NCBI RefSeq assembly: GCF_903644135.1
Contig: NZ_CAHJXA010000001.1
Coordinates: 1 to 64,000, forward strand
DNA: 64,000 bases
DNA from: Sphingomonas bacterium
GTDB lineage: Bacteria > Pseudomonadota > Alphaproteobacteria > Sphingomonadales > Sphingomonadaceae
Direction: 5' to 3'
A program made the position numbers and the translations under genes. Position 1 is the first letter of the stretch; every line of letters begins with the position of its first letter. Shown here one piece after another: positions 1-64,000 of this stretch. The notes under the pieces were generated by a model. It was given only the letters and a program-made list of their open reading frames with translations, did not search any database and had not been told where the DNA came from.

Positions 1-525
1 ATCGTCGGCATGGGGCGGATCGGCCAGGCGGTGGCGATGCGCGCGCGCGCGTTCGGCCTGGCGATCCACTACCACAACCGCCATCGCCTGCCCGCCGTGG
101 TGGAAGCGCAGCTGGCGGCAACCTGGCACGCGGACCTCGACGCGATGCTGGCAACGGCGGATATCGTCACCATCCACACCCCGCTCAACGCCGACAGCCG
201 CGACCTCCTCGACGCGCGGCGGATCGCGCTGATGCGGCCGCATGTCTACCTCATCAACGCCAGCCGTGGCGGCATCGTCGACGAGGACGCGCTGGTCGCC
301 GCGCTGGAGGTGGGGCGGCTGGCCGGGGCCGGGCTCGACGTCTGGCGGCACGAGCCGAGCATCGACCCGCGGCTGCTGGCGCTGCCCAATGTGGTGATGA
401 CGCCGCATATGGGCTCGGCGACCTATGAGGGCCGGCTCGCGACCGGCGAGCGGGTGATCCAGAACATCCGCATGTGGGCTGACGGCCATCGCCCGCCCGA
501 TCAGGTGCTGGAAGGCTGGGCTTGA
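1..525 (+). CDS. D-2-hydroxyacid dehydrogenase, C-terminal part (5' end outside window)
   Basis: The reading frame is open from base 1, so the gene begins upstream and only about 174 residues are visible. It starts inside the NAD-binding Rossmann domain with the glycine motif GMGRIGQA. The three catalytic residues of the family follow: Arg in NASRGGIVDE, Glu in RHEPSIDP and His in TPHMGSAT. Family knowledge suggests an NAD(P)H-dependent reductase of a small 2-keto acid such as glyoxylate or hydroxypyruvate. The exact substrate cannot be read from this fragment. The next gene follows after 36 bases on the same strand. Confidence 0.85.
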   Translation: MVGMGRIGQAVAMRARAFGLAIHYHNRHRLPAVVEAQLAATWHADLDAMLATADIVTIHTPLNADSRDLLDARRIALMRPHVYLINASRGGIVDEDALVAALEVGRLAGAGLDVWRHEPSIDPRLLALPNVVMTPHMGSATYEGRLATGERVIQNIRMWADGHRPPDQVLEGWA

Positions 526-561
526 GCATTTGTTAGGCGCGGCGGGCTACACTCGCCAGCC

Positions 562-1878
562 ATGGAGAATGTCCGCATCGTCGCTGCGCCGCGGGAAGGC
601 GGCATCCTCGCGCATCTGACGACAGCGCGATGGATCGTGCCGGCGCTGTTCGCGCTGACGCTCGGCGTTCGAGTGGCGCTGATCTTGGTTTGGCCGCAGA
701 CGCCCTTCTCGGACGGTGCCTGGTATCTGCTGCGCGCGACCGAGCTGGCGCAGGGAATGGGCTATCAAGAGGCTGGGCATCCTACCGCCTTCTGGCCGGT
801 CGGCTTCCCCGGCCTGCTCGCGGGATCGATCTGGCTGACCGGCAGCGCCGTTCTCGGCCCGATGCTCGTCAACCTGCTGGCCGCGGCGGCGACGCTGGCG
901 CTGATCCTGTGGCTGGCGGCGGCGCTTGGCGCTGGCCTGGCGGCGGGGCGGATCGCGGGGCTGCTCTATGCGCTGTACCCGGCCAACGTCGTCTATGCCG
1001 GCGCGCCGCTGTCGGAGACGGCGTCGACCGCCGTCGCTATCGCCGCCTTCGCGCTGCTGATCGCCGGCCGGCGGCGCTGGCCGCTGCTGGTCGCGTCGGG
1101 GCTGATGTTCGGCGTGGCAACGCTGATGCGCGCGCAGTTGCTGTTCTTTCCGGTCGGCGGCGTCGTCGCGCTGCTGCTGGTCTACCGCGACCTGCGCTGG
1201 CGCGACGGGCTACGCGCGCTGCTGATCGTACACGTCGCCATGGCGGCGGTCATCCTGCCCTGGACATTGCGCAACGAGCGGGCGCTGGGCAGTCCCGTGC
1301 TGGTCTCGACCAATGGCGGCATCGCCCTGTTCACCGGGGCATATGATGGCGCGACCGGCGACTGGACGGGGTGGGAAACCACGCCAGTCTGGGACCGGAG
1401 CGGCATCGGCTATGACCAGCGCGTCGAGCGGCAGGTCGAGCTCAACGACCGCTTCCAGTCGCTCGCCAAGGGCTGGATTGTGGCGCATCCGCTGCGCTGG
1501 ACGGCGCTGGGCGTGAAGAAGATGGCGCTGCTCTGGCGTAAGGACAGCGACGCCTTCTGGTCGATGCACGAGAGCTATCCCGATGAGGAGCGAGGCTGGA
1601 CGATCGTGGCGGTGGTCGACCAGCTCTATTATTTCGCGATCCTGCTACTGGCCGTGCCGGCTCTGGTCGTCGGCGGGCGCGGGATCGTCCGGCGCGATGC
1701 CGACACAAGACTGGCGCTGCTCGGCTGTATGCCGGCGTTCGTGACGCTGACCGCGTTCGCCTTCACCGGCCAGATCCGCTATCACTTTCCGGCGATGCCG
1801 TTCCTGATCGTCGCCGCCGGCTGGACGCTCGCCCGCTGGCTCAGTCGCCGGTCAGGATACGATCGACCAGCTGCTTGA
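562..1878 (+). CDS. polytopic membrane protein, glycosyltransferase family 39-like
   Basis: A 438-residue protein with about ten hydrophobic segments. A first membrane helix is followed by an Asp-containing periplasmic loop (PFSDGAWY), the position where GT39/ArnT-type enzymes carry their catalytic acidic residue. It then has LYPANVVYAGAPLSE, typical of the dolichyl-phosphate-mannose mannosyltransferase (PMT_2) fold. The likely role is transfer of a sugar from a polyprenyl-phosphate donor on the outer face of the inner membrane; the acceptor is unknown. No clear ribosome binding site precedes the ATG. The last 38 bases overlap the 3' end of the convergent flavin oxidoreductase gene. Confidence 0.6.
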   Translation: MENVRIVAAPREGGILAHLTTARWIVPALFALTLGVRVALILVWPQTPFSDGAWYLLRATELAQGMGYQEAGHPTAFWPVGFPGLLAGSIWLTGSAVLGPMLVNLLAAAATLALILWLAAALGAGLAAGRIAGLLYALYPANVVYAGAPLSETASTAVAIAAFALLIAGRRRWPLLVASGLMFGVATLMRAQLLFFPVGGVVALLLVYRDLRWRDGLRALLIVHVAMAAVILPWTLRNERALGSPVLVSTNGGIALFTGAYDGATGDWTGWETTPVWDRSGIGYDQRVERQVELNDRFQSLAKGWIVAHPLRWTALGVKKMALLWRKDSDAFWSMHESYPDEERGWTIVAVVDQLYYFAILLLAVPALVVGGRGIVRRDADTRLALLGCMPAFVTLTAFAFTGQIRYHFPAMPFLIVAAGWTLARWLSRRSGYDRPAA

Positions 1879-3244
1879 CCGTCGGCACGAAGCCGTTGGA
1901 ATAGAACGGGTCACGCTTGAAGTTATAGGCGGCATGACCGGCGAACATCAGGTTCGCCTCGGTATCGCCGCCGTGAGCGATCTCCTGCAGCGTCTTTTGA
2001 ATGCAGAAGCTGCGCGGGTCGGCCAGCCGCCCGGTGGAGTTGGTCTCGGTGTCCGCCCAGGACGAGAACAGGCATTGCGACAGGCAACCCATGCAGTCGG
2101 CCTGATCCTTGCGGATTTCCGCCTTTTCCTGCGGGTTGACGAAAACCAACGTGTTGTCGGGCGTCTTCAACGCATCGGTAAAGCCGGCCCCGAACCACTC
2201 GCGCGCGCGCAGCAGGTCGCCGCGCGTCACCCAGAAGTTGCGGCCCTTCACGCCGACGTCGAGCTGGAAGACATGGTCCCCCGCCTCCTGCGTCGAGAAG
2301 GCGATCTGCCGCTCCGACCGCGCCTCCAGCGACCGCAGGAACGGGTTGCGCACCGCCGATGAGTAGAAGCCGGTCGGCGAGAAGCGGTGGAGCAGCACCT
2401 CGCCCGGTTCGATCGTCATCAGCCGCTGCTTCCAGCCTTCCGGGATCGGGCTCTCGCGCGTCAGCAGCGGACGCGTGCCATATTGGAACGCGATCGCGCC
2501 CAGCTCGGCATTGTCGATCCAGTCGCTCCAGTCGCGCAGGTACCAGACGCCGCCGGCCATCACGATCGGCGTCGTGTCGGGGATGCCTCCCTCGCGCATC
2601 GTCTCGCGCAGCGCCTTGACGCGCGGATAGGGGTCCTCGGGCTTCAGCGGGTCCTCGGCGTTGGACAGGCCGTTATGGCCGCCGGCCAGCCACGGGTCCT
2701 CATAGACCACCGCCGCCAACCACTGCGCCGCCTTGCTGTACGCCCGCTTCCATAGCGCGCGGAAGGCGCGGCCGGAGCTGACGATCGGCAGGTACGATAC
2801 TTCGTAGGAGGCGGCGATCTCGCTGAGCTTGTAGGGCATCCCCGCGCCGCAGGTGACGCCTGCAACCAGCCCCTTGGTCCGCTCCAGCACGCCGTTCAGC
2901 ACGCGCTGGGCCCCGCCCATCTCCCACAGCACGTTGATGTTGATCGCGCCCTTGCCGCCGGCGATTTCGAACGCGCGGCGGACCTGCTCGACCGCGCCGT
3001 CGATGGCGTACTGGATCAGCTCCTCGTGACGCGCCCGCCGGGTCAGCTCGCGATACACCTGCGGCACGATCTTGCCTTCGGGATCGTAGCTGTCGGCGTT
3101 GACCGCGGAGACAGTGCCGATGCCGCCAGCGGCCGCCCAGGCCCCGGCCGAGGCGTGGTTGGTCGCGGCGACGCCCTTGCCCCCCTCGACCAGCGGCCAG
3201 ACTTCACGGCCGTGATAGTTGATCGGGGTCAGGCCCTTGAACAC
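1841..3244 (-). CDS. NAD(P)H-dependent flavin oxidoreductase / nitronate monooxygenase family
   Basis: 467 residues with an FMN-binding TIM-barrel layout: GGIGTVSAV near residue 40, VAGVTCGAGMP near 130 and IVMAGGVWYLRDW near 225. Nitronate monooxygenases of the NPD group share these. The protein is longer than typical members (about 320-380 residues). A C-terminal extension carries a cysteine cluster, DCMGCLSQC, that could bind metal or form disulfides; this is not part of the core family. It is the last of three minus-strand genes, 69 bases after the glycosyltransferase. Substrate unknown. Confidence 0.75.
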   Translation of the reverse strand: MFKGLTPINYHGREVWPLVEGGKGVAATNHASAGAWAAAGGIGTVSAVNADSYDPEGKIVPQVYRELTRRARHEELIQYAIDGAVEQVRRAFEIAGGKGAININVLWEMGGAQRVLNGVLERTKGLVAGVTCGAGMPYKLSEIAASYEVSYLPIVSSGRAFRALWKRAYSKAAQWLAAVVYEDPWLAGGHNGLSNAEDPLKPEDPYPRVKALRETMREGGIPDTTPIVMAGGVWYLRDWSDWIDNAELGAIAFQYGTRPLLTRESPIPEGWKQRLMTIEPGEVLLHRFSPTGFYSSAVRNPFLRSLEARSERQIAFSTQEAGDHVFQLDVGVKGRNFWVTRGDLLRAREWFGAGFTDALKTPDNTLVFVNPQEKAEIRKDQADCMGCLSQCLFSSWADTETNSTGRLADPRSFCIQKTLQEIAHGGDTEANLMFAGHAAYNFKRDPFYSNGFVPTVKQLVDRILTGD

Positions 3245-3313
3245 GTGTCGTCACTCCCGGCGAAGCTACGTCCCGTAAAGCCAAAGGACGCCGCAGGCGA
3301 GCCCTAACCTTTG

Positions 3314-4450
3314 TTACCCCAGCGCGCCGGGTCGGCCGATCGCCTCTTCATACAAGGCCTTATACCGGGCGATCATCACCCCCTCGTCATATTCGGCGCG
3401 CGCCTTGGCCTGGTTGGCGGCTCCCAGGGCGTGGCGAAGCTCGGGGTTGGCGACCAGTTGCTGGAGAGCATCACGCAGCTGCACCTCGCCCATCTCGGCA
3501 CCGATCATCGGTGCGTTATGCGCCGACAGCATCACCGGCACGTCGCCGACCGGGGTCGACACCACCGGCAGCCCCGCCGCCATCGCCTCGACCACCGCCA
3601 GCGGGAACTGCTCGCTCGACGACGACAGCGCGGCGATGTCGAACAGCCCGGTATAGGCGTAGGAGCGCGGCACGAAGCCGGGCATGACCAGCCGGTCGGC
3701 GATCCCCATCATCGCCGCGGCCTGGCGGATCGCGCCCTCCTCCGGCCCCTCGCCGACGATCACCAAGCGGAACCGCCCGGCAAGCCCGCCACAGGCGCGC
3801 ACCAGCTTGGGCAGGTCCTTGACCGGGCGCAGGCCGGCGACGGCACCGATCACCACCTCGTCCTTGCGGCGGACCAGGCCGGGGATCGCCTTGAGATCGG
3901 GCCGCTGCGCGTAGAGCATCGTCGGGATGCCGTTGACGATGCGGCGTACTTGGGAGGCGGGCTGTTTCCAGGTGCCGAGCGCGATCCGCTCCAGCGCCTG
4001 CGACGGGACCGCCAGCGCATGGGCGGCGGGCAGCGCGATGCGGCGATAGATGTTGCGCTCGCGCTTCAACCCGGCCGCCTCGTCGGCGTTAAAGCCGTCC
4101 TCGTGATGGACCAGCGGCGGTGCCTGCTTGCCGAACACCCGCCGCGCCATCACCCCGTCGATCGCGCCCCAATTATAGGTGAGCACCAGGTCGAAGCCGC
4201 GCATGAACCGCGCGATCGCCTCGAACCGCGTCACCGCCGGCCGGCCGGTCAGCGACGGCGGGTCCAGCGCGATCTCGTAGCGGATGCCCTTGGCGATCGC
4301 GTCGCGCGCGCCGAGCGCATCGGGCACGCCCGAGACGATCACATGCCGCGCCGCGTCGCCGAATGCGTTCATCAACCGAACGGCGCGCGCCTCCTTGCCT
4401 CCCAGGGAAAAGGAGGAATGGAGGTGGAGGATGCGGACCGGCGCGGCCAT
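3314..4450 (-). CDS. glycosyltransferase family 4
   Basis: 378 residues with two Rossmann domains. The N-terminal acceptor domain begins with HLHSSFSLGGKE. The C-terminal nucleotide-sugar domain holds the EX7E motif (EQFPLAVVE) followed by AMAAGLPVVSTPVGDVP, diagnostic of GT4. It would transfer an activated sugar to a lipid or glycan acceptor at the cytoplasmic face of the membrane. It starts 6 bases after the alpha/beta hydrolase, so the two are likely cotranscribed. A long open frame on the opposite strand across this gene is a codon-bias shadow. Donor and acceptor cannot be told. Confidence 0.85.
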   Translation of the reverse strand: MAAPVRILHLHSSFSLGGKEARAVRLMNAFGDAARHVIVSGVPDALGARDAIAKGIRYEIALDPPSLTGRPAVTRFEAIARFMRGFDLVLTYNWGAIDGVMARRVFGKQAPPLVHHEDGFNADEAAGLKRERNIYRRIALPAAHALAVPSQALERIALGTWKQPASQVRRIVNGIPTMLYAQRPDLKAIPGLVRRKDEVVIGAVAGLRPVKDLPKLVRACGGLAGRFRLVIVGEGPEEGAIRQAAAMMGIADRLVMPGFVPRSYAYTGLFDIAALSSSSEQFPLAVVEAMAAGLPVVSTPVGDVPVMLSAHNAPMIGAEMGEVQLRDALQQLVANPELRHALGAANQAKARAEYDEGVMIARYKALYEEAIGRPGALG

Positions 4451-4456
4451 CGACGT

Positions 4457-5314
4457 TCAGGCCACCACCCGGGCGAGCAGCCGGTCGATCGGCTCGTGCA
4501 GCGCCGGTTCGGACAAGGTCGGCGCATGGCCGACTCCCGCTACCGTCGTCAGCTCGGCACGGTCGAGCCCCGCGACCATCCGCTCGGCGGTCGCCGCCGA
4601 CAGGATGTCCGACCGGCCACCGCGCACCACCAGCGTCGGCACGTCGCGCAGCGCCGACAGCGCCGCCCACATATCGGGGCCGGTCTCCGCACCCGGGTTG
4701 CGCAGCGGCTCGGCGATCTTGAGGTCGTAGTCGAGGACGATCCGCCCGGCGCTCGTCAGCCGGTACAGCCGCTTGGCCATCGCCAGCCAGTCCTCGATCC
4801 GCCAGTCGGGATAGACGTCGCGATTGGTGTCGGCGACGGCGCGCGCGGCGTGCATCCAAGTCGGGAAGCTGGACGCGCGACCGACATAGCCCTTGATCCG
4901 CGCGAGGCCGACCGGCTCGATCTCCGGCCCGACATCGTTGAGCAGCGCCGCGGCGATCGGTGCCCCCGCCCGGGCCAGCAGCATCGTGACGATCCCGCCC
5001 AGGGAGGTGCCGATCACGACGAACCGTCCAATCCCCTGATCAGCGAGCAACGCCTGGACATCGGCCACATAGGTCGCCGGGACATAGCTCATCGGGTCCT
5101 TCGCCGCCTCGCTGCCGCCGCGCCCGCGCAGGTTGACGGCGAGCACGCGCCAGCGTCCCGCCAGCCGCGCGGCGAGCGTGTCGTAATCGCGCGCGTTGCG
5201 GGTCAGCCCTGGTAGGCAGACGATCGGCGGACGGCTCGCATCGCCGGCATAGTCGCGGGCGTGCAGCTTCAGCCCGTCGGGCGAGGTCCAGTACAGCTGC
5301 TGATACGCCGACAT
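4457..5314 (-). CDS. alpha/beta-fold hydrolase
   Basis: 285 residues with the alpha/beta hydrolase plan. The oxyanion region is VCLPGLTRNARDY, the nucleophile elbow is GTSLGG (GxSxG), the acidic residue lies in VRGGRSDIL and the histidine in VAGVGHAP. It lacks a signal peptide, so it is probably a cytoplasmic esterase or related enzyme. It is the first gene of a minus-strand unit that continues into the GT4 gene 6 bases later. The start is head-to-head with SelO, 37 bases apart. Confidence 0.85.
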   Translation of the reverse strand: MSAYQQLYWTSPDGLKLHARDYAGDASRPPIVCLPGLTRNARDYDTLAARLAGRWRVLAVNLRGRGGSEAAKDPMSYVPATYVADVQALLADQGIGRFVVIGTSLGGIVTMLLARAGAPIAAALLNDVGPEIEPVGLARIKGYVGRASSFPTWMHAARAVADTNRDVYPDWRIEDWLAMAKRLYRLTSAGRIVLDYDLKIAEPLRNPGAETGPDMWAALSALRDVPTLVVRGGRSDILSAATAERMVAGLDRAELTTVAGVGHAPTLSEPALHEPIDRLLARVVA

Positions 5315-5351
5315 GGTTGCGCCCCCGGTGACCCGCGCCCCATATCGCCGG

Positions 5352-6710
5352 ATGCCCTTCTCCCCGCAAGCATATCGGCCCGCCGCCGCCCTCCTGTCGC
5401 TCGGGCAAGGCTTCTACGATCCGGTCGAGGCGGCGGACTTCCCGCAGGCAAGGCTGCGCTTCCGCAACGACTGCGCCGCCGCGGAGGTGGGCCTGAGCGA
5501 GCTGACCGACGACGAGTGGTGCGCGCATTTCGGCCGGTTCGTGGCCATGCCGGGCACGCTGCCGCAGCCGCTGGCGCTACGCTATCACGGTCACCAGTTC
5601 CGCCACTACAATCCCGAGATCGGCGACGGTCGCGGCTTCACCTTCGCGCAGCTGCGCGATGCGCGCGGCCGGCTGATGGACCTCGGCACCAAGGGCTCCG
5701 GCACGACGCCGTGGAGCCGGTTCGGCGATGGCCGGCTGACCCTCAAGGGCGGCGTGCGCGAGGTGCTGGCGAGCGAGATGCTGGAGGCGCTGAACGTGGC
5801 GACCAGCCGCAGCTTCTCGCTGATCGAGACCGGCGAGGCCCTGCATCGCGGCGACGAGCCTTCGCCGACCCGCTCGGCGGTGCTGGTGCGGCTCAGCCAC
5901 GGCCATGTCCGGATCGGCAGCTTCCAGCGGCTCGCCTATCTGCGCGACGAGGCGGGACTGCGGGCGCTGACCGGCTACGTCCTGCGCGAGCTGTACGGCG
6001 AGGATAGCGACGACCCGATCCGCCTGCTCGACCTCGTCGTCGCCCGCACCGCGACGCTGGCGGCCGGCTATATGGCGGCGGGGTTCGTCCATGGCGTGCT
6101 TAATTCCGACAACATCAACGTCACCGGCGAGAGCTTCGACTATGGCCCGTGGCGGTTCGCGCCGACCTGGGACCCCGGCTTCGTCGCCGCCTATTTCGAC
6201 GAGGGCGGCCTCTACGCCTTTGGCCGCCAGCCCGAGGCGATCCACTGGGACGTGATGCAGCTCGCCGCCTCGCTGCGGCTGATCGCCGACAGCGAACCTT
6301 TGATTGCAGCGCTGGAGCGATTTGCGGAGCGATACCAGCCGGCGATCGCCGCGGCGATGCTGTGGCGGCTTGGCGTCACGCCGCGCGGCCCCGCTGAAGA
6401 CCGTGCGCTTGTCCAGGTCGTCGAGCGGGCTATGCGCCGCACCGGCGTCGCGCTCGAACGCTTCTTCTGGGATGCGTTCGGCGGAACGTTGCCGGCCAGC
6501 TACGCAGATGACTGGGAGGAAGTGCGCGCGGCGCTCGCAAGCTATCAGCCCCGCACGTCGCGCAACCACCCCTATTGGCAAGGCGGCCCCTGCTCGATGC
6601 TGATCGATGAGGTCGAGGCGATCTGGGCGGCGATCGACCGCGACGACGATTGGGGACCGTTCGACGCCAAGGTGGCCGCGATCCGTGCGATGGGGCAAGC
6701 ACTCGCCTGA
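5352..6710 (+). CDS. selO: protein adenylyltransferase SelO (YdiU family)
   Basis: SelO is a pseudokinase-fold enzyme that transfers AMP from ATP to protein Ser/Thr/Tyr residues and is linked to redox stress. The family signatures are present: RYHGHQF, the glycine-rich ATP region GTKGSGTTPWSRFGDGR, and the metal-binding stretch HGVLNSDNINVTG with its DYGPW continuation. At 452 residues it matches shorter bacterial members. The ATG at 5352 is chosen because the upstream in-frame GTG at 5313 abuts the divergent hydrolase start and would add 13 unconserved-looking residues. Confidence 0.9.
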   Translation: MPFSPQAYRPAAALLSLGQGFYDPVEAADFPQARLRFRNDCAAAEVGLSELTDDEWCAHFGRFVAMPGTLPQPLALRYHGHQFRHYNPEIGDGRGFTFAQLRDARGRLMDLGTKGSGTTPWSRFGDGRLTLKGGVREVLASEMLEALNVATSRSFSLIETGEALHRGDEPSPTRSAVLVRLSHGHVRIGSFQRLAYLRDEAGLRALTGYVLRELYGEDSDDPIRLLDLVVARTATLAAGYMAAGFVHGVLNSDNINVTGESFDYGPWRFAPTWDPGFVAAYFDEGGLYAFGRQPEAIHWDVMQLAASLRLIADSEPLIAALERFAERYQPAIAAAMLWRLGVTPRGPAEDRALVQVVERAMRRTGVALERFFWDAFGGTLPASYADDWEEVRAALASYQPRTSRNHPYWQGGPCSMLIDEVEAIWAAIDRDDDWGPFDAKVAAIRAMGQALA

Positions 6711-6753
6711 TCCTTGACTTGCCCTTGAGGGCGGCGCGGTCACATAGGGCACC

Positions 6754-8166
6754 ATGCCCGACGCGCTGATCTCGCACGAACCCGCGACCAGCATCGAGCT
6801 GTGGCGCGGCACGGCCGGCGATGTCGACGCGGAGGTGGCGGTCGCCCGCGCCGCTTGGAGCGGCTGGGCGGCGCAACCGCTCGGCTTCCGCAGCGAGACC
6901 CTGCGCCGTTTCGCCAACGTCGTGCGCCAGCGCAGCGAGGCATTGGCGGACACCTGCGCCCGCGAGACCGGCAAGCCGCTATGGGAGGCGCGCGCCGAGG
7001 TCGAGGCGGTGATCGCCCGTGTCGACATCTGCATCCGCGCCTATGGCGAGCGCACCGCCCAGCGCCGCATCGATGCCCCGCTCGGCGCGCGTCTGGCGGT
7101 GCGCCACAAGCCGCATGGCGTCGTCGCGGTGATCGCGCCCTTCCCCTCGCCGCTGCTGCTCCCCGCCGGCCGTATCCTGCCGGCGCTGCTCGCCGGCAAT
7201 GCCGTGGTGTTCAAGCCGTCGGAGCAGGTCCCGGCCAGCGCCACGGCGCTGACGGAGTGCTTCCACGCCGCCGGCCTGCCGCCCGAGTGCCTGCGCCTCC
7301 TTATCGGCGGTTCGGCGGAGGGCAAGGCGCTGGCGGCGCACCCCGATGTCGACGCCGTGCTGTTCACCGGCTCCGCCCGCAGCGGCCTGGCGCTTGCCCG
7401 CAGCCTGGCGGCGCGACCCGAGACGCTGCTGGCGACCGAGCTAGGCGGCAACAACCCGATCGTCGTGTGGGACACGCCCGACCTCCACAGCGCCGCGGTG
7501 CTGGTGGTGCAGTCCGCCTTTGCCGGTGCCGGCCAGCATTGCATGGCGGCGCGACGACTGATCGTCGAGCAGCGGCTTGCCGAGCCGTTGCTGGCCGCGG
7601 TCAACGCCCTGATCGGCCGCCTGATCATCGGCGCGCCGCACGACAGCCCCGCTCCCTTCATGGGACCGGTCCGGGACAATGCGACCGCGGATGCGCTGAC
7701 CGAGAGCTTCCTCGAACTGCTGATGCGCGGCGGCCGGGCGCTGCGCCATCCCGAACGGCGCGACGACCATCTACCCTTCCTGACGCCGGCGCTGATCGAC
7801 GTGACCGGCATCGCCGAGCGGCCCGACATCGAGCTGTTCGGGCCGATCCTGCAGGTCGTCCGCGTCGACAGCTTCGACGCTGCCATCGCCGAGGCGAACG
7901 CCACCCGCTTCGGGCTGGCCGCATCGCTGATCAGCCAGACGCCGGCGCTCTATGACCGCTTCTGGGCGGGAACACGGGCGGGCATCGTCAACTGGAACCG
8001 GCCGACGATCGCGGCCGCGGCATCGGCTCCGGCGGGCGGCACCGGCTGGTCGGGCAATCACCGGCCCGGATCCTGGTACGAGGCGGACAATTGCGCCTAT
8101 CCGGTGACCTCCAACGAGGCGGAGTCGGCGCGGGCCTCGATCGGTATCGGCCTGCGCGATGGCTGA
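6754..8166 (+). CDS. aldehyde dehydrogenase, succinylglutamate-semialdehyde dehydrogenase (AstD)-like
   Basis: 470 residues, closest in motif pattern to AstD, which oxidises N-succinylglutamate semialdehyde with NAD+ in arginine catabolism. Visible are the Lys of VVFKPSEQVPA, the NAD site FTGSARSG, the general-base Glu in ATELGGNNP and the nucleophile Cys in AGQHCMAARR. The segment that normally reads P-(W/Y)-N-F-P, supplying the oxyanion-hole Asn, is APFPSPLL here, so that Asn appears replaced by Pro. No other ast gene is nearby, which argues against a classical AST operon. The real substrate is uncertain and activity may be altered. Confidence 0.75.
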   Translation: MPDALISHEPATSIELWRGTAGDVDAEVAVARAAWSGWAAQPLGFRSETLRRFANVVRQRSEALADTCARETGKPLWEARAEVEAVIARVDICIRAYGERTAQRRIDAPLGARLAVRHKPHGVVAVIAPFPSPLLLPAGRILPALLAGNAVVFKPSEQVPASATALTECFHAAGLPPECLRLLIGGSAEGKALAAHPDVDAVLFTGSARSGLALARSLAARPETLLATELGGNNPIVVWDTPDLHSAAVLVVQSAFAGAGQHCMAARRLIVEQRLAEPLLAAVNALIGRLIIGAPHDSPAPFMGPVRDNATADALTESFLELLMRGGRALRHPERRDDHLPFLTPALIDVTGIAERPDIELFGPILQVVRVDSFDAAIAEANATRFGLAASLISQTPALYDRFWAGTRAGIVNWNRPTIAAAASAPAGGTGWSGNHRPGSWYEADNCAYPVTSNEAESARASIGIGLRDG

Positions 8167-8239
8167 CGAAGCTGGCCTACGCACCGACCAAGCATCGAAA
8201 CCATTGCGGAGTGTGGCCGGCGGGCTCATCTGGCGAAGC

Positions 8240-9031
8240 ATGGCCAGTCTGCTCGACCCCCAAGCCCGCGGGCGCGTGATCCTCGTCGGTGCCGGCCCGG
8301 GCGATCCGGGGCTGCTCACCGTCCGCGCGGTCGAGGCGCTGAGGGTAGCGGACGTTGTCGTTCATGACGGCCTGATCGATCCGCGCGTCCTCGACCTCGC
8401 CCCCGCCGCTGCGCAGCGCATCTCGGTCGCCAAGCAGCGCGCGCGCCACACGCTGCCGCAGGATGCGATCAACGCGCTGATCGTCGCGCATGTGAAGACC
8501 GGCGCGATCGTCGTGCGGCTGAAGGGCGGCGACCCCTTCATCTTCGGCCGCGGCGGCGAGGAGGTGGAGGCGGTGCGCGCCGCCGGCCTGCCGGTCGAGG
8601 TGATCCCCGGCGTTTCGGCGGCGCTGGGCTGTGCGGCGGAGGCGATGCTGCCGCTCACCCACCGGGATCATGCGTCGGCCGTCTCGTTCGTCGCCGGCCA
8701 GTGCAAGGGGCTGAGCGAGCAGGACTGGTCGGGGCTGGCGGGTCAAGGCCGCACCTTGGTGATCTACATGGGCGTCGCCACCGCCGACGCGATCGCCGAC
8801 AAGCTGATCGCCGACGGCGTCGCCCCAGACATGCCGGTCGCGGTGCTGGAGCGCGGCACGCTCGCCGGCCATCGCGCGCTCAAGACATTGCTCGCCGACC
8901 TGGGCGCGATGGTGAAGCGCGAGGGCGTCGCCAGCCCGGCGATCATCGTCGTCGGCGAGGTCGTCGAGCTGTCGGACGCCGAGGACAAGCTCGCCCGCTG
9001 GGCTCGCATCGCGGATGAGGTAGCGGCATGA
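8240..9031 (+). CDS. cobA: uroporphyrinogen-III C-methyltransferase (siroheme branch)
   Basis: SAM-dependent methylation of uroporphyrinogen III to precorrin-2, the first step towards siroheme, the cofactor of the sulfite reductase two genes downstream. The 263 residues match single-domain SUMT enzymes: VGAGPGDPGLLT at the N terminus, VRLKGGDPFIFGRGGEE, and VIPGVSAALGCAAEA. The oxidase/ferrochelatase domain of CysG is absent, so those steps must be encoded elsewhere. An in-frame ATG at 8159 overlapping the previous stop codon is possible but adds 27 residues before the domain. The stop overlaps the next start as ATGA. Confidence 0.88.
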   Translation: MASLLDPQARGRVILVGAGPGDPGLLTVRAVEALRVADVVVHDGLIDPRVLDLAPAAAQRISVAKQRARHTLPQDAINALIVAHVKTGAIVVRLKGGDPFIFGRGGEEVEAVRAAGLPVEVIPGVSAALGCAAEAMLPLTHRDHASAVSFVAGQCKGLSEQDWSGLAGQGRTLVIYMGVATADAIADKLIADGVAPDMPVAVLERGTLAGHRALKTLLADLGAMVKREGVASPAIIVVGEVVELSDAEDKLARWARIADEVAA

Positions 9032-9324
9032 AGCTGCTGACCGGCAACGACCTGCCTACCGGCGACGTGATCTGGTGGACCGGCAGCGGCTGGTCGCGCC
9101 ATGTCGAGGAGGCCGCTGATGTCGGCGGCGGCGGCGACGCGCTGGCGCAGGCCGAGGAAGGCGCGCGGCGGGTCACTGCGGCCTACCTCATCGACGCGAC
9201 CGACACGCCGCAAGGCCCCCGTCCCGCGCACATCAAGGACCGCGTGCGTGCGCTTGGCCCGACGGTGCGCCCCGACTTGACGCTGAAGCCTGCCGGTCCT
9301 TCGGCAGGGGCCTGGGTGATCTGA
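9028..9324 (+). CDS. DUF2849 family protein of the sulfite reductase operon
   Basis: A 98-residue soluble protein starting LTGNDLPTGDVIWW, the pattern of DUF2849. From family knowledge, DUF2849 genes commonly sit between the siroheme methyltransferase and the nitrite/sulfite reductase in alphaproteobacteria, exactly as here. Function is unknown; position suggests help in sulfite reductase assembly, electron delivery or cofactor handling. It overlaps the upstream gene by 4 bases and the downstream gene by 1 base, so translation is probably coupled. Confidence 0.8.
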   Translation: MKLLTGNDLPTGDVIWWTGSGWSRHVEEAADVGGGGDALAQAEEGARRVTAAYLIDATDTPQGPRPAHIKDRVRALGPTVRPDLTLKPAGPSAGAWVI

Positions 9325-10955
9325 TGTACCGCTACGACCAATATGACCAGAGCATCGTCGACGCCCGGGTGGACGAGTTCCGCGACCAGGTGCAGCGCCG
9401 CCTCGCCGGGCACCTGACCGAGGATCAGTTCAAGCCGCTCCGGCTGATGAACGGCCTGTATCTCCAGCTCCACGCCTACATGCTGCGCGTCGCCATCCCG
9501 TATGGCACGCTGGACGGGCGACAGATGCGGATGCTGGCGCACATCGCCCGCACCTATGACCGCGGCTACGGCCATTTCACCACGCGCCAGAATATCCAGT
9601 ATAATTGGATCAAGCTGGAGCAAGCGCCCGATATCCTTGCCGATCTTGCAACGGTCGAGATGCACGCCATCCAGACCAGCGGCAACTGCATCCGCAACAT
9701 CAGCTCCGACCAGTTCGCCGGGGCCGCCGCGGACGAAGTAGCCGATCCGCGCCCCTGGGCCGAGCTGATCCGGCAATGGTCGACCTTCCATCCCGAATTC
9801 AGCTTCCTGCCGCGCAAGTTCAAGATCGCGGTGATCGCTGCCGACGAGGATCGCGCGGCGATGCGGCTGCACGATATCGGCCTGCAACTGGTGGAGCGGG
9901 ACGGCCGGCTGGGTGCGCGCGTGTTCGTCGGCGGCGGCATGGGGCGGACGCCGATGATCGCACCGGAGATCAAGGATTTCGTCGAAGCCGCTGATATCCT
10001 GAGCTATCTTGAGGCTGCCCTGCGCGTCTATAATCGCTATGGCCGGCGCGACAACATCTACAAGGCGCGCATCAAGATCCTGATCCACGAGATCGGTGCC
10101 GACGAATATCGCCGCCAGGTCGACGAGGAGCATGTCCAGGTGAAGGCGCTGGGCATCGATCCGCCCGCCGCCGAGCTGGCGCGGATCACGGCGATGTTCG
10201 CAGTCCCCGCCTTCGCCGCCGATGCGCCGGCCGAGACCGACCGCAGCGATCCCGATTTCGCCGTCTGGCTCGATCAGAACGTCGCCGCGCACAAGCAGCC
10301 CGGCCATGCCATCGTCACGATCAGCCTGAAGCCGATCGGCGGCATCCCCGGCGACGCCTCGGCCGAACAGATCGACGTCATGGCCGACCTTGCCGAGCGC
10401 TATTCGTTCGACGAGTTGCGCGTCACCCACAGCCAGAACATCGTCCTGCCCCATGTTCGCCAAGTCGATCTGCCTGCGGTGTGGCAGGCGCTGAGCGAGG
10501 CCGGGCTGGCCGATGCCAATCTCGACCTGATCAGCGACATCATCGCCTGTCCCGGCCTGGACTATTGCAGCCTCGCCAACGCGCGTTCGATCCCGGTCGC
10601 GCAGAAGATCGCCACCCGTTTCGCCGATCTCGGCCGCCAGCGCGAACTGGGCGAGCTCAAGCTCAAGATCAGTGGTTGTATCAACGCCTGCGGCCACCAC
10701 CATGCCGGTCACATCGGCATCCTCGGCGTCGACAAGAAGGGCACGGAGAACTACCAGCTGCTCCTCGGCGGTTCCGGCGCGGAGGACGTCAGCCTCGCCA
10801 AGATCACCGGCCCCGGCTTCGACGAGGACGGCGTGGTCGACGCGATCGAGCGGGTCACCGACAAATATCTCATCGTGCGCGAGGCCGGCGAGCGCTTCCT
10901 CGACACCTATCGCCGGGTCGGCATGGAGCCGTTCAAGGAGGCGATCTATGGTTGA
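9324..10955 (+). CDS. cysI: assimilatory sulfite (nitrite) reductase hemoprotein
   Basis: 543 residues with the duplicated siroheme reductase fold. The N-terminal half contains GHFTTRQNIQ and the TSGNCIRNI siroheme region. The C-terminal half holds the four cluster cysteines as CPGLDYC (CX5C) and CINAC (CX3C) followed by GHHH, ligating a 4Fe-4S cluster bridged to siroheme. It reduces sulfite to sulfide with six electrons. The operon partners (APS reductase, SUMT, DUF2849, DUF934) favour sulfite over nitrite. No flavoprotein subunit is adjacent, so ferredoxin or another donor is likely. Confidence 0.9.
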   Translation: MYRYDQYDQSIVDARVDEFRDQVQRRLAGHLTEDQFKPLRLMNGLYLQLHAYMLRVAIPYGTLDGRQMRMLAHIARTYDRGYGHFTTRQNIQYNWIKLEQAPDILADLATVEMHAIQTSGNCIRNISSDQFAGAAADEVADPRPWAELIRQWSTFHPEFSFLPRKFKIAVIAADEDRAAMRLHDIGLQLVERDGRLGARVFVGGGMGRTPMIAPEIKDFVEAADILSYLEAALRVYNRYGRRDNIYKARIKILIHEIGADEYRRQVDEEHVQVKALGIDPPAAELARITAMFAVPAFAADAPAETDRSDPDFAVWLDQNVAAHKQPGHAIVTISLKPIGGIPGDASAEQIDVMADLAERYSFDELRVTHSQNIVLPHVRQVDLPAVWQALSEAGLADANLDLISDIIACPGLDYCSLANARSIPVAQKIATRFADLGRQRELGELKLKISGCINACGHHHAGHIGILGVDKKGTENYQLLLGGSGAEDVSLAKITGPGFDEDGVVDAIERVTDKYLIVREAGERFLDTYRRVGMEPFKEAIYG

Positions 10956-11415
10956 GGCCACCGACGATGCCGACCTGGCCGGCAACACCGACGCGCTGCT
11001 CCGCTTCCGCGACGACGCCGCGCCCGACGAGCCGGCAGTGACGCTCGATGCCTTCCTGGCCGACCAGGACGACACAAAAGCGGTGCGGCTGGAGGCGGGC
11101 GACGATGCGCGCGCGCTGCTGCCGTACCTGCGGCGGCTGGCACTGGTAGAGGTAAGCTTCCCCAGCTTTCGCGACGGCCGCGGCTATTCGGCGGCGCGGC
11201 TGCTGCGTGAGGCGGGATATGGTGGCGAGTTGCGCGCGGCCGGCGACGTGCTGGTCGACCAACTGTCGTTCATGCGCCGCTGCGGATTCGACAGCTTCGC
11301 TCCCGAGGCACCGATCGATCCAGCGACCCTCAATCGCGCGCTCGGCCGCTACGCCAACCAGTATCAGCCTGCCGCCGATCGCGCGGTGCCGGTTTGGAAG
11401 CAACGTCATGGCTGA
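10948..11415 (+). CDS. DUF934 family protein of the sulfate assimilation operon
   Basis: 155 residues with VEVSFPSFRDGRGYS, the recognisable DUF934 core, followed by LRAAGDVLVDQ. The family is regularly found between sulfite reductase and APS/PAPS reductase; its biochemical role is not established. The ATG at 10948 overlaps the cysI stop by 8 bases. A longer in-frame extension upstream lies entirely inside cysI and is not credible. The stop overlaps the cysH start by 8 bases, so expression is tightly linked. Confidence 0.85.
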   Translation: MVEATDDADLAGNTDALLRFRDDAAPDEPAVTLDAFLADQDDTKAVRLEAGDDARALLPYLRRLALVEVSFPSFRDGRGYSAARLLREAGYGGELRAAGDVLVDQLSFMRRCGFDSFAPEAPIDPATLNRALGRYANQYQPAADRAVPVWKQRHG

Positions 11416-12166
11416 AGCCGCACGCCGGCTCGACGTCATCGAAGTCGGCCCGATCGTCACCGCTGCAGACGCTGCGGCGATGGAGGAGCGCTTCATCGGC
11501 GTGCCTGCCGCGGCGATGCTCGCGGAGCTGCTGACGGGCGAACTGGCCGGCCGCGTGGCGGCGGTGTCGTCGTTCGGGGCGGAATCGGCCGTGCTGCTGC
11601 ACATGGTCGCCGCTATCGACCGCGACGTGCCGGTGATTTTTACCAACACGCAGAAGATCTTCGGCGAGACTCTTGCCTATCGCGATGAGCTTGCCGAGCG
11701 GCTGGGGCTGACCGATCTGCGCGTCTATCGGCCCGATCCCCGGCTGCTGCAGCTGAAGGACGGGACCGGGCTGCGCTGGTCCTACGACCCCGACGGCTGC
11801 TGCGACCTGCGCAAGGTCGAGCCGCTGCGCCGCGCCCTGCTGCCGTTCGGGGCGTGGATCAGTGGTCGCAAGGGCTTCCAGGCCGGCACCCGCACCGCGC
11901 TGCCGCGGTTCGAGGCGGACGAGGGCAAGCTCAAGCTCAATCCGCTCGCCGACTGGACCAAGGCGGACCTCGACGGCTATTTCGCCGCTCACGACCTGCC
12001 CCGCCATCCGCTGGAGGCGCAGGGATATCCCTCGATCGGTTGCGCGCCCTGCACCAGCAAGGTGCTGCCCGGTGACGATCCGCGATCGGGACGCTGGCGC
12101 GGCTGGGACAAGGTGGAATGCGGCATCCACCAGCCGGCAAGCCCGGGCGAGGACCCGATCTTCTAA
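11408..12166 (+). CDS. cysH: adenylyl-sulfate (APS) reductase, 4Fe-4S type
   Basis: Reduces adenosine 5'-phosphosulfate to sulfite and AMP using thioredoxin-type electrons. The 252 residues carry SSFGAESAVLLH (PP-loop-like phosphate binding), the CC pair in PDGCCDLRKVEPL and the CAPC pair. Together CC and CXXC ligate the 4Fe-4S cluster that distinguishes APS from PAPS reductases. The catalytic Cys lies in the C-terminal VECGIH. The start overlaps the DUF934 stop. It is the last gene of the sulfur operon; no cysDN is present here. Confidence 0.92.
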   Translation: MAEAARRLDVIEVGPIVTAADAAAMEERFIGVPAAAMLAELLTGELAGRVAAVSSFGAESAVLLHMVAAIDRDVPVIFTNTQKIFGETLAYRDELAERLGLTDLRVYRPDPRLLQLKDGTGLRWSYDPDGCCDLRKVEPLRRALLPFGAWISGRKGFQAGTRTALPRFEADEGKLKLNPLADWTKADLDGYFAAHDLPRHPLEAQGYPSIGCAPCTSKVLPGDDPRSGRWRGWDKVECGIHQPASPGEDPIF

Positions 12167-12250
12167 GCGGCTGCCGATGCCGTTCGGAGCCAATCGCCTT
12201 ATCATCGGTTAGCTTTCCGACGCGCCTCGGCGCTTGCGCCGGAGCCAGTT

Positions 12251-13726
12251 TTGCATCGTCCTCCTCGTTTCGTCGTTGCCGCAGCGCCTGCGGTGCTCGC
12301 GCTCGCCGGGTGCACCCACAAGGGCGGCAACCCGGCCCCGCCGCGCGTCGACACGGCGGCGCAACTGCCGTCCGAGACATCGACCATCGTCGTGCCGGTG
12401 AGCGCGCCGTTGACCGACCTCGAAGCGGCCATCGACCAGGAGACGCCCAAGCAGCTGTGGAAGATCGATCAGCATCAGGACAGCTGCGTCCCCGCCAAGC
12501 GCGTGAACCTGGGCATCGCCAAGGTGAAGGTCGTGCCCAATCTCGGCTGCCGGATCGTCGGCCAAGTGGTGCGCGGCCGCATCGCGCTCGGCGGCAGCGG
12601 GTCGACGTTGCGGATCACCATGCCGGTGACCGCGACCATCTCCGCCAACAATGTCGGCGGCCTCGTCAGCAAGACCGCGACCGGGGCAGCGGTCGTCCAC
12701 GCCACCGCGCGGCTGTCGGTCGCGGGTGATTGGCGACCGGTGGCGAAGGTGTCGATCGATTACGACTGGAGCACGCCGCCCGGCATCGACTTCCTCGGCA
12801 AGCGCATCGTCTTCGCCGACAAGGCCGACGAGCGGCTGAAGCCCGTCATCGCCGACCTGGAACGCAGCCTGCCGGCGCAGCTCGCCAAGCTCAACCTGCG
12901 CGACAAGCTTGGCGAGGCATGGCGGCAGGGCTTCACCTCGCTGCAGCTCAACCGCGCCAACCCGCCGGCCTGGATGCGGATCACGCCCAAGCAGCTCGGC
13001 TTTGGCGGCTACAAGGTCACGGGACGCAATCTGGAGATGGTGCTCGCGGCCGAGGCGGTGACCGAGACGTTCGTCGGCGATCGCCCGGCCGATCCCGCGC
13101 CGACGCCGCTGCCGCCGCCCTCGCCGTCGATCGGTGAGCGTGGGCTGCAATTCTTTATCCCCGTCCTCGCCGACTATGCGCAGCTGGAGCCGGTGGTCCA
13201 GCGCACGTTGCAGAAACTGGCGGCCAAGGGGATCAACCTCAAGGGCATCGGCCCGGTCGATGCCCAGTTCGGCAAGGTCACCATCTACGCCACTGACGGC
13301 GGCCATCTCGCGATCGGCGTCGAGACCAAGGTGAAGGCGCGCACTCATTCGTGGATAGCCACGGACGGCACGATCTGGCTGACTGCGATCCCGTACAACG
13401 CCGCCGGGTCGCAGCTGATCCGCGCCCGCGACGTCCGCCTCGCCAGCGACACGGATAGCCACGTCGCCAACCTGCTGGTCGCCCTGTTCAACGACACGGG
13501 CGTGCGCGACAGCATCCGCGACTCGCTCAGCCACGACTTCGCGAAGGATTATGCCAAGGTGCTTGGCTCGGCACGCACCGCGATCGCGGCCAAGCGCGAG
13601 GGCGACTTCATGCTGTCGGCCAACGTGACGCAGGTGCGCAACGGCCAGATCAAGGTCACCGGCAAGGGGCTGTTCCTGCCGGTGCGCGCAACGGGAGCGG
13701 CGTCGATCAGCTATCGGCCGGGCTAA
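12251..13726 (+). CDS. DUF4403 family lipoprotein
   Basis: 491 residues opening with a signal peptide and lipobox (LALAGC, Cys about residue 19), so it should be exported and lipidated. The remainder matches the DUF4403 layout: an N-terminal beta-rich half (STIVVPVSAPLTDLEAAID) and a C-terminal half beginning around FFIPVLADYAQLEPVV, with two similar elongated domains. This organisation recalls lipid-binding tubular (TULIP/BPI-like) proteins, but that is inference. It starts with TTG; no better in-frame ATG exists. The stop codon overlaps the dnaB stop by 4 bases in convergent orientation. Confidence 0.75.
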   Translation: MHRPPRFVVAAAPAVLALAGCTHKGGNPAPPRVDTAAQLPSETSTIVVPVSAPLTDLEAAIDQETPKQLWKIDQHQDSCVPAKRVNLGIAKVKVVPNLGCRIVGQVVRGRIALGGSGSTLRITMPVTATISANNVGGLVSKTATGAAVVHATARLSVAGDWRPVAKVSIDYDWSTPPGIDFLGKRIVFADKADERLKPVIADLERSLPAQLAKLNLRDKLGEAWRQGFTSLQLNRANPPAWMRITPKQLGFGGYKVTGRNLEMVLAAEAVTETFVGDRPADPAPTPLPPPSPSIGERGLQFFIPVLADYAQLEPVVQRTLQKLAAKGINLKGIGPVDAQFGKVTIYATDGGHLAIGVETKVKARTHSWIATDGTIWLTAIPYNAAGSQLIRARDVRLASDTDSHVANLLVALFNDTGVRDSIRDSLSHDFAKDYAKVLGSARTAIAAKREGDFMLSANVTQVRNGQIKVTGKGLFLPVRATGAASISYRPG

Positions 13727-15225
13727 TAGCCGGCGTAATCGCTGAAGCGGGTGATGGTCGGGTCGAACTTCATCGTCACCTTGCCGGTCGCGCCGTGGCG
13801 CTGCTTGGCGACGATCAGCTCGGCGAGGCCATAGACGCGCTCCATGTCCGCCGCCCAGCGCGAATGGTCCTCGAAGGTCTTGGAGTCGTCGCCCTCGCTC
13901 GGCCGCTTGGGCTCCTTGGCAGCGACGTAATAATCCTCGCGATAGACGAACCAGACCATGTCGGCATCCTGCTCGATCGACCCCGATTCGCGCAGGTCCG
14001 ACAATTGCGGCCGCTTGTCCTCGCGCTGCTCCACCGCGCGGCTGAGCTGCGACAGCGCCAGGACGGGGACGTTGAGGTCCTTGGCCATGGTCTTGAGCCC
14101 GCGGCTGATCTCGGAAATCTCCTGGACGCGATTGCCGTCGCTCTGCTTACCCGAGCCGGTGAGCAGCTGGAGGTAATCGACGACCACCAGCCCGATCTCG
14201 TTGTTGTGACGCCGTTGCAGCCGGCGGACGCGGGTGTGGAGAGAACCGATCGACAGGCCGCCGGTATCGTCGATGAACAGCGGCAGGTTCTCCAGCTCGG
14301 CGGCGGCGGCGGCAAGCTGGCCGAACTCCGCCTTGCTGATCTTGCCCATCCGCAGCGATTCGGAGCTGATCTTCGACTGTTCGGCGAGGATGCGCGTCGC
14401 GAGCTGGTCGGCGCTCATCTCCAGGCTGAAGAATGCGACCTTGGCCCCCACCGACTGCGCCGGGGCGATCCCGTCAGCCATGTCGCGCATCCAGCGCCGG
14501 GCGGCGTTGAAGGCGATGTTGGTGGCGAGCGAGGTCTTGCCCATGCCGGGACGGCCGGCGAGGATCATCAGGTCGCTGTGATGCATCCCGCCGATCTTGG
14601 CGTTGAGCGAATCGAGCCCGGTGGTGACGCCCGACAGGTTGCCGCCGGAGTTGAGCGCCCGCTCGGCCATCTTGACCGCCATGGTCGTTGCCTGGGCGAA
14701 GGTCTTGACGCTCTCCTGCACGCCGCCGTCCGCGGCGACCTTGAACAGCTCCTCCTCGGCCTGCTCGATCTGGCCGCGCGGGTTGACTTCCTCGCTGGTG
14801 TCCATCGCCCGGTCGACCAGCGTGCGCCCGACGCTGACCAGCGCGCGCAGCATGGCGAGGTCGTAAATCTGGGTGGCGAACTGGCGCGCGCCGATCAGCC
14901 CCGCACCCGAGCCGGTCAGCCCCGCCAAGTAAGCGGGCCCGCCCAGCTCGCGCATCCCCTCGTCGGCCTCGAACATCGGCCGGAGCGTCACCGGCGTTGC
15001 CAGCATGTCGTTGCTGCGCAGCGTCTTGATCGCGGCGAAGATGCGGCCGTGCAGCGGCTCGTAAAAATGCGCCGGCTCCAGCCGATCGATCAGGTCGTCG
15101 GCGAGGCGATTGTCGATCATCATCGCACCCAGCATCGCCGCCTCCGCCTCGACGTTGCGGGGCAGCTGCGGCTCGTTGCCGACCGCGTTGGAGGGTGCCG
15201 GAACGGGGAATGCCAGGGTTGCCAT
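13723..15225 (-). CDS. dnaB: replicative DNA helicase DnaB
   Basis: 500 residues: an N-terminal helical domain ([16 protein letters not shown]) and a RecA-like C-terminal helicase domain with Walker [14 protein letters not shown] near residue 230, the Walker B region [11 protein letters not shown] and the [15 protein letters not shown] motif. It is the hexameric helicase that unwinds DNA at the replication fork. No intein or insertion is visible. It is divergent from the UPF0262 gene, and the roughly 100 bases between them should hold both promoters. Confidence 0.96.
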
Positions 15226-15323
15226 CGCCGCCTTGTGGGCTGCCGCCCCGCCCCGCTCAACGGGGTTGCGCCGGAATGATGGGGATAAGTGACAGGCGGC
15301 GGCGGCAGAGCTATCCCGCGTCG

Positions 15324-15821
15324 GTGGCGGACACCCGGAAAGCGGATCGGCGCATCAGCCATGTCGAGCTGGACGAGCACAGCCTCGGCTGGCGCTCGGC
15401 CGATGTCGAGCAGGAGCGGCGGATCGCGATCTTCGACCTGATCGAAGGCAACTCGTTCGCGCCGGTGCGGGTCCATGCCGACGGTTATGCCGGCCCCTAT
15501 CGGCTCAAGCTTGAGTCGGAGGAAGGGCGGCTGGGGCTGCACCTGTATCGCGAGGACGGCAGCCACCTGGAGACGCTGGTGCTGGCGCTCGGCCGGTTCC
15601 GCCGGGCGATCAAGGACTATTTCGCGATCTGCGACAGCTATTACCAGGCGATCCGCGCCAGCACCCCGCAACAGATCGAGACGATCGACATGGCCCGCCG
15701 CGGCCTGCATGACGACGCCGCGACGATGCTCCAGGAGCGGCTGGCGGGCAAGATCGAGGTCGATTTCGACACTGCGCGGCGGTTGTTCACGCTTATTTGT
15801 GTGCTGCACATTCGTGGCTAG
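15324..15821 (+). CDS. UPF0262 family protein
   Basis: 165 residues with the UPF0262 pattern: an early ISHVELDE strand, [30 protein letters not shown], and a helical stretch [20 protein letters not shown]. The family is alphaproteobacterial and of unknown function. The GTG at 15324 gives the family-like start VADTRK; ATGs at 15276 and 15279 would add a basic, unlikely N terminus. It is the first gene of a coupled set with the GH25-like gene, cdd and DUF418. Confidence 0.75.
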
Positions 15822-16482
15822 GCTGGGAATGGCGGCGTTGCTGGCGCTGGCGGGAATGGCGGTGATCGGCGGCTGGCAGTTCGCCACCGCCTGGACACCG
15901 TCGAAGCGGACTTATCCGCTGCAAGGGCTCGACCTCGGCGAGAACCCGCCGGCGGCGGAATGGCCGACGGTCCGCGCCGCCGGAGCCGACTTCGCCTATC
16001 AGGTCGCGACCGCGGGCACCGATCGCGAGCCGAGCTTCGAGGCGAACTGGAGCGCGTTGCCCGAGGCGGGGCTGCGGCGCGGCGCGGTCCACCTCTACTC
16101 GCTGTGCCGGCCCGCCCGCGCGCAGGCCAACGCCTTCAACGTGGTCGTGCCCGCCGCGGGCGACGCCCTCCCCGCCGCGGTCGACCTGTCGTTCCGCGAC
16201 GACTGTGCGGCGCGGCCCGATCGCGACACGCTGGTGGCAGACGTGCGGCGCTTCATCACGACGGTGGAGGCGCATACCGGCAAGCCGATGCTGCTGCGCG
16301 TCAGCCGCGCGGTGGAGGCGCGCTACCGGCTGAGCGCCGCGATCGAGCGGCCGATCTGGGCGATGGCCAGCGGCTTCGCGCCCGGCTATGCGGCGCGGCC
16401 ATGGCGGTTATGGCGTGCGTCGGGCATCCACCGCGTTCGGGGGATCGAGGGGCCGGTGAACTGGGACGTAGTCGCACCATGA
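15814..16482 (+). CDS. glycoside hydrolase family 25-like protein with altered catalytic motif
   Basis: 222 residues with an N-terminal signal anchor ([16 protein letters not shown]), then a GH25 lysozyme-like fold: [23 protein letters not shown] and [13 protein letters not shown]. In active GH25 muramidases the central motif is D-x-E; here it reads VDLSFRDDC, so the catalytic Glu position is Ser. The protein may be inactive against peptidoglycan or may bind it. The GTG at 15814 overlaps the UPF0262 stop by 8 bases; an ATG at 15829 is an alternative. The stop overlaps cdd as ATGA. Confidence 0.65.
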
Positions 16483-16952
16483 GCGACGGGTCGAGCGACG
16501 CCGATGCGCAGCGGCTGGTCGCGGCGGCGCGCGCGGCGGCGGTCCATGCCCACGCGCCCTATTCGCGGTTCGCGGTCGGCGCGGCATTGTTGATGACCGA
16601 CGGCAGCCTGATCACCGGTGCCAATATGGAGAATGCGAGCTACGGCCTGTCGCTCTGCGCCGAGACGGTGGCGGTCGCGACGGCGAGCGCGCAGGGACGG
16701 CTGGGCGACATCGTCGCGGTTGGGGTGATCGGCGGCGCGATGGACGCGGAGGGTCGGGCGACCGGCGCGACCCCGGTCAGCCCCTGCGGCCGGTGCCGTC
16801 AGATACTCAACGAAGCGGCGCAGATCGGCGGCCGCGACCTCCCGGTGCATTGCGGCGGTGCTGAGGGCGAGGCGATCGTCAGCTATCGCCTGTCACAGCT
16901 GCTGCCCGACGCCTTTGGGCCGGCCGACCTCGGCCTCGTCCCGCGCCGGTGA
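16479..16952 (+). CDS. cdd: cytidine deaminase
   Basis: Deaminates cytidine and deoxycytidine to uridine forms in pyrimidine salvage. The 157 residues show the zinc site: Cys-Ala-Glu in LCAETVAVA (metal ligand plus proton-shuttling Glu) and the two-cysteine motif PCGRCRQIL. The substrate loop is FAVGAALLMTDG followed by NMENASYG. The length is slightly above the 130-residue tetrameric enzymes. The start overlaps the upstream stop by 4 bases and the stop overlaps the DUF418 GTG start. Confidence 0.92.
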   Translation: MSDGSSDADAQRLVAAARAAAVHAHAPYSRFAVGAALLMTDGSLITGANMENASYGLSLCAETVAVATASAQGRLGDIVAVGVIGGAMDAEGRATGATPVSPCGRCRQILNEAAQIGGRDLPVHCGGAEGEAIVSYRLSQLLPDAFGPADLGLVPRR

Positions 16953-18658
16953 TCGCCGCCGGTCGGATCGCATCGCTGGACCTGATCCGCGGCGTGGCGG
17001 TGCTCGGCATCCTGCTGATGAACATCGTCGCGTTCGGGATGCCGGAGGCCGCCTATTCCAACCCCGCCGCCTATGGCGCTCACGGCCCGTTCGACACCGC
17101 CGCCTGGGCGATCAACGCGGCGCTGGTCGACGGGCGGATGCGCGGGCTGTTCTCGTTCCTGTTCGGCGCGTCGCTGCTGCTCGTCACCGACCGTGCCGAA
17201 GCGGCCGGCGTCGGTGCCGCGCGCGTTCATTTCAGCCGCATGGCGTGGTTGCTGGCGTTCGGCATCGCCCATCTGTTCCTCGTCTGGTGGGGCGATATCC
17301 TCCAGCATTATGCGCTGGTCGGAGCCATCGCCTTCTTCCTGCGCCGGCTGGAGACGCACAGGCTGATCATCCTTGCCACCCTGCTGCTGGCGATCGAGCT
17401 GTTGCTCTGCGCCGGATTGCCGGTCGCGATGGCCATGGCGGTCGCGGCGATCCATGCGCCGCATCCGAGCGCTGCCGCCCTTGCCAATTACCGCGACTTT
17501 GTCGACACGTTCGGCCGGCCGAGCGCGGCCGTGCTCGCCCGCGACCTAGCGGGCTATCGCGGCGGCTATGCCACTGAATTCGGCTATCGCTGGCCCGACG
17601 CCATCCAGACGCCGTGGCGCACACTGGCCTTTGTCGGACCCGAGACGCTGGCTTACATGATGCTGGGGATGGCCGCGCTGAAGAGCGGCCTGCTTGCCGG
17701 TGCCTGGCCGCGAGCGCGCTATCGGCGCTGGGCCGCGGTATGCTTCGGCATCGGCCTGCCCGGCTATGCCGCGCTGACCTGGTGGACGTGGCACAGCGGC
17801 TTCGACATGGAGGTGATCGCGCTGGCCACTCTCGTGCTATCGGTGCCGCTGCGGCCGGTGATGATCGTCGGCTGGGCCTGCCTGATCCTGCTGCTCGCCC
17901 GGCCCGGTGGTCGCCTGACGGGCCGGCTGGAGGCGGCGGGGCGGATGGCGTTCACCAACTATCTCGCCACCTCGCTGCTCTGCACCACCTTCTTCTATGG
18001 CTATGGTCTGGGCTGGTACGGGCATCTGTCGCGAGCGGCGCTGTACCTGGTCGTGCTGGTCGTCTGGTTGCTGATCCTCGGCTGGTCAGAGCCGTGGTTG
18101 CGCCGGTTCCGCTACGGGCCGTTCGAGTGGCTGTGGCGCAGTCTCGCGCGCGGACGGCTGCAGGCGATGCGTGGTGAAGCGCCCGGATCAGGCGCGGCCG
18201 AACTGCACCGGAGCCTTGCGGCCGAACCCGCCGCCCACGATCGGGCGACGCTCGACCAGCGGGCTCGCCTCGCGCTCCAGCAGCGCCAGCGTGCGCTCGA
18301 ACAGCGGCCGCAGCTGAGCGACATGCTCCAGCGCGCTCTCCGGCGTGTCCTGCGCCTCGACGCAGTCACGCGCGATCGTCTCGATCGTCTCGGCCAGCGC
18401 GCCGAGCGGCTCCGCCCCGAACTGACGCGATTCGCCCTTCAGCGTGTGCGCGGGGATCACCATGGCGGGAGCGTTATGGGCGCGCATCGCCTCTTCCAGC
18501 GCGACGACCGACTTGTAGCCGTCCTCGCGGAAATAGCCGAGAATGCGCACGAATCCTGCGCCAAGCTCGCTGCGCGATCGGCCATAGGCCTGCCAATCGA
18601 CCAAGGTACTGCCTTCGAACGACACGTTCTCTTCCTCCGGGGCTTAGCTGCCCATTGA
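16949..18658 (+). CDS. DUF418 family membrane protein, reading frame extended by lost stop
   Basis: Residues 1 to about 408 form a typical DUF418 protein: an amphipathic start (RIASLDLIRGVAVLGILLMN), FSFLFGASLLL, several membrane helices and a C-terminal DUF418 core ending GPFEWLWRSLARGRLQAM. Homologues normally stop here. In this frame no stop occurs until 18658, so the last ~160 residues are hydrophilic, low in pattern, and antisense to the hpt gene. A TGA sits one frame away at 18175-18177, consistent with a one-base indel, real or from sequencing. GTG start overlapping the cdd stop. Likely a transporter or acyltransferase-type membrane protein; function unproven. Confidence 0.75.
   Translation: MIAAGRIASLDLIRGVAVLGILLMNIVAFGMPEAAYSNPAAYGAHGPFDTAAWAINAALVDGRMRGLFSFLFGASLLLVTDRAEAAGVGAARVHFSRMAWLLAFGIAHLFLVWWGDILQHYALVGAIAFFLRRLETHRLIILATLLLAIELLLCAGLPVAMAMAVAAIHAPHPSAAALANYRDFVDTFGRPSAAVLARDLAGYRGGYATEFGYRWPDAIQTPWRTLAFVGPETLAYMMLGMAALKSGLLAGAWPRARYRRWAAVCFGIGLPGYAALTWWTWHSGFDMEVIALATLVLSVPLRPVMIVGWACLILLLARPGGRLTGRLEAAGRMAFTNYLATSLLCTTFFYGYGLGWYGHLSRAALYLVVLVVWLLILGWSEPWLRRFRYGPFEWLWRSLARGRLQAMRGEAPGSGAAELHRSLAAEPAAHDRATLDQRARLALQQRQRALEQRPQLSDMLQRALRRVLRLDAVTRDRLDRLGQRAERLRPELTRFALQRVRGDHHGGSVMGAHRLFQRDDRLVAVLAEIAENAHESCAKLAARSAIGLPIDQGTAFERHVLFLRGLAAH
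18188..18625 (-). CDS. Hpt (histidine phosphotransfer) domain protein
   Basis: 145 residues, mostly helical, with the Hpt signature IPAHTLKGESRQFGA, whose His would accept phosphate from a receiver or hybrid kinase. About 30 variable residues follow the four-helix bundle. No histidine kinase or response regulator lies nearby, so it is probably an orphan phosphorelay component. The whole gene is nested, antisense, inside the extended DUF418 reading frame; the coherent Hpt motif supports this strand as the real gene. Confidence 0.8.
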   Translation of the reverse strand: MSFEGSTLVDWQAYGRSRSELGAGFVRILGYFREDGYKSVVALEEAMRAHNAPAMVIPAHTLKGESRQFGAEPLGALAETIETIARDCVEAQDTPESALEHVAQLRPLFERTLALLEREASPLVERRPIVGGGFGRKAPVQFGRA

Positions 18659-18662
18659 GAAG

Positions 18663-18688
18663 CCGGTCCCCATGTATAGCGGGGCCGG
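18663..18688 (-). terminator. hairpin between der and hpt
   Basis: The arms CCGG-T-CCCC and GGGG-CCGG pair into an 8-bp GC-rich stem with one bulged base and a 9-base loop. It lies downstream of the der stop and just upstream of hpt on the minus strand. No U-tract follows, so it could be a weak terminator, attenuator or processing site rather than a standard intrinsic terminator. Confidence 0.35.
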
Positions 18689-18734
18689 TAAACAAGGCGT
18701 TCCCGCAACATCCAATCCGGCGCGGAACGCAGCG

Positions 18735-20105
18735 CTATTCCTTGGTGTCGAAGGGGTTCTTGGGCGCGCGCATCGTCAGCCGCACCGGGACGGCCCCGAA
18801 CCCGAGTTCACGGCGCATCGAATTGACCAGATAGCGCTCGTAACTCGCCGGCAACTGGTCGACGCGAGTGCCGAAGATGACGAAGCTGGGCGGCCGCGTC
18901 TTGATCTGAGTGACGTAGCGCATCTTGATCCGCCGGCCGCCGGGGGCGGGCGGTGGATTGGCGACGAGCGCCCGCTCGAACCAGCGGTTGAGCTCGCCGG
19001 TGCCGACCCGCTTCGACCAGGCCGAGCGCGTCTCGAAACACGCCTCGATCATGGCGTCCAGCCCCTTCCCGGTCGCCGCCGACACGGTGAGCAGCGGCAC
19101 GCCCTTTACTTGGCTCAGCCCGTCCTCCAGCGCCTTCTTGATGCCGTTGAACAGCGACGACGGCCCTTCCGCCACGTCCCATTTGTTGATCGCGATGACC
19201 AGCGCGCGCCCTTCCTCCAGCACGCGATCGGCGATGCGCAGGTCCTGCGCCTCCAGCCCCAGCGTCGCGTCGAGCAGCAGCACCACCACTTCGGCGAAGT
19301 CGATCGCGCGCAGGGCGTCGGCGACCGACAGCTTCTCCAGTTTGTCCTGCACCTTGGCGCGCTTACGCATCCCGGCAGTGTCGATCAGCCGCACCGCGCG
19401 GGTGCCGCCCTTCGGGTTGGGCCAGTCCCAGTCGATCGAGATCGAATCGCGGGTGATTCCCGCCTCCGGCCCGGTGATCAGCCGATCCTCGCCGAGCACC
19501 CTGTTGATGAGGGTCGACTTGCCGGCATTGGGACGGCCGACGATGGCGAGCTTGAGCGGCGCATCCTCGCCGCCGTCATGCTGTTCCTCCTCTTCGACCG
19601 GCAGATCGCCGATCAGCGGCAGCAATGCCTCCAGCAGGTCGACGACCCCCTCGCCATGCTCGGCGGAGAAGCCGATCGGATCGCCGAAGCCGAGCGCGTG
19701 CGCCTCCAGGATGCCCTGCTCGCCGGCGCGCCCTTCCGCCTTGTTGGCGAGGAGCACCACCGGCGTCGTCGAGCCGCGCAGCCAGCGGCCGATCTCCTCG
19801 TCGAGCGGCACGATGCCGGCGCGCGCGTCGACGACGAACAGCGCCACATCGGCGTCCGCCACCGCCGCCTCGGTCTGAAGGCGCATCCGGCCGGGCAGGG
19901 TCTGGGCGTCGTGATCCTCGTACCCGGCGGTATCGATGACGCGGAAGTCGAGGCCGACGAGGTGCCCCTCGCCCTCGCGCCGGTCGCGGGTGACGCCGGG
20001 CCGATCGTCGACCAGCGCCAGCTTCTTGCCGACCAGGCGATTGAACAGCGTCGACTTGCCGACATTGGGGCGGCCGACGATCGCGACGGTGGGGAGGCGG
20101 GACAT
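18735..20105 (-). CDS. der: ribosome biogenesis GTPase Der (EngA)
   Basis: 456 residues with two tandem GTPase domains and a C-terminal KH-like domain, the unique Der architecture. The first P-loop is GRPNVGKSTLFN near residue 10 and the second GRPNAGKSTLIN near 190. DTAGYED and DTAGMRKRAK are the G3 motifs; NKAEG and NKWD the G4 motifs. It acts in 50S subunit maturation. The second of two in-frame ATGs (20105 rather than 20111) is preferred because a TAGGG sequence lies 7 bases upstream of it. It follows bamB, as in the yfgM-bamB-der arrangement of other proteobacteria. Confidence 0.93.
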   Translation of the reverse strand: MSRLPTVAIVGRPNVGKSTLFNRLVGKKLALVDDRPGVTRDRREGEGHLVGLDFRVIDTAGYEDHDAQTLPGRMRLQTEAAVADADVALFVVDARAGIVPLDEEIGRWLRGSTTPVVLLANKAEGRAGEQGILEAHALGFGDPIGFSAEHGEGVVDLLEALLPLIGDLPVEEEEQHDGGEDAPLKLAIVGRPNAGKSTLINRVLGEDRLITGPEAGITRDSISIDWDWPNPKGGTRAVRLIDTAGMRKRAKVQDKLEKLSVADALRAIDFAEVVVLLLDATLGLEAQDLRIADRVLEEGRALVIAINKWDVAEGPSSLFNGIKKALEDGLSQVKGVPLLTVSAATGKGLDAMIEACFETRSAWSKRVGTGELNRWFERALVANPPPAPGGRRIKMRYVTQIKTRPPSFVIFGTRVDQLPASYERYLVNSMRRELGFGAVPVRLTMRAPKNPFDTKE

Positions 20106-20145
20106 GGCCATGCCCTACCCCGCCCCGCCGGCTACGTCACGCGCG

Positions 20146-21474
20146 CTACTTCCAGGCGGTGATGCGGCCCCGGTCGTCGAGCGTATAGAGCGTCCCGTTC
20201 GCCACCACCGGCGGCTGGGAGAAGGCGGCCTTCTTAACCTTCACCGTCGCCGCGACGCTGCCATCGGTCGGCGAGGCGTAGACGATCGACCCTTGCGAGT
20301 TGGTCAGCACCAGCTTGCCGCCGGCCAGCACCGGGCCATACCACGTCACCTGATCGCCCTTGTTCTTCTTGGCATTGGTGAAGCGCGGCAGCTGCGCGAT
20401 CCAGCGCACCTTGCCGTTGGAGCGCGCCAGGCAGATCAGCCGCGCATCGTCGGTGACGACGAACAGCCACTCGCCCGCGATCCATGGCGTCGAGATGCCG
20501 GCGATGTTCTCTTCCCACAGGCGCTGCCCGGTCGACAGCTCCAGCGCGACCATGCGGCCGCCCTGCCCGACCGCGTAGACGCGGCCATTGTCGATCACCG
20601 GATCGGCGTCGATGTCGGCGATGCTGGACACCGAGGTGGTGATCGAGGCGCGGCTGAGCGCGTCCTGCCACAGCACCCGGCCATTCTCGTAGCGATAGGC
20701 GTTGAGCTCGCCGCTGGAGAAGCCGGCGACCACCGACCCGGCGCTGGCGGCCGGCGCGGCGACGCCGAACACGCCCTGCGCCTCGATCGTCGCATTGCCG
20801 GTCCACTGCACCTTGCCGTCGCCCTCACCCAGCGCGAAGATCTGGTTGTCCTGGCTCAGCACATAGACGTTGCCGTTGGCGATGGTCGGCGCACCGCGCA
20901 GCGGGCCGCCGGGCTTGGCGCGCCACGCTTCCTTGCCGTCGGCGGCGTTCAGCGCGACCACGTCGCCCAGGCCGTCATCGGCATAGACCTTGCCGTCGTC
21001 ATAGCTGACGCCGCCGCCGAACTTGGCGCGGCTGTTGCGATCGTCGTCGGACAGCGACGTCGTCCACAACGGCGTGCCGCCATCGGCGGAAAAGGCATGG
21101 ACCACCGCCTGCACGTCGATCACGAACAGCTTGCCCTCGGCGATCACCGGGCTCGCCGCCAGCCGCTCGCGCGGCGAGCCGCCGTCGATCCGCGCGGTCC
21201 AGCGGCTCTCGGGATTGGCGGCCAGCGTCAGGTGGCCCATCGACTTGGCGGCGTTGCCGCCCGACTGGGTCCAGCTGTCGTTGGTCTCGGCGGCGGGCAG
21301 CAGCACCTGGACGTCGGCGATCGTCTTGTCGGCGGCGATGGCGTTCTCGGATGCCAGGATGGCGATACGGTTGCCGGTCGTCGGCGTGGTCTTGGGCTTG
21401 TGCTTGAAGATACCGCAGGCGCTCAGACCCATCAGCGCGGCGACCATCGCGGCCCTGCGAACATTCCTCATCAT
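20146..21474 (-). CDS. bamB: outer membrane assembly lipoprotein BamB (PQQ-like beta-propeller)
   Basis: 442 residues: a lipoprotein signal peptide with lipobox LSAC (Cys about residue 20), then repeated propeller blades, each with a pattern like GKVYVLSQDNQIFALGEGDGKVQW or DGRVYAVGQGG. BamB is the beta-propeller scaffold of the BAM complex that inserts beta-barrel proteins into the outer membrane. Placement between a YfgM-like gene and der strengthens the call. The ATGATG start overlaps the preceding stop by 4 bases. Confidence 0.88.
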   Translation of the reverse strand: MMRNVRRAAMVAALMGLSACGIFKHKPKTTPTTGNRIAILASENAIAADKTIADVQVLLPAAETNDSWTQSGGNAAKSMGHLTLAANPESRWTARIDGGSPRERLAASPVIAEGKLFVIDVQAVVHAFSADGGTPLWTTSLSDDDRNSRAKFGGGVSYDDGKVYADDGLGDVVALNAADGKEAWRAKPGGPLRGAPTIANGNVYVLSQDNQIFALGEGDGKVQWTGNATIEAQGVFGVAAPAASAGSVVAGFSSGELNAYRYENGRVLWQDALSRASITTSVSSIADIDADPVIDNGRVYAVGQGGRMVALELSTGQRLWEENIAGISTPWIAGEWLFVVTDDARLICLARSNGKVRWIAQLPRFTNAKKNKGDQVTWYGPVLAGGKLVLTNSQGSIVYASPTDGSVAATVKVKKAAFSQPPVVANGTLYTLDDRGRITAWK

Positions 21475-22184
21475 TTCGCCTTTGCTTCCCCGTCGGGCGT
21501 CGCCGTGTCGACGCCAAGTACACCGGCCATCTGAACCGCACGTTGACGCAGCGTCGGTGGCACATCGTCGCCCTGCGCCATCTGCCCGAACAGAGTCGCC
21601 GCAAGGTCGCGCCGCCCTTCGCGCAGATACGCCGCCGCCAGCAGCTCGCCGGCACTGCCCAGCCAGGGGCTGCCCGCGACCGCCAGCGGCCGCAGCCGCT
21701 CGACGATCACTTGCGGCTTCAGCCGGTCATATTCTGCCGCGGTCTGGCGGATCAGCGCCAGGTCGCGGAACGGCTTGGCGAGCGAGGCATCGCTGGCCAG
21801 CCCGGCGAACTTCGCCGCCGCGCCAGCCGCATTGTTCTGCTGGAGCAGGATATCGGCCTGGCTGAATGTCGCCATCGCACGATAACCGTCGCGATTGGAC
21901 CCGGCGAGCGCGGCGAGCGGCGGCATGGCCGCGCCGAACTGGCGATTGCCGAGCGCGTCATAGGCTTGGGTCAGCTGTTCGCCCTGACTGCCCGCAGCCG
22001 CCTCGCGCCGGTGCTGCCAGAACAGGAAGCCGGCGAACAGCGCCAGCCCGCCGACGATCGCGGCGACCAGCGCCCGCCCCCAGCGCCGCCAGAAGCCGAG
22101 CAACTGGTCGCGGCGAAGCTCGTCGTCGACCTCGCGCAGGAACGCCTGGTCGGTGGGCGGCGTGACGGGTGGCTTGGCGGCCAA
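21471..22184 (-). CDS. YfgM-like tetratricopeptide membrane protein
   Basis: 237 residues: a short cytoplasmic N terminus (AFLREVDDELRRDQL), one membrane helix (ALVAAIVGGLALFAGFLFW), and a periplasmic TPR-like region rich in alanine helices. This is the YfgM/DUF2133 plan; YfgM is an ancillary subunit of the Sec translocon linked to periplasmic chaperones. The TTG at 22184 is chosen because GGAG lies 10 bases upstream. The frame stays open upstream, but that part overlaps panB. It is cotranscribed with bamB and der. Confidence 0.8.
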   Translation of the reverse strand: MAAKPPVTPPTDQAFLREVDDELRRDQLLGFWRRWGRALVAAIVGGLALFAGFLFWQHRREAAAGSQGEQLTQAYDALGNRQFGAAMPPLAALAGSNRDGYRAMATFSQADILLQQNNAAGAAAKFAGLASDASLAKPFRDLALIRQTAAEYDRLKPQVIVERLRPLAVAGSPWLGSAGELLAAAYLREGRRDLAATLFGQMAQGDDVPPTLRQRAVQMAGVLGVDTATPDGEAKAK

Positions 22185-22272
22185 GGGCGATAGCTCCGGT
22201 CGGGCGGGGAGGTGCGAGCGCGCAGCCTTAGCCGGGGACGCCGCGAAACGAAAGGGATGCGCCCGGGGGCGG

Positions 22273-23133
22273 TCAGGGCTTGGCGGCGTAGACCTGTTCC
22301 GGGCCGGGAAAGCGCCGCTCGCGCACCTCGGCGGCATAGGTCGCCGCCGCCTCGCCCATCAGCTCCGCCATCGCCGCGAAGCGCTTGACGAAGCGCGGCG
22401 TGCGCTCGAACAGGCCGAGCATGTCCTCGGCGACCAGCACCTGCCCGTCGCACTGCGCCGACGCGCCGATGCCGATCGTCGGGCAGGCAACGGCGCGGGT
22501 GATCGCCACCGCGATCGGCTCGACCACGCCCTCGACTACCATGGCGAACGCGCCGGCGTCGGCGATCGCCTGCGCGTCGGCGACGATCTTGTCCGCCTCC
22601 GCTTCGGTGCGGCCGCGCGCGCCATAGCCGCCCAGCATGTTGACCGCCTGCGGGGTCAGGCCGACATGGCCCATCACCGGTACGCCGCGCTCGGACAGGA
22701 AGCGTACCGTCGATGCCATCGCCTCGCCCCCCTCCAGCTTTACCGCCGCCGCGCCGGTCTGCTTGAGCAGGAACGCCGCGCTCTCGAACGCGCGCTCCGG
22801 CGACGCCTCATAGCTGCCGAACGGCATGTCGATCACCACCACCGCATGATAGCTGCCGCGCACCACCGCCGCGCCATGCGCCGCCATCATCTCCAGCGTC
22901 ACCGGCACCGTCGATGGCAGGCCATAGATTACCTGCCCCAGGCTGTCGCCGACCAGCAGCAGGTCGCAATGCGGGTCGAGCAGCTGCGCCGTGCGCACCG
23001 TATAGGCGGTCAGCATCACCAGCGGCGTGCCGCCCTTCTGCCGCCGGATCGCCGGCACCGTCAGCCGCTTGAGCGGGGCCGGCGTCGGCGTCGCGCGGCT
23101 GGTCGCGGTGTCGAGCGTGTAGGTGGTGGACAT
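22273..23133 (-). CDS. panB: 3-methyl-2-oxobutanoate hydroxymethyltransferase
   Basis: Transfers a hydroxymethyl group from methylene-tetrahydrofolate to ketoisovalerate, the first committed step of pantothenate synthesis. The 286 residues show the TIM-barrel motifs [27 protein letters not shown] (metal and substrate), [32 protein letters not shown] and the late [15 protein letters not shown]. Other pan genes are absent. The N terminus is about 20 residues longer than usual. Confidence 0.93.
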
Positions 23134-23173
23134 AGCCCCGCGATATACCCGCGCGAGCCCTGCCGCCAGCCGA

Positions 23174-23455
23174 TCAGGCGACGGCGACGCCCTTCCAGAA
23201 CGCGTAGCGCCCCTTGATCTCCGCCGCTGCCGACTTGGGATCGGGATAATACCAGACCGCGTCGGGGTTGCGTTCGCCGTCTACGACCAGCGTCTTGTAA
23301 TGCGCGGTGCCCTTCCACGGGCAGATGGTGCGGGTGGCGCTGTCTTCCAGCAGCGCCGGGTCGATGCTGTTGGCGGGGAAATAGTGGTTGCGCTCGACGA
23401 CGACCGTGTCGTCGGACGTGGCGACGTCGTGGCCGTGCCAGCTGGCGGTGGGCAT
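23174..23455 (-). CDS. DUF427 domain protein
   Basis: 93 residues matching the compact DUF427 fold: [15 protein letters not shown], then [19 protein letters not shown], and [21 protein letters not shown]. The CPWKG motif and the closing aromatic FWKGV are family hallmarks; function is unknown. A strong AGGAG Shine-Dalgarno lies 8 bases before the ATG. It is divergent from nadE with about 110 bases between starts. Confidence 0.88.
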
Positions 23456-23568
23456 AGTGATTTCTCCTGCAAAGCGGTTCGGCTCGCATTAGTCCGGTAT
23501 CGGGTCGGCGTCACGCTGCCCCCGCTGTCGTGGTGGCGCGGTTCGCCCTGCGTCGCTATGAGGCCGCG

Positions 23569-25623
23569 ATGGGCGGCGACCACCCCTTCTTCTCGATCCA
23601 TCGTCACGGCTTCGTCCGGGTCGCCGCCGCGACTCCCCGCGCCACCGTCGGCGACGCCGCCGCCAACGCCCGCGCGACGATCGCGCTGGCCGAGCAGGGC
23701 AATGCCGAGGGCGTCGACCTGATCGTCTATCCCGAGCTGAACCTGACCAGCTATGCGATCGACGACCTCCATCTGCAGACGGCGCAGCATCACGCTACCG
23801 AGGCGGCGATCGGCGAGGTAGCACGGGCGAGCGCCGGGCTGGCGCCGGTGCTGCTGGTCGGGGCGGCGCTGCCGCGCAACGGGCGGCTGTACAATTGCGC
23901 GGTAGTGATCGCGCGGGGGCGAATCCGGGGAGTCGTCCCCAAGACCTTCCTGCCCAACTACCGCGAATATTACGAGAAGCGCTGGTTCGCGAGCGGCGCG
24001 GGGATCGAGAGCGGCTGCCACATCACCGTCGCCGGCCAGACCGCGCCCTTCGGTGTCGACCTGCTGTTTGCGGCGAGCGATCACGAGCATTTCGTCTTCC
24101 ACGCCGAAATCTGCGAGGACTATTGGGCCCCTACCCCGCCGTCGACTGCCGGCGCGCTGGCGGGGGCGCTGATCTGCTGCAACCTGTCGGCCTCCAACGT
24201 CGTCATCGGCAAGGCGCGCGAGCGGGCGCTGCTGGCGGCGTCGCAATCGGCGCGCGCGGCCTGCGCCTATGTCTATTCAGCCGCCGGCCCCGGCGAGAGC
24301 ACCACCGACCTCGCCTGGGACGGGCAGGGCATGGTCCACGAGCTGGGCGAGCTGATCGCCGAGTCGAGCCGCTTCCCCGCCGCCGGCGAGCTGCTGGTTG
24401 CCGATGTCGATGCCGAGCGGATCGAGCAGGAACGGATGCGCACCGGCACCTTCAACGACGCCGCGCGGTTGGCGGGCGACCCGGAGAAAAGCTTCCGCCG
24501 CATCGCCTTCGACCACGACGCGGCGGTGAAGGATATTGGCCTGAAGCGCGCCGTCCGCCGCTTCCCCTTTGTCCCCAACGATCCTGCGAAGCGCGACGCC
24601 GACTGCTACGAGGCATTCAACATCCAGGTCGAGGCACTCGCCACCCGACTGACCGCGACCGGCAGCGCGTCGCTGGTCATCGGCGTGTCGGGCGGGCTCG
24701 ATTCGACCCACGCGCTGATCGTCGCGGCCAAGGCGATGGACCGGCTCGGCCGGCCGCGCACCGACATCCTCGGCTTCACCCTGCCCGGCTTCGCCACCGG
24801 CGAGGCGACGAGGGCCAACGCCTGGGCGCTGATGCGCGCGCTGGGCGTCACCGCGGAGGAGATCGACATCCGCCCCGCCGCGCGGACGATGCTGGCGGAC
24901 ATCGGCCATCCCTTCGCCGCCGGAGAGCCGGTGTACGACGTCACCTTCGAGAACGTGCAGGCCGGCCTGCGCACCGATTACCTGTTCCGCCTCGCCAACC
25001 GACATGGCGGGCTGGTGCTCGGCACCGGCGACTTGAGCGAACTGGCGCTGGGGTGGTGCACTTATGGCGTCGGCGACCAGATGAGCCACTACGGCGTCAA
25101 CGCCGGCGTCCCCAAGACGCTAATCCAGTTCCTGATCCGCTGGTGCATCCGCAGCGACCAGTATGACGAGGCGACCCACGCCATCCTGGCGGCGATCGTC
25201 GCCACCGAAATCTCGCCCGAGCTGGTTCCCGCCGACGCCGCCGGCGCGATCCAGAGCACGGAAAGCGCAATCGGGCCTTACCCGCTCAACGATTTCTTCG
25301 CGCATTATGTGATCCGCCACGGCCTTGCGCCGTCGAAGATCGCCTTCCTGGCCTGGCACGCCTGGCGCGATGCCGCGGCGGGGCGCTGGCCGGAGGATTG
25401 TCCGAAGGACAAACGCGTCGCCTATGACCTGCCGACCATCGTCGGCTGGCTCGACAAATTCCTGCTGCGCTTCTTCGCGACCAGCCAGTTCAAGCGTTCC
25501 GCGCTTCCCAACGGACCAAAGGTTTCGGCCGGCGGCGCGCTGTCGCCGCGGGGCGACTGGCGCGCGCCTGCCGATGGGAAAGCGGACGTCTGGCGCGATG
25601 AGCTGCGGGTGAACACGCCATGA
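23569..25623 (+). CDS. nadE: glutamine-dependent NAD(+) synthetase
   Basis: 684 residues with two domains. The N-terminal nitrilase-type glutaminase (to about 300) has Glu in LIVYPELNLTSY, Lys in VVPKTFLPNYREYYE and Cys in AEICEDYWAP. The C-terminal ATP-pyrophosphatase domain carries the PP-loop VIGVSGGLDSTHA. It converts deamido-NAD to NAD using glutamine-derived ammonia. The length matches the large actinobacterial-type enzyme (about 680). The ATG at 23569 is preferred over the upstream GTG at 23530, which adds an arginine-rich stretch. Confidence 0.93.
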   Translation: MGGDHPFFSIHRHGFVRVAAATPRATVGDAAANARATIALAEQGNAEGVDLIVYPELNLTSYAIDDLHLQTAQHHATEAAIGEVARASAGLAPVLLVGAALPRNGRLYNCAVVIARGRIRGVVPKTFLPNYREYYEKRWFASGAGIESGCHITVAGQTAPFGVDLLFAASDHEHFVFHAEICEDYWAPTPPSTAGALAGALICCNLSASNVVIGKARERALLAASQSARAACAYVYSAAGPGESTTDLAWDGQGMVHELGELIAESSRFPAAGELLVADVDAERIEQERMRTGTFNDAARLAGDPEKSFRRIAFDHDAAVKDIGLKRAVRRFPFVPNDPAKRDADCYEAFNIQVEALATRLTATGSASLVIGVSGGLDSTHALIVAAKAMDRLGRPRTDILGFTLPGFATGEATRANAWALMRALGVTAEEIDIRPAARTMLADIGHPFAAGEPVYDVTFENVQAGLRTDYLFRLANRHGGLVLGTGDLSELALGWCTYGVGDQMSHYGVNAGVPKTLIQFLIRWCIRSDQYDEATHAILAAIVATEISPELVPADAAGAIQSTESAIGPYPLNDFFAHYVIRHGLAPSKIAFLAWHAWRDAAAGRWPEDCPKDKRVAYDLPTIVGWLDKFLLRFFATSQFKRSALPNGPKVSAGGALSPRGDWRAPADGKADVWRDELRVNTP

Positions 25624-25688
25624 ATACACGGCGCAACCCGCTGTCCCGGCTTGCATCGCCGCCGCTCCCGGCGCATCATGACGTGGTC

Positions 25689-26567
25689 ATGACAGCTCCT
25701 CCTCCGGATGGATCGCGCGACCGCCGGATCGAGGACCCGACCAACCTCTGGCTGATCCATCCAGCGGCCCGTGCCCTCCTAGCTCCTGCCGTCGCTGCCG
25801 GTATCTCGGCCAACGCGGTGTCGCTTGCCGGTCTGGCATTGGGCATCGGCGCGGCGCTTTGCTATGCTCATTGGACCAGCGCGGTCGAGGTGTTGCTCGG
25901 CTTCGCGCTCTCGGTCGCCTGGCTGATCGCCGACGGGCTCGACGGCATGGTCGCGCGCGCGACCGGCACGGCCAGCCCGCTGGGCCGCTTCCTCGACGGG
26001 CTGTGCGACCATGGCGTCTTTATCCTGATCTATGTCGCGATGGCGCTGTCGATCGGCACCGGCGAGGGCTGGATGCTGGCGGTCCTTGCCGGCGCGGCCC
26101 ATATCGGCCAGTCGAGCCTGTACGAGGGCGAGCGGGCCCGCTTTCACCGCCGCGTGCGCGGGGTCGCCGCGCCGACGCCGGTCTATCCGAGCGCCGATGC
26201 GCCGCTGTTGATGCGCGGCTATGATCGGCTGGCCGGGGCACCGGACCGGCTGGGCCTGCCATTCGAGCGGCTGCTGGCGCGGCAGCCGCGCCCACTGGTG
26301 CTCGCCACCCGCTATGCCCGGCGCGCGGTGCCGGCGATGCGCGTGCAGTCGCTGCTCAGCGCCAATGTCCGCGTCGCGCTGATCGCCATCGCCTGTCTGG
26401 CGGGCAATCCGCGCATCTTCTGGTGGGCGGAGATCGTAGCTTTGTCGGCCGTAACGGCGGTGGGGCTGGCCCTTCACCGCCGCGTCGAGCATGGCTTGGT
26501 GTCATCCACCTCACCGATCAGGGGCGGCGACGGCTTTTCGCCCGCCCTGCCAACAAGGGACCGTTAA
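25689..26567 (+). CDS. CDP-alcohol phosphatidyltransferase family membrane enzyme
   Basis: About 292 residues with several membrane helices and the full CDP-alcohol phosphotransferase motif DGLDGMVARATGTASPLG followed by FLDGLCDHG (D-x2-DG-x2-AR-x8-G-x3-D-x3-D). The four Asp residues bind metal and catalyse displacement of CMP. The gene is 1 base overlapped with inositol-3-phosphate synthase, and a cytidylyltransferase follows, so the substrate pair may be CDP-inositol and an alcohol, or CDP-diacylglycerol and inositol phosphate. An ATG at 25620 overlapping the nadE stop is an alternative start, adding 23 residues. Confidence 0.8.
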   Translation: MTAPPPDGSRDRRIEDPTNLWLIHPAARALLAPAVAAGISANAVSLAGLALGIGAALCYAHWTSAVEVLLGFALSVAWLIADGLDGMVARATGTASPLGRFLDGLCDHGVFILIYVAMALSIGTGEGWMLAVLAGAAHIGQSSLYEGERARFHRRVRGVAAPTPVYPSADAPLLMRGYDRLAGAPDRLGLPFERLLARQPRPLVLATRYARRAVPAMRVQSLLSANVRVALIAIACLAGNPRIFWWAEIVALSAVTAVGLALHRRVEHGLVSSTSPIRGGDGFSPALPTRDR

Positions 26568-27658
26568 TGACTGCCATCCGCATCGCCATCGTCGGCATCG
26601 GCAACTGCGCCAGCTCGCTGGTGCAGGGCCTGGAACATTACCGCGAAGGCGCGAACGACATGGTCGGCCTGATGCACTGGGAAGTGGGCGGCTATAAGCC
26701 CTCGGACATCAAGGTCGTGGCGGCGTGGGACGTCGACCGGCGCAAGGTCGGCAGCGATGTGGCGGAGGCGATCTTCGCCAAGCCCAACTGCACCGCCGTC
26801 TTCGCGGCGACGATACCGGCGACCGGCACGGTGGTGAAGATGGGTGCGGTGCTCGACGGCGTCGCCGAGCACATGGCCGATTACAAGGACGACCGCACCT
26901 TCATCGTCGCCAACGACGCTCAGCCGACCAAGGCCGATGTCGTCGCCGAGTTGAAGGCGTCGGGCGCGGACGTGCTGATGAACTACCTGCCGGTCGGCAG
27001 CCAGAAGGCGACCGAATTCTATGCCGAGTGCGCGCTCGAAGCGGGCGTGGCCTTCGTCAACAATATCCCGGTCTTCATCGCGTCCAACCCCGAATGGGCG
27101 AAGCGGTTCGAGGATGCCGGCGTGCCGATCATCGGCGACGACATCAAGGCGCAGCTGGGCGCCACCATCGTCCATCGCGTGCTGACCGACCTGTTCGCCA
27201 AGCGCGGCGTGAAGCTCGACCGCACCTACCAGCTCAACACCGGCGGCAACACCGACTTCCTCAACATGTCAAACCATCGCCGCCTCGAGTCGAAGAAGAT
27301 CAGCAAGACCGAAGCGGTGCAGTCGGTGACGGCGGAGCGGCTCGACGACGACAACGTCCATATCGGCCCCAGCGACTACGTGCCGTGGCAGAACGACAAC
27401 AAGGTCTGCTTCCTGCGCATGGAGGGGCAGCTGTTCGGCGGCGTGCCGATGAACCTGGAGCTGCGGCTGTCGGTCGAGGACAGCCCCAATTCGGCCGGCG
27501 TCGCGATCGACATGATCCGCTGCGCCAAGATCGCGCGCGACCGTGGCCTCAAGGGCGTCGTCGACCCCGCCAGCGCTTATTTCTGCAAGCATCCCCGTAC
27601 CCAGATGACCGACGACCTCGCGCATGAGGCGGTCGAGGAGTTCATCAGGGCTGCCTGA
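26567..27658 (+). CDS. ino1: inositol-3-phosphate synthase
   Basis: Converts glucose 6-phosphate to L-myo-inositol 1-phosphate (also named 1D-myo-inositol 3-phosphate) using bound NAD. The 363 residues match the short prokaryotic (mycobacterial-type) enzyme: NAD motif VGIGNCASSLVQG, YLPVGSQKATEFY, NNIPVFIAS, IIGDDIKAQLGATI, the signature QLNTGGNTDFLNM, and catalytic lysines in RLESKKISKTEAV. The ATG overlaps the preceding TAA by 1 base, with AAGGGA 6 bases upstream. The cytidylyltransferase-like gene begins 4 bases after the stop. Confidence 0.93.
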   Translation: MTAIRIAIVGIGNCASSLVQGLEHYREGANDMVGLMHWEVGGYKPSDIKVVAAWDVDRRKVGSDVAEAIFAKPNCTAVFAATIPATGTVVKMGAVLDGVAEHMADYKDDRTFIVANDAQPTKADVVAELKASGADVLMNYLPVGSQKATEFYAECALEAGVAFVNNIPVFIASNPEWAKRFEDAGVPIIGDDIKAQLGATIVHRVLTDLFAKRGVKLDRTYQLNTGGNTDFLNMSNHRRLESKKISKTEAVQSVTAERLDDDNVHIGPSDYVPWQNDNKVCFLRMEGQLFGGVPMNLELRLSVEDSPNSAGVAIDMIRCAKIARDRGLKGVVDPASAYFCKHPRTQMTDDLAHEAVEEFIRAA

Positions 27659-27662
27659 GGCG

Positions 27663-28391
27663 ATGATCGACACCGCGATCATCCTGGCGGCTGGCGAAGG
27701 CACCCGGCTGCGCGACACCACGCCCTTTAAACCACTGTGCGTCGTCGGCGAGCGGACGTTGCTGGATCACGCGCTAACCGGGCTGGCGGAGGCCGGGATT
27801 ACCCGCGCGGTGCTGGTGCTGGGCTATGGCGGGGACGCGATCGAGGCGCATCTTGCCACCTCGTCGCTGCCGATCGCGGTCGAGACGGTGCGCAGCGATC
27901 CTCGCCGCCCCAATGGCGTATCGGCGCTGGCGGCCGCACCGCTGCTGGTCGGCGCGCCCGCGCTCCTGCTGATGTGCGACCACCTTGTCGAGCCGGCGCT
28001 CTATGCGCGATTGGCGCGAGTGGGGGCGGGCGACGGTCTCCGGCTCGGCATCGATCGGCGGCTGGGGCATCCCTGGGTCGATCCGCTGGACGTGACCTGT
28101 GTCGCTACCCGCGGCGAGCGGATCACCGCCATCGGCAAGGAGATGGTGCCGCACGATTGCTACGACACCGGCGTCTTCGCGATCGGCACGCCACTGTTCG
28201 AGGCGCTGGCCAAGCTCGCCGATCCGTCGCTGACCGAGGGAGTGCGGATGCTGGCGGTGCAGGGGCGCGCGCGGGTCGTCGATTGCAGCGACCTCGACTG
28301 GATCGATGTCGACGACGCCGCCGCGCTGCGTCACGCCGAGGCGTGGCTGGCGCAGACCGCACTGCCCCGCCGCGCCGTGGCGGCGGGATAG
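27663..28391 (+). CDS. nucleotidyltransferase, inositol-1-phosphate cytidylyltransferase-like
   Basis: 242 residues with the sugar-nucleotidyltransferase start AAGEGTRLRDTTPFKPLCVV (P-loop signature plus Lys), LVLGYGGDAIEAHL, and the metal-binding MCDHLVEP. The second half has DPLDVTCV, ITAIGKEMVPHDCYDTGVF. From memory, this last pattern resembles the IPCT enzymes that make CDP-inositol in thermophile di-inositol-phosphate synthesis. Coupling to inositol-3-phosphate synthase and a CDP-alcohol phosphotransferase supports that reading. Other possibilities are mannose-1-phosphate guanylyltransferase-like or phosphocholine cytidylyltransferase-like activity. Confidence 0.7.
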   Translation: MIDTAIILAAGEGTRLRDTTPFKPLCVVGERTLLDHALTGLAEAGITRAVLVLGYGGDAIEAHLATSSLPIAVETVRSDPRRPNGVSALAAAPLLVGAPALLLMCDHLVEPALYARLARVGAGDGLRLGIDRRLGHPWVDPLDVTCVATRGERITAIGKEMVPHDCYDTGVFAIGTPLFEALAKLADPSLTEGVRMLAVQGRARVVDCSDLDWIDVDDAAALRHAEAWLAQTALPRRAVAAG

Positions 28392-28392
28392 C

Positions 28393-29139
28393 TCATTTCA
28401 GGCAGGCGACGATCCCGGCGATGACCGACTCGGTCTCCTGTGGATCGCGCACCCGCACCGTGTCGAGGCCCAGCTCCTTGGCCGGATAGTCGTTGCCGCC
28501 CGGGAAGATCGCGTCGCCCAGGAACATCATCGCCTCCAGCGCGATGCCGCTCGCGTCGCGCAACTTCTTCAAACCGTACGCTTTGTCGACGCCCTCGCGG
28601 GTAATGTCGATCGAGGTCGCGCCGCCCATGTTGATCGACAGGCCCGGCAGCCGCTGCTTCAGGTCGGCCTGGATGACCTTGCGCTTCGCGAAATCCGGAT
28701 CCCAATGCTCCTTTTCCTTGATCGGAGCCTGCTGGCCGAGCGCGGAGAAGGTGATCTGGCTGCCGCGATCCTCGACCAGGTCGCCCCAGGTCTGCTCGGG
28801 CTTGAACCCGGTCGCCTCCAGGCTGGCATCGAACGCCTCCAGGATCTTCTTCTTGGTCTCGTCCTCGAACAGCTCGGCATAGACCGGATGCCAGCCGCGT
28901 TCGTCAAAGGTGTAGAGCTTGGTCCCCGTCGTCGGCATCAGCCACAGCCGATGGAGGTTGGCGCGCGGCAGCATCCGGCTCGCCACCTGCTTCTCGAACT
29001 GCGGCCAGTCGCCTCCCGAGATCACCGCCACATCGGCGACGTCGAGCAGGTTGGCCAGCGCCTCCTGCATTGGTGGCTGCAACTGGCCCTTGCTCTCCGC
29101 CAGGGTGCCGTCGAGGTCGAACGCGACCAGTTGCTTCAT
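28393..29139 (-). CDS. HAD-IIB hydrolase, eukaryotic phosphomannomutase-like
   Basis: 248 residues with HAD motif I FDLDGTLAES, motif II VISGG and motif IV FLGDAIFPGGNDYPAKELG. The last pattern, GD-x4-PGGND, together with ITFSALGQQAP, is characteristic of eukaryotic-type alpha-phosphomannomutase (PMM) rather than the bacterial PMM/PGM family. It could interconvert mannose 6- and 1-phosphate or act as a sugar phosphatase. It is the last gene of the minus-strand pentose phosphate run and overlaps the preceding HAD gene by 4 bases; its stop lies 1 base from the convergent cytidylyltransferase stop. Confidence 0.75.
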   Translation of the reverse strand: MKQLVAFDLDGTLAESKGQLQPPMQEALANLLDVADVAVISGGDWPQFEKQVASRMLPRANLHRLWLMPTTGTKLYTFDERGWHPVYAELFEDETKKKILEAFDASLEATGFKPEQTWGDLVEDRGSQITFSALGQQAPIKEKEHWDPDFAKRKVIQADLKQRLPGLSINMGGATSIDITREGVDKAYGLKKLRDASGIALEAMMFLGDAIFPGGNDYPAKELGLDTVRVRDPQETESVIAGIVACLK

Positions 29140-29954
29140 GCGGGTGCTCCGATGCGAGGAAGGATCAGGGTGTCGATGGCGTGGGCAACGCCGTCGGCGT
29201 CGTTGCCGGCAGTGACCGCATCGGCGGCAGCCTGGACGTGCGCGGGGGCATTGCCCATCGCCACCGCATAGCCGGTCAGCGCCAGCATCGGCAGGTCATT
29301 CGCCTGGTCGCCGATCGCGGCGGTTTCGGCCAGGTCGACACCCATCGCTGCGGCCAGCGCGACGATGCCGTCGCCCTTGTTGGCCTGCAACGCGGTCACG
29401 TCGAGATAATAGGTCTGCGACTGGGCTATGGTCGCGCGATCGCCGAAGGCAGTCCGGCACTGTTCCAGCAATCCTGCCAGCAGGGCCGGATCGTCGCTGA
29501 CGAAGGTGATCTTGTCGGCATGGTCGAGCAGGTCGTCGAACGCGTCCTGCACCACCGGCGCCTGGTTGGAGGCGATCCGCTCATGCTCGACATGCACGCC
29601 CTGGTCGGTCGAGGCGTACCAGCGGTCATCGGCGAACACCCAGCGATCGACCGCCGCGCCGTCGACGATCGCGAAGACGCCGCGCGCCGCCTGCGGATCA
29701 ATGACGTGGTGCTCGTCGACCCGCCCGTCGCGGTGGAACACCAGGCCGCCGTTGAACGCCCCCATCGGCCCATCGAGGCCCAGCGTGTCGGCGATCGGTA
29801 TCATCCCCGATCGCGGCCGCGCGCTGATGATGGTGAAGCCGCACCCCGCTGCCGTCAGCCGCTGCACGGCATCGGCGGTGGCGGGGGTCAGCTTCTTCGC
29901 CTTGTCGACCAGCGTCCCGTCGACATCGGACACCAGCAATCGCAAAGGGTTCAT
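29136..29954 (-). CDS. HAD-IIB (Cof-type) phosphatase
   Basis: 272 residues: motif I VSDVDGTLVDKAKKL, motif II FTIISARPRSG, the C2-type cap in the middle, and motif III/IV NKGDGIVAL with IGDQANDLPMLALTGYAVAMGNA. This is the Cof subfamily that dephosphorylates sugar phosphates or related metabolites in the cytoplasm. The ATG at 29954 is selected because the open frame upstream runs antisense-like into gnd with arginine-rich sequence. It lies 13 bases after gnd, consistent with one transcript. Confidence 0.85.
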   Translation of the reverse strand: MNPLRLLVSDVDGTLVDKAKKLTPATADAVQRLTAAGCGFTIISARPRSGMIPIADTLGLDGPMGAFNGGLVFHRDGRVDEHHVIDPQAARGVFAIVDGAAVDRWVFADDRWYASTDQGVHVEHERIASNQAPVVQDAFDDLLDHADKITFVSDDPALLAGLLEQCRTAFGDRATIAQSQTYYLDVTALQANKGDGIVALAAAMGVDLAETAAIGDQANDLPMLALTGYAVAMGNAPAHVQAAADAVTAGNDADGVAHAIDTLILPRIGAPA

Positions 29955-29967
29955 TACGCCAGCCGGA

Positions 29968-30954
29968 TCATTGCGGCATCTCGACATGCCCGCCAAAGCC
30001 GAAGCGCATCGCCGACAACACCTTGTCGCCGAACACATGGTCGACGCGGCTGCGATAGCGCGCGAACAGCGCGGTGGTGAGGACGTGCGCCGGCACCGCT
30101 TCCTCCATCGCTGCCTCGACCGTCCAATGGCCCTCACCCGAATCGGCGACCTTGCCGGTGAAACGCTCCAGCATCTGGTCCTTGGCGAGCGCGGAAGCGG
30201 TGAGGTCGAGCAGCCACGAGGAGATCACGCTGCCGCGCCGCCACACCTCGGCGATATCGGTCAGGTTGAGGTCGAAGCGCTGATCCTCGGGCAGCTTGTC
30301 GGACGACTTACCCTTGAGGATGTCGAAGCCCTCGGCATAGGCCTGCATCAGGCCATATTCGATGCCGTTGTGGATCATCTTGACGAAATGGCCGGCACCA
30401 GCGGGACCGGCATGGATATAGCCCTTTTCGGCGCGGGGGTCGTCCTCCGGCTTGTCCTGACGCTCGGGAGTGCGCGGGATGCTGCCGAGCCCTGGCGCCA
30501 GCGCGTCGAAGATCGGATCGAGCAGGTCGACCGCATCCTTGTCGCCGCCGATCATCATGCAATAGCCGCGTTCCAGCCCCCAGACGCCGCCAGAGGTGCC
30601 GACATCGACATAGCGCACGCCATGGTCGCGCAGCGCCTTGGCACGGCGAATGTCGTCCTTGTAGAAGGTGTTGCCGCCGTCGATGATGATGTCGCCTTCG
30701 CGGGCGTGCTCGGTGATGGTGGTGATCGTCTCCTCGGTCGGATCGCCGGCGGGCAGCATCACCCACCAGATCGCCGGCGTGTCCAGCTTCGCCGCCATGT
30801 CCTTGAGCGACTCGGCCCCTTGTGCGCCCTCGCCGACCAGCTTGGCGACCGTCTCGGCATCGCGGTCAAAGACCACCGCCTCATGCCCGGCGCGCATCAG
30901 CCGGCGGACGATGCCCGCCCCCATCCGGCCAAGGCCGATCATTCCGATCTTCAT
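29968..30954 (-). CDS. gnd: 6-phosphogluconate dehydrogenase, decarboxylating (short, NAD-type)
   Basis: Oxidatively decarboxylates 6-phosphogluconate to ribulose 5-phosphate. The 328 residues match the short GndA-like form (about 300-330) rather than the 470-residue NADP enzyme. Motifs: [13 protein letters not shown] at the N terminus with an Asp-type ending (VFDRDAE) suggesting NAD preference, [25 protein letters not shown], and the catalytic [16 protein letters not shown] (Lys, Asn). The gene lies downstream of tal in the pentose phosphate run. Confidence 0.92.
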
Positions 30955-30980
30955 GCGGGTCTCCGTAGTCTGCGTAGGGT

Positions 30981-32108
30981 TCAGGCGTGCGCCGGCTGTT
31001 TCGCGGCAAGCGCGCCGAGCAGGTCGTCGAACGCCTTCGCGAACGAGGCGACGCCTTCGAGGACCAGCGTGTCGGTAACGCCGGTCAGCTTCAGCCCCAG
31101 CCGCTCGGCCTCGGCCAGAACGTGCTTGGCCTCGTCCACACCCTCGACCAGCGCCGCCGCCACCGTGCCGCGTTCGCGGAACGCGTCCATCGTCGTCGGT
31201 GGCATGGTGTTGACCGTGTCGCGGCCGATCAGCGAATCGACATACAGCGTGTCCGGGTAGGCCTTGTCCTTGGTCCCGGTCGACGCCCACAACAAGCGCT
31301 GCGATTGCGCGCCCTTGGCGGCCAGCGCCTGCCAGCGCTCGGACTTCTCGAAGTCGAGGAACCACTGGTACGCCAGCTTGGCGTTGGCGATCGCAACCTT
31401 GCCGCGCACCGCCTTCAGCGCCTCGCTCTCCGGATCGTTCTCGCCGACGCGGCGGTCGATCTCCTTGTCGATGCTGCCATCGATGCGGCTGACGAAGAAG
31501 CTGGCGACGCTCGCGATGCGGTCGATCGGCTGGCCTTGCCGCACCCGCTCCTCCAGCCCCGTCGCATAGGCCTCGGCGACGCGGATATAGGCGTCGAGCG
31601 CGAACAGCAGCGTGACGTTGACGTTGATCCCCTGCGCGATCGTCGCGCTGATCGCCGGCGCCCCCGCCAGCGTGCCGGGTATCTTGATCATCAGGTTCGG
31701 CTTGTCGACCATCGCCCACAGCTTCTGCGCCTCGCTGATCGCGGCGTCGGTGTCGTCGGCGATGTAGGGCGACACCTCCAGGCTGACATAGCCGTCCTTG
31801 CCGTCGAGCTTGTCATAGACCGGGCGCAGCGTGTCGGCCGCGACCTGAATGTCCTCGACCGCCTGCGCCTCGTAGCGGTCGATCGTCGCCGCGCCGGGAT
31901 GCTGCTTGTCGTAATTGGCGAGGCTGTCGTCATAGGCGTCGCCATGGCCCATCGCCTTTTCGAAGATCGACGGGTTGGAGGTGACGCCGGTCAGGCCATC
32001 CTCTTCGACCAGCTTCTTGAGGCCGCCCTCGTTCAGGAACTTGCGGTCGACAAAGTCGAGCCACACCGCCTGGCCCTGCGCTTTGAGATCGTTGAGCCGG
32101 CCCATCAC
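30981..32108 (-). CDS. tal: transaldolase
   Basis: Transfers dihydroxyacetone from sedoheptulose 7-phosphate to glyceraldehyde 3-phosphate. The 375 residues correspond to the long actinobacterial/cyanobacterial-type transaldolase: [13 protein letters not shown] near residue 40 and the Schiff-base lysine in [13 protein letters not shown]. Also seen are INVNVTLLF and [15 protein letters not shown]. The start overlaps the transketolase stop by 4 bases (ATGA), and gnd follows 26 bases later. Confidence 0.93.
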
Positions 32109-34186
32109 TTCTTCTCCATCAATGATTTGGCGACCTTGACGACATTGTCGACGGTGAAGCCGTATTTGTCCTGCAGCTTCTTGATCGGCGCCGACGCGCC
32201 GAAGCTCGACATGGTGATCGCCACGCCGACATTGCCGACATAGCGATCCCAGCCCAGCTCGCCCGCCATCTCCACCGCGACGCGGGCGGTCACCGCCTTG
32301 GGCAGGACGCTTTCCTTATAGTCGTCGTCCTGCAGCTCGTAGCGATACCAGCTCGGCAGCGACACGACGCGGCTCTTCACCCCGTCGGCGATCAGCTGCT
32401 CGTGCGCGTCGACGACCAGCGACATCTCGCTGCCGGTGGCGATCAGGATCACCTCGGGATCGCCGTCACAATCGGCCAGGACGTAGCCGCCCTTCGCCAG
32501 CCCCTTGGCCGAGGCGTATTTCTCGCGGTCGAGCGTCGGCAGCGCCTGGCGCGACAGGATCAGCGCCGCCGGGCGATTGCCGGTGGTGACGATGCAGCGC
32601 CACGCCTCCGCGACCTCGTTGGCGTCGCCTGGGCGGATGGTGTCGAGGCCCGGAGTCGAGCGCAGGATCGCCATCTGCTCGATCGGCTGGTGGGTCGGCC
32701 CGTCCTCGCCGACGCCGATCGAATCGTGCGTGAAGACGAATGTCGAGCCCAGCTCCATGATCGCCGCCAGCCGTACCGGCGGCCGCATGTAATCGAGGAA
32801 CACCAGGAAGGTGGAGCCGTACGCCTTGAGGTGCGACAGCGACATGCCGTTGACCACCGCCCCCATGCCATGCTCGCGCACGCCGAAGTGGAAGTTCTGG
32901 CCGCCATAATTGTTGGCCTCGAACGAGTCGCGACCCTTGATGTCGGTCTTGGTCGAGGGCGACAGGTCCGCCGAGCCGCCGACCAGCCATGGCAGTCGCG
33001 GCGAGATGGCGTTGAGCACCTTGCCCGACGACTCGCGGCTGGCGATGCCCTTGGCGTCGGGCTCGAACACCGGGATGTCGGCGTCCCAGCCGTCGGGCAA
33101 CTCGTCGCCGAGCATCCCGTCGAGCTGCTTGCCCTCCTCCGGAAACTGCTCCTTGTAGCGGGCAATCAGCGTCTGCCATGCCTCACACAACGGTGCACCG
33201 CGCCCCGCTACGGCCTCTCGGAAATGCTCGGCCACGCCGTCGGGAACGTAGAAGCTCTTGTCCTCCGGCCAGCCATAGGCCTTCTTGGTGGCGCGGACAT
33301 TGTCCTCGCCCAGCGGCTCGCCATGCGCCTTTTCGCTGCCCGCCTTGGGGCTGCCCCAGCCGATCACCGAGTGGACGACGATAAAGGTCGGCTGGTCGGA
33401 CGCCTTGAAGCTCTCGATCGCGGCGGTCAGCGCAGCGGTGTCGTTGGCGTCGTCGACATGGATGACGTTCCAGCCATAGGCCTCGAACCGCAGCCCGACA
33501 TCCTCGTCAAAGGCGAGATCGGTCGACCCCTCGATTGAGATGTGGTTGCTGTCGTAGATCCAGCACAGGTTCGACAGCTTGAGATGCCCGGCAAGGCTCG
33601 CCGCCTCCGACGACACCCCCTCCATCATGTCGCCGTCGCCGCACAGGACGTAGACGTCATGGTCGAACAGCTCGAAGCCGGGCTTGTTGTAGCGTGCCGC
33701 CAGCCAGCGTTCCGCGATCGCCATGCCGACCGAGTTGCCGCAGCCCGCGCCGAGCGGTCCGGTGGTGGTCTCAACGCCGGTGGTGTGGCGATATTCGGGG
33801 TGGCCGGGGGTCTTGGACGACAGCTGGCGGAACTGCTCGATGTCCTCCATGCTGACCGCTTCTTTGCCGGTCTTCTGCCCCTCGGCGTCGATCTCCTCGA
33901 TGCCGGCGAGATGGATCAGGCTGTAGAGCAGCATGGATGCGTGCCCGACCGACAGCACGAAGCGGTCGCGATTGGGCCAGTCAGGCGTCGCCGGATCGTA
34001 GCGCAGGAACTTCGACCAAAGCGTATAGCCGACCGGTGCCAGCGCCATCGGCGTGCCGGGGTGGCCGGAGTTGGCCTTCTGCACCGCATCCATCGCCAGC
34101 GTGCGGATGGTGTCGATCGCCAGCCGCTCCGGGCTGCCATCCTCGTGCACACCAGCCGGAGCGGGAGGGGTTATGGTATCGGTCAT
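32105..34186 (-). CDS. tkt: transketolase
   Basis: 693 residues with the three transketolase domains. The thiamine diphosphate region begins with MDAVQKANSGHPGTPM and GDGDMMEGVSSEA with an Asn-containing continuation; the pyrimidine domain has GVREHGMG and DSIGVGEDGPTHQP; a C-terminal regulatory-like domain follows. It moves two-carbon units between sugar phosphates in the non-oxidative pentose phosphate pathway. The ATG at 34186 is chosen; 10 more residues upstream look noncoding. Directly coupled to tal. Confidence 0.94.
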   Translation of the reverse strand: MTDTITPPAPAGVHEDGSPERLAIDTIRTLAMDAVQKANSGHPGTPMALAPVGYTLWSKFLRYDPATPDWPNRDRFVLSVGHASMLLYSLIHLAGIEEIDAEGQKTGKEAVSMEDIEQFRQLSSKTPGHPEYRHTTGVETTTGPLGAGCGNSVGMAIAERWLAARYNKPGFELFDHDVYVLCGDGDMMEGVSSEAASLAGHLKLSNLCWIYDSNHISIEGSTDLAFDEDVGLRFEAYGWNVIHVDDANDTAALTAAIESFKASDQPTFIVVHSVIGWGSPKAGSEKAHGEPLGEDNVRATKKAYGWPEDKSFYVPDGVAEHFREAVAGRGAPLCEAWQTLIARYKEQFPEEGKQLDGMLGDELPDGWDADIPVFEPDAKGIASRESSGKVLNAISPRLPWLVGGSADLSPSTKTDIKGRDSFEANNYGGQNFHFGVREHGMGAVVNGMSLSHLKAYGSTFLVFLDYMRPPVRLAAIMELGSTFVFTHDSIGVGEDGPTHQPIEQMAILRSTPGLDTIRPGDANEVAEAWRCIVTTGNRPAALILSRQALPTLDREKYASAKGLAKGGYVLADCDGDPEVILIATGSEMSLVVDAHEQLIADGVKSRVVSLPSWYRYELQDDDYKESVLPKAVTARVAVEMAGELGWDRYVGNVGVAITMSSFGASAPIKKLQDKYGFTVDNVVKVAKSLMEKK

Positions 34187-34237
34187 ATCTGGTTCTCGCT
34201 TTGCGGCTGAACGCAACAGGCGTCGACTGGTTGCCCC

Positions 34238-34924
34238 TTAGCCGAGCGAGCGGGAGCGTTCCAGTGTCGTAACGATCCCGCCATCGGCAATATAGGCGGC
34301 ATCGACTTCGCGCAGGAACAGGCCGTGGCCGATCACACCGGGCAGCGCGTCGAGCTTCCTGGCCAGCGACACCGGATAGCGCATCGCCGCGAACTGCACG
34401 TCGAGCACCAAATTGCCGCTGTCGGTGAGGTAGGGCGCACCGTCCTTCTCTCGCAGCACGGAGTGGCCGCGAAGCGCCTTCAACTGCGCTGTGACGAACG
34501 CCTGCGCAAAGGGCAGCACCTCGACTGGCAGCGGCACGCCGCCGATCCGCTCGACGCGCTTCGACCCGTCCGCGATCACCACCATCCGGCGCGAGGCGGC
34601 GGCGACGATCTTCTCCCGCGTCATCGCCCCGCCCGCGCCCTTGATCGCGAAACAGCGGCCGTCGATCTCATCCGCGCCGTCGATGGTCAGGTCGACCGCG
34701 CCGACCTCGGCCATGTCGAGCAGCGGGATGGCAAGGTCGCGTGCCTGTGCCGCGCTCGCCTCCGATGTGGCGACAACGCTGATCCGCAGCCCGGCCGCGA
34801 CCCGCTCGCCAAGCGCCGCGATCGCCCAATAAGCGGTCGATCCGGTGCCCAGCCCGACCAGCATGTCGTCGCGCACCTCGGCGACCGCCGCTAGGGCCGC
34901 CGCCCGCTTGTCGTCGTCCTGCAT
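34238..34924 (-). CDS. rpiA: ribose-5-phosphate isomerase A
   Basis: Interconverts ribose 5-phosphate and ribulose 5-phosphate. The 228 residues contain GLGTGSTAYWAIAALGERV, VDLTIDGADEID, KGAGGAMTREKIVA (catalytic Lys/Glu region) and TDSGNLVLDV, all RpiA hallmarks. An in-frame ATG at 34966 would add 14 residues; the downstream ATG fits the usual family start better. It begins the minus-strand rpiA-tkt-tal-gnd run and is divergent from the efflux operon. Confidence 0.92.
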   Translation of the reverse strand: MQDDDKRAAALAAVAEVRDDMLVGLGTGSTAYWAIAALGERVAAGLRISVVATSEASAAQARDLAIPLLDMAEVGAVDLTIDGADEIDGRCFAIKGAGGAMTREKIVAAASRRMVVIADGSKRVERIGGVPLPVEVLPFAQAFVTAQLKALRGHSVLREKDGAPYLTDSGNLVLDVQFAAMRYPVSLARKLDALPGVIGHGLFLREVDAAYIADGGIVTTLERSRSLG

Positions 34925-35044
34925 GATCGCGCGTGTAGCAGCCTTCGCCGTGAACGCACCCGCCATTTGGTTTCTCGCACCTGCACAAAAATATGAACAC
35001 AAAGGTGGCGCCGAGTGTTTGATCGGGCTTAAAGGCCCCTGCCT

Positions 35045-35098
35045 GCCGACCTTCTGTTGGCGAACCATCGCCCGCCGACCTCCATTCGGCGAGCCATC
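35045..35098 (+). repeat. tandem imperfect 25-bp direct repeat upstream of efflux operon
   Basis: Two copies, 35045-35069 and 35074-35098, start GCCGACCT and end CCATC with GGCGA inside. They differ at 5 of 25 positions and have a centre spacing of 29 bases. They sit just before the proposed GTG start of the adaptor gene (35114), in the divergent gap with rpiA. The spacing, close to three helical turns, would suit a regulator binding the same face twice, but no binding protein is encoded nearby. Confidence 0.6.
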
Positions 35099-35113
35099 AA
35101 GGGTGAAGCGCGC

Positions 35114-36352
35114 GTGGCGACGTGGACGAACCGGCCGGTTGCGGCACGATATACAAGCGGTGCCGTGGCGGTTTCGATGCTGGCTCTGGCCGCGTGCAGC
35201 GGCGGCGGCGACAAGCAATCCAAGGGCGGCGGTGCCGGGCAGCCGGGCCAGGGCACACCGCAAGTGGGCTATGTCGTCCTCCAGCCGAGTGACACGCCGC
35301 TCACCACCGAATTGGCCGGGCGCACTTCCGCCTATGAGAATTCCGATGTGCGGCCGCAGGTCAGCGGCGTGATCTTCCGCCGCTTGTTCACCGAGGGCTC
35401 GCTGGTGACCAAGGGGCAGGCGCTCTACGAGATCGATCCGCGCGCCTATCGCGCCGCCACCAACCAGGCCGCGGCCAACCTTGCCAGCGCGCAGGCCAAT
35501 GCCGAGGCGACTCGCACTCAGGCCGACCGCTACAAGCCGCTCGCGGCGATCGAGGCGGTGTCGAAGCAGGACTATACCAACGCCGTCGCGACCGCGCGCC
35601 AGGCCGCCGCCTCGGTCGCGCAGAACCGGGCCGCGCTCGATACGGCGCGGCTCAACCTGCACTTCACGACGGTGCCGGCCCCGATCACCGGGCGGATCGG
35701 CCGCTCGCTGTTCACCGTCGGCGCGCTGGTGTCGGCCAGCCAGACCGACCCGTTGGCTCAGATCCAGCGCCTCGACCCGATCTATGTCGATATCCAGCAG
35801 TCGGCGGCGGCGTTGCTTGGTCTACGGCGGTCGCTGGCGTCGGGCGGGGTCACCGCGACCAGCGCCGCGGTCCACCTGAAGCTCGACGACGGCAGCGACT
35901 ATGCCCAGACCGGCGCGGTGGAGTTCACGGAGGCTCTGGTCGACCAGAGCACCGGCACCGTGACGCTGCGCGCCCGGTTTCCCAATGCGCAGGGGCTGCT
36001 GCTACCAGGCATGTTCGTGCGCGCGACCTTCTCGCAAGGGATCAATCATGATGCCTTCCTGCTGCCCCAGCAGGGCGTCAGCCGCGATCAGAAGGGCAAC
36101 GCCACGGTCATGGTCGTCGGTCCGGGCAACAAGGCGGTGCAGAAGCCGGTGACCACCACCCGTACGGACGGTGCCTATTGGGTGGTGACCAGCGGCGTCG
36201 CGCGCGGCGACAAGCTGATCGTCCAGGGTCTCGGCAAGCTCAAGCCCGGCCAGCAGGTGCAGCCGGTGCCGGCCAATACGCCGCAGAAGGTACAGGCCCC
36301 GCCGCCGGGCAAGGGTGGCAAGCAAGGGGCCGGCAAGAGCCGGGCAGGCTGA
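35114..36352 (+). CDS. RND efflux periplasmic adaptor lipoprotein
   Basis: 412 residues of the MexA/AcrA family. The N terminus is a lipoprotein signal (LALAAC), followed by the lipoyl half-motif region (NSDVRPQVSGVIFRRLFTEGSLV), a coiled-coil hairpin, beta-barrel (TFSQGINHDAFLLPQQGVSRD) and membrane-proximal domain. It joins the inner-membrane pump to the outer-membrane channel. The GTG at 35114 has AAGGG 11 bases upstream; the longer TTG start at 35057 would code through the direct repeats. The pump gene starts 7 bases downstream. Confidence 0.9.
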   Translation: MATWTNRPVAARYTSGAVAVSMLALAACSGGGDKQSKGGGAGQPGQGTPQVGYVVLQPSDTPLTTELAGRTSAYENSDVRPQVSGVIFRRLFTEGSLVTKGQALYEIDPRAYRAATNQAAANLASAQANAEATRTQADRYKPLAAIEAVSKQDYTNAVATARQAAASVAQNRAALDTARLNLHFTTVPAPITGRIGRSLFTVGALVSASQTDPLAQIQRLDPIYVDIQQSAAALLGLRRSLASGGVTATSAAVHLKLDDGSDYAQTGAVEFTEALVDQSTGTVTLRARFPNAQGLLLPGMFVRATFSQGINHDAFLLPQQGVSRDQKGNATVMVVGPGNKAVQKPVTTTRTDGAYWVVTSGVARGDKLIVQGLGKLKPGQQVQPVPANTPQKVQAPPPGKGGKQGAGKSRAG

Positions 36353-36359
36353 CGCCGCG

Positions 36360-39300
36360 ATGCTGAGCCGTATCTTCATCGATCGACCCATCTTCGCCTG
36401 GGTGATCGCGATCATCATCATGCTGGCGGGCGTGGGCGCGATCATCGGCCTGCCGGTCGCGCAATATCCCGATGTCGCGCCGCCGCAGGTGACCGTCCGC
36501 GCCACCTATCCGGGCGCCAACGCCCAGACCGTCCAGGACTCGGTGACGCAGGTGATCGAGCAATCGCTGACCGGTATCGACGGGCTGCTCTATTTCCAGT
36601 CGCAGTCGTCGAGCAACGGCACGGTGGTGATCACCGTCACCTTCAACAAGGGCGTCAACCCCGATATCGCCCAGGTCCAGGTCCAGAACCAAGTCCAGCA
36701 AGCGCTCGCGCGATTGCCTCAGCAGGTCCAGTCGCAGGGACTGATCGTCAAGAAATCCAATCCTGACTTCCTTCTGGTCGTCGGCCTGTACGACGCCAGC
36801 GACCAGACCGACTCGGGCGACGTGTCGGACTATCTGGTCTCGCACCTGCAGGACCAGCTCGGCCGCACCAAGGGCGTCGGCGACACCAACGTCTTTGGTG
36901 CGCAATATGCCATGCGCGTCTGGCTCGATCCCAACAAGCTGCTCGCCTACCAGCTGATGCCGTCCGACGTCACCACCGCCATAACCGCGCAGAATACCGA
37001 GGTCTCCGCCGGTGAACTTGGCGCGCAGCCGGCGGCCGCGAACCAGTATCTCGACGCCACCGTCACCGCACAATCACGGCTGCAGACCCCCGCCCAATTC
37101 GAACAGATCGTCGTCAAGACCCAGCCGGACGGTGCTGTCGTGCGGCTGCGTGACCTTGGCCATATCGAGCTGGGATCGGAGACCTATGGTGTGGTCAGCC
37201 GGATCAACGGTCATCCCGGTGCCGGGCTGGCGGTATTGCTCGCGCCTGGCTCGGACGCGTTGAAGACCGCCGAGGTCGTCAAGCAGCTGGTCGCCGATCA
37301 GGCCAAGAGCTTCCCCAAAGGCTATCAATACACCTTCGTCAACGACTCTACCGACTTCATCAAGCTGTCGATCGAAGAGGTGGTCAAGACACTGATCGAA
37401 GCGATCATCCTGGTCGTCATCGTCATGTTCGTATTCCTGCAAAGCTGGCGGGCGACATTGATCCCGACGATCGCGGTGCCGGTGGTGCTGCTCGGCACCT
37501 TCGGCATCCTTTATGTCGCAGGCTTCTCGATCAACGTGCTGACCCTGTTCGGTCTGGTCCTCGCCATCGGTCTCCTGGTCGATGACGCCATCGTCGTGGT
37601 CGAGAATGTCGAGCGGCTGATGGACGAGAACCCGGACATGAGCCCGCGGGACGCCACCATCGAGTCGATGAACGAGATCACCGTCGCGCTGGTCGCGATC
37701 GCGCTGGTGCTGTCGGCGGTGTTCCTGCCGATGGCGTTTTTCGGCGGCTCGACCGGCGTGATCTACCGCCAGTTCTCCCTGACGATCGTGTCGGCGATGA
37801 TCCTGTCGGTGATGGTCGCACTGATCCTGACGCCGGCGTTGACCGCCCACCTCCTCAAACAGAAGCAGCTCGACGGCGACGGGGTGCAGCAAAGCTGGGC
37901 GGGGCGCCGCTTCCCCCGCGCCGCGCAGTGGGTGGCGACCGGCCGCGACAAGTTCAACACGACCTTCGACAAGGGGATCGAGCGCTACACGGCCACTGTC
38001 AAGACGGCGATCGACCGCAAATGGCTGTTCCTGCTGATCTATGCCGGCGTGGTGGCGCTGCTGGCGATCCTGTTCCTGCGGCTGCCGACCGCGTTCCTAC
38101 CGACCGAGGATCAGGGTATCGGCCTGGTCCAGTTCCAGCTCCCCCCCGGCGCGACGCTCAACCGCACTCAGGAGGTGCAGCAGGCGGTCGAGCATTACTA
38201 CCTCAACAGCGAGAAGAACGTAGTTGCGGTATTCTCGTCGGCGGGGCGGACGCTGGGCGGTGGCCCTGGCGGGCAGAATACCGGCCTTGGTTTCACCGCG
38301 CTGAAGAACTGGAAGGATCGCAAGGGCAAGGTCAATACCGCCGATGCGATCAGCGAGCGTGCCTCGGGCGCGTTCGCCAATTTTCGCGACGCTCAGGTAT
38401 ACGCTCTGGCACCGCCGGCAGTCCGCGGCCTCGGCCAGTCCAACGGCTTCACGGTGGAGCTGCAGAACAGTTCGGGGATGAGCCTCGACAAGTTCCAGGC
38501 GGCGCGCGACAAGCTGCTCGCCGCAGCCGCGGGCGAGCAGAGCCTGGTCGGGGTGCGGCTGTCCGAGTTGCCCGATGTGGCGACGCTCAAGGTCGATGTC
38601 GACCCACAGAAGCTGTCGAGCTTCGGCCTGACCCAGGCGAACGTCAACGCGACGCTGTCGACCGCCTGGGGCGGCTCGTACGTCAACGACTTCCTCGACC
38701 GCGGCCGCGTCAAGCGCGTCTATGTGCAGGGCGATGCGCCGTATCGGTCGCAGCCGTCCGACCTGAACCAATGGTATGTGCGCGGCTCGACCAACCAGAT
38801 GACGCCGTTCTCGTCCTTCGCGACCACGCACTGGGGGCAGGCACCGGTATCGCTGTCGCGCTTCAACGGCGTCCAGAGCTATGAATTCCAGGGCCAGTCC
38901 GCGCCCGGCACCAGCTCCGGCCAGGCGCTGGAGACGATGCGCAAGCTGGCCGGGCAGATCCCCGGCACCAGCATCTCGCTCGCCGGGCTGTCCTATCAGG
39001 AGAATGTCTCCTCGGGGCAGGCACCTGTGCTGTACGGCCTTTCGCTGCTGGTCGTGTTCCTGTGCCTTGCGGCGCTGTACGAAAGCTGGTCGATTCCGGT
39101 CGCGGTGCTGTTGATCATCCCGCTCGGGCTGGTCGGCGCGATCGTGTTCGTGACGCTGCGCGGCCTCACCAACGACGTGTACCTGCAGATCGGCCTGCTG
39201 ACGACGATGGGCCTCGCCGCGAAGAACGCGATCCTGATGATCGAGTTCGCCGAGCAGGCGGAAAAGCAGGGCAAGCGGGTGATCGAGGCGGCGCTGGAGG

Positions 39301-39671
39301 CGGCCCGCATCCGTCTGCGCCCGATCCTGATGACCAGCTTCGCCTTCATCTTCGGCGTGCTGCCGCTGGCGATCTCGACCGGCGCGGGCGCGAACAGCCG
39401 GATCGCGATCGGTACGGCGGTGATCGGCGGGATGCTGACCGCGACGGTGCTCGCGATCTTCTACATCCCGCTGTTCTTCGTCCTGGTCCGCCGCGGCGTG
39501 CGCGACGGCATCGCCAAGCTGCGCGGGCGACCGACCGGCCATCAGGGCGACGATGACGGCGAGAATCGCGGCAATGGTCGGGATAACGGTCCGCAGGGCG
39601 GGACGCCGCCTCAGCCACTGCTCGCCGGTCCTCCCGCCACCCCCGCCCTGCCCGCGCCGGAGCCCAGCTGA
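36360..39671 (+). CDS. RND efflux pump inner-membrane subunit (AcrB/MexB-type, HAE1)
   Basis: 1103 residues with twelve predicted membrane helices and two large periplasmic loops. It starts LSRIFIDRPIFAWVIAI and has the paired proton-relay aspartates in GLLVDDAIVVVENVERLM (helix 4) and the Lys-Asn in GLAAKNAILMIEFAEQA (helix 10). It expels drugs or other amphiphiles using the proton gradient. The cytoplasmic tail after residue 1055 is a 45-residue Gly/Asp/Pro-rich extension not typical of AcrB. The last base overlaps the ATG of the channel gene (TGATG). Confidence 0.94.
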   Translation: MLSRIFIDRPIFAWVIAIIIMLAGVGAIIGLPVAQYPDVAPPQVTVRATYPGANAQTVQDSVTQVIEQSLTGIDGLLYFQSQSSSNGTVVITVTFNKGVNPDIAQVQVQNQVQQALARLPQQVQSQGLIVKKSNPDFLLVVGLYDASDQTDSGDVSDYLVSHLQDQLGRTKGVGDTNVFGAQYAMRVWLDPNKLLAYQLMPSDVTTAITAQNTEVSAGELGAQPAAANQYLDATVTAQSRLQTPAQFEQIVVKTQPDGAVVRLRDLGHIELGSETYGVVSRINGHPGAGLAVLLAPGSDALKTAEVVKQLVADQAKSFPKGYQYTFVNDSTDFIKLSIEEVVKTLIEAIILVVIVMFVFLQSWRATLIPTIAVPVVLLGTFGILYVAGFSINVLTLFGLVLAIGLLVDDAIVVVENVERLMDENPDMSPRDATIESMNEITVALVAIALVLSAVFLPMAFFGGSTGVIYRQFSLTIVSAMILSVMVALILTPALTAHLLKQKQLDGDGVQQSWAGRRFPRAAQWVATGRDKFNTTFDKGIERYTATVKTAIDRKWLFLLIYAGVVALLAILFLRLPTAFLPTEDQGIGLVQFQLPPGATLNRTQEVQQAVEHYYLNSEKNVVAVFSSAGRTLGGGPGGQNTGLGFTALKNWKDRKGKVNTADAISERASGAFANFRDAQVYALAPPAVRGLGQSNGFTVELQNSSGMSLDKFQAARDKLLAAAAGEQSLVGVRLSELPDVATLKVDVDPQKLSSFGLTQANVNATLSTAWGGSYVNDFLDRGRVKRVYVQGDAPYRSQPSDLNQWYVRGSTNQMTPFSSFATTHWGQAPVSLSRFNGVQSYEFQGQSAPGTSSGQALETMRKLAGQIPGTSISLAGLSYQENVSSGQAPVLYGLSLLVVFLCLAALYESWSIPVAVLLIIPLGLVGAIVFVTLRGLTNDVYLQIGLLTTMGLAAKNAILMIEFAEQAEKQGKRVIEAALEAARIRLRPILMTSFAFIFGVLPLAISTGAGANSRIAIGTAVIGGMLTATVLAIFYIPLFFVLVRRGVRDGIAKLRGRPTGHQGDDDGENRGNGRDNGPQGGTPPQPLLAGPPATPALPAPEPS

Positions 39672-41332
39672 TGCCCCGTTCCGTCCTGCGCCAATGGCGG
39701 CTGGCCGGCCTGCTCGCGCTGATCGCGCTCGCCGCGTCGGGGTGCAATCTCGCCCCCAAGGATCTCCGCCCGGACCTGCCGGTGCCGCCGTCCTGGCCGA
39801 AGGGCGATCCCTATCTGGCCCAGTCGGAAGCGACGCTGCCCAGCGTGACCTGGCGGCAGGTGTTCCTCGACCAGCGCCTGCAGAAGATCATCGACCAGGC
39901 GCTGGTCAACAACCGCGACCTGCGCGTCGCCGTCGCCAACATCGCCGCGGCGCGATCGCAATATCGCATCCAGCGCGCCAACCTGCTGCCCGAGGTCGAC
40001 GGTGCCGCTCGCTATACCCGCAGCGGCGGCGGCAGCGGCACCTCGACGATCGCCTCGTCGGGCAGCACCGGTGGAACCGGCACCGGGACGGGAACGGGTA
40101 CCGGCACCATCGGGACAGGCGGCACTGGCAGCGGCACGACCGGGACCGGTACGACCAACGGCGGCGCGGCGGGCACCTCCACCGTCACCAGCACGTCGGG
40201 CAACTCCTTCCTGCTCGACGTCGGTGTCACTGCGTTCGAGGCGGACCTGTTCGGCCGCGTCCGCTCGCTGACCCGCGCCCAGCAGGACCTGTATTTCGCA
40301 CAGGAGGCGGCGGCGCGCGCGACGCGGCTGTCGCTGATCGGCAACATCGCCACCGCGTGGCTCACCTATGCCGCCGACGCGACGCTGTTGAAGGTCGCCC
40401 AGCAGACCGCCGATGTCGCCCAGAGCAGCGTCCGCCTGACCCAGGCGCGGCTGAAGGGCGGCATCGCCCCGCGCACCGACCTCAGCCAGGCGCAGTCGAT
40501 CCTCGCCACCGCCCAGGCCGACCTCGCCCAGCAGCGTACCCTGCTGGCGCAGGACGCCAATGCGCTCCAGCTGCTGGTCGGCGCGCCGGTCGACCTGGCG
40601 CTGTTGTCGACCGACATCGAGCAGGCGTCGGGAACGATCGCGCCGCTGCCGGCGGGGCTCGACTCGACCGTCCTGCTGCGCCGGCCGGACGTGGTCCAGG
40701 CGGAGTATCAACTACGCGCCGCCAATGCCCAGATCGGCGCGGCGCGGGCGGCGCTGCTGCCGCGCATCTCCCTGACCGGGCTGGCCGGGCTGGCGAGCGG
40801 GGCCTTGTCGTCGCTCTTCACCGGCGGCGCGTTCACCTATTCGGTGTCGCCCAGCGTGAGCTACCCGATCTTCCGCGCCGGCGCGGGCATCGCTGGCGTC
40901 CGCTACTCCCGGGCGGAGCGCGACGTGGCCCTGGCGACCTATGAGAAATCGATCCAGACCGCCTTTCAGGAGACCGGCGACGCACTGGCCCGCGAGGGCA
41001 CGCTGGTCGATCAGCTGCGCGCCAACCGCCAGGGCGTTGCCGCGGCGCAGGACACGCTGAACCTCACCAACGCCCGCTATCGCGGCGGTATCGACACCTT
41101 CCTGTCGAGCCTGGACGCCCAGCGCACGCTCTACACCTCGCAGCAAACGCTGGTGTCGACCTTGCTCAACGGCGGCAGCAATCGCGCCACGCTATACCGG
41201 GTGCTGGGCGGCGATGCGACGCTGGACGCCGCGCGTAACGGACCGCAGCCGGTCACTCCGACCGGCGCTCCCCGGAACGAGGACCCGCTGCCCCCAGCCA
41301 ATCCAGGATCGCGGCCGACGGCGAGACCCTGA
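39671..41332 (+). CDS. outer-membrane efflux channel lipoprotein (OprM/NodT family)
   Basis: 553 residues: lipobox (AASGC, Cys 25), then the duplicated TolC-type fold with two beta-strand pairs and long helices. Family patterns include DLFGRVRSLTRAQQDLYFAQE and GLDSTVLLRRPDVVQAE. A Gly/Thr/Ser-rich insert at residues 117-178, dominated by GT dipeptides, falls where the first extracellular beta-hairpin loop should be. It is the third gene of the efflux operon, and the closed channel should span from periplasm to outside. Confidence 0.9.
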   Translation: MPRSVLRQWRLAGLLALIALAASGCNLAPKDLRPDLPVPPSWPKGDPYLAQSEATLPSVTWRQVFLDQRLQKIIDQALVNNRDLRVAVANIAAARSQYRIQRANLLPEVDGAARYTRSGGGSGTSTIASSGSTGGTGTGTGTGTGTIGTGGTGSGTTGTGTTNGGAAGTSTVTSTSGNSFLLDVGVTAFEADLFGRVRSLTRAQQDLYFAQEAAARATRLSLIGNIATAWLTYAADATLLKVAQQTADVAQSSVRLTQARLKGGIAPRTDLSQAQSILATAQADLAQQRTLLAQDANALQLLVGAPVDLALLSTDIEQASGTIAPLPAGLDSTVLLRRPDVVQAEYQLRAANAQIGAARAALLPRISLTGLAGLASGALSSLFTGGAFTYSVSPSVSYPIFRAGAGIAGVRYSRAERDVALATYEKSIQTAFQETGDALAREGTLVDQLRANRQGVAAAQDTLNLTNARYRGGIDTFLSSLDAQRTLYTSQQTLVSTLLNGGSNRATLYRVLGGDATLDAARNGPQPVTPTGAPRNEDPLPPANPGSRPTARP

Positions 41333-41341
41333 ACCACCCGA

Positions 41342-41797
41342 TCAGTTTTGCGGCCCATCCTGCCCGCCGCGGAGCGGCGCGACGGCGTTGCGGCCGAACT
41401 GCATGATCAGGTCGCTGACCTCGCGCGCCTGGTTCATCGACCGCTGGCCCTGCTCACGCAGATAGTCGCCCTGAATCCTCATCACCTCCGACAGGTCCTT
41501 GGCGCTGGCGGCGGCGCGCATTGCCGCGAACGCCTGGCTGGTGTTAGTCTCCGCCTGGTCGATCAGCTTGGAGCCGAGCGCCGAACTGCCCTCCGCGATC
41601 TTCTGCCCCGACTCCTTCAGCGCCTCGCCGGCGCGCTTGGCCGGCTCGACAACGTGATCGTTGAAGGCGTTGCGAGCCTGTTCCGCTCCTTGGCGCAGCG
41701 TATCGACCGTACTCTTCGCAGCGCCCGCGGCCTGGTCGGTGGCACCGTGCGCGGCAGCGTCGTTCCCGTCGATCGCTTGCTGGATATCGTCGGCCAT
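41342..41797 (-). CDS. phasin family protein
   Basis: 151 residues, almost entirely helical, with NAFNDHVVEPAKRAGEALKES and AAASAKDLSEVMRIQGDYLREQ, the pattern of Phasin_2 proteins that coat polyhydroxyalkanoate granules or act as stress-related helpers. The ATG at 41797 has GAGGG about 10 bases upstream; an open frame further upstream is not needed. It is convergent with the efflux channel gene, the stops being 9 bases apart, and no PHA synthase is in the window. Confidence 0.85.
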   Translation of the reverse strand: MADDIQQAIDGNDAAAHGATDQAAGAAKSTVDTLRQGAEQARNAFNDHVVEPAKRAGEALKESGQKIAEGSSALGSKLIDQAETNTSQAFAAMRAAASAKDLSEVMRIQGDYLREQGQRSMNQAREVSDLIMQFGRNAVAPLRGGQDGPQN

Positions 41798-41816
41798 GGT
41801 CAGGGTCCCTCGATCC

Positions 41817-41834
41817 GCCGGCAAAAGCGCCGGC
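41817..41834 (-). promoter_or_regulatory. hairpin in phasin leader region
   Basis: GCCGGC repeats on both sides of a six-base spacer form a perfect 6-bp stem, located about 20 bases upstream of the phasin start codon. A second short inverted repeat (CGGCC with GGCCG) lies just beyond. It could affect phasin mRNA stability or terminate readthrough, but nothing more can be shown. Confidence 0.3.
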
Positions 41835-41925
41835 GCTGCTTTCCCGGCCTTAACGGCCGACCCCGGCACCGGTTGCACGGCATGGTCCCGGCGTGCATCG
41901 AAGGAGAAGGGATCGGGCAAGCGGC

Positions 41926-41954
41926 TTGGCTTGACCTATCGGGCCGACTAGAAG
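41926..41954 (+). promoter_or_regulatory. candidate promoter of the wza-type gene
   Basis: TTGGCT at 41926, a 17-base spacer and TAGAAG at 41949 give a weak sigma-70-like promoter about 30 bases before the ATG at 41985. The ten bases CGGCTTGGCT around the -35 occur again upstream of kpsF. Match quality is modest and no transcript evidence exists. Confidence 0.3.
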
Positions 41955-41984
41955 CGGCTCCTCTACGGGGTATCGAGTAACGTG

Positions 41985-43178
41985 ATGTCAATTGTTTACC
42001 CGCGCCGGCCCATCCGGGCTCTGGTCGCGCTCCTGTGCTGTTCCGTCAGCGCCTGCTCGTCCCTGCCCCATAGCGGTCCCGATGCCGGCCAGGTGGTGGC
42101 GGGCGAGCGCAAGGAGGCGCTGCAGATCGGGTTCAAGATCGTCAACCTCGATGCTTCCTCGCTGCCGGCCGGCGGCGCGGTGGCGTTGATGAGCGCGAGC
42201 CAGCTGACCGCGCTGGACAGGCCGGGGCGAGTCGATCTGATCGGGCCGGGGGACGTGCTGTCGATCACCGTGTTCGAAGTCGGCGTGACGCTGTTCGGCG
42301 GTTCGCAGAGCCTGGGAGCGGCTGGCGGTGCGGTGTCTGGCGCCGCTCCAGATCCGACCGCCCGTGCGCAGAGCCTCAACGGCGTGACCGTGCGCGACGA
42401 CGGCACCATCGTGCTGCCGTATATCGGTAGGCTGACCGCAACCGGCCACACGTCCGCAGACCTGGAGAAAACGATCGTCCAGCGGTTGCGCGGGTTGTCG
42501 CAGTCGCCGCAGGTGCTGGTCGCCGTGGCACAGAACGTCCACAACACGGTGCTGGTCAGCGGCTATGTCGCGCGGCCGGGTCGCCAGCAGCTCAGCCTTG
42601 AGCGCGAACGCTTGCTCGACGCGATCGCCGCCGCCGGCGGAGTCGGTACCTTGGGCGGCCCGGAGAACACCGTCGTCCGTGTCCGTCGCGGCGGTGAGTT
42701 CGCCGAGGCCTATCTAGCCGCGGTGGAGTCGGGCGGGGCGGGCGACATCATCCTGCTGCCCGGCGACCGCATCGACGTGATCCGCCGGCCGCGCACGTTC
42801 GAGGTGTTCGGTGCCGCCAACAAGGTGGCTCAGGTACCTTTCCCTTCCGCCTCGCTATCACTGGCCGAGGCCATTGCCCAGGCGGGCGGCCCCGACGACA
42901 ACCGCGCCAACCCGACAGCGGTGTTCGTCTTCCGCGACAATGCGCCGCCGCCCGATGTGCAGGGCCAGAGCCGTGCCGCCCTCGCCGGTTCACCGATGGT
43001 ATACCGGCTGGATATGGACAAGCCGTCGAGCTACTTCCTGGCCCAGCGCTTTGCGATGCGCGACAAGGACGTGATCTATATCGCCAACGCCAAGATCAAC
43101 CAGACCAGGAAATTGATCGAGTTGTTCAACTTGTTGTTCACGCCGGTATTCACGGTGAAGGCGACGGTCTCGAACTAA
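41985..43178 (+). CDS. polysaccharide export outer-membrane protein (Wza/KpsD-type)
   Basis: 397 residues: signal peptide and lipobox (SVSAC, Cys about 24), an N-terminal polysaccharide export (PES) domain with GPGDVLSITVFEVG, and SLBB-type repeats such as VLVSGYVARPGRQQLSLE and IDVIRRPRTFEVFGAANK. It forms the outer-membrane portal for capsule or exopolysaccharide. It is the first gene of the capsule region and is convergent with the KpsE-like gene. The ATG at 41985 is preferred to the adjacent in-frame GTG at 41982. Confidence 0.88.
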   Translation: MSIVYPRRPIRALVALLCCSVSACSSLPHSGPDAGQVVAGERKEALQIGFKIVNLDASSLPAGGAVALMSASQLTALDRPGRVDLIGPGDVLSITVFEVGVTLFGGSQSLGAAGGAVSGAAPDPTARAQSLNGVTVRDDGTIVLPYIGRLTATGHTSADLEKTIVQRLRGLSQSPQVLVAVAQNVHNTVLVSGYVARPGRQQLSLERERLLDAIAAAGGVGTLGGPENTVVRVRRGGEFAEAYLAAVESGGAGDIILLPGDRIDVIRRPRTFEVFGAANKVAQVPFPSASLSLAEAIAQAGGPDDNRANPTAVFVFRDNAPPPDVQGQSRAALAGSPMVYRLDMDKPSSYFLAQRFAMRDKDVIYIANAKINQTRKLIELFNLLFTPVFTVKATVSN

Positions 43179-43251
43179 AGCTGAGAAGCTAGATCGAAAC
43201 CGTCGCATAGCATCCAGGCAATGTTCTTGAAGTCTGCTCCAGCCACGCCAA

Positions 43252-44418
43252 TCAGGCAGCGTGTTCCTTCACGCCGGCGACCAGCATCCATCCGATGCCG
43301 TAAGCAACCAGTAGCGAGAAGAAGACGGTCAGAGTCACCCTGCCCCTCTGCGGAAATTGCGATTTCTCGGGCACATTGGGATTAACTACACGCACTAAGT
43401 AGAGATGCTTGTCGATCACTTGCTGACGGGCTCGGTCTAGTGCAGTTGCGATTGTCTCGTATTGACGTTGCGCAAATTGCTGGCGCATCAGCAACTCATT
43501 GTAGCCAGCAACCTGTGACGCGATAGTGGAGCCACCGCTCCCCGCCAGCTTTGACTGTTGCGCATCGACCTGTGCCTGCAACGCCGCCGTGCGACGGGCG
43601 AGCGCGATATATTGTGGGCTGGAGCGATTGATGGTCTGGCCGACGCTGACCATCTGCGCTCGCGCGGATGCGAGCGCGCCGGTCAGTTGCGTAACGAGTG
43701 CGGTCTGAGCCGTCCCGGTGCCGGTCGGGTCGATATCGGCTTGGTTAGCGCGGAAGCTGCTGATCGCCCCCTGCGCTCGCGCGAGATTATCCTGCGCCTG
43801 ACGCAGCTGCCGCTCCTGTGAGGCGATTGCATCCTTGTAGGCGGCGTTATTGAGCGAGTTCACACGCTGATCGCCCAGGTCGAGCAGCGCCGTCGCGATC
43901 GCATAGGCGTCTTGAGGAGTGAATGCGCGTGCCTGGATCACGGTTATTCCAGTGCCGCTGTTCACTTCGACCTTGGTCTGAGCGAGATAGTATTTCAGCA
44001 GCGCCTCGTCGGTCGGCTGGTCGCCGCCCCACAACCGGGAAAACCAATCGACTCCGGGTCGCCGATAGCGGTTCACCAGGTCAAGCTTGCTGCGCAGCGT
44101 CGCCACTACGTCGTGCGAGGTGAGGTAGTCGGCGACGCTCATTCCCTCCGGTCCCGCCGCATCAACGCTGCCGCCCGACAGCAGCGCACCCAAGCCCGAC
44201 GCCTGCGGCTTCTGCTGCTCGGCAGCGCGAACCAGAATATGGGTTTCCGACTGATACTGGTTCGAAGCGATGAGGTAGTAATAAGCCGCTACCAGCAGCG
44301 TCGGCGTGACCACCAGGCCAAGGAACCAGCGATAGCCGTACAGGCTCTCGCGCAGGCGCGTCAGCCGGGTCTCGTGCCGCCGAACGTCCATGCCCACCGG
44401 CTGGATGACACCATGCAT
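43252..44418 (-). CDS. capsule export inner-membrane protein (KpsE/Wzz-like)
   Basis: 388 residues: a short cytoplasmic start, membrane helix 1 (WFLGLVVTPTLLVAAYYYLIA), a long periplasmic coiled coil (residues about 200-340, heptad-rich with many Gln/Ala), and membrane helix 2 (LTVFFSLLVAYGIGWMLVAG). PNVPEKSQFPQR before helix 2 is the proline-rich signature of the PCP-3/KpsE group. It bridges the export ABC transporter and the Wza-type channel. It is divergent from the methyltransferase gene, and a perfect 15-base palindrome lies in the gap. Confidence 0.85.
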   Translation of the reverse strand: MHGVIQPVGMDVRRHETRLTRLRESLYGYRWFLGLVVTPTLLVAAYYYLIASNQYQSETHILVRAAEQQKPQASGLGALLSGGSVDAAGPEGMSVADYLTSHDVVATLRSKLDLVNRYRRPGVDWFSRLWGGDQPTDEALLKYYLAQTKVEVNSGTGITVIQARAFTPQDAYAIATALLDLGDQRVNSLNNAAYKDAIASQERQLRQAQDNLARAQGAISSFRANQADIDPTGTGTAQTALVTQLTGALASARAQMVSVGQTINRSSPQYIALARRTAALQAQVDAQQSKLAGSGGSTIASQVAGYNELLMRQQFAQRQYETIATALDRARQQVIDKHLYLVRVVNPNVPEKSQFPQRGRVTLTVFFSLLVAYGIGWMLVAGVKEHAA

Positions 44419-44440
44419 CGATCGATCAACCTTGTTCCTG

Positions 44441-44455
44441 GCGAGGGACCCTCGC
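44441..44455. promoter_or_regulatory. palindrome in divergent capsule promoter region, candidate operator
   Basis: GCGAGGGACCCTCGC is a perfect inverted repeat with 7-base arms around a central A, placed midway between the divergent KpsE-like and methyltransferase starts. A TTGACT (44456-44461) directly abuts it on the plus strand. The location suits a regulator site controlling one or both operons, but no -10 element of quality is visible. Confidence 0.4.
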
Positions 44456-44510
44456 TTGACTTCAGCGGTTTAGCTCAGACAGATCGTCTGGTCGACAGGG
44501 GAGTGAACGA

Positions 44511-45866
44511 TTGCTGATGACGCCTGCCAAGTGGTCGGCTAACGCCCGGCGCATGTTCGGCAAGTATGGCGCGTCGACCGCGTATTCTCTCGACCCGTTT
44601 GCCTTCTGGCCCGAGGCGAAGAGCAGCATCGCAGGGCTGGGCGGTTCGATCGCGCCCGTCGATGCGAAAGCGGCGTTTCACACTAATTATACGAGCTTCG
44701 ATCCCGGTCCGCTGACGATCGATTTGATCTTTGCACAGTTGAAAGCCACGCGAGGAACGCTGACGCTCTATGCGATGGCATCGCCCGAAGACGGAGGTCC
44801 GGCCAAGGTACAGAGCAGGTTGTTGATCGACCTGGCCGAACTGGCAGCGGCCGGCGGCCGCCATCGCTTGCCGATCATGGTCAAGCAGGGATACGCCTAC
44901 GCGTTTCTTGGTCGTATCCTCGATGATACGGATGCGAGCGCCTCCGCGCTGACGCTGCAGACCGATCAGCACGTCGATGGACCCGCTTTCGCACGCAAGC
45001 TCGCCGCCGCCAAGGCGATCATTTTCGGACCCCGCGGCAGCTCGTCGGGATTGGTCGTCGATGGTCCCGCGACGCTTGCGGACGTTCGATCGCAGATGTG
45101 CACTGCTGCTCAATTCGACGAGCCGGACTATGACCGCTGGCTGGCGCTCATGCACCGTCCCAAGCATCAGCACCGCAAGCAATGGGAATATGTCTGGATC
45201 TGCCGCGTTCTGGAAACGATGGGCAGTTTGATGGAGGGAGCACGGGGTCTTGGCTTTGGCTGCGGAATCGAGCCGTTACCCGCGCTTTTCGCTGCATACG
45301 GCGCGTTCGTCACCGCAACCGATCTGGGCGCTGAAGACCGGCGTGCCAAACGCTGGCAGGCATCGGCGCAACATCTTCTTTCCGTTGATGCGCTGAGCGA
45401 TTCGGCGGTCTGCCCCTCCGAGCAGTTCTTTCAGCGGGTTGAGGTCGACGCCATCGACATGAACGCGGTTCCCGATAACCGAACAGGATATGATTTCTGC
45501 TGGTCGTCCTGCTCGCTGGAGCACCTCGGCTCGATCGATGCGGGCCTTCGTTTTATCGAGCGCTCGCTCGATACGCTCAAGCCGGGCGGCGTGGCGGTGC
45601 ACACCACCGAGTTCAACCTGACCTCCGACACGCGGACGATCAGGAAGGGCGGGACGGTCTTGTTCCGCCGCAGCGACATCGAAAATTTTGCCAGGAAGAT
45701 GGCATCCGCAGGCCATGAGGTGCTGCCGATAACATTCGATCAGGGCGACCAGCCCGAGGATCAGGTCGTCGACATGCCCCCCTACGCCGCCGACGTCCAT
45801 TTCAAGCTGGCCTTAGGCAGCTACGTCACGACCTCATTTGGGCTGGCGATCCGCAAGAGGCGGTAA
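44511..45866 (+). CDS. PFAFWP-domain protein with C-terminal SAM-dependent methyltransferase
   Basis: 451 residues. Residues about 25-150 form a beta-rich domain I do not recognise, opening DPFAFWPEAKSSIAGLGGS. A linker with CTAAQFDEPDYDRW and RKQWEYVWICRVLE leads to a class I methyltransferase: motif I LGFGCGIEPLPALFAAYG (246-263), TATDL, then FCWSSCSLEHLGSIDAGL and KPGGVAVHTTEFNLT. It may methylate a capsular sugar or lipid linker. The same architecture recurs in the gene at 49938. TTG start with GGGGAG 7 bases upstream. Alone on the plus strand in a minus-strand region. Confidence 0.75.
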   Translation: MLMTPAKWSANARRMFGKYGASTAYSLDPFAFWPEAKSSIAGLGGSIAPVDAKAAFHTNYTSFDPGPLTIDLIFAQLKATRGTLTLYAMASPEDGGPAKVQSRLLIDLAELAAAGGRHRLPIMVKQGYAYAFLGRILDDTDASASALTLQTDQHVDGPAFARKLAAAKAIIFGPRGSSSGLVVDGPATLADVRSQMCTAAQFDEPDYDRWLALMHRPKHQHRKQWEYVWICRVLETMGSLMEGARGLGFGCGIEPLPALFAAYGAFVTATDLGAEDRRAKRWQASAQHLLSVDALSDSAVCPSEQFFQRVEVDAIDMNAVPDNRTGYDFCWSSCSLEHLGSIDAGLRFIERSLDTLKPGGVAVHTTEFNLTSDTRTIRKGGTVLFRRSDIENFARKMASAGHEVLPITFDQGDQPEDQVVDMPPYAADVHFKLALGSYVTTSFGLAIRKRR

Positions 45867-45872
45867 CGGCCA

Positions 45873-47072
45873 TCATAATGAATCGATGAGTTCCAGTACG
45901 ATTGCCATATGGTGCTCCCAGGTGCAGGGCCGCCAGCCTTTCAGTCGAGCCATCTGAGCCGCTCGGCGCGGCGAATCAGCTTGGCCATAATCCTCGACCG
46001 CAGCGCGCCAGCCAAGGCCGTCGAGCGGATCGAGATAGTCGGGCACCTGCCGGCCGACTTCGCGAAGGGCCGCGATATCGGCTGCGATCACCGGCGTTCC
46101 CGCCGCCAGCGCCTCGGCGACCGGCATTCCAAATCCCTCCTCGAACGATGGAAGAACCAGCGCCCGTGCCCCCGCCACTATCGCCCGCATCGCTCGATCG
46201 TCGAGATCGTGATGCTCGACGACATGGTCCTGTAGCGAGCGACAGCGTTCGAGCATATCAACGACTTGCTCATTCTCCCAGCCGCGCTTGCCGATAAGGT
46301 GGAGCATCGGCGCACCCTTCCCTTGCTCTTCGACCATGCGCCGCCAGATGTTCAGTAGCAGCAGGTGGTTCTTGCGCGCCTCAATCGTGGCGACGCACAC
46401 AAAATATGGTTGCTCGCTGGGCATTGGCACGACGGGCCCGTGCAGGTCGGTGCCAAGATGGGCGATGGCGACCAGCAGCGCCCGCTCGCGACCGACATGA
46501 GCAACCAGCGCATCGCGCGTCGCTGCCGAGTTGGCGATCACGCCGTCGGCCAGCAGCTTAATGGTGGCGATGCGCTGGCGATGAGCGGCATCACTCTCTG
46601 GACGGACATATTCGGGGTTCGTAATGGGAATGAGGTCGTGGACCATCGTGACGAACTTCGCATCCTCCCCGGCGAGGATGCGCGCCATTCGCTGGGTTCG
46701 CTCGATCTGATGAGGCGAAGTTTGAAGGAACACCCGCCGACCCTGCCGCGGCGGGATGCGGCGCGGACGCAGCGCAAACAGGTGGCGCGCAGCGATCGGC
46801 CGAAGCTGCCGCCGTGTTATGCGTTTGGGAGCCTTCCACAGCTCGGCCGTATGATCGATGAAGCGCTTGACCGCAGCCGGATCAAGCCGGCCATACAGGC
46901 CCTTGGGAAAGCGGGCACCAAATACCAGCCGTTCGGGTACCAATTTAAGTAGCGTCTGGGCATAGCTCAGCTCGACCCGGTCGACCCCCGTAGGGGTCGT
47001 ACGCAGCAGCCGGGCGAGCAATCGCGACAAATCGAGGACGATCTCTGGCGCATGACCCGCGTCGCCGTTCAT
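45873..47072 (-). CDS. glycosyltransferase family 4 (capsule)
   Basis: 399 residues with a GT4 C-terminal domain: VATIEARKNHLLLLNIWRRM, LIGKRGWENEQVV and the EX7E motif in LPSFEEGFGMPVAEALAAGTPV. The N terminus VLDLSRLLARLLRTTPTGVDRVE resembles mannosyl- or rhamnosyl-transferases found in capsule loci. It likely builds the capsule repeat unit on the cytoplasmic face. It overlaps the KpsS-like gene by 4 bases, so the KpsC-KpsS-GT run is translated together. Confidence 0.85.
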   Translation of the reverse strand: MNGDAGHAPEIVLDLSRLLARLLRTTPTGVDRVELSYAQTLLKLVPERLVFGARFPKGLYGRLDPAAVKRFIDHTAELWKAPKRITRRQLRPIAARHLFALRPRRIPPRQGRRVFLQTSPHQIERTQRMARILAGEDAKFVTMVHDLIPITNPEYVRPESDAAHRQRIATIKLLADGVIANSAATRDALVAHVGRERALLVAIAHLGTDLHGPVVPMPSEQPYFVCVATIEARKNHLLLLNIWRRMVEEQGKGAPMLHLIGKRGWENEQVVDMLERCRSLQDHVVEHHDLDDRAMRAIVAGARALVLPSFEEGFGMPVAEALAAGTPVIAADIAALREVGRQVPDYLDPLDGLGWRAAVEDYGQADSPRRAAQMARLKGWRPCTWEHHMAIVLELIDSL

Positions 47073-48319
47073 AGCGCGGTTAGGGTCGGCATCGGCTCAG
47101 CGACATTGTCTTCGGCGAGCAACCGCCGGGCCGACCCTTCCACCAGTTGGTCGAGCCCCTCGTCGCTGTGATAGCCGCCATAGACCAGGCAGCGATCGCG
47201 CAGCACTCGGCAGAAGGCTTCGTATACCTTACGCTCGGGCGCTACCGGATGCGACCAGAAGGCGTCGAGCGAGCCCTGATGAGTGATGCGCGGGATGTCG
47301 TAGACCGCCTGGCCCAGCACCTTGGTCGGCGTGCCCTGCCGCAGTGCCAGCGTGCCGGTGGTGCTGTTGACGGTGACGACGCCGAGCGCCCGGCTGACCA
47401 GCATATCGATGTTGGCCCGTTCCAGATATAGGATCCGCGCCGCCGCCCCGGCCTGCTTCGCCTCCGTGCACACGATCCGCTCGTAATTGACCATGTCCGC
47501 GGCCAATGGATGCTGCTTCACCACCAACACCGTGTCCGCCGGCGCATGGCGAGCAAAGCTGCGCACAACGTAGCGGATCGCGACGGCCATGTCGGCAAAA
47601 GGCGAATGGATGCGAATCTGCGCGTCCGACGACAGCTGGAGCGGCAAGCAGAAGAAAGGGCGATCGCCTAGCGAGCGCAGCGCCGCAGCAGAACGACTCC
47701 TGTCGCGCGGTCGCTTGGCCCATTTCCACAGCCAGCCGGCCGCCTCGGCAGGCGTGTTCAGCGGCCGGTGGTTGCGGTAATGCCGGAATTGTACCCGCCG
47801 CGTGGTCATCAACCAATGGTAGCGCATCGTCTCACCCAGCCGCCGTTCGAAGCTCCCGGGAATTGGCGACAAGTCGGGTGCGGGTGGTAGGCTCGCCGCC
47901 TGCGCACAATACCAGTCCGGATCGCGCGACAGCGTTGAATTGCCATTAACCCCATCGCGCTCCAGCGTCATGAAGTCAGGCCGAATATAGCCTTCCTCGA
48001 AAACGTGGATGCGACAGCCCCGCAACCGGGCAATACCATGCGCCGCATGGTGAAGCGGGCGGCAGTCGCCGTAGAGCACCAGGTCGGTAATGCCGTACGT
48101 CTCTATGAAGCCATCGAGGAACAACGGCCACTCTTCCTCTGAACCGGTGAAGTCGTGCCCACCCCGGCCCCAATCTCGCCGATCGCCGGCATTAAAGTTG
48201 ATCCTCTCAACCCGCTGGCCCTCCCAAGCGAGCCGGTCACCAAGACGACGGAAGAAGACGCCATGTGGCCCCTGCAGAAATAGGAAGCCGTGCCGCCTAG
48301 AACGCCGGTCATGCCGCAT
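47069..48319 (-). CDS. kpsS: KpsS-like capsule Kdo transferase
   Basis: 416 residues: RHGFLFLQGPHGVFFRRLGDRL near the N terminus, FVLYGDCRPLHHAA-type stretch (LVLYGDCRPLHH), HVFEEGYIRPDFMTLE, and late VVKQHPLAADM and VNSTTGTLALRQGTPTKVLG. These are the conserved regions of KpsS, the beta-Kdo transferase that starts the poly-Kdo linker on phosphatidylglycerol in group-2 capsules. The ATG at 48319, 11 bases after the KpsC-like stop, is chosen over an upstream in-frame GTG-type extension that would overlap kpsC. Confidence 0.88.
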   Translation of the reverse strand: MRHDRRSRRHGFLFLQGPHGVFFRRLGDRLAWEGQRVERINFNAGDRRDWGRGGHDFTGSEEEWPLFLDGFIETYGITDLVLYGDCRPLHHAAHGIARLRGCRIHVFEEGYIRPDFMTLERDGVNGNSTLSRDPDWYCAQAASLPPAPDLSPIPGSFERRLGETMRYHWLMTTRRVQFRHYRNHRPLNTPAEAAGWLWKWAKRPRDRSRSAAALRSLGDRPFFCLPLQLSSDAQIRIHSPFADMAVAIRYVVRSFARHAPADTVLVVKQHPLAADMVNYERIVCTEAKQAGAAARILYLERANIDMLVSRALGVVTVNSTTGTLALRQGTPTKVLGQAVYDIPRITHQGSLDAFWSHPVAPERKVYEAFCRVLRDRCLVYGGYHSDEGLDQLVEGSARRLLAEDNVAEPMPTLTAL

Positions 48320-48330
48320 ATTAATCCACT

Positions 48331-49941
48331 CTAGCCGAACAGCCGCCGCACTCGGCCCTGCCAGCGACGTAGACGCACCAACCAACCTCCATGAACGCCA
48401 ACACCTCCAAACCCCTCGGTAAACTGCTCCGGGGTGCAGGGCAAACCGGTGCGGGCATCGAGATACCGAGGGTACAGAATTAGCGCGACCGCGACGAGTT
48501 GATCGAGGGTAAGCTGGCGCGTCCGACGTGGAAACGGAGCGCCGCGATCTTCGGTCAACCCCCAGCCGGCGTAGAATGGGCCGCCATGCACTACCACCCG
48601 CACGCCCCGCATGAGCGCCTCGAAGCCGGTCAACGACGTCAGCGTGTGGAGCGCGGCAGCGCGAGCGAGCAGCGCGTCGAGCGAGCCGCCGCGATCGATC
48701 CGGTCGACCAGCGCCAGCGCGACCGGATCGGGGATCGCTCCCTTGCGGTGGCCCGCCTCGACATCAGGGTGAGGGCGGTAGACGATAAAGGCGTTCGGCT
48801 CTTCCGCGCGAGCACGCTCGATCACCGACAGATTGGTCAGGCCGCCACCGCCGCGCAACACCGACAGATCGTCCTCGACTTGTCCGATGACCACCACGAG
48901 TCGCGCGTCGGCGGGCAGATCGAGCGACTCGGCAACGCCGCCGACCCGGTACTTGCCAATCCGCCGCTCAACGATAGTCCTCCGCAAGGTAGCGGCACGG
49001 GCGAGAAGGTCCGTGCCGAACTCAGTGGTCTGGAGCAGCGTCTCGAGCCGGCTCGGCCGGGCGGGATCGAAATAGGGCCACAGGTCATCGACGATCAGCG
49101 ACAGCGGCGGCAGCAGGTCGCTACCGAGTCCCGCCGAGCGCAGGAACCCGTCCTCGACCCAACGCACCGGCACCCCTGCAGCCATCGCCCGCTCAGCAAA
49201 GTCGGCCGGTACCCGCGCCGGCCAGGCAGCAACCGCTCCACCCTCACGCCGAGCCCGAGCGATCGCCGCATCAGGCTTCAGGAAGGGCAGCTTGCTGGGG
49301 CGCCCGTCCCAGAGAAGGCGGGCGACTTCGCTGCGTTTCCAGAACGCCATCCCGGTCGCGGCCGAGATGCCCCGATTTGCATCGATCAGAGCGCGCCAGT
49401 GCGCGAGTAGCGCAATGGCGGCTTCAACGCCTATAATTCCGCCGGTAAACGGGTCGCGGTAGCGGTCGCCGAGTGCCCGCGCGACCAGCCGATCAGCGTC
49501 AACGATCTCCATACCCGCCGGGTTGGTCACCGGTTTGCCAGCGGCGAGCGCTAACGCGGCGATCTCGCTGGCGCTTGGTGCAGTGACCGTCCGCGCCGCA
49601 ACGATCAGCGGCCAAGGATCGAACTCGCCAGAGGCCACGACCAGCGCTCCGCGACGCCGTGCGGCCCGCACGTCACCGGTGGCCACGACAACCGCGTCGC
49701 TCAGGTCGGCCCCGGGCGGGTCCCCGTCGGTGACGATTAGCCGCGCCCGCCCTACGACACGCCGGCCCCAGAAGGTGCCGCCCACGGCGGCCCGCACCAT
49801 CTCCGACGCCGGGGTCTGCCTAAGCTTTGGATCGGCATCGCGCTCGTCGGCCGCGGCTGCCTCGATTGTGGCCACGGCAGGGTCCACCCCCGGAAAGGGC
49901 GGCGAGCGCAGCACGCGGATCGGCACCCGCACGAGGGTCAC
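48331..49941 (-). CDS. kpsC: KpsC-like capsule Kdo transferase with shortened N-terminal module
   Basis: 536 residues against about 675 for E. coli KpsC, which has two similar glycosyltransferase modules. Here residues 195-536 form a complete module: SAATGMAFWKRS, EDGFLRSAGLGSDLLPPLSL, VDDLWPYFDPARPSRLE, VIGQVEDDLSVLRGG, YRPHPDVEAGHRKG and LTSLTGFEALMRG. Residues 1-150 are a reduced remnant lacking the GLGSDL and PHPD motifs, and DPFTGGIIGVEAAIALL is the usual inter-module linker. Only one Kdo linkage may be made. Overlaps the preceding PFAFWP gene by 4 bases. Confidence 0.85.
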   Translation of the reverse strand: MTLVRVPIRVLRSPPFPGVDPAVATIEAAAADERDADPKLRQTPASEMVRAAVGGTFWGRRVVGRARLIVTDGDPPGADLSDAVVVATGDVRAARRRGALVVASGEFDPWPLIVAARTVTAPSASEIAALALAAGKPVTNPAGMEIVDADRLVARALGDRYRDPFTGGIIGVEAAIALLAHWRALIDANRGISAATGMAFWKRSEVARLLWDGRPSKLPFLKPDAAIARARREGGAVAAWPARVPADFAERAMAAGVPVRWVEDGFLRSAGLGSDLLPPLSLIVDDLWPYFDPARPSRLETLLQTTEFGTDLLARAATLRRTIVERRIGKYRVGGVAESLDLPADARLVVVIGQVEDDLSVLRGGGGLTNLSVIERARAEEPNAFIVYRPHPDVEAGHRKGAIPDPVALALVDRIDRGGSLDALLARAAALHTLTSLTGFEALMRGVRVVVHGGPFYAGWGLTEDRGAPFPRRTRQLTLDQLVAVALILYPRYLDARTGLPCTPEQFTEGFGGVGVHGGWLVRLRRWQGRVRRLFG

Positions 49942-51140
49942 GCTGCTTTGCGAACGATCAGTCCAAACGCCGAGACCATCAGTGCCTCGCTCTCGTCCGC
50001 GTCAGCGACCGCATCGCCCCAAGGGCAGATCTGTGCCACCTGATGCCCGCGCGATAGCAACAGGAGCACCGTGCGATCGATGTCTGGCCGCCGCAGCATT
50101 GGTCCGCTGTCTTCGCCGATCGGCCGTGGCGCGACGTCGATCGGCACGACCAGCGTCAGCAAGCCGGCCGGCTTAAGCGCCCGCAAGCTGTCCTCGATGA
50201 AGCGCAGAACCTCCTGTCGTTCACGTCCACCCACCCCGCCGGCGCGCGTCGCCCAAGCGAAATCGAAACCGTCGATCTCGTCGATCGCGAGCGGATCGAG
50301 CCGCCGCACCTCGACCTGCGGGGATAGATCGAGGTCCGCGGGCGGGTCGTTGGGGATAGTGAGCAGCAGCGAACAACCGTGCTGGACCAACCAGGGAGCG
50401 ATTGCATCGTCAAGTGCGCCGATGCCCAGTCCCCGCGCGCCCGAACGGGCGACGTCGTAGCGGTCAAGCACACGGGCCAGAAACACCTGCTCCCACCGAT
50501 CGATCCTTGACCGGCCTGGCAGGCCGCCAAGCTGGTCGAGTAGCGCCTTGAACACCGGCTCCGCCAATTGTTGCGCAGTACACAGCTGCGATACTGGCGT
50601 GGCAAGAACACCCTCGCGCTCGCCGACGATCTGCGGTGCCATGGAAACCCGACTCGCCTCCGCCCGGAAAGCGGTCGGGCGCAGTGGGTCGTTCGGGTCG
50701 GGGGTGCGTCGCACCACCTCCACCGCCAGTTCGTCAGCGGTAGCGACGGTGTCGCCATAGATGTAGCCGAGAATGGCGTAGTGATGCCCCGGGCGCGCTG
50801 TCGCGCCGAGCGACACGGTGCCGCCGTTGCGGATAAGCTCGGTAAGCTGTGTCTGCGACAGCGCGATCTGCCGCGCATGAGCACCCATAACCTCCGGTAG
50901 TTCATGGACGCGGAGGATTAAGGTGCCGCGGTCTGCCTTGAGTCCAGCGAAGCGTAGCGTGAACAGGATCGGACCTGCTCCGCACGAGACATAGAGCGTA
51001 TGAAGTACGTAGTCCGGGTTCTCGCCAGCCTCGCTTCCTCCCAATCCGACCAGACGGCTAGCAATATCGGGCCAGAAGGCGAACGGGTTGAGGAGGAGCG
51101 CGTCGCCTTCCGTGGCGATGACGCGGCTTTCGTGGATCAT
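49938..51140 (-). CDS. PFAFWP-domain protein with degenerate methyltransferase fold
   Basis: 400 residues, paralogous to the protein at 44511. The N-terminal domain shares NPFAFWPDIASRLVGLGGS (18-36), the LKADRGTL strand and HHYAILGYIYGD. The linker shares CTAQQLAEPVFKAL and DRWEQVFLARVLD. The methyltransferase half keeps LRALKPAGLLTLVVPIDV, but motif I is GLGIGALDDAIAP (237-249) instead of a glycine-rich SAM loop, so SAM binding is doubtful. It is overlapped by 4 bases on both sides, between a GT4 gene and kpsC. Confidence 0.7.
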   Translation of the reverse strand: MIHESRVIATEGDALLLNPFAFWPDIASRLVGLGGSEAGENPDYVLHTLYVSCGAGPILFTLRFAGLKADRGTLILRVHELPEVMGAHARQIALSQTQLTELIRNGGTVSLGATARPGHHYAILGYIYGDTVATADELAVEVVRRTPDPNDPLRPTAFRAEASRVSMAPQIVGEREGVLATPVSQLCTAQQLAEPVFKALLDQLGGLPGRSRIDRWEQVFLARVLDRYDVARSGARGLGIGALDDAIAPWLVQHGCSLLLTIPNDPPADLDLSPQVEVRRLDPLAIDEIDGFDFAWATRAGGVGGRERQEVLRFIEDSLRALKPAGLLTLVVPIDVAPRPIGEDSGPMLRRPDIDRTVLLLLSRGHQVAQICPWGDAVADADESEALMVSAFGLIVRKAA

Positions 51141-52495
51141 TGCGACGCCATAGCCGCTCGGTAGAGCTCCGTCAGCCGTTCACCGTACCGCTCGCGCGAG
51201 AAGAGCCTCGCCTGTTCAAGCCCGCGCGCCGCCATCGCCGCGCAGAGCGCCTCGTCACGATCAAGCCGGCGCATTGCCTTCACCAGCGAGTCGACGTCAT
51301 AGGGATCGACCAGCAGCCCGGCACCACCCGCTACCTCGGGTAGCGAGCTCGTATTAGAGGTGATGACTGGCGTGCCGAGTTGCATCGCCTCGAGCACGGG
51401 CAGGCCGAACCCCTCGTACAGCGAAGGGAACACCACCGCCTTCGCACCACGCGTCAACTTGGCTAGCATCACACGCGATAGATAGTCGATGCGGATGATC
51501 GTCTGATCGCGAGGACCCACGAACGTCCCAGCTGCTCCGCTCGCGCCGCCTCCGGGCATAAGTTGTAGTTCTCTCTCGCTCTGCCACGCTCGTGCACCGA
51601 CGATCACAAGGGGTGTCTTGGTTCGCAAAGAGAGAAAAGCTTCGATTAACCGACCGATGTTCTTCTTGGGCTCGATCGCGCCAAAGAAAAGGAAGTAGCC
51701 GCGGCGCTCCAATCCGAAGATGCTTTCAATGTCCTGCGCATTCTGATCTACATTTTTGTCGAGCAATCTCTGCGCTACGGTTGCCGTTTGATAGGTATTG
51801 GTGACCTTCGTAGCGTCAACATCGTATCGATCGATGATGTCGCACTTGCTTGCCTCTGAGACGGTACAAATCTGCGCAGCGTGCTTCAGGCACCCCGAAA
51901 TGAGGCTTCCATACAGAGTCTTGTCGTCGAGTGTCGTGTAGGGAAGCTTTAATGGGACAAGATCGTGGAGCGTATAGATATTTCTGCTGCCTGCCAGCTT
52001 CACTGGCACCGGATAGGTCCAGTGCATGATCTCGGGAGGATTAGGCACCCTGAAGGTGGAGAACCGCCCAGTACGCGCAAAGACAAACATCGCATCATCG
52101 AACAAACGGTCGGTGGTGAAGATACGGTCGAACGCGGGAATTACATTAACGCCATCATTCGTCAACACGTCACTATCGCGCGGCACCTCGCGTGAGCGAT
52201 GCGCAACGAACGCCCGCAAATAATCGCGGCCGTTCCGCCATGCGCGAACCACTCGCTTGGTCCTGCTGGCCGAGCGAACACTTCGCGCTTTTAGGAGTGG
52301 CAGATCGGGCAGCCGTTGATAATAATGAAAGAAAGTCGCTTGACGCAGCGACTTGTTCGCAGGAACATTAATGCCAAAAATTCCGTCGACCTCGTGACCG
52401 AGCGTATGCAGCGTCTCCACCAACTCCGTCGCGTAAGTGGCTATCCCCGTCCCATGCGGCATGGCGAGGTTGTACCCATCAACCCCGATCCGCAC
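51137..52495 (-). CDS. glycosyltransferase family 4 (capsule), compositionally atypical
   Basis: 452 residues: [26 protein letters not shown] at the acceptor domain start, then [30 protein letters not shown], and the EX7E motif in [21 protein letters not shown]. This matches mannosyltransferase-like GT4 enzymes acting on capsule or exopolysaccharide. The DNA, notably 51600-52300, is visibly richer in A and T than flanking genes, suggesting recent acquisition. GTG start with GAGGG upstream. It heads the GT-PFAFWP-KpsC-KpsS-GT run. Confidence 0.87.
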
Positions 52496-52717
52496 GTGCC
52501 TTGCCCTCAGTCACCATATGAGAGCGTTAGGGTGCCGCCCGAAAGGATGCAACTTAGCGCCCGGTTGACTGGCGCGTTTAACGAGCAGTTTGTTGCGCTA
52601 ATCAGGCTATTTCGGCCCCATGGACTTCGAGCAGCAGACGCAGGTAGCTTAACCTCGTGTCCATCGGACCGGCAGCAGCTCATCCAGGCGGAGCTTCGGC
52701 CGAACGGTTCGACCGGC

Positions 52718-52747
52718 TTGGCTGGCGTTCCAGAATTACCCTATATC
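52718..52747 (+). promoter_or_regulatory. candidate promoter of kpsF, possibly leaderless
   Basis: TTGGCT at 52718 and TATATC at 52742 (18-base spacer) form a weak sigma-70-like promoter. Transcription would begin about 52754-52755, at the kpsF ATG, and no Shine-Dalgarno is visible, so the mRNA could be leaderless. The remainder of the 52496-52754 gap shows no gene. Confidence 0.35.
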
Positions 52748-52754
52748 GGGCCTC

Positions 52755-53744
52755 ATGATCGAAACGCCTGCTGTCACTCGCTCACCTCTTGCCTCGGCCT
52801 TGCGGACGATCGAGATCGAACGTCGCGCGCTGGATGCGTTGGCGCAACAGATGGACGGGACCGATCTCGGTGCCGTGTTCACACACGTTGTTGAACTCAT
52901 TGTCTCAACGCCCGGACGGATCATCCTCACCGGTATGGGTAAGAGCGGCCTGGTAGCCCGAAAGATTGCGGCAACGTTGGCCTCCACGGGTACGCCATCA
53001 ATGTTCCTCCACCCCAGCGAAGCCAGTCACGGCGATCTCGGCGTCATCACCGGCGGCGACATTGTCCTTGCCCTGTCGTGGTCCGGGGAGACATCCGAAC
53101 TGGCAGACATCTTGAACCATTGCGCGAGGTTTGGAATTAAGCTGATCGGCGTTACCGCTGGTAGGACCTCCACACTGGCTCGCTGCAGCGATTTAGCTAT
53201 GGTTTTGCCACAGGTGCAGGAGGCCTGCCCGAACGACCTGGCGCCGACCAGCTCGACGACGATCCAGGCCTGCCTGGGCGATGCTCTCGCGGTGGCAGCA
53301 CTTGAGCGCCGGCGCTTTTCATCCGATGACTTTCGCGTCCTGCACCCTCGCGGGCAATTAGGAGCGCGGCTGGTCAGAGTCGCGGACATCATGAGCACGG
53401 GTCACGAGATTCCCGAGGTAGCGCTGAACGCTTCCATCGCCGAAGCAACATTAGAAATGACGACGAAGAGATTTGGCATTACCGCAGTTCTGGATAAAGA
53501 CGGCGGACTCGCCGGTGCCTTCTCAGACGGCGACCTGAGACGGAGTCTCGCCTCCGCCTCCATCAATAATCCCGTAAAGCATCACATGTCCCTGCAACCG
53601 TTCGTCGTCTCGGCGGACGCCCTCGCCACCGAAGCTCTGGCTGTGATGAACATGAACAAGATTTCGCAGCTTTTCGTCTGCGACAACGACCAGCTGATCG
53701 GCATCGTTCATGTCCATGACGTTCTACGCGTCGGCGTAGCGTGA
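52755..53744 (+). CDS. kpsF: D-arabinose-5-phosphate isomerase (KpsF/KdsD family)
   Basis: Converts ribulose 5-phosphate to arabinose 5-phosphate, the Kdo precursor. The 329 residues show an SIS domain with GMGKSGLVARKIAATLASTG and HPSEASHGDLG, the LSWSGETSEL sugar-phosphate loop, HPRGQLGARL, then two CBS domains (VADIMSTGHEIP and LQPFVVSADALATEAL). It leads a plus-strand Kdo operon; kdsB starts in a 4-base overlap. Confidence 0.92.
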   Translation: MIETPAVTRSPLASALRTIEIERRALDALAQQMDGTDLGAVFTHVVELIVSTPGRIILTGMGKSGLVARKIAATLASTGTPSMFLHPSEASHGDLGVITGGDIVLALSWSGETSELADILNHCARFGIKLIGVTAGRTSTLARCSDLAMVLPQVQEACPNDLAPTSSTTIQACLGDALAVAALERRRFSSDDFRVLHPRGQLGARLVRVADIMSTGHEIPEVALNASIAEATLEMTTKRFGITAVLDKDGGLAGAFSDGDLRRSLASASINNPVKHHMSLQPFVVSADALATEALAVMNMNKISQLFVCDNDQLIGIVHVHDVLRVGVA

Positions 53745-54547
53745 CAGCGCTGGTGGTCATTCCGGCTCGTTGGGGGTCGACGCGACTACCCGGCAAGCCG
53801 TTGATGATGATCGGCGGCCGCACGCTTCTCTCGCGCGTAGTCGATGTCGGGCGGGCAGCGATCGCGGGGGACGACACCGAGCTGTTGGTGGCAACGGACG
53901 ACGAGCGCGTTCTCAAACACGCGCGGGACCTTGGCTGCACCGCGGTGATGACGGACGAAACCTTAGCGACCGGCTCTGCCCGGACGCTTGTCGCGGCCCT
54001 TGATCGGCCGGCACCTCCGACCATCGTCTGCTGCCTACAAGGCGATACCCCGTTTATACCACCGGACGCCATCCAATTGGTATTGCAGCGCCTCGCTCGA
54101 GGAGATTGTGACTGCGCCACGCCGGTCGTGCGGCTCGGCTGGGAGGCGCTCGATGCGTTGCGGGCTCACAAATGCTCGTCACCGACGAGTGGTACCACCT
54201 GCGTTCGCGCTGATGACGGCCGTGCGCTATGGTTCTCCAAGGCCATGCTACCACAGATACGCGGTGAGGAGCTATTACGGCGCGAAGCCGCGACTTCACC
54301 GGTCTACCAGCACCTCGGCCTATACGCGTACACGCTGGATGCCTTAATAACGATCGAAGCCGTCCCTCCGTCGACTAACGAAGTGTTGGAGGGGCTCGAA
54401 CAGCTACGCATCCTCGAACTGGGTTTGACGATCCAGACTGTGGAACTGCAAAGCGGGCCGTTCACTATGAGCGGCATCGACACGCCAGCCGATATTCTTC
54501 GCGCGGAGCGATTGATCGCGGGCGGGGCGGATACCTTAAGCGGATGA
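53741..54547 (+). CDS. kdsB: 3-deoxy-manno-octulosonate cytidylyltransferase (KdsB/KpsU)
   Basis: Makes CMP-Kdo from CTP and Kdo, the donor for KpsS and KpsC and for lipopolysaccharide. The 268 residues contain VVIPARWGSTRLPGKPLMM (nucleotide binding), CLQGDTPFIPP and HLGLYAYTLDAL, all typical. The GTG start overlaps the kpsF stop (GTGA). A chromosomal lipopolysaccharide kdsB may exist elsewhere; this copy is likely the capsule-dedicated KpsU. Confidence 0.92.
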   Translation: MTALVVIPARWGSTRLPGKPLMMIGGRTLLSRVVDVGRAAIAGDDTELLVATDDERVLKHARDLGCTAVMTDETLATGSARTLVAALDRPAPPTIVCCLQGDTPFIPPDAIQLVLQRLARGDCDCATPVVRLGWEALDALRAHKCSSPTSGTTCVRADDGRALWFSKAMLPQIRGEELLRREAATSPVYQHLGLYAYTLDALITIEAVPPSTNEVLEGLEQLRILELGLTIQTVELQSGPFTMSGIDTPADILRAERLIAGGADTLSG

Positions 54548-55149
54548 TCAGCTTCTACCTTGTCCGTCACGGCAATACTTTCCCGCCCGGGGTGCCGGCC
54601 GTGCGGATCGGGTCGGCGAGCGACCTGCCGCTGACCGAAGAGGGCGAGCGGCAAGCGACCGCATTGGGGGAATGGTTCACCAATCTCGGCATCGCCTTCG
54701 ACCGCGTGCTCGCCGGTTCACTGAAACGGACGCGTCGCACAGCAGAACTGATCGTAGCAAGTCTGCAGCCTTCTCCGCCGGTACAAGTCGCGGACTGGCT
54801 GACAGAAATCGATCACGGCGAGGACGAGGGTAAGCCGGATGATCTGATCGCCGCCCGGGTCGGCGCTGCAGCACTCCGCGCTTGGGATGAGCAGGCCCTC
54901 GCGCCCGCAGGATGGCAGGTGGCTGCCGAAGCCAGGATTGCCGCGTGGCGACACCTCTTCGCCGAACGTCCGCGCGGCGACGTCCTGTTGGTGACCAGCA
55001 ACGGCGCGGCACGGTTCGCCCTGCTGGCGTGTTCAATGGACCGGCCATCCTCGCTGAAACTACGCACTGGCGCTTTCGGCCAGATAATTGAAGAGCCTTC
55101 CGGGGCGCTACGTGTAGCTGCCTGGGATGTCCGACCGCCGCAGAGATAG
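54544..55149 (+). CDS. histidine phosphatase superfamily protein
   Basis: 201 residues with the catalytic RHG motif (YLVRHGNTFPPG), phosphate-binding Arg in LKRTRRTAEL, and a glutamate in TEIDHGEDEGKP. This is the phosphoglycerate mutase/acid phosphatase-like fold. Its overlap with kdsB (ATGA) suggests a role in Kdo or capsule metabolism, for example a Kdo-8-phosphate phosphatase substitute, since no kdsC is seen; this is inference only. Confidence 0.82.
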   Translation: MISFYLVRHGNTFPPGVPAVRIGSASDLPLTEEGERQATALGEWFTNLGIAFDRVLAGSLKRTRRTAELIVASLQPSPPVQVADWLTEIDHGEDEGKPDDLIAARVGAAALRAWDEQALAPAGWQVAAEARIAAWRHLFAERPRGDVLLVTSNGAARFALLACSMDRPSSLKLRTGAFGQIIEEPSGALRVAAWDVRPPQR

Positions 55150-55184
55150 TCTGCCCTAATCGACTTTCGGCCACGCTGGCTCGA

Positions 55185-56039
55185 TCAGCCGGGAACCACG
55201 AGCCTGCGGTCTCCCAACACCCGCCGCATCCACGTCAACGGCAGCATCACAGGCCCATCCGACGGTGCCGCATCAGGATCATCATGCGCCTCCGCGAACA
55301 CACCCGCGCACCCGACTGCCAGCGCCGCCCGCGCCAGCGCCGGCGCGAACTCGCGTTGGCCGCCGCTGGCACCGCCGAGGCCGCCCGGCTGCTGCACCGA
55401 ATGGGTCGCGTCGAAGATCACCGGCCAGCCGGTTCGCGCGATGATCGGCAACGCACGGAAATCCGTCACCAGCTTATGATAGCCGAACGACGTCCCCCGC
55501 TCGGTCAGCAGGATGCGATTGTTGCCGGTCGAGGCGACCTTCGCTGCTACCTGCGCCATGTCCTCCGGTGCGAGGAACTGGCCTTTCTTGATGTTCACCG
55601 CCGCTCCGGTTTCGCCGGCCGCGAGCAGCAGATCAGTCTGGCGGCACAGCAAAGCGGGGATCTGGATGATGTCTACCACCTCCGCCGCCGCCTTCGCCTG
55701 CTCCACGTCATGGACGTCGGTCAGCACCGGTACGCCCAGCTCCCGGCGGATGTCGGCCAGCACGCGCAAACCTTCGTCGAGGCCGATGCCGCGTTTGCCC
55801 GAGAGCGAGGTCCGGTTGGCCTTGTCGTAGGACGACTTGAACACGAACGGCACGTCCGCCTCGGCCGCGATCGCTTTCAGCGCCTCGGCCATCATCATCG
55901 CGTGGTCGCGACTCTCGATCTGACAGGGGCCGGAGATCAGCACGAAGGGCAGGTCGTTGCCGAACGTAACCGCACCCGCGCTCTCACCGACGTGGACGTG
56001 GTGAGCAGGAGAAGGTTCGGGATACGGATAGTCAGTCAC
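55185..56039 (-). CDS. kdsA: 3-deoxy-8-phosphooctulonate synthase
   Basis: Condenses arabinose 5-phosphate with phosphoenolpyruvate to give Kdo 8-phosphate. The 284 residues have LISGPCQIESRDHAMM, FKSSYDKANRTSLSGKRG, PVLTDVHDVEQA, IKKGQFLAPEDM and DATHSVQQPGG. The Asn in SYDKANRTS and the Cys in GPCQIE bear on metal-dependence class. GTG at 56039 with AAGGG 8 bases upstream; the open frame before it overlaps the small upstream gene. Completes Kdo synthesis with kpsF and kdsB. Confidence 0.93.
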   Translation of the reverse strand: MTDYPYPEPSPAHHVHVGESAGAVTFGNDLPFVLISGPCQIESRDHAMMMAEALKAIAAEADVPFVFKSSYDKANRTSLSGKRGIGLDEGLRVLADIRRELGVPVLTDVHDVEQAKAAAEVVDIIQIPALLCRQTDLLLAAGETGAAVNIKKGQFLAPEDMAQVAAKVASTGNNRILLTERGTSFGYHKLVTDFRALPIIARTGWPVIFDATHSVQQPGGLGGASGGQREFAPALARAALAVGCAGVFAEAHDDPDAAPSDGPVMLPLTWMRRVLGDRRLVVPG

Positions 56040-56353
56040 TGCGGTGCCCTTATGAAGCGGCGCACGAGCTGGCCACGCCATGCCCACCGTCCGCCGTGAT
56101 AGTTGAAGAAAAACCAGCCGAACACCGCACACCCTAGCCAGGTCGGCCACGCCATCGGATCGCCCTCGCCCATCATATGCTCACGCAGTTCGCGGTCCGC
56201 CTGCCACCGATCCAGCTCCCCCCCGCCGCCGTTGATGCCGTACAGGTTGTCGTGCCGGCGGCAGCCGCGGTTGCGGTTATATTTGCGGTGGTCAAGGAAA
56301 TAGCAGTAGTCGCGGACCGGGGCCCCGGAACCATCTGGTACGCTTTCAGCCAT
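56036..56353 (-). CDS. small membrane protein with phospholipase A2-like CxxHD motif
   Basis: 105 residues. Cysteine-rich YCYFLDHRKYNR is followed by GCRRHDNLYGINGGG, resembling the CxxHDxxYG catalytic helix of phospholipase A2, and then QADRELREHM, like the second PLA2 helix. A membrane segment follows (TWLGCAVFGWFFFNY) with a basic C terminus. A role in lipid hydrolysis is only a suggestion; similar short HD-motif proteins also occur in phages. ATG at 56353; a TTG at 56389 is possible. It overlaps kdsA by 4 bases (GTGA). Confidence 0.55.
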   Translation of the reverse strand: MAESVPDGSGAPVRDYCYFLDHRKYNRNRGCRRHDNLYGINGGGGELDRWQADRELREHMMGEGDPMAWPTWLGCAVFGWFFFNYHGGRWAWRGQLVRRFIRAPQ

Positions 56354-56381
56354 GGCTGCCGGGTAGGCGTCGGGAGTGACC

Positions 56382-57512
56382 GTGTTCAAGCGTAAAATAT
56401 TCTACATGGGCGGCTTCGATCCGCGCGGCGTGCGGCATTACCACGCCCTGTACCGCCAGTCGGCGGCGCGCTGGAGCGAGCGCACCGGCGTCCCGCTCGC
56501 CGTCTCCAACCGCAAGACGGCATCGCCGGCCCGCGCCGACTGGACGATCGAGAACGCAGTCGACGGCACCACCACCAGCTACAGCTTCCTGCGCTGGGAA
56601 GACCTTGTCCGCCGCGCCTGGATCAAGAGCCCGGTGAGGCTCGGGCTGCGCGCATTGCGCACCTATGGCGGGCTCCTGCGCCACGCCGATCTCCACATCA
56701 TCCGCACCGTGCCGTCGGGTCCGGTCAAGACGCTGTTCTACCCGCCCGTGTTTTCCGTGCTGCTGCCGCTCCTTATCGGGATAGTGCCGTTCCTGCTCGG
56801 ACTGGTCTGGCTGCCCTGGTGGGCGGCACTGGCGATCGGCGCGGTGTTGGGGGTCGCGGGCGCGACGCCGCTGCTCAAGAAGCTGCACACGCCATGGCTG
56901 CTGCGCTTCTTCATCTTCAATGCCGAGACCGGCGGCGGCGATGCCGACCCGCCGATGGTCGCGCGACTCGATGCGTTCGCAACGCAAATCCTGGCGGAGC
57001 TCGACGGCGGCCCCAACCAAGAGGAATGGGACGAGGTGCTGCTGGTCACCCACTCCAACGGCTCCATTCTGGCGGTGCCGCTGATGGAGCGCATCCTCGC
57101 CGCGCGCGGTGGCACGATGCCCGCCAACTTCGCGCTGGTCACCCTCGGCCAGTCTATCCCGCTGATCCTGTGTCGCGGAGATGCCAAGGGGTTCAAGGAG
57201 CGACTCCGCGCAGTCGGGCGTGGCGACTTCCGCTGGTTCGACATCGGCTCGCCGCCGGACGGTGCGGGCTTCTACGGCGTCAACCCGATGGCGCTGATCG
57301 GCGCGGAGACGCGGCCGGCGCTGGTCCACCTCAACCCGCGCTTCTACAAATTCTACGATCCCGAGAACTACCATTCCGGCCTTGCCAACAAGTACGACAT
57401 CCACTTCGACTATCTGCGCGTCGGCGACCGGGTGAGCCCGCTCGACTATCCCAGCCTCACCGCGACCGCGCGGCCGATCGAGGCGTCGGTGGCGGCGTTC
57501 CAGGCGCTCTGA
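56382..57512 (+). CDS. membrane-associated serine hydrolase-like protein
   Basis: About 376 residues. It starts KRKIFYMGGFDPRGVRHYH, has two adjacent membrane helices near 130-170 (VFSVLLPLLIGIVPFLLGLV and ALAIGAVLGVAGA), then an alpha/beta hydrolase-like segment with LLVTHSNGSILAVPL, where THSNG could be a nucleophile elbow with Thr in the first position. No family is confidently recognised. GTG at 56382 is chosen with GGGAG 5 bases upstream; GTG at 56376 also fits. The stop overlaps the P450 start (TGATG). Confidence 0.65.
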   Translation: MFKRKIFYMGGFDPRGVRHYHALYRQSAARWSERTGVPLAVSNRKTASPARADWTIENAVDGTTTSYSFLRWEDLVRRAWIKSPVRLGLRALRTYGGLLRHADLHIIRTVPSGPVKTLFYPPVFSVLLPLLIGIVPFLLGLVWLPWWAALAIGAVLGVAGATPLLKKLHTPWLLRFFIFNAETGGGDADPPMVARLDAFATQILAELDGGPNQEEWDEVLLVTHSNGSILAVPLMERILAARGGTMPANFALVTLGQSIPLILCRGDAKGFKERLRAVGRGDFRWFDIGSPPDGAGFYGVNPMALIGAETRPALVHLNPRFYKFYDPENYHSGLANKYDIHFDYLRVGDRVSPLDYPSLTATARPIEASVAAFQAL

Positions 57513-58903
57513 TGCCGGTCCGCTTCACGCCGCCCTATCCCATCCCGCATCGGTCGAAGTCGGGGTTCCTCACTCGTTTCGTGCGCGGCTGGCGGTCATG
57601 GCTCGATGTGCTGTTCGAGAAAAGCTACACGATGAAGCTGGGGGAGGTGCACATCCCCGCCCTCTCTTTCTACGTCGCCAACGAGCTGCCGCTGGTCCGC
57701 CGCGTGCTGGAGGAGGAGGTGGCGGACTTCCCCAAGCATGGCTTCCTGGGCGGGCTGCTCGACCCGCTGATCGGCAATTCGGTGTTCGCGGCGAGCGGTG
57801 CCGAGTGGGCCGAGCAGCGCGCGATGGTCAACCCCGCCTTCGGCCACACCGCGCTGAAGCGCGTGTTCGCCTCGATGAGCGCGGCGGTCGACGACTTGGT
57901 GGTGCGGCTGGGGCAGGAGGACCTGTCGGTTCCGGTCGAGATCGACCCGTTCGTCACTCATGTCGCCGCCGACATCATCTTCCGCACGCTGTTCTCCCGG
58001 CCGCTGACCGAGGCGGAGAGCCAGGAGATCTATGACGGCTTCCACGCCTATCAGAAGTTCGCCCAGCGCGCGGTGATGCTGCGGCTCTACCGCCTGCCCC
58101 AGCTCGGCTATGCCCGCCGCGCCGAACGCGAGGCCAGGCGCATCCACACGGTGTTCGCCGCCGAGGTTGCGGGGCGCTTCGCCGCGACGCAGCTGCGGGG
58201 CGAGCGCGGCGAGGACATCCTCCAGGCGCTGATCGACGCGCGCCATCCGGAGAGCGGCCGCGTCTTCACGGAAGCCGAGGTGATGGAGCAGATCAGCACC
58301 ATCTTCCTCGCCGGCCATGAGACCAGCGCCAGCGCGATCACCTGGGCGCTGTATCTCCTCGCGCGCGATCCCGAGCTCCAGCAGCAGGTCCGCGCCGAGG
58401 CGGGTGCAGGCCCGCTCGCCTATGAGGACCTGCGCGGCATGACTGTGACGCGCGACGTGTTTCGCGAGACGCTGCGGCTCTATCCGCCGGTCAGCTTCCT
58501 GGTGCGCGAGGTGACCTGCCCGGTGACGATGCGCGACAAGCAGCTAAAGCGAGGCGGCATGGTGGTGATCTCCCCCTGGCTGATCCAGCGCAACCGCCAC
58601 AACTTCCCCGAGCCGCACGGCTTCGATCCAGGGCGCTTCACTGACCCCGAACAGGCGGGAGCGTGCCGCCATGCCTATCTGCCGTTCGGCAAGGGTCCGC
58701 GGCTGTGCGTAGGCGCGGGGTTCGCGAACCAAGAGGCGCTGCTGGCGATCGCGGGAGTGATGCGGGCGTTTCGGCTGGAGCCAGTCGCGGGCGATACACC
58801 CGAACCAATCAGCCGGCTGACGCTTCGGTCGCGGAGTGGGGTTCGATTACGACTGACATCCACGAGGGATCGAGTAGCGACTTCACCGGTTCAGGCGCTG
58901 TGA
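57512..58903 (+). CDS. cytochrome P450
   Basis: 463 residues. The I-helix is FLAGHETSASAITWAL (oxygen activation), ExxR is ETLR in RDVFRETLRLYPP, and the heme loop is FGKGPRLCVGAGFA with the thiolate Cys. No membrane anchor is present, as in soluble bacterial P450s. No ferredoxin or reductase gene is adjacent, so electrons come from elsewhere. Overlap with the hydrolase-like gene and with the small membrane gene (GTGA) suggests a shared substrate, perhaps a lipid. The specific family cannot be assigned by eye. Confidence 0.9.
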   Translation: MPVRFTPPYPIPHRSKSGFLTRFVRGWRSWLDVLFEKSYTMKLGEVHIPALSFYVANELPLVRRVLEEEVADFPKHGFLGGLLDPLIGNSVFAASGAEWAEQRAMVNPAFGHTALKRVFASMSAAVDDLVVRLGQEDLSVPVEIDPFVTHVAADIIFRTLFSRPLTEAESQEIYDGFHAYQKFAQRAVMLRLYRLPQLGYARRAEREARRIHTVFAAEVAGRFAATQLRGERGEDILQALIDARHPESGRVFTEAEVMEQISTIFLAGHETSASAITWALYLLARDPELQQQVRAEAGAGPLAYEDLRGMTVTRDVFRETLRLYPPVSFLVREVTCPVTMRDKQLKRGGMVVISPWLIQRNRHNFPEPHGFDPGRFTDPEQAGACRHAYLPFGKGPRLCVGAGFANQEALLAIAGVMRAFRLEPVAGDTPEPISRLTLRSRSGVRLRLTSTRDRVATSPVQAL

Positions 58904-59091
58904 ACTTCGGCATATCAGGCGGTAGCATCGGCTTCATCGGCGCCATCGTCCTGTTCGGCGCGCTGATGATCGCCTTCACCATCGTCGCGACAATCGTCAT
59001 CCGTGTCGTTCGCGGCCGCGATGACGAAGCTTCTGGCGGATCAACCGGCTCGGGCGACGATCGCGCGGCCGAGGACGACTATATCCTCTAG
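58900..59091 (+). CDS. short single-pass membrane protein
   Basis: 63 residues: GISGGSIGFIGAIVLFGALMIAF begins a long hydrophobic helix, then RVVRGRDDE and an acidic Ser/Gly tail ending AEDDYIL. GTG start overlapping the P450 stop by 4 bases is the main support that it is a gene, since it lies in an apparent operon. Nothing else identifies its function; it might anchor or partner the P450. Confidence 0.45.
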   Translation: MNFGISGGSIGFIGAIVLFGALMIAFTIVATIVIRVVRGRDDEASGGSTGSGDDRAAEDDYIL

Positions 59092-59256
59092 GCGATTCTC
59101 TTGGCGATCGGCGGGTCGCAACAGCGCATCGCGTCTTTCCCCCTGCCGACAGCCTTGCTAAGGCACGGGGCAACCTACATTCGCACCCGTTGACGCGCCC
59201 GCGCGGCCTCTCGCCGCCTCTCCGAGTGCGGCAGACCCAAGGAGGATACGCCACTT

Positions 59257-61940
<2,684 letters not shown>

Positions 61941-61944
<4 letters not shown>

Positions 61945-63365
61945 ACGACCGCCCGTGCGCGGCCGTAGAGGAAGTAGAGCGCCAGCCCGAGCGCGTTCCA
62001 CGCCACGAACGCGACCTGCGTCACCACCTGCAGGCTGGTGAACAGGTAGCAGCAGCCCAGGATCGCCAGCGGCGCGACGATCCACGCCGCCGGCGTCCTG
62101 AACGGTCGCTTCGCCTGTGGTGAACGCCGCCGCATAACCAGCACGCTCGCCGCTACCGCCACGAACGCGTACAGCGTGCCGGCATTGGCGAGGCTGGCGA
62201 TCACGTCGAGCGGAGTCAGCGCCGCGATCACCGCCACGAACACCGCCGTCACCGCCGTGATCCGGACCGGCGTCCCGCGCGCCGACAGCCTCGCGAGCGC
62301 CGGCGGCAGGAAGCCGTCGCGCGCCATCACCAGGAAGATGCGGCTCTGCCCATAGAGGAAGCCGAGGATCACCGTCGGCAGCGCGATCGCCGCCGCCGCC
62401 GCGACCAATGTCGCCACCCCGCCCTGCCCCAGCGAGCGCAGGATCAGCGCCAGCGGCTCGGCGCTTTTCCCAAACACGTCGTAGCGCGCTGCACCCACCG
62501 CCGCCGCCGCGACGACGAGATAGATGACGGTACACGCCACCATCGACCCGACGATGCCGATCGCCAGGTCACGCTCGGGCCGCTTGGTCTCCTCCGCCGC
62601 GGTCGAGATCGCGTCGAACCCGTAGAAGGCGAAGAAGATGATCGCCGCCGCCCCCATCACGCCATGCTTGACCCCGCACGCGCCGGCGACGCTGCCATAG
62701 CCGAACGGCGCAAACGGGTGGAGGTTGGCGGCATCGAAATGCGGCAGCGCCACCGCGACGAACAGCGCCAGCGTCGCGATCTTGAGCAGCACCAGCGCGG
62801 TGTTGACGCGCGCGCTCTCCCGCGTGCCCGCCGACAGGAGCGCCGCGACCAGGCCGATGATGACGATCGCAGGGATGTTGATCCCGAACGAGGCGGCATG
62901 GCGGACCCCGTCGCAACCGACCCCGGCGAGCGTCGGCCCCTGGATCGCCCACCCCGGCAGGGCGACGCCCAGCCCCTTGAGGAAGCCGACCGCGTAGCCC
63001 GACCAGCCGACCGCCACCGTCGACACCACCAGCGAATATTCGAGGATCAGCGACCAGCCGACCACCCAGGCGATCACCTCCCCCAGCACGACATAGCTAT
63101 AGGTATAGGCGCTGCCCGAGGCGGGGATCGCGCTCGCCATTTCGGCATAGCACAGCGCCGCGCAGGCGCAGATCGCGCCGGCAACGGCGAAGCTCAGCAG
63201 CACCGCCGGCCCCGCCCGATCCGCGCCGACGCCGATCAGCGTCAGGATGCCGGTGCCGACGATCGCGCCGACGCCCAGCGCGACGAGGTGCGGCCAGGAC
63301 AGGGTACGCGCCATCTGCTCGGCAGCGGGCGGCGCGGTGATCGTCTTGCGGCGCATCAGGCTCAT
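61941..63365 (-). CDS. APC-family amino acid permease
   Basis: 474 residues with about twelve membrane helices. The first helix holds the substrate motif [15 protein letters not shown], typical of the cationic amino acid/APC transporter group (for example YfnA or CAT-like). It then has [30 protein letters not shown]. It imports or exchanges amino acids across the inner membrane; the substrate cannot be specified. Convergent with acnA and divergent from the NTF2-like gene. Confidence 0.88.
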
Positions 63366-63476
63366 CGGCGTCTCCCTGGTGCGTGAGGCTACACGCGGGG
63401 CCGGTGTGCCGCCAGCGGCTTCCCACCGGCTCTGCCGGTGCTACACCGCGTCATCCTCGACCCGACGGAGCCCAGC

Positions 63477-63944
63477 ATGCCCCTCCTCCTCGCGCTGCTC
63501 GCGCAAGTCACGCCCGTCCAGCCGATCGTGCACGGCACCGGCCTGCCGCCGCAAGGCACCGACGAAGCGTCGGTGATGGCCCCGGTCAACGCGCTGCTCG
63601 CCGGCATCGCCGCGCATGACGGCGCGGCGGCGACTGCGCGGGTCAGGACCGACGGCACGCTGACCGCCGCGGTCGAGCGCGCCGATGGCAGCCACGAGCT
63701 GCGGCGGATGAGCTGGGCCGACTTCGCCGCCCGCCTGAAGCCGAGCCCGCAACGCGTCGAGGAACGGCTGCTCGACCCCGCCGTCGAGATCGACGGCGAC
63801 GTGGCGATGGTGTGGAGCCCCTATGTCTTCCTGGTCGACGGCAAGGTCGACCATTGCGGGGCCGACCACTTCGACGTCGTGCGCGACGGTGGCAGCTGGA
63901 AGCTGCTCAACGTCACCTGGTCGCAGCGCAGCACCGGCTGCTGA
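63477..63944 (+). CDS. secreted NTF2-like (SnoaL-type) protein
   Basis: 155 residues: a short hydrophobic N terminus (LLLALLAQVTPVQP) suggesting export, then the cone-shaped NTF2-like pattern VNALLAGIAAHDGAAAT and ending DGSWKLLNVTWSQR-like (GGSWKLLNVTWSQ). Function is unknown; such proteins bind small ligands. The ATG at 63477 has GGAG 7 bases upstream; an earlier TTG-type start at 63438 is less likely. Convergent with the partial gene at the window end. Confidence 0.7.
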   Translation: MPLLLALLAQVTPVQPIVHGTGLPPQGTDEASVMAPVNALLAGIAAHDGAAATARVRTDGTLTAAVERADGSHELRRMSWADFAARLKPSPQRVEERLLDPAVEIDGDVAMVWSPYVFLVDGKVDHCGADHFDVVRDGGSWKLLNVTWSQRSTGC

Positions 63945-63946
63945 AG

Positions 63947-64000
63947 CTACTTCCGCTCGAACACCTTCTCGCCGCCGACCCATGTCTCATCGACCCTGGT
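63947..64000 (-). CDS. C-terminal end of a probable amidohydrolase (rest outside window)
   Basis: Only 17 residues and a stop are visible, reading VDETWVGGEKVFERK at the end. This WVGGxxVF pattern is common at the C terminus of amidohydrolase-superfamily enzymes, where a metal-free strand closes the composite beta domain. The identification is tentative because no catalytic residues are in the window. Confidence 0.45.
   Translation of the reverse strand, partial: TRVDETWVGGEKVFERK

Follow-up and report, generated by a model that had tools for sequence, protein, structure and literature searches.

The described enzymes closest to the protein considered here are those of the AstD group (TIGR03240/PRK09457; PDB 3JU8, 4KNA and 5U0L), AstD being the N-succinylglutamate 5-semialdehyde dehydrogenase. 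Within the same superfamily, PMC11596857 describes for PutA an oxyanion hole formed by Asn707 and the backbone NH of Cys844, an aromatic box that includes Phe708, an Arg843 that pairs with the substrate carboxylate and an anchor loop that binds it; PMC10599462 and PMC5069622 give the Asn the same oxyanion role. Taken by sequence order, Asn707, Phe708, Arg843, Cys844 and the anchor loop of SmPutA (its L-glutamate gamma-semialdehyde dehydrogenase domain) correspond to residues 131, 132, 262, 263 and about 417–427 of our protein, which, unlike PutA, lacks the counterparts of Asn707, Phe708 and Arg843.

The gene lies in a stretch of 64,000 nucleotides (hereafter the window) from the start of contig NZ_CAHJXA010000001.1 of a Sphingomonas bacterium (Table 1). 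Its product shares with AstD the overall fold, the catalytic Cys and Glu, most cofactor-side residues and the conserved locus of its own orthologues; the closest PDB entry to the predicted structure is the AstD 3JU8 (TM 0.96 by query length, 45% identity). This prediction has a mean pLDDT of 89.6 (57 sequences), falling to 59 at residues 421–430 and 50 at 431–440, which is the altered loop. In terms of profiles, the protein matches PF00171 over the domain (339 bits, cut-off 23) and the NCBIfam AstD subfamily model PRK09457 (NF006992; 566 bits, cut-off 514), and its best curated model is AstD, but it falls short of the AstD equivalog TIGR03240 (502 bits, cut-off 579), as do its relatives in genomes G365 (522), G355 (465, partial) and G080 (548), whereas four canonical orthologues (597–610) and a paralogue on contig C23 of the window's genome (666) pass; the G355 protein, cut by a contig end, scores 509 with PRK09457. 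An earlier note, made from the letters of the window, had read PFPSP in place of the oxyanion-hole motif next to an intact Cys and Glu, and both the open reading frame and the alignment to AstD bear this out: residues 129–133 line up, with no gap, with PYNFP or the residues printed in its place in 3JU8, 4KNA and 5U0L. Thus, of the aldehyde dehydrogenase hallmarks, Cys263 and Glu229 are present and the oxyanion-hole Asn is absent, Pro131 standing in its place. A register shift that would restore the Asn is excluded by this gap-free alignment, the nearest downstream Asn in the protein being the ordinary conserved N149. A frameshift or assembly slip is unlikely, since the frame stays open and can be aligned along all 470 residues and since two other assemblies show related changes.

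Table 1. Features of the window around the AstD-type gene (coordinates in the window)
Feature	Position	Strand	Remark
Presumed selO (YdiU), immediate upstream neighbour	5313..6710	+	43 bases before the astD start codon
AstD-type aldehyde dehydrogenase, 470 aa, non-canonical active site	6754..8166	+	ORF, uninterrupted from ATG at 6754 to stop at 8166; profiles; predicted model
PFPSP where PYNFP is expected; Asn131 to Pro (7144–7146), Phe132 to Ser	7138..7152	+	alignment
N138 to A	7165..7167	+	in all three clade members; N in 79/79 other orthologues of the set
Lys154 of KPSE, cofactor side, retained	7213..7215	+	
Glu229, general base, retained	7438..7440	+	
R262H, catalytic Cys263 retained (7540–7542), T264M	7537..7545	+	
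Anchor loop and PFGG Phe, PTNGASS.APF to PTIAAAASAPA (residues 417–427)	8002..8034	+	
Trp441	8074..8076	+	common to three clade members; 0/79 others (Y 64, F 13, L 2)
Downstream neighbour, presumed cobA-like uroporphyrinogen-III methyltransferase	8240..9031	+	

Far from being an isolated oddity, the gene is the selO-linked AstD orthologue that the family keeps nearly universally. Across the genus, 288 of 295 genomes, the window's included, have an astD match at E <=1e-140; among the seven that lack one (G260, G261, G015, G088, G085, G346 and G356), G346 (locus L190) and G088 (L111) carry the gene in two reading frames, G085 has it in pieces, and G260 and G261 retain only a distant AstD. In the wider family, 373 of 397 sampled genomes, from 93 of 96 genera, match, at 1e-120, a profile built from the three altered sequences described below, a count that may include ordinary AstDs. 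SelO is found in the flank of 45 of 49 genus loci (some genomes being counted twice and one locus being cut by a contig end), and selO directly precedes astD in all 28 family loci inspected (L241–L268), 20 of them from other genera. With the same locus behind selO throughout, horizontal replacement is unsupported. The adjacency of selO and astD is thus seen family-wide even though astA-astB are located elsewhere. No report of selO beside astD was found in the open-licence literature, and the accessible parts of two papers on SelO neighbourhoods do not mention an aldehyde dehydrogenase. A single scan of genome contigs gave 12 loci, at most 34% identical and none orthologous.

Among 127 orthologues (107 from the genus and 20 from beyond it, a non-random sample, many being top hits of the window protein or relatives that we selected), Asn131 is kept in 124 (79/82, 17/17 and 28/28) and missing in three, which form a small clade: the window's genome (PFPSP), G365 (PFCNP, with an Asn one position further on) and G355 (PACTP). 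In that order residue 131 is P, C and C and residue 132, a Phe in 76 of 79 others, is S, N and T. A search of the open-licence literature found no other aldehyde dehydrogenase without this Asn. The PFCNP of G365 may resemble the P-x-T-N-P that CoA-acylating aldehyde dehydrogenases of the EutE/AdhE type have in the same register, but by profiles and structure match the window protein is overall an AstD, unlike that type.

Nor is the single residue, on which the earlier note had dwelt, the whole story. Phe132, Phe427 (presumably the other Phe of the aromatic box) and the anchor loop are altered in all three, and Arg262 in two, whereas Cys263 and Glu229 are retained in each. The three share N138A, W441, G163A, Y386F and six further residues, each rare (<=5%) in the other 79 proteins of the set, and 37 of the columns conserved at >=95% in those 79 deviate in two or three of them; for random trios the number of such columns averaged 0.14 and never exceeded 6, and identical rare residues numbered at most 21, a value that came from close relatives. 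When columns are grouped by presumed anatomy, a grouping made after the changes had been seen, the three differ at 19, 20 and 18 of 41 conserved substrate-side columns as against 5, 6 and 3 of 33 on the cofactor side and 18, 16 and 24 of the 158 others; 76 others in the set have at most one substrate-side change each. G355, whose gene is cut by a contig end, has also lost the cofactor-side E360. The earlier note had left the choice between a slow enzyme, another substrate and no catalysis; in view of this clustering, an AstD that is simply slow is less likely than one whose substrate has been changed or lost.

The three genomes are grouped by a DnaB DNA tree (support 95/93, with G355 and G365 together at 100/99). 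The AstD tree, with the motif columns excluded, pairs only G355 with G365 and gives the window protein no definite place; the three do not emerge as one group, though a single clade is not rejected (p-AU 0.236); its terminal branches to the three are long (0.41, 0.30 and 0.45, median 0.13).

The native place of astA-astB can be read from G029 and G016, where the genes run rppH, DUF481, M20 hydrolase, astA, astB, small gene, cysD (names other than astA and astB presumed). In all three clade genomes astA-astB are missing from this place: with no M20-astA-astB between, rppH stands 77 bases from the small gene on contig C75 of the window's genome, adjoins it on C158 of G365, and is followed by DUF481 and the small gene on C78 of G355. 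Since cysD is absent downstream of the small gene on the window genome's contig and on the G365 stretch, rearrangement rather than bare deletion is possible. In a locus with the genes in place, the roughly 57 bases that follow astB (L140:11251-11307) are matched at 87–93% by three further contigs of the window's genome and may be a dispersed repeat close to the lost genes. In two relatives (L140, L141) the gene ahead of astA-astB codes for an M20 hydrolase, which might stand in for AstE. Two close relatives that keep native astA-astB, G336 and G202, have a canonical site; G020 and G084, incomplete genomes in which AstB was not found, also have one, which runs counter to a link with the loss of astA-astB.

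That other ast genes are absent, as had been claimed earlier, holds near the gene but not genome-wide: on contig C23 (L039) the window's genome has a second AstD (51% identical, PFNFP intact) together with an AstA-like gene and an M20 hydrolase. These sit among sugar-hydrolase-like and regulator-like genes. AstB was not found in this assembly (82% complete, 387 contigs); it is present in 287 of 295 genus genomes and in 263 of the 264 that are at least 90% complete, the others in which it was not found being G261, G338, G355, G356, G084, G020 and G362. A second AstD is insufficient as the sole cause of the changes, as 7 of 11 examined genomes with one keep a canonical first copy.

These patterns are most readily accommodated, with a probability of about one half, by an AstD that was released from arginine catabolism and had its substrate side rebuilt while remaining folded and cofactor-binding, and that most likely acts on another aldehyde. 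The selO-linked AstD is ordinarily an enzyme of arginine succinyltransferase (AST) catabolism; in the lineage that comprises G355, G365 and the window's genome, the departure of native astA-astB from their usual locus would have freed it from this role. The substrate side (the oxyanion Asn, F132 and F427 flanking the substrate, Arg262 and the anchor loop) may then have been rebuilt, with fold, cofactor site, Cys263 and Glu229 kept under purifying selection. Such a protein most likely still binds NAD(P) and would act on some other aldehyde that perhaps carries less negative charge, the oxyanion presumably being held by the Cys backbone NH, possibly with help from a polar residue 132 (Ser, Asn or Thr). 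Judged from sequence, an enzyme active on another aldehyde seems somewhat more likely than a dead one. Counting against this reading, no two of the three have the same pocket (P/C/C, S/N/T, A/L/S and H/S/R), a picture that relaxed constraint would give as well.

The same variability, with no consistent new pocket, can also be seen as the mark of a pseudoenzyme, a protein that no longer oxidises an aldehyde and is retained because of its fold, its NAD binding or a partner such as SelO, which is a possible though unlikely alternative. The family-wide selO linkage and the joint loss of the oxyanion Asn and substrate-flanking Phe point this way, as does the relative G080, which has Phe for the catalytic Cys263 in an open frame; a pure scaffold, however, need not keep Cys263 and Glu229, and all three altered proteins do. 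G080 is part of a second lineage (G064, locus L146; G080, L073; G055, L079) in which Asn131 is kept and the same gene shows 11, 10 and 8 substrate-side changes; each of these three genomes also holds a second AstD. At the opposite end, the three may all be active dehydrogenases with an alternative oxyanion hole, the donor having moved from 131 to 132, and so constitute a new selO-linked enzyme with a new substrate; the occurrence of Ser, Asn or Thr at 132 in every protein that lost Asn131 allows for such a move, but this stronger version is doubtful.

A gene drifting toward loss after its pathway was lost might be expected to leave long end branches, and elsewhere in the genus the gene is indeed split or only a distant AstD persists. 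In a custom codon branch model on a fixed tree (13 taxa, 12 for selO), omega for astD is raised on the branches of the three (0.191, background 0.111; 2dlnL 22.7), with no shift in selO (0.162, 0.178) or dnaB (0.058, 0.058). Nevertheless, 0.19 is far below 1, and fixing omega at 1 on these branches is worse by 145 lnL, a rejection that is robust; thus, the protein is maintained, and a free pseudogene or simple dead relic is disfavoured. Taken by itself, the window branch shows no significant rise (0.181, background 0.122; 2dlnL 3.35), and an omega of 1 costs 21 lnL. A control with G202 as foreground moved in the opposite direction (0.052, background 0.135) with a 2dlnL of 20.3, so the test statistic is poorly calibrated and overstates certainty. 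The three separate long branches are also free of stops, their changes are concentrated on the substrate side rather than spread, and 10 residues are common to them, all of which makes decay in progress improbable.

That the protein is still an AstD with its old substrate, the site tolerating the changes and polar residue 132 serving as oxyanion donor, is very improbable given the altered anchor loop, Phe132, Phe427 and Arg262, the shortfall against an equivalog cut-off that four canonical orthologues pass, and the canonical second AstD and missing AstB of the window's genome, even though G365, with Asn at residue 132, astA-astB on contig C238 and no second AstD found, may still use its altered AstD in the pathway.

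The finding directs attention to a selO-astD neighbourhood that spans the family. Should the altered enzymes prove active, they would test the degree to which aldehyde dehydrogenases need the oxyanion Asn for their chemistry. With the ancestor-like form at the same locus in more than 100 of the relatives read, the system lends itself directly to reversions, comparison with the ancestral state and assays. In light of the preferred reading, the locus may be seen as a natural experiment in which a metabolic enzyme was released and rebuilt after its partner genes left.
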